A DNA stretch of 64,000 nt, taken from NCBI GenBank assembly GCA_022844135.1, contig JALHMG010000001.1:95021-159020 (forward strand). Reading direction: 5' to 3'. The notes under the pieces were generated by a model. It saw only the letters and a program-made list of their open reading frames with translations. It was not told where the DNA came from and ran no database searches. Position 1 is the stretch's first letter; each line of letters begins with the position of its first letter. Below are positions 1 through 64,000 of the stretch, in pieces. This DNA comes from Lysobacterales bacterium. GTDB taxonomy: Bacteria > Pseudomonadota > Gammaproteobacteria > Xanthomonadales > SZUA-5. The position numbers and the translations under genes were made by a program.

Positions 1-504
1 TTTCACGATGGCGACACGCTCCCTCCAGTGGCCTATGCGCGCGAAATCGTATCGACGATCCGCGAGCGCGGCTTTACCGCAGCTTCATTGCAGCGCTTTT
101 TGTTCTATTTGAACGCCTCCGATTCGATCGATGTCCAGCGTTGCGACGCCTGGGCTGGCGCGACGCCGACGATGGTATTCCAGAATTGGAAAGGTGGGAC
201 CATTGCGATCGAGCGTCAGGCGTTTCTCGCCAGCGGCGGATATGACGAGTCGTTCGTCAATTGGGGCGGCGAGGATGACGAGTTCTACGATCGCGTATCG
301 GGAGTCGGACATTGCCGCAACGGCTACCTGCCATTCGTCCACCTTTGGCATGCGCCGCAGGCGCAACGTTACAGCGCAAGCGGCGCAAACGTGCGCGACA
401 AACTCCCGGCGCTATTGCGTATCGAGCGCGCGGCGCGGTGCAACGCGCTGCGCCTGCGCGGGCAGGCAAACTTCGACGGACCACGAACGGAATCCACAGC
501 ATGA
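1..504 (+). CDS. Glycosyltransferase family 2, C-terminal part (5' end outside window)
   Basis: The frame is open from base 1, so the N-terminal nucleotide-sugar binding half is missing; 167 residues are visible. The visible part matches the acceptor-side segment of galactosyltransferase-like GT-A enzymes: a conserved Gly-Gly-Tyr-Asp-Glu stretch followed by NWGGEDDEFYDR, where the WGGED block is the hallmark of the Glyco_transf_7C module. Later comes HLWHAPQ, also typical of the family. The sugar and acceptor cannot be told from the sequence. The stop overlaps the next start as ATGA, tying it to the glycan operon. Confidence 0.8.
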   Translation, partial: FHDGDTLPPVAYAREIVSTIRERGFTAASLQRFLFYLNASDSIDVQRCDAWAGATPTMVFQNWKGGTIAIERQAFLASGGYDESFVNWGGEDDEFYDRVSGVGHCRNGYLPFVHLWHAPQAQRYSASGANVRDKLPALLRIERAARCNALRLRGQANFDGPRTESTA

Positions 505-1511
505 TCGAGCACGGATTGGTTTCCACCATCATTCCCGTGAAAAACAGGCCAGTTCTGGTTCGCGAAGCCATCGACAGCGTGTTGGCGCAGACCTACCGCA
601 ACATCGAAGTCATCGTTGTCGATGATGGTTCCAGCGACAACACACGCGATGTGGTCGGCTCGATGGCGGCACAGTCGTTGGTACCGATTCGCCTGTTTCA
701 GCAGCCTGATCCGGGCCGCGGACCTGGCGCGGTTCGCGAAACCGGCCGGCTGCACGCCCGCGGCGAGTTCATCCAGTATCTGGACAGCGACGACTTGCTG
801 ATGCCGCGGAAGTTCGAGTTACAGGTGGCGAGTTTGCGCGACCGGCCCGATGCTGGCATTTCCTACGGATGGACGCGAGATTTTCGCGATGGCGAGCCGC
901 GGTCGAATACGCCGTGTCGATGGACGGCGCGCAAGTTCGAAGAATTGTTTCCAGCGCTGCTGGTGGATCGCTGGTGGTGCACGGCCACGCCGCTGTATCG
1001 GCGTTCGCTCACCGATCGGATCGGACCGTGGCCAGATGTGCGTTGGGGACAGGATTGGGTTTACGATGCCATCGCCGGTTCGATGCGCACGAAATTGGCC
1101 CACGTCGAGGACTTCGTATCGGAGTTTCGGATTCACGATGGCGACCGACAAACGGGCAAAGGCGACTGGAACTCGCCCGAGCGCCTCTTGTGCTACTGGC
1201 AATACCAATCGGCGCTATACCGCTATGCGCGAATTGCAGGCGTTGAGCCGGGATCGCCAGAAATGCTGCATTCCTCGCGGGTCGACTTCAGTCTGGCACG
1301 ATTGCTCGGGATGGTGGGCGCGACTGATGAGGCCCGCGCGGCCATCGAGCAAGGCATCGCCGCCAGTGGGCCCGCCGCGAGCCGGGATCTTGTGTGGTAT
1401 CGCCGACTGGCGAACGTCGTGGGATGGCAGGTATTAGGTCGCATCAGTTTCGAGCTGGATCGCTTTCGCGGCGGCGCCAGCGCCAAGACGATGAAGTGGT
1501 CCTGGTCTTGA
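501..1511 (+). CDS. Glycosyltransferase family 2
   Basis: A 336-residue GT-A enzyme, started at the ATG that overlaps the upstream stop (ATGA). The N-terminus has the family nucleotide-binding pattern VSTIIPVKNR...VIVVDDGSSDNT, and the metal-binding DXD-type motif appears as YLDSDDLL near residue 100. The C-terminal third is helical and probably contacts the acceptor. A longer frame opens upstream but runs through the previous gene, so the overlap start is preferred. It probably adds one sugar to a lipid-linked surface glycan on the cytoplasmic face; specificity is unknown. Confidence 0.85.
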   Translation: MIEHGLVSTIIPVKNRPVLVREAIDSVLAQTYRNIEVIVVDDGSSDNTRDVVGSMAAQSLVPIRLFQQPDPGRGPGAVRETGRLHARGEFIQYLDSDDLLMPRKFELQVASLRDRPDAGISYGWTRDFRDGEPRSNTPCRWTARKFEELFPALLVDRWWCTATPLYRRSLTDRIGPWPDVRWGQDWVYDAIAGSMRTKLAHVEDFVSEFRIHDGDRQTGKGDWNSPERLLCYWQYQSALYRYARIAGVEPGSPEMLHSSRVDFSLARLLGMVGATDEARAAIEQGIAASGPAASRDLVWYRRLANVVGWQVLGRISFELDRFRGGASAKTMKWSWS

Positions 1512-1537
1512 GTCTGTTCTATTCCTGGCGCGCCAGA

Positions 1538-2494
1538 ATGTCGGCGCGAGTTAGAACCCTGGCGCGACGCGCCTCGTCCGCTGCATACGTGCTCGCCTAC
1601 CACGCCGTGCAACATCGGGTCAGCGATCCGGTGCTCGACAGATACGCGCTCGATATTTCCACCTTTCGCCAACACCTGCGCTTCCTCAAGAAACGCCGCA
1701 AACCAATCCGTCTGTCTGAACTTATCGATGCGCTCAGCGACCGGCGTGCGCCAGACCCGCGGTGGTGCGTTCTGACGTTCGACGACGCGCTGCAGTCGCA
1801 AACCACGATTGCCGCGGAGGAGCTCGCCGGTGCCGGCTTCCCGTGGGCGCTCGCCATCCCAGCGGGGTCCATCGAGTCGCGCCAGCCAGTTTGGACCTAC
1901 GCACTGCGGTTGTTATTGCTGGAGCATTGGCAGGGGCCGACCATCCCGCACCCAACGTCTGGCGATGTTGTCATGCCCACTGGTCGTTCTGAGCGCGCGC
2001 AAGCGATCGATGCCATCGTGCGCTGGCTGCGCGATACGGCGAGCGGCGAGCAGCGAGCGCGTTACGTGGATGGCTTGCGTGCGACGTTCGGCGCGGCGCG
2101 TTTCGACGATTGCGTTGCGGCCGATGGGCGCTTCATGCCAGCCCAATGGAGCGCGATTCGGGCGCTCGCCGCCGGTGGCGTCGAATTGCTGGCGCATGGC
2201 TTCGACCACTATCCGTTGAATGCGAATCTTGAACCGCAGTTCCGGCATCGGGAGACAGTCGATTCCAAAGCGCTGATCGAGCAGCGCACGGGCGTGAACG
2301 TCGCCGGGTTTGTTTTGCCGAACGGTATTTCAGATGCCAAGGTCAGATCGGAGATCCAACAGGCCGGTTACGCCGCCTGTTTGACCAGCCAGGCCATGGC
2401 CGTGACCGGAGAAACCGATCGCTTTTCCATTGGTCGACTGGATGCCGATTGTCCACTCGAAATCTTGAGATTGCAGCTTTTCTGGAGGGGGTAA
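1538..2494 (+). CDS. Polysaccharide deacetylase family protein (CE4-like)
   Basis: A 318-residue protein with the NodB-type deacetylase layout: an early VLAYHAV strand, then LTFDDALQS, where the FDD pair corresponds to the catalytic Asp and first metal-ligand Asp, and LLAHGFDHYPLN, which supplies the H-x3-H metal histidines. Family members remove N- or O-acetyl groups from sugars. ATG 1538 is chosen; a TTG at 1508 overlaps the upstream stop as TTGA and, given the pattern of this operon, is a realistic alternative adding ten residues. No signal peptide is evident. Confidence 0.75.
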   Translation: MSARVRTLARRASSAAYVLAYHAVQHRVSDPVLDRYALDISTFRQHLRFLKKRRKPIRLSELIDALSDRRAPDPRWCVLTFDDALQSQTTIAAEELAGAGFPWALAIPAGSIESRQPVWTYALRLLLLEHWQGPTIPHPTSGDVVMPTGRSERAQAIDAIVRWLRDTASGEQRARYVDGLRATFGAARFDDCVAADGRFMPAQWSAIRALAAGGVELLAHGFDHYPLNANLEPQFRHRETVDSKALIEQRTGVNVAGFVLPNGISDAKVRSEIQQAGYAACLTSQAMAVTGETDRFSIGRLDADCPLEILRLQLFWRG

Positions 2495-2495
2495 G

Positions 2496-3251
2496 ATGTT
2501 GGATTCATTGCGTCACCAGTTTCGAAAATTCCGGGCGGCAGGCAATCGCTATGAATGTCCCTTTTGTGGCTTCCGTGCTCGCGAGTTCCTGGAGTTCGGT
2601 CTGCCGTTCCAGGTGCTGCTCGACAAGCAAGTCGTCGGCGGCGGCGTACGCAAGAACGCATTGTGCCCTTCATGCAACGCGATCGACCGGCACCGCTTGC
2701 TCTATCTGTTCCTGAAGAACAAGACCGATATCTTCCAGCGCGCCGCAAAGGTTTTGCATGTCGCGCCAGAGCCGGCCATCCGCGAACGCTTGCTGGCGAC
2801 TGGGCGCATCGACTATTTGAGCGCCGACCTCATTCCCGACGGCGTGATGGTGCAAATGGATATCACGCAAATCCAGTATCCCGACGCGTCGTTCGACGTG
2901 GTGATCTGCAACCATGTACTCGGCAATATCCCGGACGACAGGTTGGCAATGCGCGAAGTCTCGCGCGTCCTGCGGCCGGGCGGCTGGGCGATCCTGCAAG
3001 TGCCGGTGTCCTACACGTCGGCCAAGACCGATGAGGACGCTTCGATTGTCGATCCCAGAGAGCGCGAGAGGCGCTTCGGTGAGGCACATCAAATCAGGAT
3101 TTACGGACCCGACTACGTAGAGCGGCTGCAAAGCGTTGGCTTCAAAGTCAACGATTTTGTGTGGACCCGAGAACCTGAGTCCTTTGGAGGCGCGGACAAT
3201 CGTTACGGACTCAACGCCAACGAGCACGTCTACCAGGTTTTCAAGCCCTGA
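2496..3251 (+). CDS. SAM-dependent methyltransferase with N-terminal zinc ribbon
   Basis: 251 residues. The N-terminus carries two CxxC pairs (YECPFCG near residue 20 and LCPSCN near 60), suggesting a zinc ribbon. A class I methyltransferase fold follows: VLHVAPEP takes the place of the usual glycine-rich motif I, then YLSADL, and a clear post-motif block FDVVICNHVLGNIPDD...VLRPGG. The class I fold is well supported; the substrate is not known, though the operon suggests a sugar. Its ATG follows the preceding stop by one base. Confidence 0.75.
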   Translation: MLDSLRHQFRKFRAAGNRYECPFCGFRAREFLEFGLPFQVLLDKQVVGGGVRKNALCPSCNAIDRHRLLYLFLKNKTDIFQRAAKVLHVAPEPAIRERLLATGRIDYLSADLIPDGVMVQMDITQIQYPDASFDVVICNHVLGNIPDDRLAMREVSRVLRPGGWAILQVPVSYTSAKTDEDASIVDPRERERRFGEAHQIRIYGPDYVERLQSVGFKVNDFVWTREPESFGGADNRYGLNANEHVYQVFKP

Positions 3252-3259
3252 CCGAAGCC

Positions 3260-4216
3260 GTGAGTCGCCCAAAAGTATCCGTGGTGATGAGCGCGTTCAA
3301 CGATGCGCAGCACGTCGATAGCGCTCTCGACAGCGTGCTTGAGCATCAAGATGTCGATATTGAGTGCATCGTTGTCGACGACGGTTCCAGCGATTCGACG
3401 CCAGCCGTGCTGCGCGCTCGCGCCGCGACCGATGCACGCGTGCGTGTTGTGCGTCAGGCCAACAGCGGCTTGACTCAGGCCCTGATCGCCGGCTGCGCGC
3501 TGGCGCGCGGCGAGTACATTGCGCGCCAGGATGCCGACGATGTGTCGCTGCCGGGGCGGCTCGGATTGCAATCGGCGTTGCTCGATGCAAACCGCGAATT
3601 GAGTTTCGTGTCGAGCTGGGCCGAAGTGATGGGGCCTGGCGACGAACCCTTGTTGTTACACAAACGGCCGGCGGGTGCTGCGGCAGCGACTCGGTTACTG
3701 GTGCACGGCCGTTGCGGACCGCCGGGTCACGGCAGCGTGATGATGCGGCGGGCGGCGTACGAACGGGTTGGCGGATATCGATCAAAGTTTTACTATGCGC
3801 AAGACTCGGATTTGTGGTTACGGCTTGCCGAGGTCGGCCAGCTCGATTACGTGCAACGAGCGCTGTATCGCTATCGCATCGCTGCCGAATCGATCAGCGG
3901 ACGGTTGCACGAACACAAGTTGCCGTACGCGCGCCTGATCGATGAGATCCACGCCGCTCGGTTGCGCGGCGAGGACAGCGAGGCGATCTACGAGCGGGCC
4001 GAGCTGACGCGCACATCGACGCAGAACAAGACCAGTTCGGCCGCGACGTCCTACTTCATCGGCCGTTGCCTGCTGGCGCGCCGCGATCCGCGTGCGCGAG
4101 GGTACCTTCGCCGAGCGCTTATCGCAGAGCCGTGGAAGCTGCGTCATCTGGCATCGACAGTGGTCGGCGAAATCTGCGCGCCGTTCTGGCCGCCATTGGG
4201 TCGGCCTCTCGTTTGA
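3260..4216 (+). CDS. Glycosyltransferase family 2
   Basis: 318 residues from a GTG start. The GT-A signature is complete: VSVVMSAFNDAQHVDSALDS, then CIVVDDGSSDSTP, and the DXD region RQDADDVSLPGR. A later HGSVMMRR...GGYR block and an acidic YYAQDSDLWLRL stretch fit the acceptor and catalytic-base region of chain-extending GT2 enzymes. It follows the methyltransferase by eight bases. The transferred sugar cannot be predicted. Confidence 0.85.
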   Translation: MSRPKVSVVMSAFNDAQHVDSALDSVLEHQDVDIECIVVDDGSSDSTPAVLRARAATDARVRVVRQANSGLTQALIAGCALARGEYIARQDADDVSLPGRLGLQSALLDANRELSFVSSWAEVMGPGDEPLLLHKRPAGAAAATRLLVHGRCGPPGHGSVMMRRAAYERVGGYRSKFYYAQDSDLWLRLAEVGQLDYVQRALYRYRIAAESISGRLHEHKLPYARLIDEIHAARLRGEDSEAIYERAELTRTSTQNKTSSAATSYFIGRCLLARRDPRARGYLRRALIAEPWKLRHLASTVVGEICAPFWPPLGRPLV

Positions 4217-5376
4217 GAATACTCTTCGCCGCCGATGTGCATCCGAACCCGGATTCCGGGGCTGCGGGTACCGAGTGGCAGACGATCGCGAGCTTGCGTG
4301 AGCTCGGCCATGAGGTCGACACGATCTGGGCCGAGGACTTGGGTCGGCGTATTCAACACGGCAATCTGCACTACCTGTTGGAGTTGCCGCTGCGCTATCG
4401 CCAGGTGATCGCACAGCGCTGCGAGCGGCGCGAGTTCGACGTGTTGCATGTGAATCAAGGGCATTGCTACCTCGCGGCGCTCGACCATCGAAAGCGCAAT
4501 CGGCGCAGTGTTTTCGTTTGCCGCAGTCATGGCCTGGATGACCACATGGAGCGCGTGCTCGCGCCATGGCGTCGGCGGCTGGGTGTCGATGCACCATCGG
4601 GTGCGCGCCGCCTGGTCAGCTCGTTATTGTGGCGTGCGTTGGCGCGCCACGATCGTCTCGCCTATCGCTACGCAGATGGTGTCCTGGTGAGCGCCAGCCA
4701 TGACGCCGAATACCTGACGCAAACAATGCGGGTGGCGCCCGAGCGCGTTGCGGCAGTTGCTCAGGCGCCCGCGTCGGCCTTTGTTGCCAGAGACGCAACA
4801 CCGATGACAGCGACGCGCGCTCGCAAATTGTTGCATGTCGGCGGTTTCGCTTACTGGAAGGGCGTCCACGCCGTGGCGCAGGCGGCCAATCTGCTCCTGC
4901 CCGGCGCGCCGGATGCAACGCTGACCTGGGTGTGCCGCGAGGAAGAGCACGAAAAGGTCTTGACGCTTCTTGCACCAACAGTCCGGGCACAAGTGGCGTT
5001 GCGGCCCTGGGTTTCGCAATTGGAGTTGTGCCGGATTTACGATGACCATGGCATTTTTCTCGCGCCGTCCTTATTCGAAGGATTCGGCAAAGTTTTCCTG
5101 GAGGCGATGGCTCGTGGTCTGATCGTCATCGGGACCGCCACTGGCGGCATGCGCGACATCATCCGTCCCGATCAAAATGGGTTCATTGTGCCGTTTCATG
5201 ATCCGCAAGCCCTGGTTGCTGCTGTTCGTTGTTGCTGGGAGCGACCGGATGCCAGCAATCGAATGTCGACCGCTGCGGCAGGGCGTGCACGCGAATACGC
5301 GTGGCAGCGGACCGCATCGGAGATCGTCGCGTTTTACCGCCGTCTCGCAAAGCTGAGAGCGGCCGATGCTCGCTAA
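4213..5376 (+). CDS. Glycosyltransferase family 4
   Basis: 387 residues. A TTG that overlaps the upstream stop (TTGA) is used as start because it gives the canonical GT-B N-terminus [20 protein letters not shown]; a longer upstream frame would run inside the previous gene. The C-terminal Rossmann domain contains [13 protein letters not shown] and the retaining-GT4 E-x7-E region [19 protein letters not shown], followed by a TATGG loop. This is the GT-B architecture of retaining nucleotide-sugar transferases. It is translationally coupled to both neighbours. Confidence 0.85.
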
Positions 5377-5929
5377 GCAGCTGTATGCGGCATTCGAATG
5401 GTGGCGTATCGCGTGTTGCCGATTGCGTGTTTACCTCTGGCGACTCCGTGGCGGCACCCGCATCCATCCAAAGTGTCTGATTGGCGGTGGTGTCCGCATC
5501 GAACGCCCATGGTTGGTTGCGTTGGGTCAGCGATGCGTGCTGCAGCGCGATGTCTGGTTGAATGTCGGCGGCAGCGAGGCTCGGTTTGAGCTGGGCGACT
5601 ATGGATTCGTTGGTCGCGGCGTAGAGATCGAAGTCAGTACGTCCGTGGTCATCGGTAGCGGAGCGTTGATCGCGCCGGGTGTGTTCATGACCGACCACAA
5701 TCACAGTACAAGCGCCGGTGCGCCGATGTTTGAGCAGCCGTGCATTGCCTCACCGATCCGCATTGGCGATGATGTTTGGATTGGCGCGAACGCCGTTGTC
5801 TTGCCCGGCGTTTCGATCGGCGATGGGGCGGTGATAGCGGCGGGTGCGGTCGTCAACAAAGACGTCCCGCCACGTGCCATTGTGGGTGGGGTTCCCGCCC
5901 GCATCCTCCGATTCCGAGATTCACCATGA
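5366..5929 (+). CDS. Hexapeptide-repeat (LbH) acyltransferase
   Basis: 187 residues with many left-handed beta-helix hexads, such as [20 protein letters not shown] and [31 protein letters not shown], ending in [10 protein letters not shown]. The catalytic-type histidine lies in the MTDHNHS loop. This is the WcaF/NodL style of sugar O-acetyltransferase, probably using acetyl-CoA. It overlaps the preceding glycosyltransferase by 11 bases. The acetylated residue is unknown. Confidence 0.85.
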
Positions 5930-6792
5930 GCCATTTCGCCGTTCGCGCAGTCAGTTTCTTTAATCGGTTTGGCACGCTGCCAAGAGTCCAGCGCGTCTTC
6001 GCCAAAACACCTCCTGGGACCCTGGCAGAGCGCGCCCTGTTCGGCGCAATCCAAGTTCTCGACATCGGCCGCAGCGACGCTCAACGGCTGCTGCTGGTCG
6101 AGGGCGAGCGGTTTGTCGAGGAACGCCATTTGCTCCGACGACTGCTGAGCCCGGGCATGACGGTGGTCGATGTCGGAGCCAACATCGGCTACTACTTGCT
6201 ACTCGCCAAACAATGCTGCGGCACATCGGCTCGCGTGATCTGCATCGAACCCTCACAGGAGAATTTGCCTGAGTTGAAAGCGACCATGGCACGCAACGCC
6301 CTGAGTAACGTGGTGCTCCACGAAGTGGCATTGGGCGATGCCGACGGCGAAGTCGGATTGCGTGCGGGAATCAACAGTGGCGTTGTCGAAGGCAATGGCG
6401 GCGAGTACCGGGTGCCCATTCGCCGTTTGGATCGTCTGGTGGCCGAGAAGGTGGATTTCATCAAGATCGATGTCGAAGGCTTCGAGGGCCAGGTGTTGAG
6501 CGGTGCGGAAGCGCTGTTAGAGCAATGGCGGCCGGTCGTTTTCCTCGAACTGCATCCGCACATCACCAAGCGATTCGGATACTCCTGTCGCAACATCCTG
6601 GACAGTTTGGGTCGCCACTACAGCAATATCGAGCTGTTCCACAAACCGCAATCGCGGGGCGTCTGGGGAAAGCTCGCACTGCGGTATGGCCTGGGCGACC
6701 CGGTCGTGCCGGTCGCAGACGCCGCAGCCTATGTCGAGCGTCATGATGGCAGCGACGAGCCCCACACCTATTGGGCGGTTTGCCGACCATGA
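5926..6792 (+). CDS. FkbM family methyltransferase
   Basis: 288 residues, started at the ATGA overlap. Motif I is [11 protein letters not shown], the acidic motif is [10 protein letters not shown], and the FkbM hallmark [15 protein letters not shown] is followed by VFLELHPH. Members O-methylate small molecules or sugars. In this cluster a glycan O-methylation role is the simplest inference. About 60 residues before motif I are not assigned to a known domain. Confidence 0.85.
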
Positions 6793-7706
6793 CCCCGCTG
6801 CCGCTCTCGGTTGCGATCCCAACCTTCGGCCGCGACTCGGTGTTGACGGACACGATTACCGCATTGCTGGCACAACAACCGCCTGCAGCTGAAATTCTCA
6901 TTGTCGATCAAACGCCATCGCACGAGCCCGAGACCGAGCGACGTTTGCAACAGTGGCACACGCAGGGCGCAATCCGCTGGATTCGCAAGGAACGACCGTC
7001 GCAACCCGCCGCGCTGAACGACGCGCTGGTACAGGCGACTCAGCCTTTCGTGCTGATGCTCGATGACGACATCCGCATCGATCCTGGCTTCCTGGCCGCA
7101 CATCTCGACGGTTTCTCTGACGACGATGTGTGGATGGTGGTGGGGCAAGTGCTGCAGCCGGGCGAGCAGCCGCTCGCCGGACCGGTGGCGCGCGATCACG
7201 GGCCCATGGCCGATCTGCAGTTCCCGTTTTGCAGCGCCGAGCCGGCTTGGATCAGCAATGGCATGAGCGGCAATATGACCGTGCGCCGCGAGCGCATTCT
7301 GGCCCTCGGTGCGTTCGATGAGAACTTCACGCCGCCGGTGTCGTATCGATTCGATACCGAGATGTGCAAACGCCTGACGCGTGCCGGCGGTCGAATCCGC
7401 TTTCAGCCCAGCGCCCGCATCTACCATTTGCGCGCCGAACGCGGCGGTACGCGGTCCGTCGGCAGCCATTTGAATTCTGCCTCGCCGGTCCATGGGGTAG
7501 GCGACTATTACTTTGCGCTGCGCCAGGGAATCTCAGGGCCAATGTTGCGTTACCTGCTGCGCCGCCCTATTCGCGAAGTCTGTACGCGCTATCACCTGCG
7601 GCGTCCGTGGTGGATTCCGGTCAAGCTGCTCGGCGAGCTGCGGGCGATGCTGATGGCACTGCAATTGTTGGCGCGCGGCCCGGCCTACCCGAATACTCAG
7701 CGATGA
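6789..7706 (+). CDS. Glycosyltransferase family 2
   Basis: 305 residues. The N-terminal pattern LSVAIPTFGRDSVLTDT, then EILIVDQTPS, and the DXD-like metal site LMLDDDIRIDPGF are present. An NGMSGNMTVRRER...GAFDENF block precedes a short acidic FDTEMCKRL motif typical of rhamnosyl- or galactosyl-type GT2 proteins, though specificity is not certain. The C-terminus is basic and may be membrane-associated. It is linked by ATGA overlaps on both sides. Confidence 0.85.
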   Translation: MTPLPLSVAIPTFGRDSVLTDTITALLAQQPPAAEILIVDQTPSHEPETERRLQQWHTQGAIRWIRKERPSQPAALNDALVQATQPFVLMLDDDIRIDPGFLAAHLDGFSDDDVWMVVGQVLQPGEQPLAGPVARDHGPMADLQFPFCSAEPAWISNGMSGNMTVRRERILALGAFDENFTPPVSYRFDTEMCKRLTRAGGRIRFQPSARIYHLRAERGGTRSVGSHLNSASPVHGVGDYYFALRQGISGPMLRYLLRRPIREVCTRYHLRRPWWIPVKLLGELRAMLMALQLLARGPAYPNTQR

Positions 7707-8707
7707 GGCGCGGCACAATCCTGGTGACGGGCGCGGCCGGTTTCATCGGCTCGCACACCGTGCTTGCGTTGTGGGAGCGCGGCTTCGATGTGGTCGGCCT
7801 TGACGACTACTCCAACGCCGAGCGTTCCGTGGTGGCGCGCATCGAAGCGCTGGGACACCGAACGCTGACGATGATCGAGGGCGACGTGCGCGATGGCGAT
7901 AGTCTTGCCGCGGCATTGCGCGCGCCGGATATCGTCGGCGCTATTCATTTCGCAGCTCGCAAGTCGATCGAAGAATCGTTTCTGGAGACGCGGTCGTACT
8001 ACGACGTCAACGTGGCGGGAACGCTTGCGGTTCTGCAGCAATGCCAGCGTGCCGGCGTGAACGCACTGGTCTTCAGCAGTTCGGCAACTGTGTACGACCC
8101 TGCGCAGCCCGCACCGGTAAGCGAAACTGGTCGAACGCTAGGCGCCAGCCCATATGGCCGCAGCAAGCTCATCGGCGAGCGCATGCTGCGCGACGCCGCG
8201 CAGGCGAACGGTCAGCGCTATGCGATCTTGCGCTATTTCAACCCGGTCGGTGCCCACCCTGGCGGCTCCATTGGCGAAAACCCGCGTGGACGGCCCGGAA
8301 ATTTAATGCCAGTCGTATGTCGGGTTGCGGCCCGCCGCCAGTCGCAGTTGTCGGTGTTCGGCAACGACTATCCAACCATCGATGGCACCGGCGTGCGCGA
8401 CTATGTGCATGTGCAGGACGTCGCTGAGGCCCACGTCCACGCGTTGGAGGCGTTGATTGAGGGTCGTGAGGCCTTGTCGTTGAACATCGGCACCGGGCGC
8501 GGCACCAGCGTGCTGACCTTGGTCGATGCCTTCGAGCGCGCCAATGGGGTGCGCGTGCCGTTCGCAATCGCGCCGCGCCGTCAGGGTGATGTCGCGGCGA
8601 TGGTTGCGAATGTCGATCAGGCCGCGCTCAGCATCGGCTGGCGCGCAAAACGCGATCTCGAGGCGATGTGCCGCGATGCGTGGCGCTTCGCACAAACGCT
8701 GGCGTGA
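7703..8707 (+). CDS. galE: UDP-glucose 4-epimerase (GalE-type)
   Basis: 334 residues. An extended-SDR enzyme: NAD-binding ILVTGAAGFIGSHT at the N-terminus, the catalytic FSSSATVYD serine/threonine region, the SPYGRSKL Tyr-x3-Lys pair, and RYFNPVGAHPGG plus GVRDYVHVQDVAEAHV, typical of GalE. It should interconvert UDP-Glc and UDP-Gal, or the N-acetyl forms. A second galE-type gene lies at 22755, so the two may differ in substrate. It starts at an ATGA overlap. Confidence 0.85.
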   Translation: MRRGTILVTGAAGFIGSHTVLALWERGFDVVGLDDYSNAERSVVARIEALGHRTLTMIEGDVRDGDSLAAALRAPDIVGAIHFAARKSIEESFLETRSYYDVNVAGTLAVLQQCQRAGVNALVFSSSATVYDPAQPAPVSETGRTLGASPYGRSKLIGERMLRDAAQANGQRYAILRYFNPVGAHPGGSIGENPRGRPGNLMPVVCRVAARRQSQLSVFGNDYPTIDGTGVRDYVHVQDVAEAHVHALEALIEGREALSLNIGTGRGTSVLTLVDAFERANGVRVPFAIAPRRQGDVAAMVANVDQAALSIGWRAKRDLEAMCRDAWRFAQTLA

Positions 8708-10599
8708 ACTACCGTTCCGATATCGATGGCTTAAGGGCCATTGCCGTGTTGCTGGTGGTTGTCTATCACGCGAACCCCGCTTGGTTGAGCGGCGGGTTTA
8801 TCGGTGTCGATGTGTTTTTCGTCATCAGCGGTTTTCTGATTACGCGATTGCTGTTCGACGAGTGGCAAGCCAGTCAGCATATCTCCCTGTCTGGATTCTA
8901 TGCGCGTCGCGTCCGGCGGCTCTTGCCTGCGCTACTGTTGATGTTGATCGGCGTGCTCCTGTTGGGCCTGTGGGTACTCTCGCCTGCGATCGGCGAAGTG
9001 CAGGGCTTGGCGCAGTCGATGCTGGCGACGCTGGCGCTGCTGTCGAATCATTACTTTGCGCTAAACACGGGTTACTTCGATGAGCCGGCGGAGCAGCAGG
9101 TGCTTCTGCACACATGGTCGCTGTCGGTCGAAGAGCAGTTCTATCTGTTGTGGCCGGTGTTGCTGTTGTTCCTGCTACGAAGCGCGCATCAGCGCAAGCG
9201 TTCGCCGCGCCGGGCAGTGCTGAACGTGTTGGTCGCACTATTGGTGTCGTCGCTCGCGGCCTCGATCTGGCTGACGCCGCGGGAGCCCACATTGGCGTTC
9301 TTCGCGTTGCCGACGAGGGCTTGGGAATTTGCGGTTGGCGGACTGGCATCAATCGCGTTGATCGGTGGCCGGGAGCGGCCAGCGTTGGGTTCGATTTGTA
9401 CCGCGATCGGGCTTGCTGGAATCCTCATCTGCGCGATCTGGATCGACGCCAGCATGGCGTTCCCGGGCGCCGTGGCGCTTCTGCCGGTGGCGGCAACTGG
9501 TTTGGTGCTGATCGGTGGCGCGATGGCGCCCTCCGGAATGGCGACACGGGTATTGCGCCTGAAGCCATTGGTTGCGATTGGCCTGGTTTCGTACGGCTGG
9601 TATTTATGGCATTGGCCGCTGTTATCGCTGGCACGCATCCACGGTCTCGGCGAGCTGAGTGTGCTCAATGCTGGCGCCATCTGCTTACTGGCGCTGCTGC
9701 TGGCAGCGCTGAGTTACCGGCTCGTTGAAAAGCCACTGCGGCGGCCTTTGCCTACGGGACTCACTCTTCGGCGCGGCGCGTTGGCCGGTTTTGCGTTGGC
9801 GCTAATGACGGCCAGCGCCGGCGCGTGGGCCAAGTGGTGGTGGCCTCGCAGCACCGAGAATCTGGAGCTGCGCTCAGCACTTCTGGGCGCGGAAAAGGTA
9901 CGTGTCCCTTGCGGCCAGGAGCGGCCCTACAGGCAAATCAACGATCGCTCGGCGTGCACGTTCGGCGGAACCGATGCCGGTGTTGTGCTGTGGGGCGATT
10001 CGCACGCGGCGCATTTTCTGCCGGCGCTTGCGCTGGCGCAGCATGAGCCAGTGTTGGTGCGCTATATGCCCGAATGCCCGCCGATTCTCGATTACTCGCC
10101 GAGCCTTGTCGGTATTGAGCGCGCCGCCGGTTGCGAGCGCTTCAACCGCGACGTGCTCGACGAGATTCGACGCTACGGGCCGGCTAAGGTGGTTTTGGCA
10201 GCGCGCTGGCGAGCGTATCTGTCGAATGACACTGCGATCGACGCAGCGAGCGAGGGTCTCAAGCAACTCGCTTCTTCTCTGGCGGCATCGGGCGTTCGCG
10301 TTGTGGTGATGTTGCCGCCACCGGAAATGCCTGGTGTGGCCCCCGCCTGTCTGACGCGTCGACCGGTGGAGAAGTGCAGTGTCGATAACGCCATTGCCCG
10401 GCGGCAGCGCGCAGACGCCGTCGCGATGCTGCAATCCGCTCTGGCCGGTGCCGTCTTCATCGATCCTTTTCCCGCACTCTGCCCAGGGCAGGTCTGTTCG
10501 CCGTTGCAGGACAACACTGTGCTTTACTCCGATGCACACCATTTGACCACCGCTGGGTCGCAGCGCATCGCGCCAGCGCTTGCAGCGGCCTTGCGCTAA
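8704..10599 (+). CDS. OafA/YrhL-type acyltransferase with C-terminal SGNH domain
   Basis: 631 residues from a GTG overlapping the upstream stop. The N-terminal half is a multi-pass acyltransferase-3 domain, with RAIAVLLVVVYHAN carrying the conserved histidine, RVRRLLPALLL, and SVEEQFYLLWPVLLL. The C-terminal part is a periplasmic SGNH module: VVLWGDSHAAHFL holds the Ser nucleophile block and SDAHHLTTAG the Asp-x-x-His pair. Such fusions move acetyl groups across the inner membrane onto O-antigen or similar glycans. All catalytic motifs look intact. Confidence 0.9.
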   Translation: MNYRSDIDGLRAIAVLLVVVYHANPAWLSGGFIGVDVFFVISGFLITRLLFDEWQASQHISLSGFYARRVRRLLPALLLMLIGVLLLGLWVLSPAIGEVQGLAQSMLATLALLSNHYFALNTGYFDEPAEQQVLLHTWSLSVEEQFYLLWPVLLLFLLRSAHQRKRSPRRAVLNVLVALLVSSLAASIWLTPREPTLAFFALPTRAWEFAVGGLASIALIGGRERPALGSICTAIGLAGILICAIWIDASMAFPGAVALLPVAATGLVLIGGAMAPSGMATRVLRLKPLVAIGLVSYGWYLWHWPLLSLARIHGLGELSVLNAGAICLLALLLAALSYRLVEKPLRRPLPTGLTLRRGALAGFALALMTASAGAWAKWWWPRSTENLELRSALLGAEKVRVPCGQERPYRQINDRSACTFGGTDAGVVLWGDSHAAHFLPALALAQHEPVLVRYMPECPPILDYSPSLVGIERAAGCERFNRDVLDEIRRYGPAKVVLAARWRAYLSNDTAIDAASEGLKQLASSLAASGVRVVVMLPPPEMPGVAPACLTRRPVEKCSVDNAIARRQRADAVAMLQSALAGAVFIDPFPALCPGQVCSPLQDNTVLYSDAHHLTTAGSQRIAPALAAALR

Positions 10600-10606
10600 T
10601 CGGGTA

Positions 10607-11701
10607 ATGCCGCACCTTTTGATTGATGCGCTGAGTGTGAACAACTTCTCCGGTCGTCACGTACTCACGGGGCACGTGCGGCAGATGCGCCTTGCGCTGC
10701 CCGATTGGCGACTGTCGATGCTCGTGCAGCGGGGTCAGTCGCAACTTGCGCTTGACTGCGATGTCGCCCCGCTTGAAGTGCCTGTTGGCGCGGGCGCGCT
10801 GCGGCGCGTCTGGTTCACGCAACGCCATCTGCACCAATGGACGCGCGATATCGGCGCCGATCTGTTGTTCACGCCAGCCGGCATGTTGACCGCCGGCTGT
10901 CCGCTTCCGCAGATCGTGCTGGCGCAAAATCCCTGGCCACTCGTCGATTTGGCGCGTGGCCGCGAACGCGTGCGCGCGTACTTGCAACGGCACGCCTTTG
11001 CCGCCGCGCAAAGGCGTGCACGCGTGATGGTCTACAACTCGCGTTACATGCAGGCGCTATATGCAACAAAGCTCGGCGAGCGCAGCGGGCCGAGCCTCAT
11101 CGCTTACCAGGGCATCGACGAGCGCTACTTCGATCAAGCCTCGCCATGCGCGCTGTCCGAGCGTCGAGATCTGGTGCTGGTCTCGGTGATGGCGGCGCAT
11201 AAAGCGGTGGAGGACGCGGTCGCCGCTTTTGCACTCGCCAAGCTTGGCCACCAGACCCGACTGCGGCTGATCGGCCCCTGGCCAGACGTTTCCTATCGCC
11301 GACAGATCGAGCGCATCGTGGCGGCGCACGGTCTGGCAGGTCGTGTTGTTTTCGAGGGCGAAATCGCATTGGCCGAGCTTCTGGCGGCTTATCGACATGC
11401 GCGCGCGTTCGTGCTGTTGAGCCGCTGCGAGTCCTTCGGCATTCCTGCAATCGAAGCGCAAAGCCAAGGCACACCGACGATCGTCGCGATGGGCACTGCA
11501 GCCCCTGAAGTGGCGGGCGCCGGTGGCCTCGTGGTCCCTTCCGGCGCCGTTGGTGAAGCAGCGCAAGCGATGACTGCGCTGATGAGCGACGACGCGCTCT
11601 GGCATCGCTATTCGCACGCTGCGCTCGACAATGCCTGCCGCTTTCGTTTCACCCACTGCTCAGCGCCATTGATCGATGCGCTCCGTGAGTTAGCGCCGTG
11701 A
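10607..11701 (+). CDS. Glycosyltransferase family 4
   Basis: 364 residues from ATG 10607, seven bases after the preceding stop. This is a GT-B protein: the N-terminal domain includes NNFSGRHVLTGH, and the C-terminal donor domain has LVLVSVMAAHKAVEDAV, LRLIGPWPD and the E-x7-E-like segment LLSRCESFGIPAIEAQSQG. The overall layout is that of retaining GT4 enzymes. Donor sugar unknown. Confidence 0.83.
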   Translation: MPHLLIDALSVNNFSGRHVLTGHVRQMRLALPDWRLSMLVQRGQSQLALDCDVAPLEVPVGAGALRRVWFTQRHLHQWTRDIGADLLFTPAGMLTAGCPLPQIVLAQNPWPLVDLARGRERVRAYLQRHAFAAAQRRARVMVYNSRYMQALYATKLGERSGPSLIAYQGIDERYFDQASPCALSERRDLVLVSVMAAHKAVEDAVAAFALAKLGHQTRLRLIGPWPDVSYRRQIERIVAAHGLAGRVVFEGEIALAELLAAYRHARAFVLLSRCESFGIPAIEAQSQGTPTIVAMGTAAPEVAGAGGLVVPSGAVGEAAQAMTALMSDDALWHRYSHAALDNACRFRFTHCSAPLIDALRELAP

Positions 11702-12815
11702 GTCGCTTGCGGGAATGGTGGTTGGCGCACATCGCAAGGCCGAATCCGGCGCAATCGTTCTTGCCGGCGATCGATGGCTTGCGCTTCGTGGCGATTGCGC
11801 TGGTGGTGCTGTACCACGTGCAAGGCTATGTGTCCTCGCGCGCGGGGTTGCCGGTCCACGGGGGCGAGGGTCTGCATCGTTGGCTGGTACACGGCTCGTT
11901 CGGCGTGCCGCTGTTTTTCGCCATCAGCGGCTTCATCATCGCCAGCCAGTGGTTCGGTGCGCGCCCGCCATCGCTAAAGCGTTATTTGATTCGACGCATC
12001 ACGCGCCTTGAGCCGCCTTTCATCGTCTCAATGTTGTTGGTGTTTGCGCTCAAGGTGGTTGTTCTCGGTGTTGCGTTTTCCGAGCTTTTGCCGCACTTGT
12101 TGGTCAGCCTGGTTTACCTGCATGGACCAATATTCGGCACCCATAGCGAGGTTAACGGCGTCGCCTGGTCGCTGGAAGTCGAATGGCAGTTTTACCTGCT
12201 GGCGCCACTGATCTTGTCGACGGCGCTGCGGATGCGTCCGGTCCGCGCCGCGTTTGTGTTGGCAGCACTGGTGGTTCTTGGCGGCGTTGTCCACGGTTTC
12301 GAAGAGTCGCTGGCTCCGCGCATAGCCCTTAGCGTGTTGCACTATTTCGGGTTCTTTCTCGCTGGCGTTTGGGTTGCGCAGAGGCACACCACGCCAGTTC
12401 TGAGCAATCCTCTGTTCGACGCGGCCGCGCTGGCTTGCGCGTTTGGTATCGGCGCGGCTCTGCATTTCGGCGGCTGGGCCTCAATGGCGCTGCCGCTCCT
12501 GACGGCTGCATTCCTCGCATCGAGTTTGCGCTCGAAATGGTGGTCGGCGCTGTTGTCGTGGTGGCCGATTCACGGTATCGGTGCCATGTGCTACACGATT
12601 TATCTGTACCACTTCTTCATCGTCTCCGGCGTTGGTCGCGTCTGGCCGCAAGGCAGTTTAGGTCCGGGATCGCTCGACCTCGTCGTCTTTGCCGTTTTGA
12701 TATTCCCGGTGGTGATCGTGGTGTGCGCTGTGCCTTACGTTCTGATCGAACGCCCGTTCATGGTGTGGCGCCCCGGCGTCACGCGATTGCGCGATGCGCT
12801 GTCGTGGTCCGGTCG

Positions 12816-12819
<4 letters not shown>
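11698..12819 (+). CDS. Membrane O-acyltransferase (acyltransferase family 3)
   Basis: 373 residues with about ten hydrophobic segments. The start is GTG overlapping the previous stop (GTGA). Key motifs are LRFVAIALVVLYHVQ (conserved histidine), ISGFIIA, RRITRLEPPF and WSLEVEWQFYLLAPLIL. Unlike the 8704 gene it has no SGNH extension. It probably O-acylates the glycan made by this cluster. Confidence 0.88.
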
Positions 12820-13984
<1,165 letters not shown>

Positions 13985-13988
<4 letters not shown>

Positions 13989-14962
13989 GCGTCGCCGCAA
14001 GCTCGGCAACGAAGTGCAGTGTCGTCATTTGCACCTTCAACGGTGAGCGCCGGCTCCCCGCGACGCTGCAACATCTTGCGGCGCAGACGGGATTGCCGCC
14101 ATCGGCCTGGGAAGTGATCGTCGTCGACAATGCAAGTAACGATCAGTCTGCTGAGTTGTGCCAATCGATTTGGCTGTCGATGAATACGGGAGTGCCGATG
14201 CGGGTGATTGCCGAGCCAACGCCAGGATTGACGCACGCTCGGATCCGCGGCGTCGGAGCGGCCAGCGGCGCGATCATTGTGTTCGTCGATGACGATAACT
14301 GGTTGGATGCAAACTACCTGCAAGTGGCGTGCGAGCTTCTGGATCAGCATCCTGAGATCGCGATTTGCGGTGGCAGGACAGAACCCGTGTTCGAGTCCGC
14401 GCGTCCAGCCTGGTTCGAGCAGCATTCGAACTGGTTTGCAGTAGGTTCCCAGGCCGCTCAGTCCGGCGAGGTAACCTGCGTCTGGGGCTGCGGACTGACG
14501 ATCCGTGCCGAGGTGGCTCGTCGGTTTCTAAGGCCGGATACAACGGGCCTCTTGAATGACCGTACTGGCAGCTCGCTGAGTAGCGGTGGCGACACCGAGT
14601 TGTGCCTACGTGCGGCGGTTGCCGGATACAAAGCCTGGTATTCGGAGCAGTTGCGCCTCAGCCACTGGATGCCACAGAGTCGGATGGACTGGACTCATCT
14701 CATCAAGTTGATTTTTGCTATCGGCGCGGACGAATCCCAGTTGAAGCGCTATCGGCTTCAGTTGCAGCGACGTAAACAAGACCGTGCCTGGCTCCGTTGG
14801 TATGCGGATTCAAGGCTGCTGCAATTGGCATGGTGCGTGACAGCGCTGATGGCGCATATCGTGCGGAATCCCAGGAGCCTTATGGTGAACGAGGAAGGCA
14901 ATCGACAAGCCGTTCCACTGGTGTTTCGGCTGGGGAATGCTGCGGGACTGCTGCGCCGATGA
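13985..14962 (+). CDS. Glycosyltransferase family 2
   Basis: 325 residues, ATGA-coupled to the upstream GT4. CSVVICTFNGERRLPATLQH opens the GT-A fold, VIVVDNASND and the metal site IVFVDDDNWLDANYL follow, and a GGDTELCLRA block supplies the later acidic motif. The tail contains a weak hydrophobic stretch. Donor and acceptor cannot be assigned. Confidence 0.85.
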
Positions 14963-15023
14963 GTTCGCTGAGCCGTTGCTGCTTGACCTTGGTCGCTCGC
15001 GACGATGTCGCCCGGACAAACCC

Positions 15024-16106
15024 GTGACACTGCGTATTGGCTTGATCTGCAGTGCACCTGTCAACGCGCCCGGCAGCATGGCCGCCTATAGAGACGTTTT
15101 GATCGCAGCCATGGAGCGATTTGCGCCCGAGTTGAAACTGGAGATCTTGTCGCTCGGCTTGTCACCTTCGGAAAGTCACTCGCGACAGCGTTGGCATACG
15201 CTGACCATGCCGCTCGCAGCACGCAAAGCCACGACGCCAGATGTGTGGCACGTGCTTGATGGTAGTCGAGCCTATATCGCCTTTGCGCTTCGTTCAGCGC
15301 CCGTGGTCATTACCGCTCACGACATCATTCCCTGGTTGCAGGCAAAAGGCAGGTTCCCTGGCGCACCACCGACCGGGCTCGCGGCGCGCTGGCTGTGGCG
15401 CGGCAACGCTCGCGCAATGCACCGCGCTGCGCGTGTCGTGTGCGACAGTCGTTCGACCGCCGACGATCTGGCCAGGTACTTCGGAGTGCCATCGGATGCG
15501 CCGGTCGTTGGTTTGCCGGTGCGTCCGACGCTGGCAGCACTGGCCCGCCTTCCGTCCACAGTCGAACGCGAACGCGATTTGGTTTTGCATGTGGGCAACA
15601 ACAGCTTCTACAAATGGCGTGAACAAGTGCTGCAGGTCTTCGCCCGCCTGCCGCCGCAGTGTCGGCTGGTCATGATCGGCCCGCCGCCGACAGCGTCGTT
15701 GCGCGCGGTGGTTGCGGGTCTGGCTCTGGACCAGCGCGTTTCCTTCATCGATGAGCCTTCCGACGATGCTCTGGCAACGTACTATCGACGCGCACAATTG
15801 CTGCTGTTTCCCTCGCGCTACGAAGGTTTTGGCTGGCCGGTTCTCGAAGCCATGACGTTCGGATTGCCGTTGGTGGCGAGCAATCGCGGATCGCTGCCCG
15901 AAGTGGTTGGCGACGCGTGCCCCATCACTGATCCGAACGACGTCCAACGGTTTGCAGCCCAAGCCACGGAACTGCTTACCAATGACGTCATTTGGCGAGC
16001 CGCGTCGGCACAAGCGCTGGCCCAGGCAAAACGTTTCTCTATGTCGGAGTTCGCAAATTCGATGGCCAATGTCTATCGCTCCGTCGCGATGGAAGCAAAG
16101 CGATGA
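15024..16106 (+). CDS. Glycosyltransferase family 4
   Basis: 360 residues using GTG 15024, which puts TLRIGLICSAPVNAPGS at the N-terminus as expected for GT-B proteins. An ATG at 14937 in the same frame overlaps the upstream gene by 26 bases and would add 29 poorly family-like residues. The donor domain has LVLHVGNNSFYKWREQV and the E-x7-E region FPSRYEGFGWPVLEAMTFG with ASNRGSLPEVVGDA. A mannosyl- or related transferase is a guess only. Confidence 0.82.
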   Translation: MTLRIGLICSAPVNAPGSMAAYRDVLIAAMERFAPELKLEILSLGLSPSESHSRQRWHTLTMPLAARKATTPDVWHVLDGSRAYIAFALRSAPVVITAHDIIPWLQAKGRFPGAPPTGLAARWLWRGNARAMHRAARVVCDSRSTADDLARYFGVPSDAPVVGLPVRPTLAALARLPSTVERERDLVLHVGNNSFYKWREQVLQVFARLPPQCRLVMIGPPPTASLRAVVAGLALDQRVSFIDEPSDDALATYYRRAQLLLFPSRYEGFGWPVLEAMTFGLPLVASNRGSLPEVVGDACPITDPNDVQRFAAQATELLTNDVIWRAASAQALAQAKRFSMSEFANSMANVYRSVAMEAKR

Positions 16107-17110
16107 AGCGGGCACTCATCATCGGCGTCTCCGGACAAGATGGCGCATTGCTGGCGCGCTTGCTTACCGACAAGTCTTATGAAGTCCACGGAAGCTCGCG
16201 CGACGCGCAAACAACCGATTTCGTAAATCTCGTTCGTGTTGGCGTTCGCGAGCACGTAAAATTGCACTCTGCGGCGCCGGGCGATCGCCGCAGCGTTGAG
16301 CAGCTGCTGAATCGAGTCGCGCCAGATGAAATCTACCTCCTGGCGGGACAGAGCTCGGTGGGTCTTTCGTTCGAGAAGCCGGTTGAGACTTTGGAGAGTG
16401 TGACGCTCGGGACGCTCAATGTGCTCGAAGCAATACGTCTCATGAAACTGCCGACGCGGCTTTACCATGCCGGCTCCAGCGAGTGTTTTGGGGAACACGA
16501 TGCCGCACTGAACGAGTCGACCGCGTTTCGGCCACGTAGCCCCTACGCCGTTGCTAAAGCTGCAGCCCATTTCGCCGTGGCGAACTATCGGGAGGCTTAC
16601 GGCTTGTATGCGTGCACAGGAATTCTCTTCAATCACGAATCTCCGTTGCGCGCTCCGCGCTTTGTCACCCGGAAAGTCGTCGCTGCTGCCTGTCGCATTG
16701 CCGCCGGCAGTGGCGAACGGCTGGCGCTGGGCGATCTTGGCATTGAACGCGACTGGGGTTGGGCGCCTGAATACGTTTATGCGATGTGGCAGATGCTGCA
16801 GTTGCCGATGCCCGATGACCTGGTCATAGCGACCGGACAGGCAAACTCCCTGCGTCGCTTCGTGGAGCTGGCCTTCGCCGAGCTTGGCCTCGAATGGGCT
16901 GAATTCGTTGACTATGACAACAGTTTGCGCCGTCCCACGGACCTGCGTCGTAGTGTTGGCGATCCGAGGCGTGCCGCAGCCGCAATCTCTTGGCACGCAA
17001 AGGCGGGGCTCAAGGAGGTTGTTGCTGCTATGGTCGCCGCCGAACTGGGGCGAGAATGGCCCATGGTCGCGAGTTTCGAGACCACAAATGCCGACGCGGG
17101 CTTACCATGA
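16103..17110 (+). CDS. GDP-mannose 4,6-dehydratase-like SDR (gmd paralogue)
   Basis: 335 residues. IIGVSGQDGALLARLLTDK is the NAD(P)-binding start characteristic of Gmd, followed by HAGSSECFGE, SPYAVAKAAAH (Tyr-x3-Lys) and FNHESPLRAPRFVTRKV. It is clearly homologous to the canonical gmd at 20696 but about 38 residues shorter, and it lacks the usual early RRASSF-type loop. It could be a dehydratase with another substrate or a diverged paralogue. ATGA overlap at its start. Confidence 0.78.
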   Translation: MKRALIIGVSGQDGALLARLLTDKSYEVHGSSRDAQTTDFVNLVRVGVREHVKLHSAAPGDRRSVEQLLNRVAPDEIYLLAGQSSVGLSFEKPVETLESVTLGTLNVLEAIRLMKLPTRLYHAGSSECFGEHDAALNESTAFRPRSPYAVAKAAAHFAVANYREAYGLYACTGILFNHESPLRAPRFVTRKVVAAACRIAAGSGERLALGDLGIERDWGWAPEYVYAMWQMLQLPMPDDLVIATGQANSLRRFVELAFAELGLEWAEFVDYDNSLRRPTDLRRSVGDPRRAAAAISWHAKAGLKEVVAAMVAAELGREWPMVASFETTNADAGLP

Positions 17111-17952
17111 GCCATCCTGAGCCGGATTCGGAGATTTTGCGCATTGATTTTGTCGTTCCTTTGCGAGCAAGGACGACGACGGATAACTGGCCGCGTACAT
17201 GCGAGTTACTCGCGCAAACTGTGGGTTCCATACTTAATTCTCGCGATGACCGGCTACGCATACTAATTTCCTGTCATGACACACCGGAGCAGTTGCCGCA
17301 CGATTCGCGTGTAGAGATACTGCAGGTGCCATTCGCGCCTCCGCCGAGCGAGAGCAAGTCTTTCGATACAGCCAGGCGTCTCTTTGTGTGGGAGACAGAT
17401 AAGGGTCGGAAGTTGCTCTACGGCATCGAGCGAGCCCGCGCCTCGGGCAGTCGATACTTTATGCCAACAGATGCCGACGATCTTGTCTCATCAAGACTTG
17501 TTGGCTGGTGCCTCGAACAGAACCACTCCTGTGGATATTTTATTGACGAAGGATACCGACTCAATGACGAGAACCTTGGTCGCGTCTACTATCGCCGCAG
17601 GTTCTTCGAGGAATGTGGCAGCAGTGCCATTCTCCGGACTCAGCTGGCTCCATTCCCACAACAGCCCGACTATTCGCTGGATCTCAATGACCGATACACT
17701 CGCCGCTATGTCGTACACGCCTATCTGCCGGAGTCGATGGCTCGCCAAGGAAATCCCTTGAAGCCAGTGCCTTTCCCTGCGGCCGTTTATCGGTTCCACG
17801 AACAGAATATATTTGCTGTTTCGGCGCGCCGACGAGATTCGCCGTTGAGACGCTGGCTTCGAGAATTAATTAAGGGTCGTCCGGTTGATGATGCCCTGCG
17901 AGCCGAGTTTTTTATTGGTGCTGGCGTCATGCAGAAAAGTCTTCCAATATGA
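17107..17952 (+). CDS. Glycosyltransferase-like protein (GT-A fold, divergent)
   Basis: 281 residues. IDFVVPLRARTTTDNW resembles the first strand of GT-A enzymes, and RYFMPTDADDLVSSRLV provides a DXD-like TDADD site. The usual VVDDGS pattern is replaced by RILISCHDTPE, so family membership is weaker than for its neighbours. It begins the lower-GC section that continues through the polymerase-like gene, consistent with separate acquisition. ATGA overlap on both sides. Confidence 0.65.
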   Translation: MSHPEPDSEILRIDFVVPLRARTTTDNWPRTCELLAQTVGSILNSRDDRLRILISCHDTPEQLPHDSRVEILQVPFAPPPSESKSFDTARRLFVWETDKGRKLLYGIERARASGSRYFMPTDADDLVSSRLVGWCLEQNHSCGYFIDEGYRLNDENLGRVYYRRRFFEECGSSAILRTQLAPFPQQPDYSLDLNDRYTRRYVVHAYLPESMARQGNPLKPVPFPAAVYRFHEQNIFAVSARRRDSPLRRWLRELIKGRPVDDALRAEFFIGAGVMQKSLPI

Positions 17953-19340
17953 CTGCCTTATACGCGCTTTTGATAGCAATCTCAGCTGGTGTATTCAGTG
18001 CATTCGCGCGATGGCGTACTGCGCTACCATCCATCATTGTTATAGCAGCGATTCAGGATCCCATTCGGAAACTGACGGTTGGAACGCCCGGTTGGATGAC
18101 GTTGCTTGCTGTCCCGTTATTCCTGGTCGGAATTGCGACCATGATGGCGACCGTTCCGTCGGTTTGGAAGCGCTTTAGCAATGCGAACCCCAAAATCGCG
18201 AAGGCGCTGGTTCTTCTGATTCTTTTTTCAATCCCGCCAATGCTTATTTCCGTGACCTATGGTCCTGGCAGTTGGCAATTCACGCTTTTGGGATTGTTTT
18301 CTTATTCGATGTTATTTCTGGCAATTTTATTCGGATTTTTTTATGCGCGTTCGACGGAATCCGTGCATGTGATTCTGGCTGTTTATTGCGTGGTTCATGG
18401 TGTCATGCTCTTTGGGGCGCTGGTTGAGTACTTTGATCTACTGCCTGGATCCACGATTGTGGGGGCTGAGATACTTGGATACCGCTGGATTCGTTGGATC
18501 CCGGGCTACACTGTTGAGATGATTTCAGGGTTCTACCGAAGTTCCGACGTTATGGGCTGGCATGCTGCAATGGTGTGCATGCTCTCCCTGACGATGGCCA
18601 TCGCAAAATCAGGTAAGTCACGGATCTTTTGGTTATGTGTTTGTGCGTGGGCCATTTTTGCACTCTTGCTTTGCGGTCGCCGGAAAATGGTCTATATGTT
18701 GCCAGTTTTCGTCATGGCATTGACTTGGATCTATTTCTCTGCAGGCAGAGTATCAAAGGTTCTGCCAATCATCGGTCTGCTGGCTGTTCCGATGTCATCA
18801 CTTGTGGTTTCAAGCGACATGTTGGGAGATGATACGGCGAATATCATTTATTACACACAAAGCAAAGAGGGTGATAGTGTATTCGATCGCTTCGAATCGC
18901 ATGGTTTAGGTGAAATTGTAGAGACCTATCGACAGTTGGGTTTTTTTGGCGCCGGTTTAGGTTTTGGGACGCCGGGATCGCATCATATATCGGCAGAACG
19001 GCCGCGAGTATGGCAAGAAAGTGGCCCGGGACGTGTCATGGCCGAGTTGGGTGTTTTGGGGTTTGTCGCATTTCTGGCTACCCTGATTACCATCGGTCTG
19101 GCCATGTGGCGCGTAACGAGATCTTTTCTTACCGCACGGACCAGAGAGGGCCCTCTGTGCGCGTGCCTGCTGGCGGTGGCGGTGGCCAATGTCTGTAGTC
19201 TGACAATCTCGGGTCAGATTCTGGCCGATGCCTTTATCGTCGTTTTTCTCGGTTTTTTGGTAGGTGTTGTATTGGGCTTTGGGCGGCGTGACTTTGTGGA
19301 CCAGATCATTAGTCGTCAAAACGCTTCACAAACGGCATGA
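17949..19340 (+). CDS. O-antigen polymerase/ligase-like membrane protein (Wzy/WaaL type)
   Basis: 463 residues with roughly ten to twelve hydrophobic helices and a long polar loop between the later helices (about residues 290-355), the topology of O-antigen polymerases and ligases. No catalytic motif is diagnostic in this family, so the call rests on topology and position. Base composition is visibly more AT-rich than flanking genes, as is common for wzy genes. It starts at an ATGA overlap and is the only polymerase candidate in the window. Confidence 0.65.
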   Translation: MTALYALLIAISAGVFSAFARWRTALPSIIVIAAIQDPIRKLTVGTPGWMTLLAVPLFLVGIATMMATVPSVWKRFSNANPKIAKALVLLILFSIPPMLISVTYGPGSWQFTLLGLFSYSMLFLAILFGFFYARSTESVHVILAVYCVVHGVMLFGALVEYFDLLPGSTIVGAEILGYRWIRWIPGYTVEMISGFYRSSDVMGWHAAMVCMLSLTMAIAKSGKSRIFWLCVCAWAIFALLLCGRRKMVYMLPVFVMALTWIYFSAGRVSKVLPIIGLLAVPMSSLVVSSDMLGDDTANIIYYTQSKEGDSVFDRFESHGLGEIVETYRQLGFFGAGLGFGTPGSHHISAERPRVWQESGPGRVMAELGVLGFVAFLATLITIGLAMWRVTRSFLTARTREGPLCACLLAVAVANVCSLTISGQILADAFIVVFLGFLVGVVLGFGRRDFVDQIISRQNASQTA

Positions 19341-19888
19341 AGCTAGATATCGATGCAACAAGGAAGCAGCGGCCCTATCGTCGACGCGAGTATTTTGGCC
19401 GTCTGATGTGGGCGATCATAAGCTTGCTTTTTCGCTTTTCACCCCGTGTTGGATTCAGATGGCGCGCTTTTTTGTTGCGTTGCTTCGGTGCGAAAATTGG
19501 TCGCGGTGCGCATATCTATCCAGGCGCGCGTATCGAACTGCCGTGGCTCCTTGAAGTCGGCGAGCTCAGCAGCGTTGCTGACGGCGTGCGCGTTTACAAT
19601 CTGGGGAAGGTACGAATTGGCGCTCGCTCGACGTTGTCCTACGGAGCGCACATCTGCGCCGGGACACACGATTACGAAGACGCTGGCTTCCCGCTACTCC
19701 GACTGCCGATCGACATCGGCGATGACGTCTGGATTTGCGCCGATGCTTTTCTTGCACCGGGCGTGACCGTTGGCGATGGTGCGGTTGTTGCGGCACGCGC
19801 TGTTGTTGTTGCCGATGTCCCACCTTGGGTTGTCGTAGCGGGCCATCCTGCGCAAATGCTGAAACCCAGAGTAATCCGGCCCTCGTGA
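19337..19888 (+). CDS. Hexapeptide-repeat acyltransferase (WcaF-like)
   Basis: 183 residues with left-handed beta-helix repeats: IGRGAHIYPGARIELP, IGARSTLSYGAHICAG, IDIGDDVWICADAFLAPGV and VGDGAVVAARAVV. The histidine in GTHDYED is at the usual catalytic position. The tail VVAGHPAQMLKPR is typical of colanic-acid WcaF-like acetyltransferases. It probably acetylates a fucosylated or other repeat-unit sugar. ATGA-coupled to the upstream membrane protein. Confidence 0.83.
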   Translation: MKLDIDATRKQRPYRRREYFGRLMWAIISLLFRFSPRVGFRWRAFLLRCFGAKIGRGAHIYPGARIELPWLLEVGELSSVADGVRVYNLGKVRIGARSTLSYGAHICAGTHDYEDAGFPLLRLPIDIGDDVWICADAFLAPGVTVGDGAVVAARAVVVADVPPWVVVAGHPAQMLKPRVIRPS

Positions 19889-20709
19889 TTTCCATTGTCG
19901 TGCTGACACTGAACGAGGCCGCTAACTTGCCTCGGTGCTTGGCGAGTGTCGGGTTTTCCGATGACGTTCTAGTGATCGATTCCGGGAGCAGCGATGACAC
20001 CGTTGCTATAGCGCGTGCGGCAGGTGCGCGCATTGTTGAGCGCGCGTTCGATTCATTCGCGCAGCAGCGAAATGCCGCACACGCTGTGGGCTTGCGCCAC
20101 AAATGGGTGCTGCATCTGGATGCCGATGAGGTCGTCACCTCTGCGCTGGCAGCTGAGCTTATGACGATCGCTGAGTCTGACCATGAGCATGCGGCTTACA
20201 GGGTGGCTTCGCGATTGATGTTTCGCGGCGACTGGCTAAAGCATGCCGGCATGTACCCGGTTTACCAGGTTCGATTTGGTCGCGCTTCGGTACTTCGGTT
20301 CATCGACGTTGGTCACGGTCAGCGGGAGGCGCCCGATGTTGGTCCGATTGGCACGTTGGTCGCGCCTCTGGATCATTACAACTTCTCTCGCGGGATCGGC
20401 GATTGGATTATTCGCCACACGCGTTATGCGGCGCTTGAGGCTGCTCGCGCCGGACGCCGCGAATGGCCGAAGTTCGCCACGATGATTGCGCGCGACCCCG
20501 TGGTTCGACGTCGGGCACTGAAGCAAATGGCGGACTGGCTGCCAGGCCGGCCGTTGCTGCGTTTTTTGTACAGCTACATCATTCGGCGCGGTTTTCTGGA
20601 CGGGCGAGCCGGCTTCGACTATTCGTGCATGATGGCGATTTACCAGTACTTGATCGACCAGCATATGGTCGAGCAGCAAACGAAAGAGGGAATTCATGAT
20701 CGGAGCTAA
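19885..20709 (+). CDS. Glycosyltransferase family 2 (WaaE/KdtX-like)
   Basis: 274 residues from GTG 19885 (GTGA overlap). [42 protein letters not shown] and [12 protein letters not shown] form the pattern of the WaaE-like inner-core or capsule GT2 subgroup. The C-terminal segment ([12 protein letters not shown]...) is conserved in that subgroup. Substrate assignment to LPS core is uncertain because it sits in a glycan repeat-unit operon. Confidence 0.83.
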
Positions 20710-21817
20710 GAAAGTGGCGCTGCTGACCGGCGTCACGGGCCAGGATGGCGCGTACTTGTCGGAACTGCTGCTCAGCAAGGGTTACATCGTCCACGGCATC
20801 AAACGCCGCGCGTCCTCCTTCAACACGCATCGTATCGATCACATTTACCAGGATCCGCACACCAGCGATCGCAATTTCATTCTGCACTACGGCGACTTGA
20901 CCGACTCGACCAACCTGATTCGCATCATTCAGCAGGTACAGCCCGACGAGATTTACAACCTCGGCGCGCAAAGCCATGTCGCTGTGTCTTTCGAAAGCCC
21001 CGAGTACACCGCTAACTGCGATGCGCTCGGCACGCTGCGCCTGCTGGAGGCGATCCGTATTCTCGGCCTGGAGAAGAAGACGCGCATCTACCAGGCATCG
21101 ACCTCTGAAATGTTTGGCAAAGTCGCCGAAGTGCCGCAACGCGAGGAGACGCCGTTCTACCCGCGCTCGCCTTACGGCGTGGCCAAGGTTTACGCCTATT
21201 GGATCACCGTGAACTACCGCGAGTCGTACGGCTTGTACGCCTGCAACGGCATCCTCTTCAACCACGAGTCGCCGTGGCGGGGAGAGACCTTCGTGACGCG
21301 CAAGATCACCAGAGCGTTGGCGCGCATCAGTCTCGGTCTTCAAGATCGATTGTATTTGGGCAATCTCGATGCGCTGCGCGATTGGGGACACGCGCGCGAC
21401 TACGTTGAAGCGATGTGGCTGATGTTGCAGCAAGCGACGCCTGAAGACTACGTGATCGCTACTGGCGAGCAGCACTCGGTGCGCGAGTTTGTGGAATTGG
21501 CATGCCGGGAACTGGGTATGGGCATCGAGTGGCGCGGCACAGGCGATCATGAAATCGCGGTCGTCACGCAATCGACCGACCACGCCCGCGTGCCACCGGG
21601 GCAATCGATTGTCGCTGTGGACCCTCGGTATCGTCGACCGGCGGAAGTCGATACTCTGCTCGGCGATGCCAGCAAAGCGCGCCGACAACTGGGTTGGCGG
21701 CCAAAGACGAGCTTTGAATCGCTGGTGTCAGAAATGATCTTGGAAGATGTACGTTCTGCCGAGCGCGACGAAGTTCTACGCAAGGCCGGGTACCGCGCTT
21801 TCGACCATCACGAGTGA
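20696..21817 (+). CDS. gmd: GDP-mannose 4,6-dehydratase
   Basis: 373 residues, the normal Gmd length. It has [18 protein letters not shown], the [11 protein letters not shown] loop that contacts NADP in the tetramer, STSEMFGK with the catalytic Ser/Thr-Glu, [12 protein letters not shown] (Tyr-x3-Lys), [17 protein letters not shown] and [13 protein letters not shown]. The reaction converts GDP-D-mannose to GDP-4-keto-6-deoxy-D-mannose. The next gene is fcl, giving a complete GDP-L-fucose pathway. It overlaps the upstream gene by 14 bases. Confidence 0.95.
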
Positions 21818-22758
21818 CGCCCATGGATCGCAGCTTCCAAAGGATTTTCGTAGCGGGACACAAGGGGCTGGTCGGTAGTGCCATCGTACGCCGGCTGCGG
21901 CGAGAAGGTATCGAGCCCTTGGTTGTCGATCGCGCCGCGCTTGATCTTCGCGACGAGCGCGCCGTGGACGGTTGGTTTGCGCGATCAAAGCCGGATGCGG
22001 TGATTCTCGCTGCTGCAGTGGTCGGTGGCATCCACGCCAACAACACCCGACCGGTGGAGTTTCTCCTCGATAACTTGCGGATCCAGAATGCCTTGATTCC
22101 TGCAGCCCATACTCACGGCGCGCGCAAACTCGTCTTCCTGGGTTCCTCCTGTATCTATCCGAAACTCGCGCCCCAGCCGATTCCAGAAAGCGCGCTGCTG
22201 ACTGGACCGCTTGAGCCCACGAACGATGCCTACGCACTGGCAAAAATCGCTGGTATTCGACTGTGCCAGGCCTTTCGCCAACAACACGGTTTCAATGCGA
22301 TTTCGTTGATGCCGACCAATTTGTATGGCCCGAACGACAATTTTCATCCAACTAACTCGCACGTGTTGCCAGGTCTGATTCATCGCTTCCATGAAGCGCG
22401 ACAAGCTGGCGCCAGTCGCGTCGTGATCTGGGGCACTGGTGCCCCGCGCCGCGAGTTCCTCCATGTTGACGATCTCGCCGATGCATGCACATTCCTGCTG
22501 ACGAACTATGATTCGAGCGAAGTCATCAACGTCGGTGTTGGCAAGGACATCTCGATCCTCGAACTGGCGCAGCTCATTGCCCGAATTGTCGGTTTCGAAG
22601 GGCAGATCGAGAACGACTTGAGTAAACCTGATGGCACGCCGCGCAAGCTGCTCGACGTGAGCAAACTTGCGGCGCTTGGCTGGCGGGCACAAATTGGGCT
22701 CGAAGAGGGCATCCGGGAAACGTATCGCTGGTATTGCACTCACAGAGTCGTGAAATGA
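21814..22758 (+). CDS. fcl: GDP-L-fucose synthase
   Basis: 314 residues from GTG 21814 (GTGA overlap); ATG 21823 is an alternative. [19 protein letters not shown] binds [23 protein letters not shown] holds the catalytic Ser and Cys region, and [10 protein letters not shown] the Tyr-x3-Lys pair. [18 protein letters not shown] is an Fcl signature. The enzyme epimerises and reduces the Gmd product to GDP-L-fucose. Confidence 0.95.
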
Positions 22759-23723
22759 CAGCATTGGTCATTGGTGGTGCGGGTTACATCGGCTCACACA
22801 TGGTGCGCTGGCTCACCGAGCACGGCGAGCCCTGCGTAGTTCTCGATAATCTCAGCACCGGCCACCCCGAGGCGGTCAATGTACCTCTGGTCCGCTGCGA
22901 CCTGCGGGATGCAGGCGCACTTCGCGATGCGCTGATTCAAATTCGACCGAGCATCGTCTTTCACTTCGCAGCCTTGGCGCTTGTCGGCGAATCTGTGCAA
23001 CAGCCGTTGGCGTATTACGAGAACAACTTCCTCGGCACGTTAAATCTGGTCAAAGCGATGCACGCAGCCGACACCAGACGCCTGGTTTTCTCTTCGACAT
23101 GCGCGGTTTATGGTGTGCCAGGTTCCGATGTGATCGATGAAGCGCACGCTCGCAATCCGATCAACCCATATGGCGCCAGCAAGCTGGCCTGCGAGAACTT
23201 GCTGGAGGACTTTGCCAGAGCGGGCGATCTGTCGGTGGTCGCGCTGCGTTACTTTAATGCCGCCGGTGCGCACTCCAGCGGCGAGTTGGGAGAATCTCAC
23301 GAGCCGGAGACGCATCTGATCCCAAACGCGTTGCGCGCCGTGTTGGGTCAGGCGAAAGAACTGACCGTGTTCGGTCAGGATTATCCAACGCCAGACGGCA
23401 CCTGCATTCGCGACTATATTCACGTCGAAGATTTGGCGCAGGCGCATGGTGTCGCCATGCAATGGCTGCGCAATCACGACGGCTGGCAGGCGATCAATCT
23501 TGGTACCGAGCTGGGAACCAGCGTGATTCAAGTGCTGCGGCGCGTTGCGGAGATCGCTGGCAGGGCCGTGCCGCATGTGCTAGCCGAACGCCGGCATGGC
23601 GATCCCCCCAAACTCGTGGCAAGCGCCGCGAAGGCCCGCGACATTCTGGGCTGGATACCGGCGCATGATCTGGATTCGATCGTGCAATCCGCGTGGCGCT
23701 GGCATCAGGCGCCGCGGTATTGA
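22755..23723 (+). CDS. galE: UDP-glucose 4-epimerase (GalE)
   Basis: 322 residues, ATGA-coupled to fcl. [55 protein letters not shown] (Tyr-x3-Lys) and RYFNAAGAHSSGELGE are all classic GalE motifs and closer to canonical GalE than the 7703 paralogue. It supplies UDP-galactose or UDP-GalNAc. It is the last plus-strand gene of the island, two bases from the end of the convergent transferase gene. Confidence 0.9.
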   Translation: MTALVIGGAGYIGSHMVRWLTEHGEPCVVLDNLSTGHPEAVNVPLVRCDLRDAGALRDALIQIRPSIVFHFAALALVGESVQQPLAYYENNFLGTLNLVKAMHAADTRRLVFSSTCAVYGVPGSDVIDEAHARNPINPYGASKLACENLLEDFARAGDLSVVALRYFNAAGAHSSGELGESHEPETHLIPNALRAVLGQAKELTVFGQDYPTPDGTCIRDYIHVEDLAQAHGVAMQWLRNHDGWQAINLGTELGTSVIQVLRRVAEIAGRAVPHVLAERRHGDPPKLVASAAKARDILGWIPAHDLDSIVQSAWRWHQAPRY

Positions 23724-23725
23724 GG

Positions 23726-24787
23726 TCACCAGGCCTGTTCCGGTTTCAGTTTCAATGCTTCCTCGGTCAGCGGCTGGTTGCGGTTGAGCAGCCAATAGGT
23801 AAGACCCAGCAGCGGCAAAATGGCTACAAAAATCAACATCAGAAACACTGGATCGAGGTCAAGGGCATACAGCGTTAAGCCAATGGCGATCATTGCGATT
23901 TGGATGCCCGAGGCCAGACATAGGATTGCGCCAACGCTCCATTGCTTGCTCATCAACAGGTGATGAAGATGCCCACGGTCCGCCGAAAACGGCGACCGCC
24001 GATCCAATAGCCGGCGCGCGATCTGTATCAGGCAGTCCATGATCGGCAACGCAACCAGCCACGGTGCAACGCTCGGGCCAGGGTCGGCGTTGTGCGTCAC
24101 AGCAATGGCTGACCAAGCGAGCAGGAGACCCAGCACGGCGCTGCCGCTATTTCCCAGAAAGCAGGCTGCACGGGGCATGCCCGGTCGCCGCAGGTTGAAG
24201 GCGAGAAATCCAATCAGCGCAGCGATCACTGCCCACAGAAACGCGCGTGTGATCGGATCGGACGCCATTAGCGCCATCGCCAGCAACGAGATCACAGCCA
24301 TAGTACCAGCAAGGCCGTCCATCCCATCGATCATGTTGATCGCATTGACCACACCGACGACCGCGAAAACTGTGAAGGGTACGGCCCAGTCGCCCAGATG
24401 CAAATCGACAAGCCCACTGATTCCCAACGATTCAATAGTCATTTGGCCGGGTAGTGCGATAAGAAGTGCGGCAAACACCTGCGCCGAAATGCGCCAATAC
24501 CATCTCAGATCGAACCGATCGTCGGCGACGCCGACCAAAGACAACACAATGATGGCTGCGACAAGCCAGAAAAACGAAGGCGTGAGAATTGCGCCACTCA
24601 ACGCCAGAAAAGCGATCACCCCAATCGCGAAGCCGAGCCCGCCAACTACGGGCGTGGGGGCCTGGTGGTGCTTGCGGTCCGTCGACGGGTGGTCTAGCAG
24701 GCCCCAGGCAGGCGCTAATCGGATCAAAGCGAACGTCGTCGCGAATGACGCAAGACCCGATACCACTATCAACGCCAAGATCGGCAT
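23726..24787 (-). CDS. Undecaprenyl-phosphate GlcNAc-1-phosphate transferase (WecA-type)
   Basis: 353 residues with about eleven membrane helices. Polyprenyl-phosphate HexNAc-1-P transferase motifs are intact: GVADDRFD (Mg-binding Asp pair), NAINMIDGMDGLAG (nucleophile region), FLGNSGSAVLG and the cytoplasmic HLHHLLM carbohydrate-recognition motif. It attaches a sugar-1-phosphate to undecaprenyl phosphate, the first step of glycan assembly, so it is the probable initiator for this island despite running convergent to it. An AGGGGA ribosome site precedes the ATG. Confidence 0.88.
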   Translation of the reverse strand: MPILALIVVSGLASFATTFALIRLAPAWGLLDHPSTDRKHHQAPTPVVGGLGFAIGVIAFLALSGAILTPSFFWLVAAIIVLSLVGVADDRFDLRWYWRISAQVFAALLIALPGQMTIESLGISGLVDLHLGDWAVPFTVFAVVGVVNAINMIDGMDGLAGTMAVISLLAMALMASDPITRAFLWAVIAALIGFLAFNLRRPGMPRAACFLGNSGSAVLGLLLAWSAIAVTHNADPGPSVAPWLVALPIMDCLIQIARRLLDRRSPFSADRGHLHHLLMSKQWSVGAILCLASGIQIAMIAIGLTLYALDLDPVFLMLIFVAILPLLGLTYWLLNRNQPLTEEALKLKPEQAW

Positions 24788-24977
24788 GAATCCCCTGATT
24801 GATCTGCGCTTTTGCGCCTCCCGAGCGGATTCTGACGCTTAATCGTTAGCAGTTACAACTCAATTGCCCGTCGCGATTCGTGAACAAGCTGGAACTGTTG
24901 TCTTCGCGCGGCTTGAAGAGGGCGGTTGGAGTAACCCCAGCGCCGTTGAGATCAGGTGCTTCGAAGCGCACGAAGCG

Positions 24978-25006
24978 TTGACCATCCAACGGCACACAGC
25001 TAACCT
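24978..25006 (+). promoter_or_regulatory. Possible weak sigma-70-like promoter for the C25 peptidase gene
   Basis: TTGACC and TAACCT are separated by 17 bases, with the second element only half-matching the -10 consensus. It sits about 30 bases before the candidate starts of the secreted peptidase gene in a divergent intergenic region. Visual match only. Confidence 0.3.
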
Positions 25007-25034
25007 GTAGGGAGTTTCTGTGCAGGGGATAGTC

Positions 25035-28000
25035 ATGGTTCGTCGCATGGTGGTTGGCATAGGCTTCGGGGCATTGCTTGTCTCGGCCTCGGTTAGCGCG
25101 CAAATCACAATCCAGGACGGCGCGGCGAGGGTGCGCTATGGCGACCTTTCGGCGGATGCTTACATTACGGCCGGCGTGCCGCAGACAGTTCTCAGCAAGG
25201 GACTGATACCCCATTTGGCGGGTAGTCAGTTCTCGTACCGCGTCGCTGGTGACACCGAAGAGTTCTCGGTGGTGACCAACGCGGGAACACAACCGGCAAT
25301 CGTAGCTGCTGGAAACACGGCGACCATCACTTTTCCGAGCACTGAATCGGAACTCCGTAATTTGTTCAACGTCAGCATTGTCGACACGGTCGTAGAGTCT
25401 GGGGCGACGATCACTTACACGCGCGTGGCGACGTTCCAGAACGTGTCTGGGGCCTCGCAGACGCTCACTGTGATGGGCTATGCGGACGATGTGCTGAACT
25501 CGGGGTTCAATAACGTCAGTGCAACGCTGCTGGCACCGAACAACTCGATTCAACTGAGCAAAGCCAGTTCCACGCTGAATGTGACCGGTACCGGCGCGTC
25601 CGCCTTTGAGGTTACCGCGTTCCCTGTACTGATCGACGAGTTGTACGACTTTCCTGCGGCCGGACTGGCCGTCTTCGCAAATGGTGGTTTGCCGTTCTTG
25701 CCGACAACCGCCCCCGCCACGAGCCCTGGCGATTGGACCGGCGGGTTCATCTGGCCTGCACAAGTCGTGCCCAATAACGGAACGGCGGCTTACACGATGG
25801 TGTTTCAGTTGACCGCAGCGCCTTTTGGTCCTGGCAGCGATGGCAATCATGTTGTCAATACGGCTAACACGATCGTCAACGGCTATGCGCCGCTAGACGC
25901 TGGGGTCGCGGCCGGCGCAGACCGCATTTCAGTGCCGGACGTTGCGGACCTCGCCTTGCCGAGTGGCGCATGCACAGGTTGCAACTTGTCGCTTTCGAAC
26001 GGCGACTTACTGATGATCTATCAACCTCAAGGTGCGTCGATTGACACGACAAATTCCGTCAACTACGGCAACGTGACGGATCTGGCCGGGTCGGGTCGGT
26101 ATGAGTTCGTTTACGTCGCCAACGTCATCGACATCGTCGGTGGCCCGGACGAGATCGAAATTTATCCATTCGACGGCACGAGCGCTCTGGGTCCTGGCAA
26201 TGGTTTTTCGAATCCTGCAGATCCTGACTGCGTCGGTTTGAGGTACGGCTACAACGGTCCAGATGTTATCGGCGTTGCACCGGCAATGGTGGTCCGGGTT
26301 CCCCAATACGCCAGCCTGCGCGTCGAACCGGGTGCCAGCGTCGTTGCGCGCGACTGGAACTGGGATGGCTCAACGAGTGCCTCATTGGGTGGCGTTCTGG
26401 CCATCGACGTAGGCGGTGCGGACCAGACCACTGGCATTCTGCAGTTGGGAGGCGTTCTCAGTGCCGATGGCGCAGGATTCCGTGGCGGCGACGATCAAAC
26501 CACTGGCAGCACCGTCTTCTCGGCCGATTTCGTGTCGGGTTCGAATACGCAAGCCGAAAAAGGCGAGAGCGTCGTCGGCACTTGGACGCGCTACGACGCG
26601 CTCGGCGGTCGCTTCGCGCGCGGCGCGCCGGCAAATGGTGGTGGTGGTGGTAATGGGATCAATTCTTCAGGCGGTGGCGGTGCGAATGCAGGCGATCCGG
26701 CAGGATGGACGAATGGTCGCGGCGATTTGGACCCCGCTTTCAACGCTGCCTGGGCTCTCGATCCGGAAACTGCAGCATTGACCGACAACACCGGTGGTGG
26801 TCGAGGCGGGTACACCTGGTCGAATACGAACCAAAATGCTCTGGTGGTTGCGCCTGGAGATCCATCCTGGACCGGCGATAACCGCCGAGTCGTCGGCGGC
26901 CTGGGCGGCCGGCCCTTGTCGGGCGCCGTCGGTGGCGAACCTTACCGCCGCATGTACTTTGGCGGCGGCGGCGGTGCCGGTGAGGTGAATAACTCCAATC
27001 CGCGTCGTGGCGGAGATGGCGGTGGTTTCGTTTTCGTGCTCGCACGGCGAATTGATGCCTTTGGCCCGGTCAATCCGCGAATCAGCGCCAACGGCACAGC
27101 CGGGCTGGGTTCGAATTCTGCGCCGCTGGATGGTAACGGAGGCGGCGGTGGTGGTGGCTCGGTCATCGTGACTACCTCAGAAAATCATCCACTGCCGGCG
27201 ACGTTGGAGATTCAAGCCAACGGCGGTGCCGGTGGCTCGCATACGATCGTCAATGGTGATGAAGCCGAAGGCGGTGGCGGTGGCGGCAGCGCGGGTGTGG
27301 TACTGGTCTCTCACGTCGATGCCATCGAATCTGTCACTGGCGGTTTGCGCGGCGTCACCAGTTCGCCTGCATTGTCAGAGTTTCCGGCCAACGGTGCGAC
27401 CAGTGGCGCAGGCGGCGACACCGGCGCATCTCCGGACCGCGATGGCCCGTCCTCGCCGCTGGTGTGTTTGTCTGGACCGGACTTCACAACGCCTGTGACC
27501 AATGCTTATTTCGAAGCCGAACGTCTCAACGGTGGAAAACTCCGAGTGAAATTCGATTCGGCGTCGGAAGTGGCCCATGCGGGGTTCTTCGTTCTCAACA
27601 GCAAACGTCAGCGTGTGAGCGAGTTTGTCGTTGCAAGTGGACGCAACGGCTCCGAAGCCAAGACCTATGAAGTTCTCATCGACGATCCGGGTGCGGGCGA
27701 TCTGTATCTGGCCGACGTCGACGTGCTGGGCAAACAAACGCTGCGCGGCCCGTTCCGTGTTGGTCAGCAATTCGGATCCGCCCCGACTGTTGTGCGCTAC
27801 AACTGGACCGAATCGCGGCAGCAGTTGATGAGCTACCAGGCTTCGACTCGCGGCACCGCCAGTGGCATTGCCAGAGTTGGTGTCCGCGAGCGCGGTATGG
27901 TTCGAGTGACTCATGAGCAGCTTTTGGCCGCGGGTGTGGACTTGAGCGGTACGCCGAGCTCGCAAGTCGCGGTTCGCACCGACGTTGGCGCCGTCGCGCG

Positions 28001-29966
28001 CCGCGTCCGTGGCGGCACGACGTTTGGCGCTGGATCGTCGATCGAGTTTTTTGGCGATGCGAAGCCGAGCTTGTGGAGTCGCGATCGTTTCTATTTGATT
28101 GAGTCGAATGCTGCGCAAGCGGTTGAAATGGGACTGGTTACGCGAACCGTGACCCCCGGGGCTGTTTCGACCTATACAGCGGAGCTGACATACGCTCCCC
28201 AGAACGCATACAACGAGGTCTCGCCTGTGGGAGATCCTTGGTTCGCGGATCGCTTGGTATCTCAGGGAAGCCCGGCCAGCAAAACGATTAACCTTAGCGG
28301 ACCAGCAGTGCTTGGTAATGGCGAACTGGACGTGGTCGTTTGGGGCGGTATTGATTGGCCGAGTCGCGGTGATGACCATTCTGTACGCGTGCTTGTCAAT
28401 GGCCAGTTGGTCGCCAGCGAACGCTTCGAAGGGTTGGCGGGCAGCCGCATTCGGGTGCCTGTGACGTTGACCGGCACGAATCATCAAGTTGTCATCCAAG
28501 TGCCAGGAGACACTGGGCAACCGGCCGATATCATTCACATCGAGTCGGTGACACTGCGCTACACCGCAACGGCGAACGGCGATGGCAACAAGTTCTTCGG
28601 CGAGGCGCTGCAAGGAACGCGCAACGACACGATTTTCCAGGACCGAGTAGGCGATGGGATGCCGGCGCCGATCGCAGGTGTCATTACGGTTGGTAATGTC
28701 GGTGGAGCAGACTTGCGCGCTTACCGAATCGTTGGCGGAAGCGCTACCGAAGTTCAGGTCAGTGGCAGTCCGGTGGCGGTCTATTCAGAGGGCTTCCCGA
28801 CCGATAGTGAGTTGTGGGTTGGTCCAGCCGCTCAATTGCTTTCACCGCATTCGATCAGCGTTGCGCCGCCAGCCGCGGGCTTGTTGGCAGGGCAAGCGGA
28901 CTGGTTGGCGATCACGCACGGCATGTTCAGCAACTCGCTGACTGACTTGGCCAGCCGTCGCCAGAGTCAAGGCTTGACGACGAAGGTCGTGAACGTCGAG
29001 GCCATCTACACGCGCTACAGCGGTGGTAACCCCACGCCGGCAGCCATTCAGCGCTATATCAAGGACGCTAAAGCGCAGATGGGCACCGATTACGTTGTGC
29101 TGGTGGGTGCAGATACAACCGACGCGCCAGGGTATGAGAACTCCGGCTCGATCAGCTTCGTGCCGACTCCGTATGCGACCACGAGCGTGTTCGTCCGCTA
29201 CGCTCCTGCCGACCCGCTGTTGGGCGACGTCAACAACGACGGCATGTCGGATGTGGCGGTGGGGCGCTTGCCAGTGCGTACGTTGGCCGAGGCGCAGGAA
29301 GCAGTCCGCAAGATCCTCGCTTACGAAAGTCAGCCGGCCGCTAATCAGATGACGCTTTCGGCCGGGCCGGAGGACACCAGCGCGGTGTACCAGAACACGT
29401 TTACCGAGTCGAGCGAAGCGTTGGCCGGTGGATTGGCGAGTTCTTGGACCGTGAGTCGCGTGTATCAGGACGTCCTGGGGTTGAACCCGGCACGTCAGGC
29501 GCTGGTCAATGCGTTCAATGCTGGCCGCAGCGTCATATCGTATGTTGGTCACTCAGGTCCAAGCCAATGGACGTTTGACCCGCTTCTCGATATCGCACAG
29601 GTCCAGGGCACCAGCAGTGATCCAAACAGGCCGAACCTGGCAAGCAACGTGAATCAGCCGATTGTTTTGCAGTTTGCGTGCTGGACGACGTACTTCGTGT
29701 CGCCGACGGCGAACACGATGGCACAAGCGTTGATGCTGACCCCGAACAAGGGCGCCAGCGCCATCATCGGCGCGACAGTGCTGCTGGATCAGGCTTCTCA
29801 CGACGCGATGATGGTGGCTGTAGCGGAACGGCTGGCCCCTGGTGCGCGCATTGGTGATGTCGTGCAAGCTGCTAAGGCGGAACTGAAGGCCCGTCCGAAT
29901 GGCGCTGGTCCGGAGGTTCTTTTGGGCCAGGTGATCCTCGGCGATCCGGCGCAGCCGATCCGGTAG
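25035..29966 (+). CDS. Very large secreted peptidase C25 (gingipain-like) protein with glycine-rich segment
   Basis: 1643 residues. A signal peptide is clear: basic MVRRM, hydrophobic VVGIGFGALLVSA, and a predicted Ala cut before QITIQD. The first ~500 residues are beta-rich and unassigned. Residues ~530-750 carry repeated poly-glycine runs as in agglutinin-like surface proteins. The C-terminal ~350 residues match peptidase C25: AIQRYIKDAK, LVGADTTDAP, DVNNDGMSDVAVGRLPVRT, then SYVGHSGPSQW and QFACWTTYF, giving a probable His1506/Cys1549 dyad. No sorting domain follows; it ends soon after GQVILGDP. ATG 25035 has GGGG upstream; GTG 25020 with GGAG is an alternative. Confidence 0.82.
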   Translation: MVRRMVVGIGFGALLVSASVSAQITIQDGAARVRYGDLSADAYITAGVPQTVLSKGLIPHLAGSQFSYRVAGDTEEFSVVTNAGTQPAIVAAGNTATITFPSTESELRNLFNVSIVDTVVESGATITYTRVATFQNVSGASQTLTVMGYADDVLNSGFNNVSATLLAPNNSIQLSKASSTLNVTGTGASAFEVTAFPVLIDELYDFPAAGLAVFANGGLPFLPTTAPATSPGDWTGGFIWPAQVVPNNGTAAYTMVFQLTAAPFGPGSDGNHVVNTANTIVNGYAPLDAGVAAGADRISVPDVADLALPSGACTGCNLSLSNGDLLMIYQPQGASIDTTNSVNYGNVTDLAGSGRYEFVYVANVIDIVGGPDEIEIYPFDGTSALGPGNGFSNPADPDCVGLRYGYNGPDVIGVAPAMVVRVPQYASLRVEPGASVVARDWNWDGSTSASLGGVLAIDVGGADQTTGILQLGGVLSADGAGFRGGDDQTTGSTVFSADFVSGSNTQAEKGESVVGTWTRYDALGGRFARGAPANGGGGGNGINSSGGGGANAGDPAGWTNGRGDLDPAFNAAWALDPETAALTDNTGGGRGGYTWSNTNQNALVVAPGDPSWTGDNRRVVGGLGGRPLSGAVGGEPYRRMYFGGGGGAGEVNNSNPRRGGDGGGFVFVLARRIDAFGPVNPRISANGTAGLGSNSAPLDGNGGGGGGGSVIVTTSENHPLPATLEIQANGGAGGSHTIVNGDEAEGGGGGGSAGVVLVSHVDAIESVTGGLRGVTSSPALSEFPANGATSGAGGDTGASPDRDGPSSPLVCLSGPDFTTPVTNAYFEAERLNGGKLRVKFDSASEVAHAGFFVLNSKRQRVSEFVVASGRNGSEAKTYEVLIDDPGAGDLYLADVDVLGKQTLRGPFRVGQQFGSAPTVVRYNWTESRQQLMSYQASTRGTASGIARVGVRERGMVRVTHEQLLAAGVDLSGTPSSQVAVRTDVGAVARRVRGGTTFGAGSSIEFFGDAKPSLWSRDRFYLIESNAAQAVEMGLVTRTVTPGAVSTYTAELTYAPQNAYNEVSPVGDPWFADRLVSQGSPASKTINLSGPAVLGNGELDVVVWGGIDWPSRGDDHSVRVLVNGQLVASERFEGLAGSRIRVPVTLTGTNHQVVIQVPGDTGQPADIIHIESVTLRYTATANGDGNKFFGEALQGTRNDTIFQDRVGDGMPAPIAGVITVGNVGGADLRAYRIVGGSATEVQVSGSPVAVYSEGFPTDSELWVGPAAQLLSPHSISVAPPAAGLLAGQADWLAITHGMFSNSLTDLASRRQSQGLTTKVVNVEAIYTRYSGGNPTPAAIQRYIKDAKAQMGTDYVVLVGADTTDAPGYENSGSISFVPTPYATTSVFVRYAPADPLLGDVNNDGMSDVAVGRLPVRTLAEAQEAVRKILAYESQPAANQMTLSAGPEDTSAVYQNTFTESSEALAGGLASSWTVSRVYQDVLGLNPARQALVNAFNAGRSVISYVGHSGPSQWTFDPLLDIAQVQGTSSDPNRPNLASNVNQPIVLQFACWTTYFVSPTANTMAQALMLTPNKGASAIIGATVLLDQASHDAMMVAVAERLAPGARIGDVVQAAKAELKARPNGAGPEVLLGQVILGDPAQPIR

Positions 29967-29990
29967 TACTCAGGCAACAGAAAAAGCCTT

Positions 29991-30027
29991 AGCCGACGCC
30001 CGGTCTACCGGGCGTCGGCTTTTTTTT
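29991..30027 (+). terminator. Rho-independent terminator after the C25 peptidase gene
   Basis: A perfect 14-base inverted repeat (AGCCGACGCCCGGT and its complement) with a minimal loop runs directly into eight T residues. It starts 24 bases after the peptidase stop codon. Confidence 0.93.
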
Positions 30028-30096
30028 GGCTAGGTTGCCGCGGCCGCGGTCTTCCGTATCCCATAGAATTGGGACACAGGGACTCCCGGGTAAGCA

Positions 30097-30855
30097 GTGG
30101 TGTCGATTTTTTCAAGAATTGCGAATGCATACGCACGTCGCCATGATCGGAACTATTGGCGCAGGAAATTTGCCGAATCGATAGGGCTTGGTAGCGCACG
30201 ATTTACCAGTCCATTTGCCCTGCATCGCTTGATTGTGCGGTCCGGGACCACCGATTGGCTGGTCTATCGCCAAATCTTTGAGGAACTTGAGTACCAGTGT
30301 CTGCCATCGAACTTTAATCCTGAAACCATTCTCGATCTTGGTGCCAATGTTGGGTATTCGTCTGCTTACTTTCTTACGCGGTACCCTGACGCCAAAGTGA
30401 TTGCGATAGAGCCAGATGGCGACAACTTTGCGGCGCTCTGTGAGAACCTGAAGCCTTATGGAAACCGAGCGTCGGCGCTTCACGCAGCTGTGTGGTCGAA
30501 ACAGGACTTTCTATCGTTGCGGACAGACCACTACCGAGGTGGCGGAGCTTGGGCGAAACAAGTTCGGGTTGATGCGGAGGGCTCGATCGCTGCTTTTGAT
30601 ATTGAAGCTTTGATGCGCCGGTTTGCCCTACCAGAGATTTCGCTGGTCAAGATGGATATCGAGGGCGCCGAAGTGGAGGTGTTCAAGGGCAGCCTCAACT
30701 GGATCGACAACATTGAGGTTCTTGTGGTCGAGCTGCACGATGACAGCGCTTTCGGTTCGGCGAGCCGTGTCGTCGTTCCGGAGATGCAGCGACGTGGTTT
30801 TGAGTCTTGGACTCACGGAGAGTTGACGGTGTTTCGTCGACCGCAGAGCGTCTAA
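30097..30855 (+). CDS. FkbM family methyltransferase
   Basis: 252 residues from GTG 30097 (a second GTG follows immediately). TILDLGANVGYSSAYFL is motif I, VIAIEPDGDNF motif II, and SLVKMDIEGAEVEVFKGSL with VLVVELHDD the FkbM hallmark. It stands alone between the peptidase terminator and prfB and is distinct from the FkbM gene at 5926. Substrate unknown; a sugar or lipid methylation role is possible. No strong ribosome site is visible. Confidence 0.8.
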   Translation: MVSIFSRIANAYARRHDRNYWRRKFAESIGLGSARFTSPFALHRLIVRSGTTDWLVYRQIFEELEYQCLPSNFNPETILDLGANVGYSSAYFLTRYPDAKVIAIEPDGDNFAALCENLKPYGNRASALHAAVWSKQDFLSLRTDHYRGGGAWAKQVRVDAEGSIAAFDIEALMRRFALPEISLVKMDIEGAEVEVFKGSLNWIDNIEVLVVELHDDSAFGSASRVVVPEMQRRGFESWTHGELTVFRRPQSV

Positions 30856-30955
30856 ACGAGCTTACGATACATAGCCTTCTGCGGTTTCTCTCGACCTTAA
30901 GTCACTTGTCGGTCTCGTGCTTGCTAGACTCGTGAGTTTTCTATCAGCCGAAATC

Positions 30956-32051
30956 ATGGAAACCAGTCCCCTCGCCGCCAAGCTTTTAGACCTTCGCCAG
31001 CGCGTCACTGCGCTGAGGGGGTTTCTTTGACTTCGACAACAAGAAAGACCGCCTGGACGAAGTCAGTCGGGAGCTGGAGGATCCGGCAATCTGGAACAAT
31101 CCGGAGAGGGCTCAGGAACTGGGTCGCGAGCGCGCGCGTCTGGAATCGACGGTTCGCGAGCTGACCGAATTGCTCCAGGGTGCGATCGACGGCCAGGACT
31201 TGCTTGAACTCATCATCGCCGAAGACGATGCGGCGTCCTTCGCTCAGCTTGAGGCGGATGCGCTGAAGTTGGAAGTGCGCGTGGCGCGCATCGAGTTCCA
31301 GCGGATGTTCGGCAATCCGATGGACCCCAACCCAGCTTATGTGGACATTCAGGCGGGGGCGGGCGGCACCGAGGCGCAGGATTGGGCGGAGATGCTGCTG
31401 CGCATGTACTTGCGCTGGTGCGAACGTAAGGGCTTCAAAACCGAGTTGCTGGAAGTTAGCGCAGGCGACGTGGCCGGAATCAAGAGCGCCAGCTTACGCG
31501 TCGAGGGCGACTATGCGTTCGGTTGGCTGCGCACCGAGATTGGCGTGCATCGGCTGGTGCGCATTTCGCCGTTCGATTCCAACAAGCGCCGCCACACCTC
31601 ATTCGCCTCGGTTTTCGTCGCACCCGAGGTCGACGACAACATCGAGATCGATATCAATCCAGCGGATCTGAAAACCGACGTTTATCGGTCGAGCGGCGCA
31701 GGCGGTCAGCACGTCAACAAGACCGAGTCGGCGGTGCGTATCACGCACGTTCCAAGCGGGGTTGTGGTCGCTTGCCAGACAGAACGCAGCCAGCATGCCA
31801 ATCGCGACCGCGCGATCAAGATGCTCAAGGCCAAGCTGTACGAGATCGAAGCGCAGAAGCGTAACGCCGAGAAGGATCGACTTGAAGCAACCAAATCTGA
31901 AATCGGCTGGGGCCACCAAATTCGTTCCTACGTCCTGGACGATGCCAGGATCAAGGACCTGCGAACGGGCGTCGAGCGTCGCGATACGCAAACGGTGCTT
32001 GATGGCGATCTCGATGACTACGTGGAAGCCAGCTTGAAGCAGGGGCTCTGA
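30956..32051 (+). CDS. prfB: Peptide chain release factor 2 (programmed +1 frameshift)
   Basis: The gene starts at ATG 30956 and reads 24 codons to an in-frame TGA at 31028-31030; skipping T31028 continues in the +1 frame (Asp-Phe-Asp-Asn-Lys-Lys) to 32051, giving 364 residues. The RF2 stop-recognition tripeptide SPF is at about residues 204-206 and the catalytic GGQ at 249-251 within [19 protein letters not shown]2 releases peptides at UGA and UAA. The frameshift is autoregulatory in the family. lysS follows, as in many gammaproteobacteria. Treating the +1 frame alone as the gene would lose the N-terminus. Confidence 0.97.
31016..31031 (+). promoter_or_regulatory. prfB programmed +1 frameshift site
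   Basis: The sequence AGGGGGTTTCTTTGAC contains an internal Shine-Dalgarno-like AGGGGG, the slippery CTT codon and the poor-context stop TGAC, spaced as in the well-studied E. coli site. Low RF2 slows termination at this TGA and favours slippage into the +1 frame. Confidence 0.95.
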
Positions 32052-32101
32052 CGTGTGTGCAGCTCCACACGCCGCACAGGCGTTTACCTCCGAAAGGGAT
32101 C

Positions 32102-32181
32102 TCACGCGAAGCTACGACGACACGAAGTGGAGTCGGGGAACGTGGTCTTTTCCTCTTTTGTGTCTTCGCGGCTTCGTGTGA
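32102..32181. repeat. Imperfect inverted repeat between prfB and lysS
   Basis: Arms at about 32102-32127 and 32155-32181 are complementary with several mismatches; the right arm includes TCTTCGCGGCTTCGTGTGA. It could form a hairpin in the prfB-lysS transcript. It resembles dispersed intergenic repeats of the kind common in proteobacteria, but no second copy was identified here. Confidence 0.5.
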
Positions 32182-32262
32182 ACAAACTATGGCGGGCTTT
32201 CCTTACGCCGCATTCTCACTGCTGACTCAATGCGTCGCGCCACGGCGCGACCCACAAACGAT

Positions 32263-33756
32263 ATGACTGAAGACAATCACATCATTGCAGAGCGCCGTGC
32301 CAAGCTGGCGCGGTTACGCCAGGACGGCGTCGCGTTCCCGAACGACTTTTCGCCGACAGAGCTTGCGGGTACATTGCAAGCCGAGTACGCGGATACAGCG
32401 CGTTGGGATTCGCCGGCGCTGGATGCTCTCAATCGGTCAGTGACGATTGCAGGTCGCCTGATGGCCAAACGGGTCATGGGCAAAGCCGCGTTCGCAACCC
32501 TCAAGGATCGTTCGGGCGAGACGATCCAGGTGTTCCTGCAGCAGTCGACACTCGGCGATAGGTACGAGTCATTCAAGGGCTACGACATCGGCGATATCGT
32601 TGGTGCCAGCGGTCCACTGATGCGCACTAAAACCGGCGAGCTCAGCGTGCGCGCAACGTCTCTGCGGCTGCTCACTAAATCCTTGCGCCCGTTGCCCGAC
32701 AAATGGCACGGACTTGCCGATACTGAAGTACGCTATCGGCAGCGCTATGTCGATCTGATCGTGAACGACGACGTGCGCCGGACCTTCGTGATGCGCTCGC
32801 AAATCGTACGCTTCATCCGTCAGTTCCTGGAGCGACCGGAGTACGGCTTCCTCGAAGTCGAAACGCCGATGATGCATTACATTCCCGGCGGTGCGACGGC
32901 GCGACCCTTCGTCACGCACCACAACGCACTCGACTTGCAGCTGTATTTGCGCGTGGCGCCAGAGTTGTATCTGAAGCGCTTGGTCGTCGGTGGGCTCGAG
33001 CGTGTTTACGAGATCAACCGCAATTTCCGCAACGAGGGCGTGAGTACGCGGCACAATCCCGAATTTACGATGCTCGAATTCTACTGGGCTTACGCAACCT
33101 TCGTCGATTTGATGGATCTTACCGAGCGCTTGCTGCGCGAACTCGTGATCGAGGTCTGCGGCAGCGAGCGTATCGACTACCAAGGGCAATCCATCGACTT
33201 TAGTGGGGCGTTCGAGCGCCTGTCGATGACCGATGCTGTGTGCCGCCAGAACCCCGACATCGCCATTGGCGATTGTCGCAACGCCGATGCGCTACGCGCG
33301 TATTGTCAGCGCTTGAAGATTCACACCAAAGCCGATTGGGGCTGGGGACGCTTGTTGCAGGAGATCTTCGAAGCGACGGTCGAGTCGACGCTGGTGCAGC
33401 CGACCTTCATCACGCACTATCCGGCGGAAACCTCGCCGCTGTCGCGACGCAACGATGCCGATCCGGCGGTCACGGATCGCTTTGAGCTGTTCATTGTTGC
33501 TCGCGAATTAGCTAACGGCTTTTCCGAGTTGAACGATCCCGAGGATCAGGCCGAGCGTTTCCTGGCGCAGGTTCAGGCCAAAGACGCAGGCGATGCCGAA
33601 GCGATGCATTACGATGCGGACTACATCCGCGCGCTGGAGTACGGCATGCCGCCAACAGCGGGTGAAGGTATCGGCATTGATCGCCTGGCAATGCTGCTGA
33701 CCAACACTGCGTCGATTCGCGACGTTTTGTTGTTCCCTTATTTGCGGCCGGAGTAG
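32263..33756 (+). CDS. lysS: Lysyl-tRNA synthetase (class II)
   Basis: 497 residues. An OB-fold anticodon-binding domain ([19 protein letters not shown]) precedes the class II core: motif 1 in [20 protein letters not shown], motif 2 [17 protein letters not shown], and motif 3 [13 protein letters not shown]. It charges tRNA-Lys. ATG 32263 gives the usual [15 protein letters not shown] start; ATG 32230 is in frame but encodes a hairpin-forming GTCGCGCC repeat. No strong ribosome site is visible for either. Confidence 0.96.
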
Positions 33757-33784
33757 GGTCGCCGACGCGTCCTGAGCTGCGCTT

Positions 33785-33920
33785 TTGGTACGCGGACCCA
33801 TGGTCCGCACGCTTTTGCTGTTGCCTCCAGCCGCCGTCACGAATTCGACAGATGCAGACCATGGGTCCGCGTACCAAGAAGCATGCGGACCATGGGTCAG
33901 TAACAAAAGCCGATGCGGAC
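33785..33920. repeat. Palindromic GCGGACCATGGGTC repeat cluster between convergent genes
   Basis: Arms 33785-33808 and 33854-33877 are inverted copies with one mismatch in 24 bases, each also internally near-palindromic around CCATGG. A third partial copy lies at 33885-33898, and a shorter GATGCGGACC follows. They fill the space between lysS and the end of purF and could act in termination. No T-tract is present. Confidence 0.7.
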
Positions 33921-35396
33921 CTAAGCGACTCGCCGCTGTGCCTTGGCCTCATCGTTCCGGAGCAATTCCAACTGCTCCAGATAGGTGCCAGTCAATCCGG
34001 TGATGTACTCGCCCGAAAAGCACGAGGTGTCGAAAGCCGGAATGTCCGGATTGCCCTCCTGCACCGCGGCGATCAGGTCGGCAAGGTCCTGGTAGATCAA
34101 CCAGTCGGCGCCAATGAATTGCTGTACTTCCAGCTCGCTGCGCCCGTGTGCGACCAGCTCTTTAACTGCGGGCATGTCGATTCCGTAGACGTTCGGAAAG
34201 CGAACCGGCGGCGCGGCGGAGGCGAGGTACACTTTGCGCGCGCCCACTTCGCGAGCCATTTGCACGATCTGCTTGCTGGTCGTGCCGCGCACAATGGAAT
34301 CGTCGACCAAGAGCACTACTTTGTCGCGAAACTCGAGTTCGATGGCGTTCAACTTGCGACGCACCGATTTCACGCGCTCTTTCTGCCCCGGCATGATGAA
34401 GGTACGGCCGATATAGCGGTTCTTGACGAAACCCTCGCGGTACTCCACGCCGAGCGCTTTGGCCAAAGGAATGGCCGCGGTACGGGAGGTGTCAGGAATC
34501 GGAATCACAACGTCGATATCGTGATTCGGCCGCTCGCGCAGTATCTTTTTGGCGAGTTTTTCGCCCATGCGCAGTCGCGCCTTGTACACCGATACGTCCT
34601 CGATCATCGAGTCCGGGCGCGCCAGATAGACGTACTCGAAAATGCAGGGCGACAAAAGGCGCTTCGTCGCGCACTGCTGCGCGTGCAGCTTGCCATCGTC
34701 GGTGATCAACACCGCTTCGCCGGGCGCCACATCGCGTTCCAAGCGAAAACCCAGAATGTCGAGCGCCACGCTTTCGCTGGCGAGCGCCCACTCGACGCCC
34801 TCGATGCCGTCGCGCTTGCCGATCACGAGCGGGCGAATGCCGTTCGGATCGCGAAATCCGACCAATCCCAGGCCCAGCACCATCGACACGATTGCGTATC
34901 CGCCGACGCAACGCTGGTGAACGCCGCTGACAGCCTTGAACAGATGGTGCGGTTCCAGTCGGGCGCGCTCGTACGACTGTAGCTCATGCGCAAAAACGTT
35001 GAGCAGGACTTCGGAGTCTGATTCGGTATTGATGTGTCGTCGGTCTTCGGCGTACATCTCGCGCTTCAACGAAGGCGCGTTGGTCAGATTGCCGTTGTGG
35101 GCCAGCGCGATGCCGTAGGGTGAATTCACATAAAACGGCTGGGCTTCCGCAGCGCCTTCAGAGCCGGCCGTCGGGTAGCGACAGTGGCCGATTCCCATCG
35201 CGCCGCGCAAACGACTCATCGAGGCATCGTCGAATACATCTCGCACCAGACCGTTACCCTTCGACAAGTGCAACTTGTTGCCATCGAACGTGGCAATGCC
35301 TGCGGCGTCCTGGCCCCGATGCTGAAGCACCGTCAAGCCGTCGTACAACGCAGTAGCCACATCGCTACGGCCAACGATGCCAATGATTCCACACAT
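33921..35396 (-). CDS. purF: Amidophosphoribosyltransferase
   Basis: 491 residues. Cys2 in MCGIIGIVG is the N-terminal nucleophile of the glutaminase domain, with [18 protein letters not shown] and AHNGNLTN as further class II amidotransferase motifs. The phosphoribosyltransferase domain has [14 protein letters not shown] as PRPP loop. It makes phosphoribosylamine, the first committed purine step. It is the last gene of the dedD-cvpA-purF set, three bases after cvpA. No propeptide precedes Cys2, as in E. coli. Confidence 0.97.
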
Positions 35397-35399
35397 GGA

Positions 35400-35924
35400 T
35401 CAGGTCTCAGATTCGGGGGCGGCCGGAGCGCCGGCGCGACAGGCGCCTATCATCTCACGCAATGGGGAAGGCAAGAACGCTTTTCCCGCAATTGCGAGGG
35501 TCTCAAAACGCGGGATGAGTTGCGATTGCCGCCACCACGGATCAGCGCAAAGTGGCGTCCAGCTTCCCACCGCAACCAGCGCCAGTACCGTAAAGCTGCC
35601 GCGCAGCAAGCCAAAGACTGCGCCGAGCATGCGGTCGGTTCCGGACAGGCCTGTTGAACGTACCAATCGGCCAATCAGCCAACTCAGCAACGACCCGATG
35701 ACCAGGACGCCGATGATCAACAGCAGTGCGGCCACGCCCAAGCGCACGGAGGGTACGTCGATGCCTTGCAAATGCGCCGCCAACGGCGATGTGAACTGAA
35801 AGGCTGCCCAGATGGCCGTGATCCAGATGATGATCGACATCGCTTCTACGACGAAACCGCGGATCAGGCTGATCAGCGTCGAGAATCCAATCAACGCCAG
35901 GATGACGATGTCGATCCAGATCAC
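35400..35924 (-). CDS. cvpA: CvpA family membrane protein
   Basis: 174 residues with four hydrophobic helices. IDIVILALIGFSTLISLIRGFVVEAM matches the conserved first helix and RGF loop of CvpA. The C-terminus is short. CvpA genes are commonly upstream of purF; the protein is linked to envelope stress and colicin V export, with the molecular role unsettled. Its start overlaps the dedD stop by four bases. Confidence 0.9.
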   Translation of the reverse strand: MIWIDIVILALIGFSTLISLIRGFVVEAMSIIIWITAIWAAFQFTSPLAAHLQGIDVPSVRLGVAALLLIIGVLVIGSLLSWLIGRLVRSTGLSGTDRMLGAVFGLLRGSFTVLALVAVGSWTPLCADPWWRQSQLIPRFETLAIAGKAFLPSPLREMIGACRAGAPAAPESET

Positions 35925-36865
35925 GGATGGGCGACGACCAACGCGTCCAGCTTGAACTTGGTCTTGACCTCGGCTTGCACCTTGACCGCGTTGTCGCGAC
36001 GCGCCTCGGGGCCGATTCGGACGCGATGGCTGGTTTTCCCACCTGCCAGCTTGATCGGCTCGACGAACGCGGCGTAACCTGCCGCTCGGAGCTTATCCGA
36101 CAGTTCCTTGGCGCCTTCGGCTTTGCTGAACACGCCCACTTGCACCGCCCAGCCAGTCAAGTTTGCGCGTCCTGCGGCGGCGGGTGCGCTCTGTGTCGCG
36201 TTCGCAAGCGCCAGCTCTATCACGTTGCTCGATAAACCCGCGATCTGGCGCTGCGCAGACAAACGCGCGGCGTCAGCTTCAGTGCGTGTTGCGTAGCCTC
36301 TGCTGCGCACGCGATACAGCTTGCGACCACCGGCGCTTTGCAACTCCTCGATACTTGCCGGCACGCCAACTTTGGCGAGATCGGCGATCAGTCCGTCCGC
36401 ATTGTTCTTGTCTGCGTAGCTGCCGAACTGCGCAACGAATCGACCGCCGGCAGCAGGGCTCGGTGCAGGCGGAGCAGGGCGAACCGCTGTTGCTTCGCTC
36501 GATGGCGCCGGGCGAGGAGTGGTCGCAACCGGTGCGGCGGGTGGAACCACGGGCGTTGGCGCAGGTTGCGTTGGGGCCGGCGTAGTTTCGGGAGGAGGCT
36601 CGATCGGCGTCGCTTCTGCAACATCGGTTGCCGAGGTGTCGGGCTCCTCGTTACGCGGTATCGGCGTTGGCGCCGTCATGTCCGGATCGAGAGGCAGCCG
36701 CCTTGTTTCCATTCCAGGCTCGGTCCGCGGCGGGATCGTTAAATCCACTTGTTCGCGCGCCGGTGTCTGCTCTTTGGGGGCGTCGAGCAACATCGGCACA
36801 AAAATCACCGCCAGCAAAATGATTACGGCAGCGCCGATCAGGCGTTGGCGCAGAGCGTCGTCCAT
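35921..36865 (-). CDS. dedD: SPOR-domain cell-division protein (DedD-like)
   Basis: 314 residues. One N-terminal transmembrane helix (LIGAAVIILLAVIFVPMLL), a long Pro/Thr/Ala-rich periplasmic linker, then two SPOR-like repeats: RFVAQFGSYADKNNADGL and GWAVQVGVFSKAEGAKEL. SPOR domains bind denuded septal peptidoglycan. Two SPOR-like units are more than the single one of E. coli DedD. The location ahead of cvpA-purF supports the name. Confidence 0.85.
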   Translation of the reverse strand: MDDALRQRLIGAAVIILLAVIFVPMLLDAPKEQTPAREQVDLTIPPRTEPGMETRRLPLDPDMTAPTPIPRNEEPDTSATDVAEATPIEPPPETTPAPTQPAPTPVVPPAAPVATTPRPAPSSEATAVRPAPPAPSPAAGGRFVAQFGSYADKNNADGLIADLAKVGVPASIEELQSAGGRKLYRVRSRGYATRTEADAARLSAQRQIAGLSSNVIELALANATQSAPAAAGRANLTGWAVQVGVFSKAEGAKELSDKLRAAGYAAFVEPIKLAGGKTSHRVRIGPEARRDNAVKVQAEVKTKFKLDALVVAHP

Positions 36866-36954
36866 CGTGAAAGATTCGCAGCGAGTTGCGACGAAGTATA
36901 GGCCGAGTGCGACCGGCGATAGATCGTCGCTCGTCGTTACCGTTCAAGAATCGG

Positions 36955-38013
36955 CTACGCCAAATCGATCAACTTGACGCCCGGCAGTGCTCTCAAGGGA
37001 GCTGTGCCGAGCAACTGTGCCGGCGTGGCGAAGCCATCAGGCACATTCGCCGACAGGGAGCGTTCGACGCAAGCCAAGGCCGTCAGCACGGTGAAGTCGT
37101 AAGGGTCGGGGCCTTCGACAACGCTGCGCATTTTCGCGCCAACCTCGTTGACCACCTCTCCGAACAAGTAACTTTTGCGTTTCGCGCGTTCGTTGGGCTT
37201 TGGTCCATCCGGTGCCTTTGCGACATGATCTTCCAGCAGCTTGCGCAGAAAGCCACCCGAAAACATCTTGCGATTCTTCAGCACAAAGCGTAGCGCCATC
37301 GGCATGGCGGCGTAGCTGCTGATGTGCGGAATGTCCGTCGAAACACCGGCGCTGAGCACATCTGCGCGCCACGGAAACAGAACCGCGCGCTGTACCTTGC
37401 CGGGCCCAAAATCGATGCTGCGTGATTCGCTTGCGGCCTCGGCGTTCACCAGTTGACCTGATTTGCGCACCACGCCGGATTGCCCCAGGCTTTCCAGAAA
37501 CGTTGCCATGGTGCCCGCGCTGGCGCTGGCTCCCGCCGAAAATGCCAGGGTCAGCGACACGGCATTGGGCTGGCGCTGCTTCAAATGCAGCGCCAGGCAA
37601 TCGCTCGGCAAAATCCCAAAGCCCGCGCCCGGCAACAGCATCACGCCGGCCTCCTTGGCGCGATCGTCGAGACGCTGCAACGACCGGTGATCGGCCACTT
37701 CGCCGGCGATGTCCAGGTAATGCGCTCCGGTGCGCATGCAGGCTTGCGCCAGAGTCGATGCCGTCAGCGAAAACGGTCCCGCACAATTGAGCACGAGGCG
37801 AATGCCCGTCAGCGCCCTATCGATCGCATCCCGCGCCGCCATATCGAAGGGACGAAAGTTCAGTTCCAGCGACTGCGCAAGAGTCTTCAACGAACCGGCA
37901 TCGCGGCCGGCAAGAATGACATTGTGCCCGCGGCGTTTAGCTTCTGCGGCGATCAAACGCCCGGTGTAACCGGTGGCGCCATACAACAACCAGCTGGGTT
38001 TGAAAGCTGCCAT
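36955..38013 (-). CDS. Saccharopine dehydrogenase-like / trans-acting enoyl reductase family protein
   Basis: 352 residues. An N-terminal Rossmann fold, LLYGATGYTGRLIAAEAKRRG, is followed by VLNCAGPFSLTASTLAQAC and HYLDIAGEV, the conserved blocks of this family. LLPGAGFGILPSDCLA is also typical. Members include lipid-related reductases, but the substrate here is unknown. It ends seven bases before the M20 peptidase gene upstream on the same strand, so the two may be co-transcribed. Confidence 0.8.
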   Translation of the reverse strand: MAAFKPSWLLYGATGYTGRLIAAEAKRRGHNVILAGRDAGSLKTLAQSLELNFRPFDMAARDAIDRALTGIRLVLNCAGPFSLTASTLAQACMRTGAHYLDIAGEVADHRSLQRLDDRAKEAGVMLLPGAGFGILPSDCLALHLKQRQPNAVSLTLAFSAGASASAGTMATFLESLGQSGVVRKSGQLVNAEAASESRSIDFGPGKVQRAVLFPWRADVLSAGVSTDIPHISSYAAMPMALRFVLKNRKMFSGGFLRKLLEDHVAKAPDGPKPNERAKRKSYLFGEVVNEVGAKMRSVVEGPDPYDFTVLTALACVERSLSANVPDGFATPAQLLGTAPLRALPGVKLIDLA

Positions 38014-38020
38014 GGCGTTC

Positions 38021-39454
38021 TCAGGCGAGCACGGCGTTGCCGCCGCGGTTGATGTAGTGCTCGTGAATCACCTTGGCCATGCTTGCGGTCAGCTTCTTGC
38101 CCGTCGGTATGTGCAGAAACTCATTGGGCCCATGTGCGTTGGACTTGGGGCCCAACAGCCCAGTCACTACAAATTGCGCATCGGGAAAGCGCTCCTGCAA
38201 CATGTTCATGAAGGGGATCGTGCCGCCTTCGCCCATCGCTGCCGCGCGCGGGCCGAAGAACTGTTGCGACGCCTCGTTGACACTGGCGCGCAGCCATTCG
38301 GCGGTTGCCGGTGCGGCCCAGCCGGTGCCGGACTTCTCCACTTCGAACTCGACCTTCGCCCCATAGGGCGGATCCCTCTCAAGTACTTCCTTTAGGCGCG
38401 CCGAGGCGACGTCCCCGCGCAGCGTTGGTGGCAATCGCACCGACAACTTCACGGCCGTTTGCGGCCGCAGCACATTGCCGGCATCGGTGAGCGAGGGCAG
38501 GCCATCGGCGCCAGTGACGCTCAGCGTTGGGCGCCAGGTGCGGTTGAGCACCAGCTCGGTCAGGTCGTTCGCCATCGGCTGCATGCCAGGCAGGAACGGA
38601 AACTTGTCGTACACCGCCGAGCCCAAAACTGCCGAGGCTTCCTTGGCTTGGTCTATCCGTTCGCCGGGGATGTCCACGTACAGCGCATCGACTTTGATCT
38701 TGCCGGTGATCGGGTCTTCGATACGATCGAGCAACTGCCGCAACAGTCGGAACGAACTTGGAACCACGCCGCTGGCGTCGCCAGAGTGCACGCCTTCCTC
38801 GAGAACTCGAACACGCAGCGTGCCGCCGGCAAGCCCGCGCAGGCTGGTCGTCAGCCACAACTGATCGTAATTGCCGCACCCCGAATCGAGACACACCACG
38901 AGGCTCGGCCTGCCGATCTTGTCGGCGAGATGATTGATGTAAAACGGCAGATCGTAGCTGCCCGATTCCTCGCAGCCCTCGATCAGTATCACGCAGCGTG
39001 AGTGATCGAGGCCGCGCTCTTTGAGCGCCATGATCGCGGTCAGCGATGCGTAAGTCGCATAGCCATCGTCGGCACCGCCGCGTCCGTACAGCTTGTCTCC
39101 CGCAAGCACCGGTTTCCAGGGGTTCAAGTCGACATTCCAGCCGACCATTTCCGGCTGCTTATCCATGTGCCCGTAAAGCAAAACCGTGTCGTCGCCCTTG
39201 CCCGGAATTTCGATGTAGAGCAACGGGGTGCGTCCAGGCAAATCGACGCGCTCCACGATCATCCCGCCGATCGGCTGATCGCGCACCCAGGTTTCCAGCA
39301 AAGCCATTGCCTCGGCCATGTAGCCGCGCTCAGCCCAGTGCGGATCGAACATCGGCGATTTGTTTGGAATCTTGATGTAGGTGCTGAGCTGCGGAACGAT
39401 TTGCTGATCCCACTTGTCGGAGACGAAATCGAGCACTTTCTGGGTGTCGAACAT
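38021..39454 (-). CDS. M20 family metallopeptidase (dipeptidase-like)
   Basis: 477 residues. Zinc-ligand motifs of M20 peptidases are present: LLYGHMDKQPE, YGRGGADDGYATYAS, EGCEESGSYDLP, VVCLDSGCGN and a C-terminal NAHGPNEFLHI. A dimerisation domain sits between catalytic halves (residues ~215-370). Family members cleave dipeptides or related amides. No signal peptide is seen, so a cytoplasmic role is expected. Confidence 0.88.
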   Translation of the reverse strand: MFDTQKVLDFVSDKWDQQIVPQLSTYIKIPNKSPMFDPHWAERGYMAEAMALLETWVRDQPIGGMIVERVDLPGRTPLLYIEIPGKGDDTVLLYGHMDKQPEMVGWNVDLNPWKPVLAGDKLYGRGGADDGYATYASLTAIMALKERGLDHSRCVILIEGCEESGSYDLPFYINHLADKIGRPSLVVCLDSGCGNYDQLWLTTSLRGLAGGTLRVRVLEEGVHSGDASGVVPSSFRLLRQLLDRIEDPITGKIKVDALYVDIPGERIDQAKEASAVLGSAVYDKFPFLPGMQPMANDLTELVLNRTWRPTLSVTGADGLPSLTDAGNVLRPQTAVKLSVRLPPTLRGDVASARLKEVLERDPPYGAKVEFEVEKSGTGWAAPATAEWLRASVNEASQQFFGPRAAAMGEGGTIPFMNMLQERFPDAQFVVTGLLGPKSNAHGPNEFLHIPTGKKLTASMAKVIHEHYINRGGNAVLA

Positions 39455-39687
39455 GGCGGTCGGCCGTTATGCGAAGAGCCCGAGAGTCTACTCGTCTCGC
39501 CGAACGAATGACGCGCCAGCATAGGACGTCAGTCGATAAGCGGTACTTGCGTTCTGTTGTCATACGCGTCACCATACGACCCCGTATGGAGCCGCCGGGG
39601 TTCGACGACATTCGACGCGGTGCATACGTCCAAAACTTGCCTATCCGCGGTCCTTCGGCCGCACTCACGAATCTTGGGAGGGTTCTC

Positions 39688-41628
39688 GTGAAGTCCAATC
39701 GCCTGTCGCTGTGTGTCGCCGCTTTGCTGTCGCCGTTGTCCTCGCTGGCTTCCGACATCGTTCCTAAACAACTGGCGGGTCCGCCGAGCGAGTTCGCGGC
39801 GATGCAGCCGGCCGATCCGGCCGACGCCGCTATCTACTCGAAAAGTGCGTTGCTGCCGGTCAGCATGAGCGCGGACAAGGCGGGCGGTTTCGCGAGCGAG
39901 ATTTCGCTGCCGGTGGAGAGCGACAAGCTGCGTTTCCTGGTGTTCAGTGGCGGCGCGCTCGATTGGACAACGCAAATGCGCGCGCCGAATAGCCGCAGCG
40001 AAAAAGCCGCGCGCTCGCTGGCCAGCGAAGTGCGTCAGGCACAGTTCGGGATGGACAACGCCACGCATCCCGCCGAGTACTATGCGTTCGACGGCATCGC
40101 CGAGGGCACGTGGAATTTGAAACTGCGCTCAACGAGCGGCGCTGTTCGCGACGGTTTCGTGCTCATCGAGGGGGAGGCCAGCACGCAACTGGTCTCGTAT
40201 CTGGCGCACAGCAAACAGATCGTTGGCGAGCGCATCGGCATTGTTGCCAGTGCGATGAGCGAGCAAGGCGATGAAGTCAAGTCCGGCCGCGACGCAGCGC
40301 GTTCGCTGTCGATGTCTTTGCGCGTTACGCGGCCAGGCGGCGCCATCGAATTGGTTTCCATGTTCGACGATGGCAAGAGCGGCGATGGTGCTGCGGGCGA
40401 CGGTATCTTCGGTGCCAGCTTTCTGGCAGACAAGTCCGGCAACTATCTGGCGCAGGTTCGGATGGACGGCGTCAATCTGGAAGGGCGGCCCTTTGTGCGC
40501 ACCTCCGAGCATCCGATCCCGATTGTGGATCGCTCATTAGGTCTTTCGGGCAACAAGGCAGTCGCTCAGATCGAGAGCAGCGGCTCGCGCCTGACCTTGA
40601 ATGTTCCGGTGGCGACCACCGAAAAGGCGCAATCGCATTATCGTGGATTCGCAGAAGTGTGGGGCACGGGCGCTGCTGGCGAGGCAGTTCCGGTGGCGTG
40701 GGTGTCGGGCATGGTCTCGCCCACCAACGGACAGTTGGGCTTCGGTCTCGATAAGCGTTGGATCGCTCTAGCCGGCGCACGCGCACCCTTCGAACTGCGC
40801 AATGTGCGTTTTGAAGACACCAATGGCTACATAACCGTTGCGGGTGCAGAGCGTTTGCCGATGCAGACGCCGAGTCTGCCGGTCGAAAAGGCCAAGCCCG
40901 GCAGTATCGCGATCGACGAGGCGATGACGATGGGTGTGCGCCCAGCATCGTTGAACGCCGACAAGGGCACAGGAACGCGTTTGCTGCTTGTCCACGGCTA
41001 CTGCTCGGGCGGCGTGTGGCCCGCATCTCAGTTCAGCAATGCCTCCACATTTCTCGATGCCAATCAGAACCGCACGCACGATCAGTTCGCGCGCCTGATT
41101 TCCAGCTTCGGCAGCACGTGGAATTCGTTTGGCGTGGTGGCGCACAGTCAGGGCGGCGCGGCGTCGCTGCACCTGTACAACTACTACTGGAGCGGTCTCG
41201 ATCGCGCCACCGGCAGCCGCTTGATCCAGTCGGTAGGCACGCCGTATCAAGGCACTAACCTGGCTGGGATCCTGGCCACGCTGGGTTCGTGGTTTGGCGT
41301 TGGTTGCTCGTCGAACAACGACTTGACCTACAGCGGAGCGAGCGCGTGGCTGGCCGGCATTCCGACGTCGTCGCGCTCCAAAGTCAACTACTACACCACG
41401 TCCTTCCGTAGCACTAACTGGTGGACCAACGACTACTGCCAGTTCGCCACTGACCTGGTCTTGAGCGATCCGGAAGACGGCACCACTGAGCAAGCCAAGG
41501 GGCAGCTGTCAGGCGGCATCAACCGCGGTCATACGACTGGGCAATGCCACACTGCGAACATGCGCGACCCAGCGCAGTACCTGGATTCATCGCGCAACGC
41601 GACGATGAATGCAAACGCGGCTCGTTGA
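39688..41628 (+). CDS. Secreted lipase-like alpha/beta hydrolase
   Basis: 646 residues from GTG 39688, which has GGGAGG at ideal spacing and begins a signal peptide (KSNRLSLCVAALLSPLSSLAS). Upstream in-frame ATGs are unlikely. Residues ~240-300 include a beta-rich segment with DDGKSGDGAAGDGIFG. The C-terminal hydrolase has LLLVHGYCSGGVWP (oxyanion region) and VVAHSQGGAASLHL, a G/A-x-S-x-G nucleophile elbow, followed by GTPYQG typical of lipases. The enzyme substrate is unproven. Confidence 0.8.
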   Translation: MKSNRLSLCVAALLSPLSSLASDIVPKQLAGPPSEFAAMQPADPADAAIYSKSALLPVSMSADKAGGFASEISLPVESDKLRFLVFSGGALDWTTQMRAPNSRSEKAARSLASEVRQAQFGMDNATHPAEYYAFDGIAEGTWNLKLRSTSGAVRDGFVLIEGEASTQLVSYLAHSKQIVGERIGIVASAMSEQGDEVKSGRDAARSLSMSLRVTRPGGAIELVSMFDDGKSGDGAAGDGIFGASFLADKSGNYLAQVRMDGVNLEGRPFVRTSEHPIPIVDRSLGLSGNKAVAQIESSGSRLTLNVPVATTEKAQSHYRGFAEVWGTGAAGEAVPVAWVSGMVSPTNGQLGFGLDKRWIALAGARAPFELRNVRFEDTNGYITVAGAERLPMQTPSLPVEKAKPGSIAIDEAMTMGVRPASLNADKGTGTRLLLVHGYCSGGVWPASQFSNASTFLDANQNRTHDQFARLISSFGSTWNSFGVVAHSQGGAASLHLYNYYWSGLDRATGSRLIQSVGTPYQGTNLAGILATLGSWFGVGCSSNNDLTYSGASAWLAGIPTSSRSKVNYYTTSFRSTNWWTNDYCQFATDLVLSDPEDGTTEQAKGQLSGGINRGHTTGQCHTANMRDPAQYLDSSRNATMNANAAR

Positions 41629-41666
41629 CGCGCAGCGGCCGAAAGCGATTAGTCAACAGTGAAACC

Positions 41667-41851
41667 GAGGCCGCCTGGCAGGCTGTTGAGAGACAGCCTG
41701 CTAGCGCGAACCATGGATGGTTCGCACGTTGATCAAGCACGTAAGTGCTTGATCAATGGAGAGCGAGTCCGGACATGCGCCGGACTCGCGACTTGAGAAA
41801 TGCACAGGAAGTGCGTTTCTCAACATCGTGCTAGTGCGGCCTCAGTTTTTT
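41667..41851 (+). terminator. Lipase-gene terminator split by a 160-bp element
   Basis: GAGGCCGC at 41667-41674 and GCGGCCTC at 41836-41843, followed by AG and six T residues, form a normal terminator stem. The 160-bp hairpin element fills what would be its loop, with CTGG on the left and CTAG on the right. Without the element the loop would be about five bases. Confidence 0.7.
41675..41834. repeat. Five-hairpin 160-bp element, copy 1
   Basis: Nearly identical to 60836-60995, with two differences seen over 160 bases. It contains five successive inverted repeats. The outer ends carry 15-base imperfect inverted repeats (CAGGCTGTTGAGA-type left, matching inverted CATGTTGAGAAA-type right). This copy has CTGG instead of CTAG on its left, suggesting an old mutated target duplication. 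It lies inside a terminator loop. Confidence 0.9.
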
Positions 41852-41938
41852 GCGGCGCTGGGTTTACGACGGTGTGCGGTTTGTTCGTCTGAACCACCGC
41901 AAGTACCGGCCGGCCCGGTGAGCGCGTTTCGAATCCAG

Positions 41939-42769
41939 CTACATCAGGTCCCGGGCCCGCTGCCGATCTAGCGTCTCCATGGCGTCGAGCGGCTCGATCT
42001 CGCTGGCGGTGGCCAACGCCTTATCGATATCCGCTTGGCGTTTCTTGCCGTAGAGCATCCTCAGGCCGTTAGCGTACTCAAGATGCGCCACGGGTGCGTT
42101 GGGCGTCAGTTTGAGCGCTTCCTGGAAGTGTTTCATGCCGGTGTCCGCCTTGGCGCCGTATGTCAGGCCGCCAACCAGCGAACCGATCTTGTCGATGATC
42201 TCGCTGTGATACAAGCCAAGCGCTGTGTGCGCCTCAGCGTGCTTCGGCGCCAGCGCGATCGCCTTATCCAGGCTTTGTTTGATCTTGCCGCCCAGACCCT
42301 GCGCAAGGGCTTTGGTGACGGAAATGCACTGGCTGTATCGACCTAAGGCGAAGGCATGAAAGTAATGTGCGTTCGCGTCCTCCGGCATCGCCGCGATCGC
42401 AGCCTCGGCGCGTTTGGCGCAGCGTTCGAAATGGGCGAGTTTGTCGGCTTCCTTGGCGAGATAGGTTGCATAGATGCCTTCGGCCTTGATTGCCACCACC
42501 GCGCCGATCACGCCGAGCGCGTCGGCCGCTTCTGTGGCTTTTTGGAACTCGCCAGCGTGGAAAGCGCGCCAGGCGTCGAGTAAACCTTCGGAGGCCGAAG
42601 CGGCGTCGATCTCGAGTTTCGGATAGCGCTTGGCCAGTGCAGTCAGGTGCTTCTTGTCCGGCAGCGGCTCCTGGTCCCCGGCATGAAGCTTAGGCCATGC
42701 TTTGCTGAGCTTGGCCCCGGAAAAGTCGAACGTTTCGTGCGGATACTTCACCCACTTCTTCGCGGCCAT
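41939..42769 (-). CDS. Tetratricopeptide-like repeat protein
   Basis: 276 residues, without signal peptide. Helical repeats with TPR spacing are seen at about residues 60-100, 115-150 (AIAAMPEDANAHYFHAFALG) and 165-240 (AIALAPKHAEAHTALGLYH, ALKLTPNAPVAHLEYANGL). TPRs bind protein partners; no partner can be named. The N-terminal YPHETFDFSGAKLSKAWPKL is unassigned. It lies downstream of the hydrolase gene on the same strand with a 69-base gap. Confidence 0.75.
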   Translation of the reverse strand: MAAKKWVKYPHETFDFSGAKLSKAWPKLHAGDQEPLPDKKHLTALAKRYPKLEIDAASASEGLLDAWRAFHAGEFQKATEAADALGVIGAVVAIKAEGIYATYLAKEADKLAHFERCAKRAEAAIAAMPEDANAHYFHAFALGRYSQCISVTKALAQGLGGKIKQSLDKAIALAPKHAEAHTALGLYHSEIIDKIGSLVGGLTYGAKADTGMKHFQEALKLTPNAPVAHLEYANGLRMLYGKKRQADIDKALATASEIEPLDAMETLDRQRARDLM

Positions 42770-42838
42770 GGCGCTCTCCGTCTTTGGTGTGCGGGCAGCA
42801 TCGGGGATTGCCGCCGTCAGAACAAGTTCTGCGGCTGG

Positions 42839-44050
42839 TCACCCGCGTTTCAGCCGGGCGCGGCGCGCATTCAACCGCTGCGCAGCCAACTGCAGATTGT
42901 CGAGTTGCAGCCAGTCTGGTCCTGCCAGACCCAGTTCGCGATCCAGCAGTTTCGGCAGGATACCCGCCGGCACGCCGCTGTTGGAGTTCCACAAAAGCGC
43001 AACACCCGTTCCCTGTTCAGGGATCATCGCCACCATCGCGCGATAGCCTTGAACGGCGCCGGCATGAAAAACCACGCGTGTGCCGGCGTAGTTGTATACG
43101 CGCCAACCAAGTCCGTAGCCCGCGCCCCACAGGCGCTCCCGGCGCCAACGCGGACCGAGTAGCTCGCCTGGCGTATCGACGCGCGATGTTTGCACCGTTT
43201 CGATGACAGTTGGTGAGATGACTTCGGGCGCCTCGCCCAATTGCGCGCGCAGCCACTTGGCCACATCGGCGATGGAGGCATTGACGCCGGCCGCTGCGGG
43301 CAGTTGGTAATACGTAGGTTTGGGTTCGACTGCGACCCAACCGCGTGCGGTATGCACATGCGGCCGAGCCCAGTTATCGGCATTCAACAGATCGTCGCGG
43401 CCGACGCTGGTGTCCTGCATTTGCAGCGGAACCAGCACGCGCCGTTTCAGCTCCATCGCAAAGAAGCTGCCGGCCGAGTTGAAGGCGACGTCGGCCGCCA
43501 CATTGAACAGAACGTTCTGATAAGCGTAACAGCCGCCGATTGCGCAATCGGGCTTGACTGTGGGCAGCGCGCTCAACAGATCGGCCAGGGCCGCGTTGGC
43601 TTCAAGCTTCATGTCGAACGTGTGGTGCGGCAGGCCGGTCTGGTGGCTCAGCAGCCGTTCCACGGTGAGCGCCGCGGCATTGGGATCGCGAAGCGCGATG
43701 CCCGGCACGCGATCGATCACGCTGTCGGTCAGAGAAAGATAGCCTTCCTCGGCAAGCATTGCGGTCAAGGTGCCGGCAAATCCCTTGGAAACCGACGCCA
43801 GGCGAAACACAGTGCGCGAATCGACATTGGTGCCGCCCGACGACTGTGTCAGGCCTTCGGCGATCAACACATCTGGTTCATCACGCGAGACCAACGCAAC
43901 GGCGAGGGCGGGCGTTGCGCCACTGGCTACTACCGTACTTGCCCAGAAGCTGATGTCGCGTTCGATTGGACGAAGCTGTTCAACGCCGATCGAGTCGGCC
44001 CAGGCGCCGACCGAAAAGGCGCTCAGAACAAGCGCAGAGAAAAGGCGCAA
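42839..44050 (-). CDS. Class C beta-lactamase-like serine hydrolase
   Basis: 403 residues with a signal peptide (RLFSALVLSAFSVGAWA). The S-x-x-K nucleophile is SVSK in RLASVSKGFAGT, the second motif is the Tyr-x-Asn of YAYQN, and the third is HAG in VVFHAGAVQG. This combination suits an esterase or peptidase of the family rather than a true beta-lactamase, though activity cannot be judged by eye. Divergent from lemA, 106 bases apart. Confidence 0.85.
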   Translation of the reverse strand: MRLFSALVLSAFSVGAWADSIGVEQLRPIERDISFWASTVVASGATPALAVALVSRDEPDVLIAEGLTQSSGGTNVDSRTVFRLASVSKGFAGTLTAMLAEEGYLSLTDSVIDRVPGIALRDPNAAALTVERLLSHQTGLPHHTFDMKLEANAALADLLSALPTVKPDCAIGGCYAYQNVLFNVAADVAFNSAGSFFAMELKRRVLVPLQMQDTSVGRDDLLNADNWARPHVHTARGWVAVEPKPTYYQLPAAAGVNASIADVAKWLRAQLGEAPEVISPTVIETVQTSRVDTPGELLGPRWRRERLWGAGYGLGWRVYNYAGTRVVFHAGAVQGYRAMVAMIPEQGTGVALLWNSNSGVPAGILPKLLDRELGLAGPDWLQLDNLQLAAQRLNARRARLKRG

Positions 44051-44156
44051 GCGAACCCCCGTGTTATTCTTATTGTGGTTTGGTGCTTCGCATCAGTGCT
44101 GGGCACTCGATTAGCAATCGTAAGCGTTTTTTCACCATTTTGGGAGGATTGCCGTC

Positions 44157-44747
44157 GTGATCAGTTTGCTGGTGTTTCTTGCGATTGTCGTGGTTCTGGT
44201 GCTGTTCCTGATCGGCATCTACAACGGTCTGGTCACCGCGCGCAACGGTTACAAGAACGCGTTCAGCCAGATCGACGTGCAGCTTACCCGGCGACATGAC
44301 CTGATTCCGAATCTGGTCGAAATCGCCAAGGGTTACATCAAGCACGAACGCGAGACGCTGGAAGCGGTGATTTCTGCGCGCAACTCGGCTGTCAGTGGCC
44401 TCAAGGCCGCCGCCGCCAACCCCGGTGATGCCGCCGCCGTGCAGCAACTGGCGGCATCAGAGAATCAGTTGTCCGGCGCTCTGGGGCGTCTGTTCGCGCT
44501 GTCGGAGGCATATCCGGATCTGAAGGCCAACACCACGATGATGCAGTTGTCCGAGGAACTGACCAGTACCGAGAACAAAGTTGCGTTTGCGCGTCAGGCC
44601 TACAACGATTCGGTGATGGGATACAACAACAAGCGCGAAGTGTTTCCGAACAATATCGTCGCCGGCATGTTTTCTTTTGGTGCGGCCTCGTTGCTGGAAC
44701 TCGACGATCAGGCGAAGCGCGAAGTGCCGAAGGTGAGCTTCACCTGA
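44157..44747 (+). CDS. LemA family protein
   Basis: 196 residues from GTG 44157 with GGGAGGA upstream. One N-terminal membrane helix (ISLLVFLAIVVVLVLFLIGIYN), then the diagnostic LemA block NAFSQIDVQLTRRHDLIPNL and YNDSVMGYNNKREVFPNNI. The function of LemA proteins is unclear; pairing with an M48 protease directly downstream is common and suggests a shared envelope-quality role. Confidence 0.9.
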   Translation: MISLLVFLAIVVVLVLFLIGIYNGLVTARNGYKNAFSQIDVQLTRRHDLIPNLVEIAKGYIKHERETLEAVISARNSAVSGLKAAAANPGDAAAVQQLAASENQLSGALGRLFALSEAYPDLKANTTMMQLSEELTSTENKVAFARQAYNDSVMGYNNKREVFPNNIVAGMFSFGAASLLELDDQAKREVPKVSFT

Positions 44748-44766
44748 TCGCTGCGGCACGCAGCCG

Positions 44767-46674
44767 ATGAACTTTTTTGAGCATCAGGCGCGCGCGCGAT
44801 CGAACTCGCGTTGGATAGTGGTGTTGTTCATCATGTCCACGCTGGTAATCATCGCGGCCATCAATGTCGTCGTGATGGCGCTGTTCGTGTTCGGCGAAAG
44901 TCCTGACGGTAGCGGGGCTGAGAACATGGCGCCGGCAATGATCGGCGCCACCGTGATCACAGCGCTCATTATCGGCCTGGGCTCGCTGTACAAAGTGCTC
45001 AGTTTGCGCCGCGGCGGCGGCTCTGTTGCGCGCGAACTCGGCGGCACCCTGGTGCCGGAAGATCCCCGCGACTTTCACCTCAAGCGCCTGCGAAACGTCG
45101 TCGAAGAGATGTCCATCGCCTCGGGCGTGCCAGTGCCCGAAATCTACGTGCTCGATCGCGAAGCGGGTATCAACGCATTCGCCGCCGGCTATGGCACCGC
45201 CGATGCTGCGATCGCCGTGACCCGCGGTACGCTCGATCGCTTGAGTCGCGATGAATTGCAGGCGGTGATTGCGCACGAGTTCAGTCATGTCTTGAACGGC
45301 GATATGCGCCTGAACGTGCGCCTGATGGGACTGATCTTCGGCCTGCTCGTGCTCGGCATCACTGGGCGCAAAGTGCTGGAGGGAATGCGCCATGGTGGCT
45401 CCAAGAAAGACGGCGCGCCGATATTTGCCATCGCTCTTGCGGTCATGGTGTTCGGTTACCTCGGCGTGTTCCTGGGGCGCATGATCAAGGCCTACGTCTC
45501 GCGCCAGCGCGAATTCCTGGCGGACGCTTCGGCGGTCCAGTTCACGCGCGTCAATCACGGACTGACTGGCGCTTTGATGAAGATCGGTGCTTTCGATGCG
45601 GGGTCGAAACTGACCGACGTCGACGGCGAAGAAGTGGCGCACATGCTGTTCGGCGATGGCGTAGGTTATAGCGCGCCGACGGCCACGCACCCGCCAATCG
45701 CCGAGCGCATTCGCCGCGTCGATCCGCGGTTCGATCCAGCACAATTGCTCAAGCTCAAGGCGCTCGAACCGCGCTTTGCGGGGGTCGATGAAGACGCCGA
45801 GCCGCCTGCGGCGATGGCCTTGCTGGCAGGGAGTCATCAGCGCAATGCAGAGGCGCCGAAAGCGGCCACAGCGCCGCAACGGATCGTCGCTCAGGTGGCA
45901 ACGCCAACGCTCGCGCATGTCGAATTCGCAACCGATCTCAAGAGCGGTTTGCCGCCCGTGCTGGTTGCCGCTGCGCACCAGCGCGACCGTGCCATCGATG
46001 TTGTTCTGGCTCTATTGCTGAGCCGTGCTGGCGAGCTGCGTCCGGCCAGCGAGAAGCTGATTTCCGAGCGGCTCGGTTCGACGCGTCGCGATAGCGCTTC
46101 AAGCCTCGTTTCGCTGGTGGCCGATCTGCAGCCCGGCGCCTATATGCCGCTGGCTCTGATCGCATTGCCAGCCATTAAGCGCCGACCAGAGCCTGAACTT
46201 GTTGCGATCACCGATTGCCTGGACGCGCTCATTCGCGCTGACGACCGAATCGACGTTTTCGAGTTCGCGTTGGCGCGGCTGGTGCGCCAGGATCTGAGCG
46301 AGTCGCGCCATCCCGGCAACGATCGCGCTTCGAGCAAGTTGCATCAAGTGGAGACCGAGGCGGTGCTGTTGTTGAGCGTGCTCGCCGCCCACGGCGGTAC
46401 AGCAGAGCGCGCGCAACGTGCATTCGCGGCAGGCTTGACAGCACTTTATCCACGCAGCGCACGCCGATTTACGGCAATGGCAGCTCACTGGCCGGAGCAA
46501 CTCGACAAAGCGCTGACGGTGCTGGACAAACTGATTCCTCCGGCAAAGGAGTCGCTGGTGCTCGCCTTAGCGACAACCGCCATGTTCGATGGCGGCTTGA
46601 CCGTGGAAGAGGCGGAACTGCTGCGTCTGGCTTGCGCGGCGCTGCACTGTCCGCTACCGCCGGTGCTGGCGTAA
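44767..46674 (+). CDS. M48 family metalloprotease with long C-terminal extension
   Basis: 635 residues. Two N-terminal membrane helices, then the HtpX-like zinc protease domain: VIAHEFSHVLNGD (HExxH) with the third ligand in REFLADASAVQF, flanked by another two helices. From about residue 330 on there are ~300 extra residues, including helical repeats and a final AMFDGGLTVEEAELLRL that looks TerB-like. HtpX itself is about 290 residues, so this is a fusion. Twenty bases after lemA. Confidence 0.87.
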   Translation: MNFFEHQARARSNSRWIVVLFIMSTLVIIAAINVVVMALFVFGESPDGSGAENMAPAMIGATVITALIIGLGSLYKVLSLRRGGGSVARELGGTLVPEDPRDFHLKRLRNVVEEMSIASGVPVPEIYVLDREAGINAFAAGYGTADAAIAVTRGTLDRLSRDELQAVIAHEFSHVLNGDMRLNVRLMGLIFGLLVLGITGRKVLEGMRHGGSKKDGAPIFAIALAVMVFGYLGVFLGRMIKAYVSRQREFLADASAVQFTRVNHGLTGALMKIGAFDAGSKLTDVDGEEVAHMLFGDGVGYSAPTATHPPIAERIRRVDPRFDPAQLLKLKALEPRFAGVDEDAEPPAAMALLAGSHQRNAEAPKAATAPQRIVAQVATPTLAHVEFATDLKSGLPPVLVAAAHQRDRAIDVVLALLLSRAGELRPASEKLISERLGSTRRDSASSLVSLVADLQPGAYMPLALIALPAIKRRPEPELVAITDCLDALIRADDRIDVFEFALARLVRQDLSESRHPGNDRASSKLHQVETEAVLLLSVLAAHGGTAERAQRAFAAGLTALYPRSARRFTAMAAHWPEQLDKALTVLDKLIPPAKESLVLALATTAMFDGGLTVEEAELLRLACAALHCPLPPVLA

Positions 46675-46980
46675 CTTTTGTGCGTCGGTGTTGCTGCATT
46701 CGAGGTGCCTGCATCGCCCGGAAATGGGTTGTTTCGCTTGCATCGGCTTTGGCCATTGCTGCGGATCGCGCCAAGCGCCAAGTGTGACCACCGCCTCTCA
46801 GTGCTTGCAAGTAGACAGTAATTTGCATTTAGCAATGCTTACAGCGCTTCGTCACACCAAATATTTTCACGACTCGGACCTCTTGGTGTAACCTTGATGA
46901 GAATTAAGGATTCCACCGACCGGTTGGCAGTTCGTCCACGCGGTGGTCGCGATCGATGGTTCTTTGTTTGGGGGTTTGCG
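46675..46980. other. Intergenic region before the TonB-domain gene
   Basis: About 300 bases without a supported gene. The tail is AT-richer than its surroundings. An in-frame TTG/ATG at 46894/46897 could extend the downstream gene by 29 or 28 residues. No terminator was seen after the M48 gene. Confidence 0.4.
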
Positions 46981-47988
46981 ATGGCACACAACGCACGTTG
47001 GTTATGGGCGCTGGCGACGGGGCTTGCAATCGCCGCATGTTCGGGGGATCCGGCGCCGGAGCAGGCGTCGACACCAGCGGCTGGAGCGGCAATCGCCACG
47101 CCAGCGCCGGCAGCGACGGAATCGACCGCAACGGAGGCACCCAAGACGGTTGCCGAGTTGCTGGAATCGGCGCGCACCGCGATGCGCGAGCAGCGCCTGA
47201 TTCAACCGGTGGGCAACAATGCCATCGAGATGTATTTGCAGGTCCTGGAACAGGAGCCCGACAACCGTCAGGCGCAGTTGGCGATTCTCGAGTTGATGCC
47301 GCTGGCCCAGGGCGTTGCCGAACAAATGATCGACGGTCGACGCCTGGACGAAGCGCAGCAGGCGATTGTGCTGCTGAAGAAAGCTCAGCCTGATTCTGTG
47401 GTGGTCACCACGCTCGAACAGCGCATCATTGTCGAACGCCGTGCCGAAGAGCAGCGCGCGCAAGCCGAAGAAGAGCAGGCACGCCTGGCAGAACAACGGC
47501 AGCGCGAAGAGGCAGAAGCTGCGCGCGTCGCAGCCACGGCGCCAGCGGCGGCGCCGGCAGAACCGGCGCGAGCAGCGCCGCAGACCACAACCGTGCCACC
47601 CGCTCGCTCTGCCGAAACTGAGTCCGCGCCACCAGTTACGCCGCCAGCGGCTGCGCCTGCTACGCAATTGGCGTCCGCCGCGCCGGCACCTTCGATCGCA
47701 TCGACAACCGCACCGCAAAACAAAGACTTCTCGCTGGTGCGGCGCGTCGATCCTGATTATCCGTCGCAAGCGCTGCGTGCGCGCACGGAGGGCTGGGTAG
47801 AGCTCTCATTCACGATCACCGAGTCGGGTGATGTGGAAAACGTCACCGTCGTCAACGCCAACCCGCGTCGCGTGTTCGACCGCGAAGCGATGCGCGCTTT
47901 GAGCCAGTGGAAGTTCACGCCACGCACCGAAGGCGGCAAGCCAGTGGCAGCAAAGGCACGCCAGCGGCTGGAGTTTTCCCTCGACTGA
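46981..47988 (+). CDS. Lipoprotein with C-terminal TonB domain
   Basis: 335 residues from ATG 46981. The N-terminus reads as a lipoprotein signal, with LATGLAIAAC as lipobox and SGDP after the Cys. A helical coiled region with TPR-like repeats (~60-170) and a long Ala/Pro/Thr linker follow. The C-terminus matches TonB/TolA-type domains: VDPDYPSQALRARTEGWVEL...FDREAMRALSQWKFTP. TonB transducers normally use a transmembrane helix, so a lipid anchor is unusual; the 46897 start would instead give a longer N-terminus. Confidence 0.8.
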   Translation: MAHNARWLWALATGLAIAACSGDPAPEQASTPAAGAAIATPAPAATESTATEAPKTVAELLESARTAMREQRLIQPVGNNAIEMYLQVLEQEPDNRQAQLAILELMPLAQGVAEQMIDGRRLDEAQQAIVLLKKAQPDSVVVTTLEQRIIVERRAEEQRAQAEEEQARLAEQRQREEAEAARVAATAPAAAPAEPARAAPQTTTVPPARSAETESAPPVTPPAAAPATQLASAAPAPSIASTTAPQNKDFSLVRRVDPDYPSQALRARTEGWVELSFTITESGDVENVTVVNANPRRVFDREAMRALSQWKFTPRTEGGKPVAAKARQRLEFSLD

Positions 47989-48007
47989 GGAGGCGTAATT
48001 TTCATGG

Positions 48008-48038
48008 TAACGCCTTCGATTAGTGATCGGAGGCGTTA
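48008..48038. terminator. Possible bidirectional hairpin between convergent genes
   Basis: TAACGCCTTCGAT pairs with ATCGGAGGCGTTA across a five-base loop with one mismatch that is wobble on one strand. It lies between the convergent TonB-domain gene and rnfB, but no T-run follows, so terminator function is uncertain. Confidence 0.5.
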
Positions 48039-48117
48039 CGTCGCTAACGTCCGATTCGTGCATCGCGAACGACCCTGGCGCAATCGCCCAGGTTGGAGGG
48101 CATTGCCGTCTCGATGT

Positions 48118-48726
48118 TTACCGCTGCGCACGCGCTTTCGCACGCGCGATCGCCTCAGCAATAGTGCTGGCTCCGGTCGCCTGCTTTAGCGCCTCGCGCT
48201 TGTGATTGATCTTTTCCATCTGCGCTGCCGCTCTGGCGTCGCGACGGCGCAGGTGAGCGGCATAGCGCTCACGCAGGCGCCGGGCCTCATCGTCTGGAAA
48301 TCCCGCGCGTGGAGCGCCGTTATTGGCGGTGTCTGGAACCATGACGATGCAGTCCACAGGGCACGGCGCAATACATAGCTCGCATCCAGTGCACAGCTCA
48401 GCGATGACCGTGTGCATGCGTTTGTTGGCGCCGACGATGGCATCCACCGGGCACGCCGGCAAACACTTGGTGCAGCCGATGCAATGCTCTTCAAGGATGT
48501 ACGCAACGGTGCGCGGCGCTTCGATGCCGTTGGCTGGATTCAGCGGAAGCGGAGCGCGGCCCGTCAATGCGGCCAGCGCTGCAATCGTGGCCGCGCCGCC
48601 CGGCGGGCATTGATTGATCTCCGCCTCGCCGCTCGCGATCGCCTCGGCATAGGGCCGGCAGCCCTGGAATCCGCAGCGCGTACACTGCGTTTGCGGCAGC
48701 AGCGCGTCGATCGCGTCGGCGTCCAT
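48118..48726 (-). CDS. rnfB: RnfB-like electron-transport ferredoxin
   Basis: 202 residues. A four-Cys N-terminal cluster ([15 protein letters not shown]...QCPPGG) is typical of RnfB, followed by two 4Fe-4S ferredoxin repeats, [16 protein letters not shown] and [16 protein letters not shown]. Full RnfB begins with a membrane helix; none is present here, so this is the short, soluble-looking form. Other rnf genes are absent. It ends metG's cluster on the same strand, nine bases from it. Confidence 0.88.
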
Positions 48727-48735
48727 GGAGCGCGA

Positions 48736-50814
48736 TTACTTCACTCGCATACCAGGCTCGGCGCCGGCATCTGGCGCCAACAGGAACGGCCCACCGCGCT
48801 CGTCGGATGCGGCCAGGACCATGCCTTCAGACACGCCAAAGCGCATCTTGCGCGGCGCCAGATTGGCAACGATCACCGTCAGGCGCCCGACCAGCGATTC
48901 GGCGGCGTAGGCGCTCTTGATTCCCGCAAACACCTGCCGCGTGCCGAGCGCACCGACATCGAGCGTCAGTCGCAACAGCTTGTCGGCTTCCGCAATGGCT
49001 TCCGCTGCAACGATCCGCGCGATGCGTAATTCCACGGCGTTGAACTGCTCGATGGCGATGGTCTCGCCGCTCGCCGGAGGCGGCGCGGCTTTCGCCGTTG
49101 CCGTCTTCGCAGGCGCTGCCGCGGGCGGCGGTGCGGCGGCCATCGTATCGGTCGACGCTTCCACCATCGCCGCGACTGCTTTCGGATCGACGCGGCTCGC
49201 TAATGCGCTAAACGCATTGATGCGATGTCCGGCCGGCAGCGGCGCATCGACGTCATCGAAATGCGCAATGGTGCTATTGAGAAACGCCTCGCTTGCTGCG
49301 ATCAGTTGCGGCACGATGGGCTTGAGCCACGCGCACAGCAGGCGATAACCATTGATCGCCAGCGAGCAGATCGCGTGTAACTCCGCAGTACGCGATGCGT
49401 CCTTCGCCAGCGCCCAAGGTGCGCGTTCGGCAATCAACGCATTCAGTGCATCGGCCACCGCCATCGTCTCGCGTAGAACTGCGCCGAAATCGCGTTCGCC
49501 CAAGGCATCCAGGCAACGCGACTTCAACGCGAGCGCCTGCCGCTCGTACGAGGATTCATCCGCGCCGGCGAGCGCCGCCAATTGACCATCGAACTGCTTG
49601 GCGATGAACCCCGCGCAGCGGCTGGCGATATTGACGAACTTGCCCACCAGATCGGCATTTACGCGTAGCGCGAAGTCGTCGAGATTGAGATCCAGATCCT
49701 CAACGCCGCCGCTCGACTTGCCGGCGTAGTAGTAGCGCAAATAGTCCGGGTTCAATCCGACGTCGAGGTACGTGCGCGCCTGGATAAAGGTTCCGCGCGA
49801 CTTGCTCATCTTCGCGCCGTTGACCGTCAGATAGCCGTTCACATGCAAGCCGGTGGGTACGCGGTAGCCGGCGCCGTGCAGAACGGCTGGCCAGAACAAA
49901 CCGTGAAAGTTGACGATGTCCTTGCCGATGAAGTGATGCAGCTCGGTCTCGGTGTCCGACTTCAGGAAGCGGTCGAAGTCGATCCCGTTGCGTTCGCACA
50001 GCACGCGAAAGCTGGCCAGGTATCCAATGGGGGCGTCCAGCCACACGTAGAAGTACTTGCCCGGCGCACCGGGAATTTCGAAGCCGAAGTACGGCGCATC
50101 GCGCGAGATATCCCACGCGCGCAAGCCAGCATCGATCCATTCGCGCAACTTCGCGCGCACGCCGGGCCGCGTTTCCAGCCAAGGTACGCCGGGCTGCGGA
50201 GCATCGGCCAGATAGTCGCTCAAGAACGTCTGGAACTGCCCCAGTTCGAAGAAATAGTGCTCCGATTCGCGCAGCTCCGGGGTGGCGCCCGAGACCGCGC
50301 TTTTGGGCTCGATCAAATCGGTCGGTGCGTAGGTTGCGCCGCAGTTCTCGCAGTTGTCGCCGTACTGATCCGGCGTCTTGCAATTCGGGCAAATGCCCTT
50401 GACGTAGCGGTCCGGCAGGAACATCGCCTTGATCGGATCGTAGAACTGCTGCACGCCCTTGGTGCCGATCGCGCCGCGCGCTTTCAGCGCCAGATAAATA
50501 CTCTCGGTAAGCTCACGATTCTCAGCCGAATGGGTCGAGTGGTAGTGATCGAAGGCCACCGAGAATTCCGCGAAATCGCGCTCGTGCGCGGCTTTGAGCG
50601 GTGCAACGAATTCCTCCGGCGTGACGCCCTTTTTCTCCGCCGCCAGCATGATCGGCGTGCCGTGCGTGTCGTCGGCACACACAAAATGCACCTCGCGCCC
50701 CATCAGCCGCTGCGCGCGCACAAAGATGTCGGCCTGGATGTAGCCCACCAGATGCCCGAGGTGCAGCGGGCCGTTGGCGTAGGGCAGGGCGTTGGTCACA
50801 AGCAGCGCTTTCAT
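48736..50814 (-). CDS. metG: Methionyl-tRNA synthetase
   Basis: 692 residues. [21 protein letters not shown] holds the class I HIGH-type motif (HLGH), the zinc knuckle is [17 protein letters not shown], and KMSKSRGT is the second ATP motif. A Pro/Ala linker (~560-590) leads to a C-terminal tRNA-binding domain beginning [15 protein letters not shown]. It charges tRNA-Met. ATG 50814 gives the standard [15 protein letters not shown] start; an upstream frame extension is not family-like. Confidence 0.96.
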
Positions 50815-50895
50815 CGAACCATCCAAATGAGGCTTCGCCTCTGTACTCGATTGCCTTTGGGCTTCGCTCGGCACCGACTTTCCACAACCCCGAGC

Positions 50896-50927
50896 GCTTC
50901 GCGCTCGCCCCCTTGACTCAAGGGGGC
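50896..50927. other. Hairpins in the metG-mrp divergent region
   Basis: GCGCTTCGCGC-type sequence is followed by a perfect odd palindrome, GCCCCCTTGA with its complement, at 50907-50927. The region separates divergent metG and mrp genes. A regulatory role is possible but not demonstrated. Confidence 0.4.
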
Positions 50928-51044
50928 TTCAAAAGAAAAAGCCGCGCGTTGCTCCGCGACTAGTTTGAAGAGGCGAGGCGATTGACGCTGCCAAGCACTA
51001 GATCCCGGCATTATCCGAGATATCGACTGAACACGGTGCGCAAC

Positions 51045-52133
51045 ATGGCCATCACTGAATCCCAAGTCCGCGACAAGCTCAAAGAAATCATCGATCCGCA
51101 TCACGGCGAGAACCTGATCGACAGCGGTGCGGTGCGCGGCATCGGGATCGATGGCGCCAATGTGGCGGTCGAACTCGCGCTTGCCTATCCGGCGGAATCT
51201 TACGTCGACGAGCTGGCGCGCCAGGTCGAGGCGCATCTGCAGGCCGATCCACGCATCGCGCGCGCCACGGCCGATGTCGGCTGGCAGGTGCTCACGCACA
51301 AGGTGCAGCAAGGTCTCGCGCCGATACCCGAGGTCCGCAACATCATTGCTGTCGCGAGCGGCAAAGGTGGCGTGGGAAAAAGCACGACCGCGGTGAACCT
51401 CGCCCTTGCTCTACACGCCGAAGGCGCGCACGTCGGCGTACTCGATGCCGATATCTATGGCCCCAGTCAGCCGCGCATGTTGGGCTTGAGCGGCAAGCCC
51501 GACACGCGCGACGGAAAGGTCATCGTGCCGAAGATCGCCTACGGCATCCAGGCGATGTCGATCGGTTTCATGATCGAAGAAGACACACCGATGATCTGGC
51601 GAGGGCCGATGGTCACGCAGGCTTTGCAGCAACTGCTCAACGAGACTGCATGGGAGGATCTCGATTACCTGATCATCGATCTGCCGCCCGGCACCGGCGA
51701 CATCCAGCTGACGCTGTGCCAGCGCGTCCCCGTCTCTGGCGCCGTGATCGTCACCACGCCACAGGACATTGCGCTTTTGGACGCCCGCAAAGGCCTCAAG
51801 ATGTTCGAAAAGGTCGCCGTGCCGGTGCTCGGGATTGTCGAGAATATGAGCACGCACATCTGCTCCAAGTGCGGCTTCGAAGAACCGATCTTCGGCAGCG
51901 GCGGCGGTGAGCGCATGGCCGCCGACTACCATGTTCCGCTCCTCGGCCGCCTGCCGCTCGACATCCGCATCCGCGCCGAGACCGATGGCGGCAAACCCAC
52001 GGTGATCGCCGAGCCGCACTCCACCATCGCCGCCACCTATCGCCAGATCGCCCGAGCCACTGCTGCCCGGCTTTCGCGGCAGGCACGCAACAAGCAGATC
52101 AGCTTTCCGAATATCGTGATTCAAGCGACGTGA
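51045..52133 (+). CDS. mrp: Iron-sulfur cluster carrier protein Mrp/ApbC
   Basis: 362 residues. An N-terminal DUF59/MIP18-like domain (~1-85) is followed by the P-loop IAVASGKGGVGKSTTAVNL, VLDADIYGPSQPRMLG, IIDLPPGTGD and the cluster-binding CSKCG pair near residue 270. It transfers 4Fe-4S clusters to apoproteins. ATG 51045 is chosen over an upstream in-frame ATG. Placement divergent from metG is the common gammaproteobacterial arrangement. Confidence 0.95.
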   Translation: MAITESQVRDKLKEIIDPHHGENLIDSGAVRGIGIDGANVAVELALAYPAESYVDELARQVEAHLQADPRIARATADVGWQVLTHKVQQGLAPIPEVRNIIAVASGKGGVGKSTTAVNLALALHAEGAHVGVLDADIYGPSQPRMLGLSGKPDTRDGKVIVPKIAYGIQAMSIGFMIEEDTPMIWRGPMVTQALQQLLNETAWEDLDYLIIDLPPGTGDIQLTLCQRVPVSGAVIVTTPQDIALLDARKGLKMFEKVAVPVLGIVENMSTHICSKCGFEEPIFGSGGGERMAADYHVPLLGRLPLDIRIRAETDGGKPTVIAEPHSTIAATYRQIARATAARLSRQARNKQISFPNIVIQAT

Positions 52134-52276
52134 GGTACGGATTCCGGTCCATGCCGGGCCAGGATTCCAGGCGATGCCGGTCCAGGGCGGGCTAACCGTT
52201 CCCACTTGTTGCCTCTTTGCCGTCAGCAAGGAGCAGCGAGGTGGGGCAAGCGAGGTTATCCATGCGCAAGATTTGA

Positions 52277-52699
52277 GAGGTTGCCAGGATTCTGGTCGAG
52301 ATCGGACCCGACATGCGTGCGTTTGCGACACCCGACAAACTCGCCGTCTGGTGCGGGGTGAGTCCTGGCAATGAGCAATCAAACAAGCAGCGCAAGAACG
52401 TCAGGACGCTCGTGGCCAATCACCATGTGCGCCGTGCGCTGATCGAGGTGGCGCACGCTGCGGTAAGAACCAAGTGCTACTTCAAAGAAAAGTTTGACGC
52501 TTGGCGCATCCGCTTGGGCTACAAGAAGTCCATCGTGGCTGTTGCGCACAAGATCATCAAAGTCGTGCACATCATGCTGACTCGCAACGTTCCATACCAA
52601 GACAAGAGCGCTGACTTTCAAGCACTCCTGGTTGGACGTAACCGCGCACGATGGATCATGGCGCTGAAAAAACACGGTCACCTGCCAGAGACCGCGTAA
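52277..52699 (+). pseudogene. IS110-family transposase, C-terminal remnant
   Basis: About 140 residues remain, starting after an in-frame TGA. VARILVEIGPDMRAFATPDKLAVWCGVSPG matches the IS116/IS110/IS902 transposase C-terminal domain, with the Ser-Pro-Gly and NKQRKNVRTLVANHHVRRALI region intact. The N-terminal DEDD catalytic half is absent. Ends of the IS were not identified. It marks the left edge of the accessory region. Confidence 0.82.
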
Positions 52700-52714
52700 A
52701 TCGCCTGTGCATCG

Positions 52715-52825
52715 CTAGTGTTGTGTCCCAAAAATAACTTGAACTAATTTTGGCGAGGTTCGTCTTTTTAGAGCAGGGAAAGTGATTGCTATTTAATGGT
52801 AGTTATTTTTGGGACATCACACTAG
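52715..52825. mobile_element. 111-bp MITE-like element with CTAG ends
   Basis: CTAG 52715-52718 and 52822-52825 bound 23-base inverted repeats, AGTGTTGTGTCCCAAAAATAACT at 52717-52739 and its counterpart at 52801-52823, differing at two positions. No coding potential is visible. It lies just after the IS110 remnant. Confidence 0.75.
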
Positions 52826-53129
52826 CATGCGCCGCGCGGAGCCGCGAGCTAACCGCGCGCCTCAATCCTGGGGATCTTTCACGGCAACCAGGACAAGCTG
52901 GAGAGCTGTTCGCGACGGCGTTCGAGCGCCTCTTTATCGGCGCACAGCGCGCTGATCTTAGCCCGGATATTTCATGACGCTTACAGGAGCACGCGGCAAC
53001 GCTCTGCGCGCCAGTTTTGCGCGTTCAGTATCGTGACGTAGAGTGAAATTCGATGCTTTTCCGGAATTGCAGAGACAACTCCCCCAACCCCCGTTGTTTG
53101 TCAGCGTGCCGGGGCAGCACTCGCGGTGT
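52826..53129. other. Unassigned stretch before the IS1380 transposase
   Basis: About 300 bases without a supported gene. It is a probable junction of the IS110-side remnants and the IS1380 element. A GTGACGTAGAG at 53033-53043 has an inverted partner GTGACGCGGAG at 54583-54593 and may be the IS1380 terminal repeat. Confidence 0.3.
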
Positions 53130-54449
53130 TTATCCGCTGTGCTCAAGTCGCGCAGCAGCCTGGAAGAAGATCTCTTGATACGGGCAGCTCGCTGCCAGCA
53201 GGAAACGGATGCGGCGCACGCTGGTGATGATCGCGGCGCCGATCTTGAAGAGCTTGAGACGGATGGTAGTGCATTGCGCCTTGGCCAATTCGGTGCCCGC
53301 CAGTCCGACCGCGCGAATGGTCTGCATCAGCACGTAGGCAAGCGAGGCCTGTAGAAGTCGAAATTGATTGGCCCACCAGTCGCTGGCGCTGGTGCGGTCG
53401 GCGAATAGGCCCAGTTGCTGTTCCTTGATCCGATTCTCCATCTCGCCGCGCTGGCAGTAGATGTCGTCGTAGATCGTCGCCGCCGCATCGCGACGGTTGG
53501 TGACGACGAAGCGCGGATTGGCGCCCTGAGCGCCGTGCTCTGCACGTATCACGACGCGGCGCTCGCGCTTCCATTTTTTGGCCGCGTATTGGAATTCGCC
53601 GAACTGGCGCTGCTTGATGGCGCTCGCCTCGAAAGCGCTCTCGCACGACGCTTCGGTGGGCGCACCGAGCGTCTGCAGCCGCGAGTTGCGCGCCAGCCCG
53701 ATGACGTAGTCGACGCCGTTTCGCTCGCACCAGGACAGCAGGATCGTGCGACAGAACCCAGAGTCGGCGCGCAAGGTAATGCGCACCGTCGGCCACGCTT
53801 GCCGGAGTCGCTCCACCAGCAGCTTGATGATCGCCGCCGCATGGTGCGCGCCATCGATGTTCGATGGCCGTAGATAGCTCACCAGCAAGGACTCGCCGCA
53901 CATCACATACAGCGGCAGGAAGCAGTAGTGATCGTAGTAGCCATGGAAGAAGCGACCTTCCTGGCGACCGTGCACCGCATCGTCGGTGGCATCCAGATCG
54001 AGCACCAGCTCCGTCGGTGCTTGTCGGTGACTGGCGATGAACCGATCGACCAGCACCTTGTGCAAGGCGACCGCTGTCGGCCTTTCCATCGCGTTCTCGA
54101 AGCGACACAGTGTCGGCGCCGAACTCGCTTCATGGCGCTGACCCATCGCCGTCTGCAACGCGATATCGCGGCGCAGTTGATCGTGATCGTTCAAGTCCTC
54201 GTAGCCGAGCGCAATAGCGAACACGCGCTGCGTCAGTTGCGCCAGACGCGTGTGCTTGATCCGATCAGGCGAGCGCTCGTCCGGCAATACACTCGCCGCC
54301 GCTCGCAGCAACCCAATGCGCTGCTCGGTCTGGCGAAGCAGCAGTGCGCCACCGGCGTCGGAGCTGATCGTTCCGCCGCTGAACGATGCCTCGATCTGGG
54401 CACGCCCGACTTTGCCGAACAGGGTCAATTGCTCGGTAGTATCGTCCAT
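53130..54449 (-). CDS. IS1380-family transposase
   Basis: 439 residues, complete-looking, with GGAGAGG before the ATG. It begins DDTTEQLTLFGKVGRAQIEASF and has the DDE-type transposase blocks FDGGxxxSDAG-like GGTISSDAGGALLL, DLDATDDAVHGRQEG and LRADSGFCR, with a late YCQRGEMENRIKE glutamate block. That set is typical of DDE_Tnp_1_4 / IS1380. Imperfect 11-base inverted repeats at 53033 and 54583 would define an element of about 1.56 kb, but no target duplication was found. Confidence 0.88.
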   Translation of the reverse strand: MDDTTEQLTLFGKVGRAQIEASFSGGTISSDAGGALLLRQTEQRIGLLRAAASVLPDERSPDRIKHTRLAQLTQRVFAIALGYEDLNDHDQLRRDIALQTAMGQRHEASSAPTLCRFENAMERPTAVALHKVLVDRFIASHRQAPTELVLDLDATDDAVHGRQEGRFFHGYYDHYCFLPLYVMCGESLLVSYLRPSNIDGAHHAAAIIKLLVERLRQAWPTVRITLRADSGFCRTILLSWCERNGVDYVIGLARNSRLQTLGAPTEASCESAFEASAIKQRQFGEFQYAAKKWKRERRVVIRAEHGAQGANPRFVVTNRRDAAATIYDDIYCQRGEMENRIKEQQLGLFADRTSASDWWANQFRLLQASLAYVLMQTIRAVGLAGTELAKAQCTTIRLKLFKIGAAIITSVRRIRFLLAASCPYQEIFFQAAARLEHSG

Positions 54450-54600
54450 GGCGAAACCTCTCCTTGTGCTGTTTTTCTTCGCACAAAAACTGACCACAAA
54501 GGGCCAAAGAGGTTTCGTCGCTTCTACCTTCCAGACGCCTATTTCTTCGCGGACAGTCTGTCATACAGGCGCATCGCTCAATCTCCGCGTCACAACGCGC
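54450..54600. other. Right flank of the IS1380 element
   Basis: Noncoding region between the transposase start and the Y1-transposase remnant. A possible terminal repeat is at 54583-54593. Nothing else is evident. Confidence 0.35.
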
Positions 54601-54738
54601 TTATCCAGCGATTTCGATCAGTGATGATGAAAAATTCGGGTTAGCTGCGTTCTGCTCCGCCTCGCGCGCCGGGAACAATTGCACCCAACGCCTGGCAACT
54701 TCCTCATCAGACCAATCTGGCGGCTGGTGGATGTCCGT
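54601..54738 (-). pseudogene. Y1-type (IS200/RAYT-like) transposase remnant
   Basis: An open minus-strand stretch of about 45 residues contains DWSDEEVARRWVQLFPAR followed by QNAANPNFSSSLIE. From memory this resembles the region after the catalytic core start of REP-associated tyrosine transposases. Its end is cut off near 54601 and its start is fused to the GATCTAC repeats. Both catalytic motifs are absent. Confidence 0.5.
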
Positions 54739-54830
54739 GATCTGCTCCGTGATCTGCGGTGATCTACGCCGTCCGTGATCTACGGCGTGATCTACATCCG
54801 GATCTACGTCCGTGATCTACGTTTGATCTA
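54736..54830. repeat. Tandem degenerate GTGATCTAC repeats
   Basis: About eight copies of a 12-15 base unit with core TGATCT(A/G)C follow each other. The array abuts a truncated membrane-protein gene and the Y1 transposase remnant. Confidence 0.8.
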
Positions 54831-54832
54831 AG

Positions 54833-54898
54833 TTACACCTCGGCAATCGCAGCGCAACTTTGGTCTTTCAGATTTCGCGTGAGGCGGCGGAGGATCAT
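54833..54898 (-). pseudogene. Truncated fourth copy of the one-helix membrane paralogue
   Basis: The start overlaps the stop of the 54895-55674 gene as ATGA and reads MILRRLTRNLKDQ before diverging to a stop after 21 residues. The first 13 residues match the paralogues' MILRRLAQNLKEQ. The rest of the gene has been lost at the repeat junction. Confidence 0.75.
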
Positions 54899-55674
54899 GG
54901 CGCCTCTCCACGGTCGTGGTTGTCGTCCGCTCGCAACAGATCCAGCACGGCGCGTGCACTGTCCTGATGGAGGAGGGTCACTGCCGAGTGATCGAGGAAC
55001 GTGGAAGCGTGCTGAGTCAAGGCCGCGCGCGTCGCGGAATCGGCGGCCAGCGTGTCCAGATCGACGTCATTGAAGTAGTCGGCGCGGGTAGCGCCGCGGC
55101 GGGTTTCAGCAACCAGGCCTTCAGCCGTCAATCCGGTATCGAACCGCAAGTGGGCCACCAGATTCGCACGGAAAGGCTCAAGGCGTTCGAGCAGGGTGGC
55201 GTTCAATCGGGTAAAACTGTCGGTGAAGGTGTCGTAATCCCTCAGCGCGTTGCGCAAGCGCTCGTCGCGCAAGATGCCGAGCTGCGCAGCGGACAGCATT
55301 TCGACATAGGTGGCTGCGCGTGGCGGAGCCGGATTCATGCTGGTTACGTTGTTCAGATCGATCAGCATCGCGAATTTGTCGCGGGGCCAACGGCCCAACT
55401 TTTGCCAGCCGTCCAGATCAGCCAATAACTGGTTGGCTGAAGCGAGGTTTCTCTGCCATTTCATCGCGCTTCGGCTTAATCGCGCATCGATTTTTTCGAA
55501 GTCCAGGACAAGGCGGTCAATGACTTCCGCTTCGCGTTGCTGGGATTTTCGTTCCTCATTCCAGTTCGCCACCTGAATACCCAGGAACACACCCAGAACC
55601 AGCAGCACGAACTCGATGCTGATCGCGGTCCAGTTCTGTTCCTTCAGGTTCTGGGCAAGGCGGCGAAGGATCAT
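54895..55674 (-). CDS. One-helix membrane protein, paralogue 3 (DUF6090-like)
   Basis: 259 residues. A cytoplasmic MILRRLAQNLKEQNW leads into one transmembrane helix (IEFVLLVLGVFLGIQVANW) followed by NEE and a helical outer domain with conserved TYVEMLSAAQLGILRDERLR. This resembles the DUF6090 family from memory; function is unknown. The start overlaps the stop of the upstream paralogue (ATGA), so this is a co-translated operon. Confidence 0.65.
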   Translation of the reverse strand: MILRRLAQNLKEQNWTAISIEFVLLVLGVFLGIQVANWNEERKSQQREAEVIDRLVLDFEKIDARLSRSAMKWQRNLASANQLLADLDGWQKLGRWPRDKFAMLIDLNNVTSMNPAPPRAATYVEMLSAAQLGILRDERLRNALRDYDTFTDSFTRLNATLLERLEPFRANLVAHLRFDTGLTAEGLVAETRRGATRADYFNDVDLDTLAADSATRAALTQHASTFLDHSAVTLLHQDSARAVLDLLRADDNHDRGEAP

Positions 55675-56456
55675 TGCGTATCCGTTTTCGGAGAACGGCC
55701 AAGTGCCGTGTCGATGCTGCGCTTGAGTTCGACGCAAGTGGCGCGCTGTATCCGGAGGATGTCGACGATTTGATGCGCCGAGTCCATCCAGAAGTTGAGC
55801 TCCGCCACCAGTTGCGGGTGGTCTGTGTACTTGCGCAGCACGCCCAGCGCGACCGCTTCATCCACGGGAGCTGCGCAGTCCCTGTGTTCCACCACCGCAA
55901 GGTCAAAGCACTGCGTGGCGATGTGGCGACCGATGCGATAGGGCGTCAGCCCGCGCACCAGCCTTCGGTATTCCGGGTTGAACTTCAGGATGTAGTCGGC
56001 GCGCGCAAAGGTACCACTCACAAAATACTCGGTGAGTGCGGTCCGCAATGCGGTGTCTCGCACCAAGCCGAGTTCGCCCGCCGAGCGCATCTCCTGATAG
56101 GTGCTGTCGACCGGCGAGTACGGCAGGATGCGGCTGGCCTGGGCAAATGACAGCACGGTTTGCCAGGCGGATCCGTCGGCCAGCCTGCCATCCTCCGCCC
56201 ATCCGAGCGCGGCCTCGCCATAGGCGATGGAGCGACCGACATAGGCCGAGCGCTTGTCGATGGACGCCAACTCCTGGTCGAGATCGTCGGATAGCCGTTC
56301 CAGGAAATCGTGCGCACGCCGGTCTTCCAGTCGAGCCTCATTCCAGTTCGCTACCTGGATACCCAGGAACACACCCAGCACCAGCAGCACGAACTCGATG
56401 CTGATCGCCGTCCAGTTCTGTTCTTTAAGGTTCTGGGCGAGGCGGCGAAGGATCAT
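55671..56456 (-). CDS. One-helix membrane protein, paralogue 2 (DUF6090-like)
   Basis: 261 residues. The N-terminal 40 residues are identical to paralogue 3 (MILRRLAQNLKEQNW, helix, then QVANWNE), while the external domain diverges strongly, keeping only TYQEMRSAGELGLVRDTALR as a shared block. DNA of the anchor differs at about 7 of 111 bases. Coupled on both sides by ATGA overlaps. Confidence 0.65.
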   Translation of the reverse strand: MILRRLAQNLKEQNWTAISIEFVLLVLGVFLGIQVANWNEARLEDRRAHDFLERLSDDLDQELASIDKRSAYVGRSIAYGEAALGWAEDGRLADGSAWQTVLSFAQASRILPYSPVDSTYQEMRSAGELGLVRDTALRTALTEYFVSGTFARADYILKFNPEYRRLVRGLTPYRIGRHIATQCFDLAVVEHRDCAAPVDEAVALGVLRKYTDHPQLVAELNFWMDSAHQIVDILRIQRATCVELKRSIDTALGRSPKTDTQ

Positions 56457-57241
56457 GGCGAAGCCTCCAGTTCCGCATCGATCAGCGTCACGATCTCGTC
56501 GATCATCTCGATCTGTCGCTCGCGCTGCGGCAGGGAATTGAACGCGAAGCGCCGCAGCATCCTGACCGCCACCCCGAACTCACGATCGCCGCGCATGGCC
56601 GCAAGGTCGTAGGCGATCAGCTCCTCGCGGATGCCGGACAGCTGCGTGTCGTCCGCGACCGTCCGGCTGGTGACGTGCCGCAGCAGGATGGGAATCTGGC
56701 GCACGGCGTTGTCGTTGGTCATCCGCATGAGCTCCAGCATCACGCCGTGGAAGCGATCGTAGTCCGTGAGGCGGTCGCGAAGCCGGGGGTTGGCGATGCG
56801 GCTGAGCTGGCCGTTCGAACGCATTTCCACGTAGGTCGCCGGCAACGGCGGCGGATTCCGGGTCTGCGCTAGCGCATCCAGGGCGCGGGCCATCCCTGCA
56901 TGGTCGATCGGGGTGTCTTGCGAAGCCGCATCGTCGGCGAGCATGCGCGTCATCAGCAGCTCGCCGCCATCGATCGAGTCGCGGTAGAACCCGACGTGCT
57001 GCTGGGTTCTCTCGCGGATGCCGATCAGGTCGATCCGCAGCCGCTCGAGATACTGGGCCTGCAGGGCCGTCTGCTGCCTATCCTCGTTCCAGTTCGCCAC
57101 CTGGATACCGACGAACACGCCGATCACCACGATCGCGAAGTCGATGCCGATCGCGGTCCAGTTCTGCGTGCGGATGTGTTCGGCAACGCGCAGCAGGCGG
57201 GTTGGGCGCGGTGTGATGGCCTCGGCGGTGCTCTCACTCAC
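56453..57241 (-). CDS. One-helix membrane protein, paralogue 1 (DUF6090-like)
   Basis: 262 residues from GTG 57241, with a G-rich ribosome-site candidate upstream; a TTG at 57274 would add 11 residues. The anchor reads HIRTQNWTAIGIDFAIVVIGV and then GIQVANWNEDRQ, related but not identical to the other two. ATYVEMRSNGQLSRIANPRLR aligns with the shared block. It is the first gene of the operon. Confidence 0.65.
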   Translation of the reverse strand: MSESTAEAITPRPTRLLRVAEHIRTQNWTAIGIDFAIVVIGVFVGIQVANWNEDRQQTALQAQYLERLRIDLIGIRERTQQHVGFYRDSIDGGELLMTRMLADDAASQDTPIDHAGMARALDALAQTRNPPPLPATYVEMRSNGQLSRIANPRLRDRLTDYDRFHGVMLELMRMTNDNAVRQIPILLRHVTSRTVADDTQLSGIREELIAYDLAAMRGDREFGVAVRMLRRFAFNSLPQRERQIEMIDEIVTLIDAELEASP

Positions 57242-57351
57242 AGGGTAGCCCCCGTTGTCGTCGTTGCGACACAAATCCAGCGGGCCGTCGATATAGCCCA
57301 GCCACGCGAATCACGTTGCGGCGTTTCAGCGCGGCGAGCAGTTTCACTGGG

Positions 57352-57738
57352 TCAGACCAGTTGTACCAGCTCGGAATAGGCCGCGATCTGGCGATCCCGG
57401 GTCAGCAAGCGCATGGGTTCCTGAATAGCCTGGGCAATGAGCAAGCGGTCGAATGGGTCACTGTGCAGCATCGGCAGTCGCGCCGTGCCACTGGCATGGT
57501 GGACGCTGACATCCAGCCAATGAAACCCGCTTTCCCGGCAGGCGTCGATCAGGGTCTCCGGACCCAGCGGCATCAGCGCCGGGTTCTTGCGGTGCTTGAT
57601 CGCCACCTCCCAGATACTCGCTGCGCTGACGTAGATCTGGTTCTGCGTATCCAGCAGGAAGCCGCTCGCACCGTCGCCCAGCGCAGGGTCCGCGGTGACG
57701 GCCCAGAGCAGGATGTGGGTATCCAGGAGAATGCGCAT
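57352..57738 (-). CDS. PIN-domain toxin (VapC-like)
   Basis: 128 residues. MRILLDTHILLWAV provides the first PIN aspartate, SAASIWEVAIKHR the conserved Glu, and HSDPFDRLLIAQA the central Asp motif, ending in LLTRDRQIAAYSEL. These are the acidic residues of PIN ribonucleases. The start overlaps the antitoxin stop, the usual VapBC-style coupling. Target RNA unknown. Confidence 0.88.
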   Translation of the reverse strand: MRILLDTHILLWAVTADPALGDGASGFLLDTQNQIYVSAASIWEVAIKHRKNPALMPLGPETLIDACRESGFHWLDVSVHHASGTARLPMLHSDPFDRLLIAQAIQEPMRLLTRDRQIAAYSELVQLV

Positions 57739-57971
57739 TACGACGCGCCGAACTCGGCGGCAATCTCGGCATTGTCGGCGTCGATATCGGCAGGAATGAT
57801 GTACTTGCCTTTGAGCACACCGAGTTTCACGGCCTGAGTTTCGATCGGCACCAGGCGGGCTGCAGGCTTGCCGTTGCGGGCAATAATGATGTCGCGCTGC
57901 GCACCGCTGGCGATGTCTTCAACCAGGCGCGACAGATGGGTTTTGGCCTCCAGGATGTTGACGGTGCTCAT
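57738..57971 (-). CDS. Phd/YefM-type antitoxin
   Basis: 77 residues starting MSTVNILEAKTHLSRLVEDI, a standard Phd/YefM DNA-binding N-terminus, followed by DIIIARNGKPAARLVPIE. The C-terminus would bind the toxin. A longer upstream frame is non-homologous. It should autoregulate the pair. Confidence 0.88.
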   Translation of the reverse strand: MSTVNILEAKTHLSRLVEDIASGAQRDIIIARNGKPAARLVPIETQAVKLGVLKGKYIIPADIDADNAEIAAEFGAS

Positions 57972-58120
57972 GCTTGCGCTCGTGGACTGCAGCTTGGTCA
58001 GGTCAGACCAGACTAGCATGGATCGCACGCAGCCCGACCGTTGCCTGCACGCAATCGTCTTCTTTACCCGCGCCGGCCTTGAGCGCATCGCGAGCGATAG
58101 TCGCCGCTCGCGTCCTTGCC

Positions 58121-58182
58121 AGCAAACGGATGCAAGCAAACGGACACGAGCAAACGGACACAAGCACAAGCAAACGGACACC
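58121..58182. repeat. 14-bp tandem repeat (AGCAAACGGACACA)
   Basis: Three contiguous 14-base units, a six-base partial, then a fourth unit. The units vary at only two or three positions. No spacers, so not a CRISPR. Confidence 0.85.
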
Positions 58183-58261
58183 GATAACTCAACGAGTCGA
58201 TTAATTTGATCCGGCGTTTGGAGGGTTCTGGCGTCCGAATCGGCCCTGAGAATTTCCGCGA

Positions 58262-58400
58262 GTTGGCGCGAGGCGAACGCACCCAGGTGCCAGCGGCGCC
58301 AAAGTTCCCGTGAGGTTTTTCTCACCCGGTCACGAGGCTCCGGGCATAGCCGATGCCCTTGAGCCACTGTCGCTTCCACTCGGCCGCTTTGGCTCCGAGT
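58262..58400 (-). repeat. Duplicated segment A, with a protein C-terminus remnant
   Basis: On the minus strand the end encodes LKGIGYARSLVTG and a stop. A second copy at 59690-59822 encodes IKGIGYARSLVTR and a stop; downstream sequence (GGCGCC...CTGGG) is also similar. It is the eroded end of an unknown gene plus its trailer. Confidence 0.6.
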
Positions 58401-58437
58401 GCAGTTATGTCAAAGTTTACCGACTTCTGCTGGGTGT

Positions 58438-58530
58438 CCCGAAGTGCCCCCTCGGTCCCGAAGTGCCCCTCTGCTGCGTGTCCCGAAGTGCCCCCTCGGT
58501 CCCGAAGTGCCCCTCCCGAAGTGCCCCTCT
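58438..58530. repeat. CCCGAAGTGCCCC tandem repeats
   Basis: Five units of CCCGAAGTGCCCC separated by short variable linkers (CTCGGT, TCTGCTGCGTGT). Related CCCGAAGTGTTGT units recur near 59098-59140 before the secreted-protein gene. Confidence 0.85.
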
Positions 58531-58706
58531 GCGCGTCGTCTTGCGACTAGACGACATCGCGGCGTAGTCTTGATGTCGTCTGTTTTTAGTTAGGTACGCA
58601 GATTCTTGGCGTTGCCATCCGTGGCTTCAGCAGCCTTATCGCGATTGCGGCAAATCCATCACATGGCAGACTTTTGTTGTCGTGAGGGGCAGATGGAGAG
58701 ATACCC

Positions 58707-58958
58707 GTGAACAGAGAGCACCAGTACTGGTTCCCAGCGAAAGAGTATGGGTGGGGCTGGGGCGTGCCCAAAACCTGGCAGGGCTGGGTGGTCTTGATTG
58801 CATACATCGCTGCCTTGCTCTTCGGCGGCCTACTGCTAGATGGCGGCAACAATCGCCTTCAGTACCTTGGCTTCGCAGCGATTGCAACAGTAATTCTGGT
58901 TGCCATTTGCTGGCTCAAGGGTGAGCCCCCAAGGTGGCGCTGGGGACGGAAGTCCTAG
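58707..58958 (+). CDS. Small membrane protein, unknown function
   Basis: 83 residues from GTG 58707 with GGAGAG upstream. The N-terminus is aromatic (YWFPAKEYGWGWG), followed by two hydrophobic helices (WVVLIAYIAALLFGG and LGFAAIATVILVAICWL) and a basic tail. No family is recognised with confidence. An attC-like motif starts about 33 bases after the stop. Confidence 0.6.
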   Translation: MNREHQYWFPAKEYGWGWGVPKTWQGWVVLIAYIAALLFGGLLLDGGNNRLQYLGFAAIATVILVAICWLKGEPPRWRWGRKS

Positions 58959-58990
58959 GCTCCATCGCCCGTGCCTTCATCTGCATGGTG

Positions 58991-59027
58991 CCCAGCGAAT
59001 AGGGATAGATCGCGCGAAGCCGCGATC
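58991..59027 (+). other. attC-like 5' half (copy 1 of GATAGATCGCGCGAAGC motif)
   Basis: GCCCAGC resembles an inverse core site and precedes GGATAGATCGCGCGAAGC with GATCGCG/CGCGATC arms forming a hairpin. The same motif recurs after the stops of two other small ORFs. No matching distal core was found. Confidence 0.4.
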
Positions 59028-59207
59028 GTATCCCGGGAGCTTGTCTGTAAGGCGAACGCTGAGAGTTATGTCAGAATTTTCTGACGGCTGCTGAGTTCCC
59101 AAAGTGTTGTCCTCCCGAAGTGTTGTCCCGAAGTGCTGTTTTTTCTGGGTCGATCCCCAGCGATGTGCTACCTTTTGTCATCCCGGTTTGGCATGAGAGG
59201 CGCGCTG

Positions 59208-59555
59208 ATGAACTACCCACTGGTCCGCTTCCTGTTGACGGCAGGCGTCGCGCTTGCGCTCGCAGCCTCGTCGGTGGATTCCGCCAGAGCCTCCCCTGCC
59301 TCGACCAAAGAGGTAGAAACCGAATACAAGGAGCAAGTCAAAATTGACCAGTGGATAGAACAAACAGCTTATGACGACCAATTCGGGGAGCGCCGCGACC
59401 TCGCGAAGGGCGACGCACAGGAAGCAGGCGCTCAATCGGCGGCGCCTGCGCCCGAAGTGGCCGTAGCTGAGCCAGAGGCACCGGCTGATGAGGCGGAGGC
59501 AGTGGCGGAAGAGGAAGAGGTCGAAGATTACGCTGCGGATGAGGAATCCGAATAA
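59208..59555 (+). CDS. Small secreted protein with acidic tail
   Basis: 115 residues. ATG 59208 has GAGAGG upstream and starts a signal peptide (NYPLVRFLLTAGVALALAAS). The mature protein is hydrophilic and ends in an Ala/Glu-rich tail, with a run of EEEE. No family was recognised. GTCTAAC, an attC inverse-core match, begins two bases after its stop. Confidence 0.6.
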   Translation: MNYPLVRFLLTAGVALALAASSVDSARASPASTKEVETEYKEQVKIDQWIEQTAYDDQFGERRDLAKGDAQEAGAQSAAPAPEVAVAEPEAPADEAEAVAEEEEVEDYAADEESE

Positions 59556-59556
59556 C

Positions 59557-59563
59557 GTCTAAC
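59557..59563 (+). other. attC inverse-core-like GTCTAAC
   Basis: GTCTAAC matches the RYYYAAC consensus just after an ORF stop, the expected place for the start of a cassette attC. The partner core was not found, so this site may be decayed. Confidence 0.35.
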
Positions 59564-59865
59564 TCATTCCGGGAACTCGCATAAGGCGCATTCTCGCGGC
59601 AAGAAAAGGTACAACCACCAGATTCCTGTCAGTGGCCATCCAGACGGCTTTACGATCGGAGTGATCGGAAGGAAGTCGGTGGCTAACAACGCAAAGCCAA
59701 CCGCCCAGGCTTCCGGGGCGCCAAAAATCCCCAGTGATCGCTCTCACCGAGTGACAAGACTCCGCGCATAACCGATGCCCTTGATTCGTCGCCGATGCCA
59801 TTCCGCTGCTTTGGCTTCGAGCGGCCATGTGCGTTGCATCGGATCAGGCTACCGGCGGATCGTCG
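59564..59865. other. Intergenic sequence with duplicated segment B
   Basis: No gene is supported here. The section 59690-59822 is the second copy of duplicated segment A. It joins directly to the integrase remnant. Confidence 0.5.
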
Positions 59866-60240
59866 CCAGCCTGGAAGTGTGGCCAGCACGATGCGCGCGA
59901 TCTCACCCTGCGTGAGCACATCGGGCAGCGCTTTGACCACCGGCGCCTTGACCATCTCGACCCACGGCCACTCGCGCTGCAGCACGTGACGGCAGAAGAA
60001 CTGCAAACCGCAGCGCTCGATTTTCACGAGGCTCCAGGAGCGCGTGTCGATGAGCCACGCGAAGTAGTTCTTGAAGTCCTCGGCCGACAATCGATCTGTA
60101 CAGCGATCGAAAAACGCCGCCACGCGCCGCACCGCACGGGAATCACCATCGACGGACTGAGGCGCTTTGCCTTGCAGTTTCAAAGCCCTAAGATGTTGCC
60201 CATACAGCGTCTCGAAACGGACCCGCTCCGATGCTTCCAT
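59866..60240 (-). pseudogene. Tyrosine recombinase (XerC/integrase) N-terminal remnant
   Basis: About 125 residues of an N-terminal SAM-like core-binding domain are recognisable: HLRALKLQGKAPQSVDGDSR, FFDRCTDRLSAEDFKNYFAWL and VLTQGEIARIVLATLPGW. The catalytic domain with R-H-R-Y is missing; the frame runs instead into segment B. The style resembles integrases found near IS91-like elements or integrons, by memory. Confidence 0.7.
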
Positions 60241-60298
60241 CGCCCTTCTCCCTCAATGCGCACGCGAGATTGCTTGCGAGAGAAAAGGTGCGCCGATG

Positions 60299-60365
60299 GC
60301 CGGGCAATTTCAGCTACGATGGCTGTTCCTGCCGCGTAGCGGCTTGGTTCAACATGGCGTTAGGC
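60299..60365 (+). other. attC-like site ending in GTTAGGC
   Basis: CAACATGGCGTTAGGC carries a perfect GTTRRRY core at 60359-60365, preceded by a GCTACG/CGTAGC hairpin and a degenerate GCCGGGC in the inverse-core position. The following ORF starts 18 bases later, as in cassettes. Confidence 0.45.
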
Positions 60366-60371
60366 GTCAGA

Positions 60372-60381
60372 GGGGGGGGGG
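60372..60381 (+). repeat. Run of ten G residues
   Basis: Ten consecutive G bases lie immediately upstream of GTG 60383 and would serve as, or alter, its ribosome-binding site. Possible slippage site. Confidence 0.6.
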
Positions 60382-60382
60382 C

Positions 60383-61129
60383 GTGCGGCTTGAGACGAAC
60401 CGGGATTTGTACCGCGCCGTCTGCGAATTGAGGAAGAAGTGTGAAACCAACGTGCCTGATCTGAGATTGTATCTAGAGCGCGTACTCATTTCCTCTTGCG
60501 AACTTAGCAAGAAGAATGAGTTGAACTTGCCCGAGCTCTTTGAACTTCTTGAATCCGGATTCCATGAAACAGGTGACATGCCGGAAGGCTGGGAGAATGC
60601 GTGTGCTGAGCACTTTGAGGCATGGGTAGATTCGGTTTCATTTCAAATAATAGACCTACAAAAGATGGCAGAATCTGGTGCTCTTCAAGACCCTCAAAGA
60701 TACTTTGGCCTCCCGGGACCACGAGGAATCTATTGGAACAACTTTGGTCCTCTAACGTTTCTTGAATGTGGGGTTGCAGGTTTCTTTGATGGGTGGGCAC
60801 CTGGTGAAGACTCCGGGCGCAGGTTATTCAAAGGTCTAGCAGGCTGTTGAGAAACAGCCTGCTAGCGCGAACCATGGATGGTTCGCACGTTGATCAAGCA
60901 CGTAAGTGCTTGATCAATGGAGAGCGAGTCCGGACATGCGCCGGACTCGCGACTTGAGAAATGCACAGGAAGTGCGTTTCTCAACATCGTGCTAGTTGGC
61001 GTTATTGGAGAAGATGGGAAGCTGACCACCGTGCAGGCGTCCGAAATTGAGCACGTAGAGTTTGACATTCTAGGAATAAATTGGGAAGGAATTGCCGCGT
61101 TTTTTAAGGTGTGTCAACTGTATGGGTGA
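60383..61129 (+). pseudogene. Hypothetical ORF interrupted by the five-hairpin element
   Basis: From GTG 60383 the frame reads through LETNRDLYRAVCELRKKC and GVAGFFDGWAPGEDSGRRLF, then enters the repeat and stops at 60848. After the repeat the same frame continues GVIGEDGKLTTVQASEIEHV to a stop at 61129. Removing 156 bases gives a continuous 196-residue frame through FKGLVGVIGEDG. The protein is soluble, Glu-rich and unidentified. Confidence 0.8.
60836..60995. mobile_element. Five-hairpin 160-bp element, copy 2
   Basis: Bounded by CTAG on both sides (60836-60839, 60992-60995). Hairpins: 60836-60865 (13-bp perfect stem, GAGA loop), 60867-60886, 60890-60917 (12-bp perfect stem, GTAA loop), 60924-60950 and 60954-60984. 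The outermost 15 bases inside the CTAGs are imperfect inverted repeats of each other (13/15). It interrupts an ORF and differs from copy 1 at two positions. Confidence 0.9.
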
Positions 61130-61141
61130 TTCCGTGCTGAC

Positions 61142-61322
61142 GCCTGACAATTTGGGATAGATCGCGCGAAGGCAGTACAATCCACAAGACGGAGAATGGT
61201 CAGAAATCTGGTCTTTTTACGTTGCGGTTATAAGGTAGGCACACCCGGTTCGCTACGTTCAAGCGGTTGGGGTCGCTCTTACCACCGCTATTACGCAGCG
61301 GCGGCCTAACGTGGCGTTGGAC
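61142..61322 (+). other. attC-like region with GATAGATCGCGCGAAG motif (copy 2)
   Basis: GCCTGAC at 61142 is followed by GGGATAGATCGCGCGAAGGC, and the segment closes with GGCCTAAC and the perfect core GTTGGAC at 61316-61322. The next ORF starts 15 bases later. At about 180 bases it is long for an attC and may be a fused or noncoding cassette. Confidence 0.5.
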
Positions 61323-61336
61323 GTCAGGAGAAAGTT

Positions 61337-61879
61337 ATGGGTGAAACCGAAGTCAGGGCCAGCAAATTCTTGAGCCTCTTGTTGCGCCACAATCCAGGTG
61401 AGATTGGACTGGAACTTTCGAATGACGGGTGGGCCAAAATATCAGATTTGGTTGAGCTGACGAAGGACCGAAAGCTCCGTCTGACGCGAGACTTGGTTGA
61501 GCGTGTCGTGGAACTGAACGACAAAAAGAGATTCGTGATAAGTGTTGATGGTGTCCGGATTCGTGCAAACCAAGGGCACTCGATTGCCGTTGATGTCGGA
61601 CTGCGAGAACATTCACCTCCTGATGTACTCTTTCACGGGACAGCTTCCGGCTTTATTGAGTCAATTATGAAGTTCGGTCTCTTGCGTGGAGTTCGACAGC
61701 ATGTGCACCTTTCCGCGGATGTCGAAACTGCCAAACAGGTTGGGAAAAGACACGGTAGTCCACTGGTTCTGAGAGTTCTGGCACTTGAGATGAAAAGGGA
61801 AGGCTTCAGCTTCTATTTGTCAGAGAATATGGTCTGGCTAACAGAGCATGTGCCTGTTAGGTTTTTGGTTCGGGCCTGA
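61337..61879 (+). CDS. kptA: RNA 2'-phosphotransferase (KptA/Tpt1 family)
   Basis: 180 residues with the complete KptA pattern: ASKFLSLLLRHNPGEIGLEL, VRIRANQGHSIAVDVGL, LFHGTASGFIESIMKFGL, and RQHVHLSADVETAKQVGKRHG. Tpt1 enzymes use NAD to remove a 2'-phosphate from RNA, in eukaryotes after tRNA splicing; bacterial roles are unclear. It lies between two attC-like sites, so is probably a captured cassette gene. Start at ATG 61337 with AGGAGAAAG upstream. Confidence 0.93.
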   Translation: MGETEVRASKFLSLLLRHNPGEIGLELSNDGWAKISDLVELTKDRKLRLTRDLVERVVELNDKKRFVISVDGVRIRANQGHSIAVDVGLREHSPPDVLFHGTASGFIESIMKFGLLRGVRQHVHLSADVETAKQVGKRHGSPLVLRVLALEMKREGFSFYLSENMVWLTEHVPVRFLVRA

Positions 61880-61880
61880 G

Positions 61881-61927
61881 ATCCAACGAACGGGGTTGAA
61901 CAAGCAAGGTGTCGCAGGACGTTGGGC
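61881..61927 (+). other. Short attC-like site
   Basis: ATCCAAC just after the kptA stop and GTTGGGC at 61921-61927 match the two core consensuses, with GGTTGAAC between them. It is short (47 bases) for an attC, so the boundary is uncertain. Confidence 0.4.
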
Positions 61928-62002
61928 TCGCGGTCTTCGCTCCGTTGACAACGCGAGCGTGCGGAGTGCAATTCGAATTTGCGATGAGAACGGGGGGCGG
62001 TA

Positions 62003-62788
62003 ATGGGTGCGTGGGGAGAGGGCATTGAGGAGAGTGACACCGTTCTCGATGTCATCGAGATTTTCGTCGAGCAACTACGCTCCTCGCAGTGTGCAGCGGC
62101 GGCTACTGCAAAAGTGCGGGAGGAGTTTATTCATCTGTTCGCCGAAGCCGAAGCCGATGCAGACGCCGTCGCACATGTACGCATTGGGTTGGCGCTGGTG
62201 CAGTGGCGCTACGGGGCGCTGGAGACAACGCTACTGGATATGGTGCGCTCGGACTTGGCCGCGCGAAATGGGATCGACAACTACTCTGACCCGGCAAGGC
62301 GCGAGCAGGTGCTGCGAGCGTTTGTAGCAAAGCTGGCCAAACCCAACCCAAAGCCGCAGGCGTATCCGAAACCACGGAAGGCATCGCTACGTCCACCCAA
62401 ACCAAGACTCGCCGCGTTCGAGTCTGGCGACTGTCTAGCGCTGCAATTGCCGAGCGGAGCCTACCGCGCCGCACTCGTATTGGCACGCGATCGATGTTCC
62501 GACATCGAGGAGTTCAACGTCATTGCTCGCCTCGACTGGCAGGGTTCGCAGCCGCCGCCACCTGACGTCTTTGCTTCGCCGCGCCCGTTGCGTATTGCTA
62601 TGCATCCTTGGGGCCCGTACAGAGGGCCGGCACGCGTCGCCGTGGTCGGACGAATTGCTGTAGACCCGGCACTGTTTGGGATCGAGAAGATGCCGGACTA
62701 CTGGTCCTGGCAATTTGTACGTGTTGGTGAAGGGCGCCGGCCAATGTCGTGGATCGGGTGGGAGGAGCTGGCGGGTCTGCTGCCCTAA
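62003..62788 (+). CDS. Hypothetical protein (MGAWG N-terminus)
   Basis: 261 residues. The N-terminus MGAWGEGIEESDTVLDVIEIF has the MGAWGxG...D pattern of DUF4259-like proteins. A basic Pro/Lys linker (AKPNPKPQAYPKPRKASLRPP) separates it from a C-terminal beta-rich domain with GDCLALQLPSGAYRAALVLA. No function is assigned. The frame has typical GC-rich codon use. A GGGGGGCGG run precedes the ATG. Confidence 0.6.
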   Translation: MGAWGEGIEESDTVLDVIEIFVEQLRSSQCAAAATAKVREEFIHLFAEAEADADAVAHVRIGLALVQWRYGALETTLLDMVRSDLAARNGIDNYSDPARREQVLRAFVAKLAKPNPKPQAYPKPRKASLRPPKPRLAAFESGDCLALQLPSGAYRAALVLARDRCSDIEEFNVIARLDWQGSQPPPPDVFASPRPLRIAMHPWGPYRGPARVAVVGRIAVDPALFGIEKMPDYWSWQFVRVGEGRRPMSWIGWEELAGLLP

Positions 62789-62968
62789 GGATTGGATCGA
62801 AAGCGAGAAATCAAAAGCATCTCTAGGTTCGATCGTGGTAACCATAGCCGTAGACTGCGTGGCGGACCCCTGTCCTGGTCGCAGTGATGGTAGACACCGA
62901 GAACTTGATCCACCAGATAGACTCATCAGGCCCGTTCGAAGGGGCGCCCATAGGGCTTAACGAGTAAA

Positions 62969-62992
62969 TCGGTACGTTATAGATCGTACCGA
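62969..62992. other. Hairpin TCGGTACG / CGTACCGA
   Basis: A perfect 8-bp stem with an eight-base loop, 65 bases before the small ORF at 63058. It is close to a GGTATAC repeat. No function assigned; it lies in a 269-base stretch without a confident gene. Confidence 0.45.
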
Positions 62993-63057
62993 CCACGGTA
63001 TACACGGCTTGCGATGTATACTACGCACCAGGTTGTGCACGCACGGAGGTTTTCGAG

Positions 63058-63246
63058 ATGGTATGGATTGGTTCTCGGCGTAATCAGTTACTCCTCGGTG
63101 GCAGTGTCGGCGCTCTCGTCGGCGGTTTATTTGCGCACTTCGCAAGCTTCGAGGAGGCACTTGTGCCGATCTTCGCAGGCTTTGCACTTGGTCAGATTGT
63201 TGCAGTCGTCGCTGCTTCACTGCTGCAACCCAACGAACAGAGATAG
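63058..63246 (+). CDS. Small two-helix membrane protein
   Basis: 62 residues from ATG 63058 with GGAGG upstream. Two hydrophobic, Gly/Ala-rich segments (LLLGGSVGALVGGLFAHF and LVPIFAGFALGQIVAVVAAS) suggest a helical hairpin. The stop sits within an attC-like motif. No family is known. Small, but the ribosome site and composition support coding. Confidence 0.5.
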   Translation: MVWIGSRRNQLLLGGSVGALVGGLFAHFASFEEALVPIFAGFALGQIVAVVAASLLQPNEQR

Positions 63247-63265
63247 ATCGCGCGAAGCCGCGAAC
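63229..63265 (+). other. attC-like 5' half (copy 3)
   Basis: ACCCAAC overlaps the end of the 63058 ORF and is followed by GATAGATCGCGCGAAGCCGCGA, matching the motif at 59002 and, in part, at 61153. Confidence 0.45.
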
Positions 63266-63701
63266 TTGTCCTGGGTGAACAAGCCCGGTCTCGCCCCGAT
63301 GCCCGGTCCGCAATCAGTGGTCGGCGCAGGATTGGGCCGATGAGGCGCATGGGCGTTTTGCACTTCGGACGGCACATCGGCTTTGCCATGCAGGAACCCG
63401 TAATCGCGCACGCGGCGCAAGCCGCTGGGCGAGTAGTGTTGCAGCACGGGCCAGAGAAACTCAGCGATGGGTAGTGGGCGCCAGGCCGGGCACCTGTGCT
63501 TGCAGGGTCTATGCCGACGCTACGCACTACTGTCCGGCTATTGCGACCCTGTTCCAATGTTTCTCTGGGTCGAATTGCGATAGTAGAGCGGGCGATTACT
63601 TACCGACCAACCGGACGCCGGATGGGCGCGGCGGCGTCAATCAAGCCTTGCCGGCCGGCGCCGGTTAGCTTCGTTGTTGGTCCCTACAAGGAGATATAGA
63701 G
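63247..63701. other. Noncoding stretch before the last gene
   Basis: About 450 bases with no supported ORF. It contains the end of an attC-like motif and GCCGGTTAGCT near 63661, which could be a degenerate core site. Nothing else stands out. Confidence 0.5.
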
Positions 63702-64000
63702 ATGAAGCACTGGATTGGCCGCTGGTTGATTGGCGTATCTATCATTCACACATTGTTTGCGATTTTTGTTTTTCGCGATGTTTTGACTTCGCTCATTCAA
63801 CGTGGCGTCTTCAACACTGTCGGTAGCGACCCAATGACCGGCGCTGTTGTGTGGTTTGTTCTGTTTGGAGTCGTGCTTTTCATTTGCGGCTTGGCCATAT
63901 CCGCGCTTGAGCAATCTTCTTCCAATCCCCTGCCAAAATCGCTGGGCTGGAGTCTTCTGACACTTGTCGCGCTTGGAGTCGTGCTCATGCCTGCATCCGG
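63702..64000 (+). CDS. Membrane protein (DUF6463-like), 3' end outside window
   Basis: At least 99 residues, cut by the window end. ATG 63702 has a very good AAGGAG ribosome site eight bases upstream. KHWIGRWLIGVSIIHTLFAIFVFRD is the first helix and resembles DUF6463 proteins by memory; two more helices follow (AVVWFVLFGVVLFICGLAI and SLLTLVALGVVLMPA). Function unknown. Confidence 0.65.
   Translation, partial: MKHWIGRWLIGVSIIHTLFAIFVFRDVLTSLIQRGVFNTVGSDPMTGAVVWFVLFGVVLFICGLAISALEQSSSNPLPKSLGWSLLTLVALGVVLMPAS

Follow-up and report, generated by a model that had tools for sequence, protein, structure and literature searches.

Probable recombinational sharing of an N-terminal membrane anchor among translationally coupled DUF6090-type proteins with heads of separate descent

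Three overlapping genes in the stretch of Lysobacterales DNA analyzed here (64,000 nucleotides, hereafter the window, part of a 5.3 Mb assembly in 75 contigs) form a small array of DUF6090-type membrane proteins, two of which carry the same N-terminal anchor on heads that appear to be of separate descent. Taking the evidence as a whole, the account that we consider probable is that of a DUF6090-type array whose anchors are shared by recombination and in which the shared anchor has a proposed role of its own. Recombinational exchange of the anchor, of which the import of heads onto a resident anchor would be one form, is in itself very probable.

The open reading frame coordinates and the sequence reveal three full minus-strand genes, g3, g2 and g1, with an ATGA overlap at both junctions (Table 1), which bears out the layout given in a preliminary description of this DNA. 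Among the genomes compared, one other belongs to the same genus, that of a sister species (G001). The order of g3, g2 and g1 is identical there, and window positions 54771-57355 align to it without gaps at 98.0% identity. The remnant of a fourth copy past g1 is likewise present in the sister species, with three differences and with CTG as its start. The six GTAGATCACG-like repeats crowded within 85 bases beside this dead copy are possibly a mark of the truncating event.

Table 1. Features of the DUF6090-type array, in window positions
Feature	Position	Strand	Remarks
g3	56453..57241	-	operon gene 1; DUF6090-like; GTG start; IDF-type anchor; PF19578 16.6 bits
g2	55671..56456	-	operon gene 2; PF19578 27.0 bits; g1-type anchor; nearest head orthologues IDF-type
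g2 anchor, codons 1-40 (putative recipient tract)	56337..56456	-	sequence comparison, parsimony, trees
g1	54895..55674	-	operon gene 3; DUF6090-like; PF19578 18.2 bits
g1 anchor, codons 1-40 (putative donor-type tract)	55555..55674	-	sequence comparison, parsimony, trees
Remnant of a fourth copy	54833..54898	-	ATGA-overlapping start at 54898; stop at 54833 after 21 codons
GTAGATCACG-like repeat cluster	54736..54820	-	adjoins the remnant; 6 of the window's 9 matches with at most one mismatch

The surroundings of the operon show remains of mobile elements on both sides, namely a piece of an IS110-type transposase (52313-52699) and an integrase N-terminal domain (59683-60240). An IS1380-family transposase (53130-54497) lies past the remnant and the repeats. 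A stretch adjoining it (the two fall within 53130-54700) resembles, by eye, part of a gene that is open in the sister species (L028:489-1475; Y1_Tnp at 19.8 bits, under the cut-off of 23), and the IS1380 insertion may have cut this gene. Upstream of g3, Pfam searches recover a PIN toxin and Phd/YefM antitoxin pair (57352-57971); the sister species is without 308 bases of this region (window 57356-57663), amounting to most of the PIN gene, and keeps the antitoxin gene. A further family member is encoded on another contig of the window's own genome (L029:4947-5753, on contig C4 of G000), and its anchor groups in the anchor tree with g3 and the L062 array.

The affinities of the three proteins lie with the uncharacterised family DUF6090 (PF19578): g2 passes its curated cut-off of 23.5 bits, while g1 and g3 fall under it (E 0.0024 and 0.007, respectively). 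All three match a single family model that we built, and 57 of the 68 members of the g2-like alignment match PF19578 at E <=0.1. The PF19578 model is itself insensitive, having found members in 2 of 299 genomes of the phylum. Within the library searched for DUF6090, its arrays and anchor exchange, we found no paper naming the family or its accession. We also considered DUF4760 (PF15956) as a relative on account of its similar membrane segment: hhalign returned probabilities of 35 and 27 over 44 and 42 columns of the membrane segment only, against an alignment of 10 rows, and the match is without support beyond that segment. In PHROGs, the sole resemblance was to an Rz-like spanin (E 0.05 for g1 and 0.04 for g3), which was judged to be a chance membrane match.

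The anchors of g1 and g2 are identical at 40 of 40 residues and at 113 of 120 bases, with all seven differences being synonymous, and the match stops at codon 41. The preliminary description had counted two identical 40-residue anchors with about 104 of 111 bases in common, which is close to this figure, and it had rightly pointed to very different external domains with one block kept: identity between the g1 and g2 heads is about 17% in the window and 18% in its sister, and the block persists as TYVEMLSAAQLGILRD, TYQEMRSAGELGLVRD and TYVEMRSNGQLSRIAN. The anchor of g3 is of its own type, with 62% amino acid identity to those of g1 and g2. In the sister species the g1 and g2 anchors agree at 118 of 120 bases. 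As each of the differences among the four anchor copies (g1 and g2 of the window and the sister species) is private to one copy, parsimony implies that the g1 and g2 anchors were identical in the common ancestor. Since the species split they have drifted apart in the window, with seven differences against two in the sister species, and show no re-homogenisation; over this period the two anchors changed at a higher rate (9 of 240 bases) than the sequence outside the anchor (21 of 1326; Fisher p 0.037). Divergence along the length of these genes is uneven rather than even.

At identical anchor residues, g1 and g2 use identical codons at 30 of 37 positions in the window, against 14.8 expected from the window's codon usage, and at 35 of 36 in the sister species, against 14.6. 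This null is too lenient because anchors of different genomes share codons too, and as these also exceed the expectation (1.30-fold) we dropped its P values (2e-7 and 1e-13) as a main argument. When compared instead with 903 between-genome pairs whose anchors are at least 85% identical in amino acids (window-sister pairs left out), of which 17 reach a codon identity of 0.80 and none reaches 0.90, the window pair at 0.81 ranks among the highest 2%, and the pair of the sister species, at 0.97, lies above all.

The two parts of g2 point to conflicting histories. Its head is 76, 70 and 69% identical to those of L048 (Dokdonella), L035 (G005) and L050 (Ww132), which carry IDF-type anchors with 65-70% amino acid identity, and the head orthologue of g1, L056, with 58% identity in the head, has an IEF-type anchor 90% identical to that of g1 in amino acids. 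We constructed trees of 65 rows, the anchor tree from 123 columns with few forks resolved and an unsettled bootstrap, and the head tree as a quick reconstruction with long branches, and named the clades for the tree tests after the anchor types had been seen. On this footing, the head tree unites g2 of both species with L048, L035 and L050 (SH-aLRT 99.6). The anchors reject this grouping (AU p 0.003, lnL 74 lower), and the free anchor tree has a group of five comprising g1 and g2 of both species and L056 (98/99). A tree constrained to unite the anchors of g1 and g2 from the window and its sister scored 5.0 log units above the free one. The conflict between the head and anchor trees, along with the grouping of L056, supplies the direction, a g1-type anchor on g2. 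Hence, the trees show that the anchor and head of g2 differ in history, g2 of this lineage having acquired a g1-type anchor instead of the IDF type of its head orthologues before the sampled sister species split. The gene conversion of the anchor suggested in the preliminary description gains support from this conflict, from the identical ancestral anchors and from the recurrence across loci described below.

A recent whole-gene tandem duplication with subsequent very rapid head divergence would be in keeping with the ATGA-coupled tandem layout, but we regard it as scarcely credible: the heads of g1 and g2 are each closer to orthologues elsewhere than to each other, the heads reject a g1+g2 clade (p 8e-119), and pN/pS between the sister species is 0.23, 0.10 and 0.25 for the heads of g1, g2 and g3. 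These values, from 28 changes in all, suggest that selection on the heads is purifying rather than diversifying.

A scan of species genomes recovered 77 loci, representing the best 80 of 419 confirmed candidates from 500 pattern matches; candidates were picked out with anchor patterns and then ordered by their similarity to g2, and both array frequency and head-class sizes are biased by this procedure. Together with the loci already in hand, these best-ranked loci give 319 member reading frames, or 315 without the duplicate loci L049 and L116. The anchor consensus is M[IL]LRRxxxHxRxQNWTAxxI[DE]FxIVVxGVFIGIQVANWNExR, with one glycine present in 308 of 308. Runs of two or more genes (gaps under 200 bases, partial reading frames counted) are found in 49 of 76 loci of this set, the window and its sister included; thus, the co-occurrence of multiple copies on which the preliminary reading hinged is also seen elsewhere. 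The longest run among them, L097 from an Alphaproteobacterium, extends to 14 reading frames, at least one of which is partial. Adjacent junctions with a mapped start (n=195) overlap by 4 bases in 121 cases and by 1 base in 29, with 25 being more than 200 bases apart. The loci span the Gamma- and Alphaproteobacteria together with two Flavobacteriales records, and the distribution is patchy: the family model detects members in 55 of the 151 genomes examined for the order and in 5 of the 185 examined for the class (own genome included). A contrast between lone genes (anchor 0.502, head 0.388) and array members (0.609, 0.194) was set aside for selection bias.

We compared 253 of the 315 members, many of them from MAGs, after dropping those with at most 150 aligned columns or without an anchor start. 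In 110 quartets from 84 locus pairs, with the window-sister pair left out and the quartets non-independent as they share loci, anchors from one locus resemble each other more than the anchors of head orthologues do in 71 of the 84 pairs by bases and 62 by amino acids ("array", here and in the codon comparisons, denotes the same locus and strand). A control head block of similar length was closer within the locus in 0 of 84, as expected, because the remainder of the head had served to choose the orthologues. When genomes are matched at random into disjoint pairs, a mean of 11.6 pairs remain, of which 10.4 show the pattern at the base level and 8.6 at the amino acid level. Earlier sets of quartets gave 201 of 238 in favour by mean identity and, in a second set of 123 that included three window-sister quartets, 100 in favour by bases and 90 by amino acids (8 ties). 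The pattern extends to the 35 quartets whose third-base GC is similar (27 by bases, 24 by amino acids); for the closest orthologues, with heads at 0.6 or above, it is seen in 7 of 10 quartets, with the mean anchor identities within and between loci being about equal (0.802 versus 0.807).

A single position provides a comparable picture. With the window rows left out, genes of one locus that have dissimilar heads share the same residue, D or E, at anchor column 24 in a proportion of 0.836 (476 pairs). Between genomes the proportion is 0.561 where the heads are orthologous (690 pairs) and 0.525 when all pairs are taken (30,533). Moreover, anchors at least 90% identical in bases are found in 35 of 499 same-locus pairs against 14 of 15,000 sampled between-locus pairs, and among the 12 matches listed of the latter three are window-sister pairs. 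At an anchor amino acid identity of 0.85 or more, codon identity is 0.687 in arrays (203 pairs), against 0.567 between genomes (903 pairs) and 0.538 between different contigs of one genome (20 pairs). Codon identity also declines weakly with distance along the array, being 0.662 between neighbours and 0.603 between genes six or more places apart. Taken together, these observations strongly suggest that homogenisation of the anchor, by gene conversion or an equivalent recombination, is recurrent in arrays of this family.

Not all of the similarity is to be ascribed to exchange. The ratio of observed to expected identical codons in the anchor is 1.50 in arrays and 1.30 both between genomes and between contigs of one genome, as against 1.05-1.06 in the heads, and the excess between genomes and contigs implies that part of the similarity stems from constraint. 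We accordingly set aside the array value of 1.50, and the ratio above 1 in 48 of 49 loci, as a main argument, as was done with the codon P values; a comparison of anchor with head codon identity within one pair is also confounded by amino acid composition. Judging from these ratios, a nucleotide- or codon-level constraint evidently acts on the anchor besides exchange. Across anchor columns 4-43 of the 253 members codons are conserved by position from genome to genome, for instance CGC for the arginines of columns 7-8, AAC at column 17 and CAG at column 37, and this positional conservation possibly represents a nucleotide-level signal near the start codon. Constraint alone, with purifying selection on anchor residues and a position-specific codon preference operating without any gene exchange, would explain the 1.30-fold excess and the conservation of the anchor throughout, including its invariant glycine. 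However, we consider it very unlikely in view of the rejection of the g2-orthologue clade by the anchor tree, the higher codon identity in arrays than between genomes or contigs, and the fact that anchors follow the array over head orthology in amino acids too, as seen in the locus pairs and the D/E concordance.

The same products could arise if heads move between genomes and are joined to the resident anchor by recombination inside the anchor, which would resemble conversion. Similar heads do occur in Gamma- and Alphaproteobacteria, no family recurs beside the arrays and the distribution of the family is patchy, all of which agree with such import; yet the same three-gene order is found in both sister species, an observation that is silent on older events, and on balance we consider head import unlikely as the specific route. 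Recombinational exchange of the anchor in the broader sense remains our preferred reading.

We examined AlphaFold2 models of g2 and g1 (pLDDT 94.2 and 91.5). Both have a helix at residues 2-12 and a continuous helix at 15-89 in g2 and 15-93 in g1 that comprises the membrane segment and a stalk. A helical head and a long helix at the C-terminus complete the models, which display the single N-terminal membrane helix and helical remainder of the DUF6090 members seen here. The N-terminal stretch bears on average 3.2 basic and 1.1 acidic residues, against 3.5 and 3.3 after the membrane helix, and two conserved head cysteines are both present in 147 of 253 members and both absent in 96. By the positive-inside rule, and with cysteines as a further established guide to orientation, this weak charge bias and the cysteines point to a periplasmic head with the N-terminus probably inside.

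Searches for relatives of the fold returned little beyond helical bundles. Foldseek with the g2 model gave no match at E 0.001, a sequence search of solved structures gave none at E <=1, and the best VIA-align matches of the g2 model were de novo bundles (Z at most 11.4), that is, generic helical bundles only. The four-helix-bundle periplasmic sensor domains of Tar, Tsr, PilJ and PcaY are similar in having a helical bundle outside a membrane helix; they match g2 with VIA-align Z of 7.2-8.6, which bundles can reach by chance and which lies in a range (below about 13) where helical bundles may share arrangement only. Unlike chemoreceptors and histidine kinases, g1, g2 and g3 are without a second membrane helix or an output domain that we could find: no such Pfam domain was detected in them at E <=1, and the C-terminal helix ends the g2 and g1 models.

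Clustering of the 253 heads at 40% identity yields 93 groups, of which 64 are singletons. As the heads constitute distinct types shared across genomes, their diversity is old. The selection for diverse sensor heads envisaged in the preliminary description thus finds no backing, given these old head types, the pN/pS values reported above and the want of an output domain, a second membrane helix or a recurrent neighbour. With regard to neighbours, no Pfam family (E <=1e-5) was found in more than 4 of 105 flanking ORFs. These were the nearest upstream and downstream ORFs of loci L046-L106, drawn from 183 that had been selected by length (140 aa or more); the scan left out second upstream neighbours, loci L107-L123 and the window, and with so crude a choice partner genes could be missed.

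An alternative functional reading casts the array as a bank of immunity-like proteins in the periplasm, each protective against a different incoming toxin or phage. The distinct and old head types, their variable number and the lack of a recurrent neighbour are compatible with it. Against this, no toxin family recurs beside the arrays, no PADLOC family is matched by more than one of 50 members (best E 0.0076; absence from that library does not exclude a defence role), and a tblastn search with g2 of phage and plasmid collections gave no match at E 0.001. We therefore view such a bank as quite doubtful.

Returning to the shared-anchor reading, we envisage the operon as a small array of single-pass proteins, each predicted to consist of a short N-terminal helix, a membrane helix that continues as a long stalk, and a head that is likewise helical. 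The ATGA coupling would allow co-ordinated translation. The common anchor could serve as a membrane and oligomerisation module, making one assembly open to all members of the array, and the distinct heads might bind different periplasmic partners or ligands. This division of labour, with the anchor as the shared assembly module and the head as the specific module, is proposed tentatively, as one possibility with less than an even claim to being right. A bolder version, which we hold to be unlikely, is that DUF6090 arrays act as a modular plug-board, in which recurrent recombination would keep all the heads of a cell on one interchangeable co-assembling anchor, such that they form a mixed complex and new heads are fitted to the local anchor. 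The sharing of the anchor yields a testable prediction, namely that co-assembly is the reason why members of an array have it in common. The arrays also offer a natural system in which recombination keeps one protein module uniform while the adjoining module is of separate descent.

A conserved N-terminal part joined to a variable C-terminal part, together with recombination, is the plan of polymorphic toxins and of the PE/PPE proteins. The DUF6090 arrays resemble these in both respects, but neither a toxin domain nor a secretion context came to light in the present case, and the heads are old and common to several genomes. Partial gene conversion within an operon is already known. In the mtrA-1/mtrA-2 pair of methanogens, the non-membrane domain is reported to be homogenised by conversion while the membrane part differs (PMC4632066). 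The likeness is that of prokaryotic paralogues in one operon with one part of the gene homogenised and another not; the difference is that the DUF6090 arrays, which comprise many copies, have a homogenised membrane anchor and outer heads that differ. Here conversion appears to recur across a family that no paper in the searched library names, on a membrane anchor, in translationally coupled arrays of up to 14 reading frames, as in L097. The family and the kind of process are both known, but the case is unusual in its clarity and recurrence, with the membrane anchor as the uniform part.
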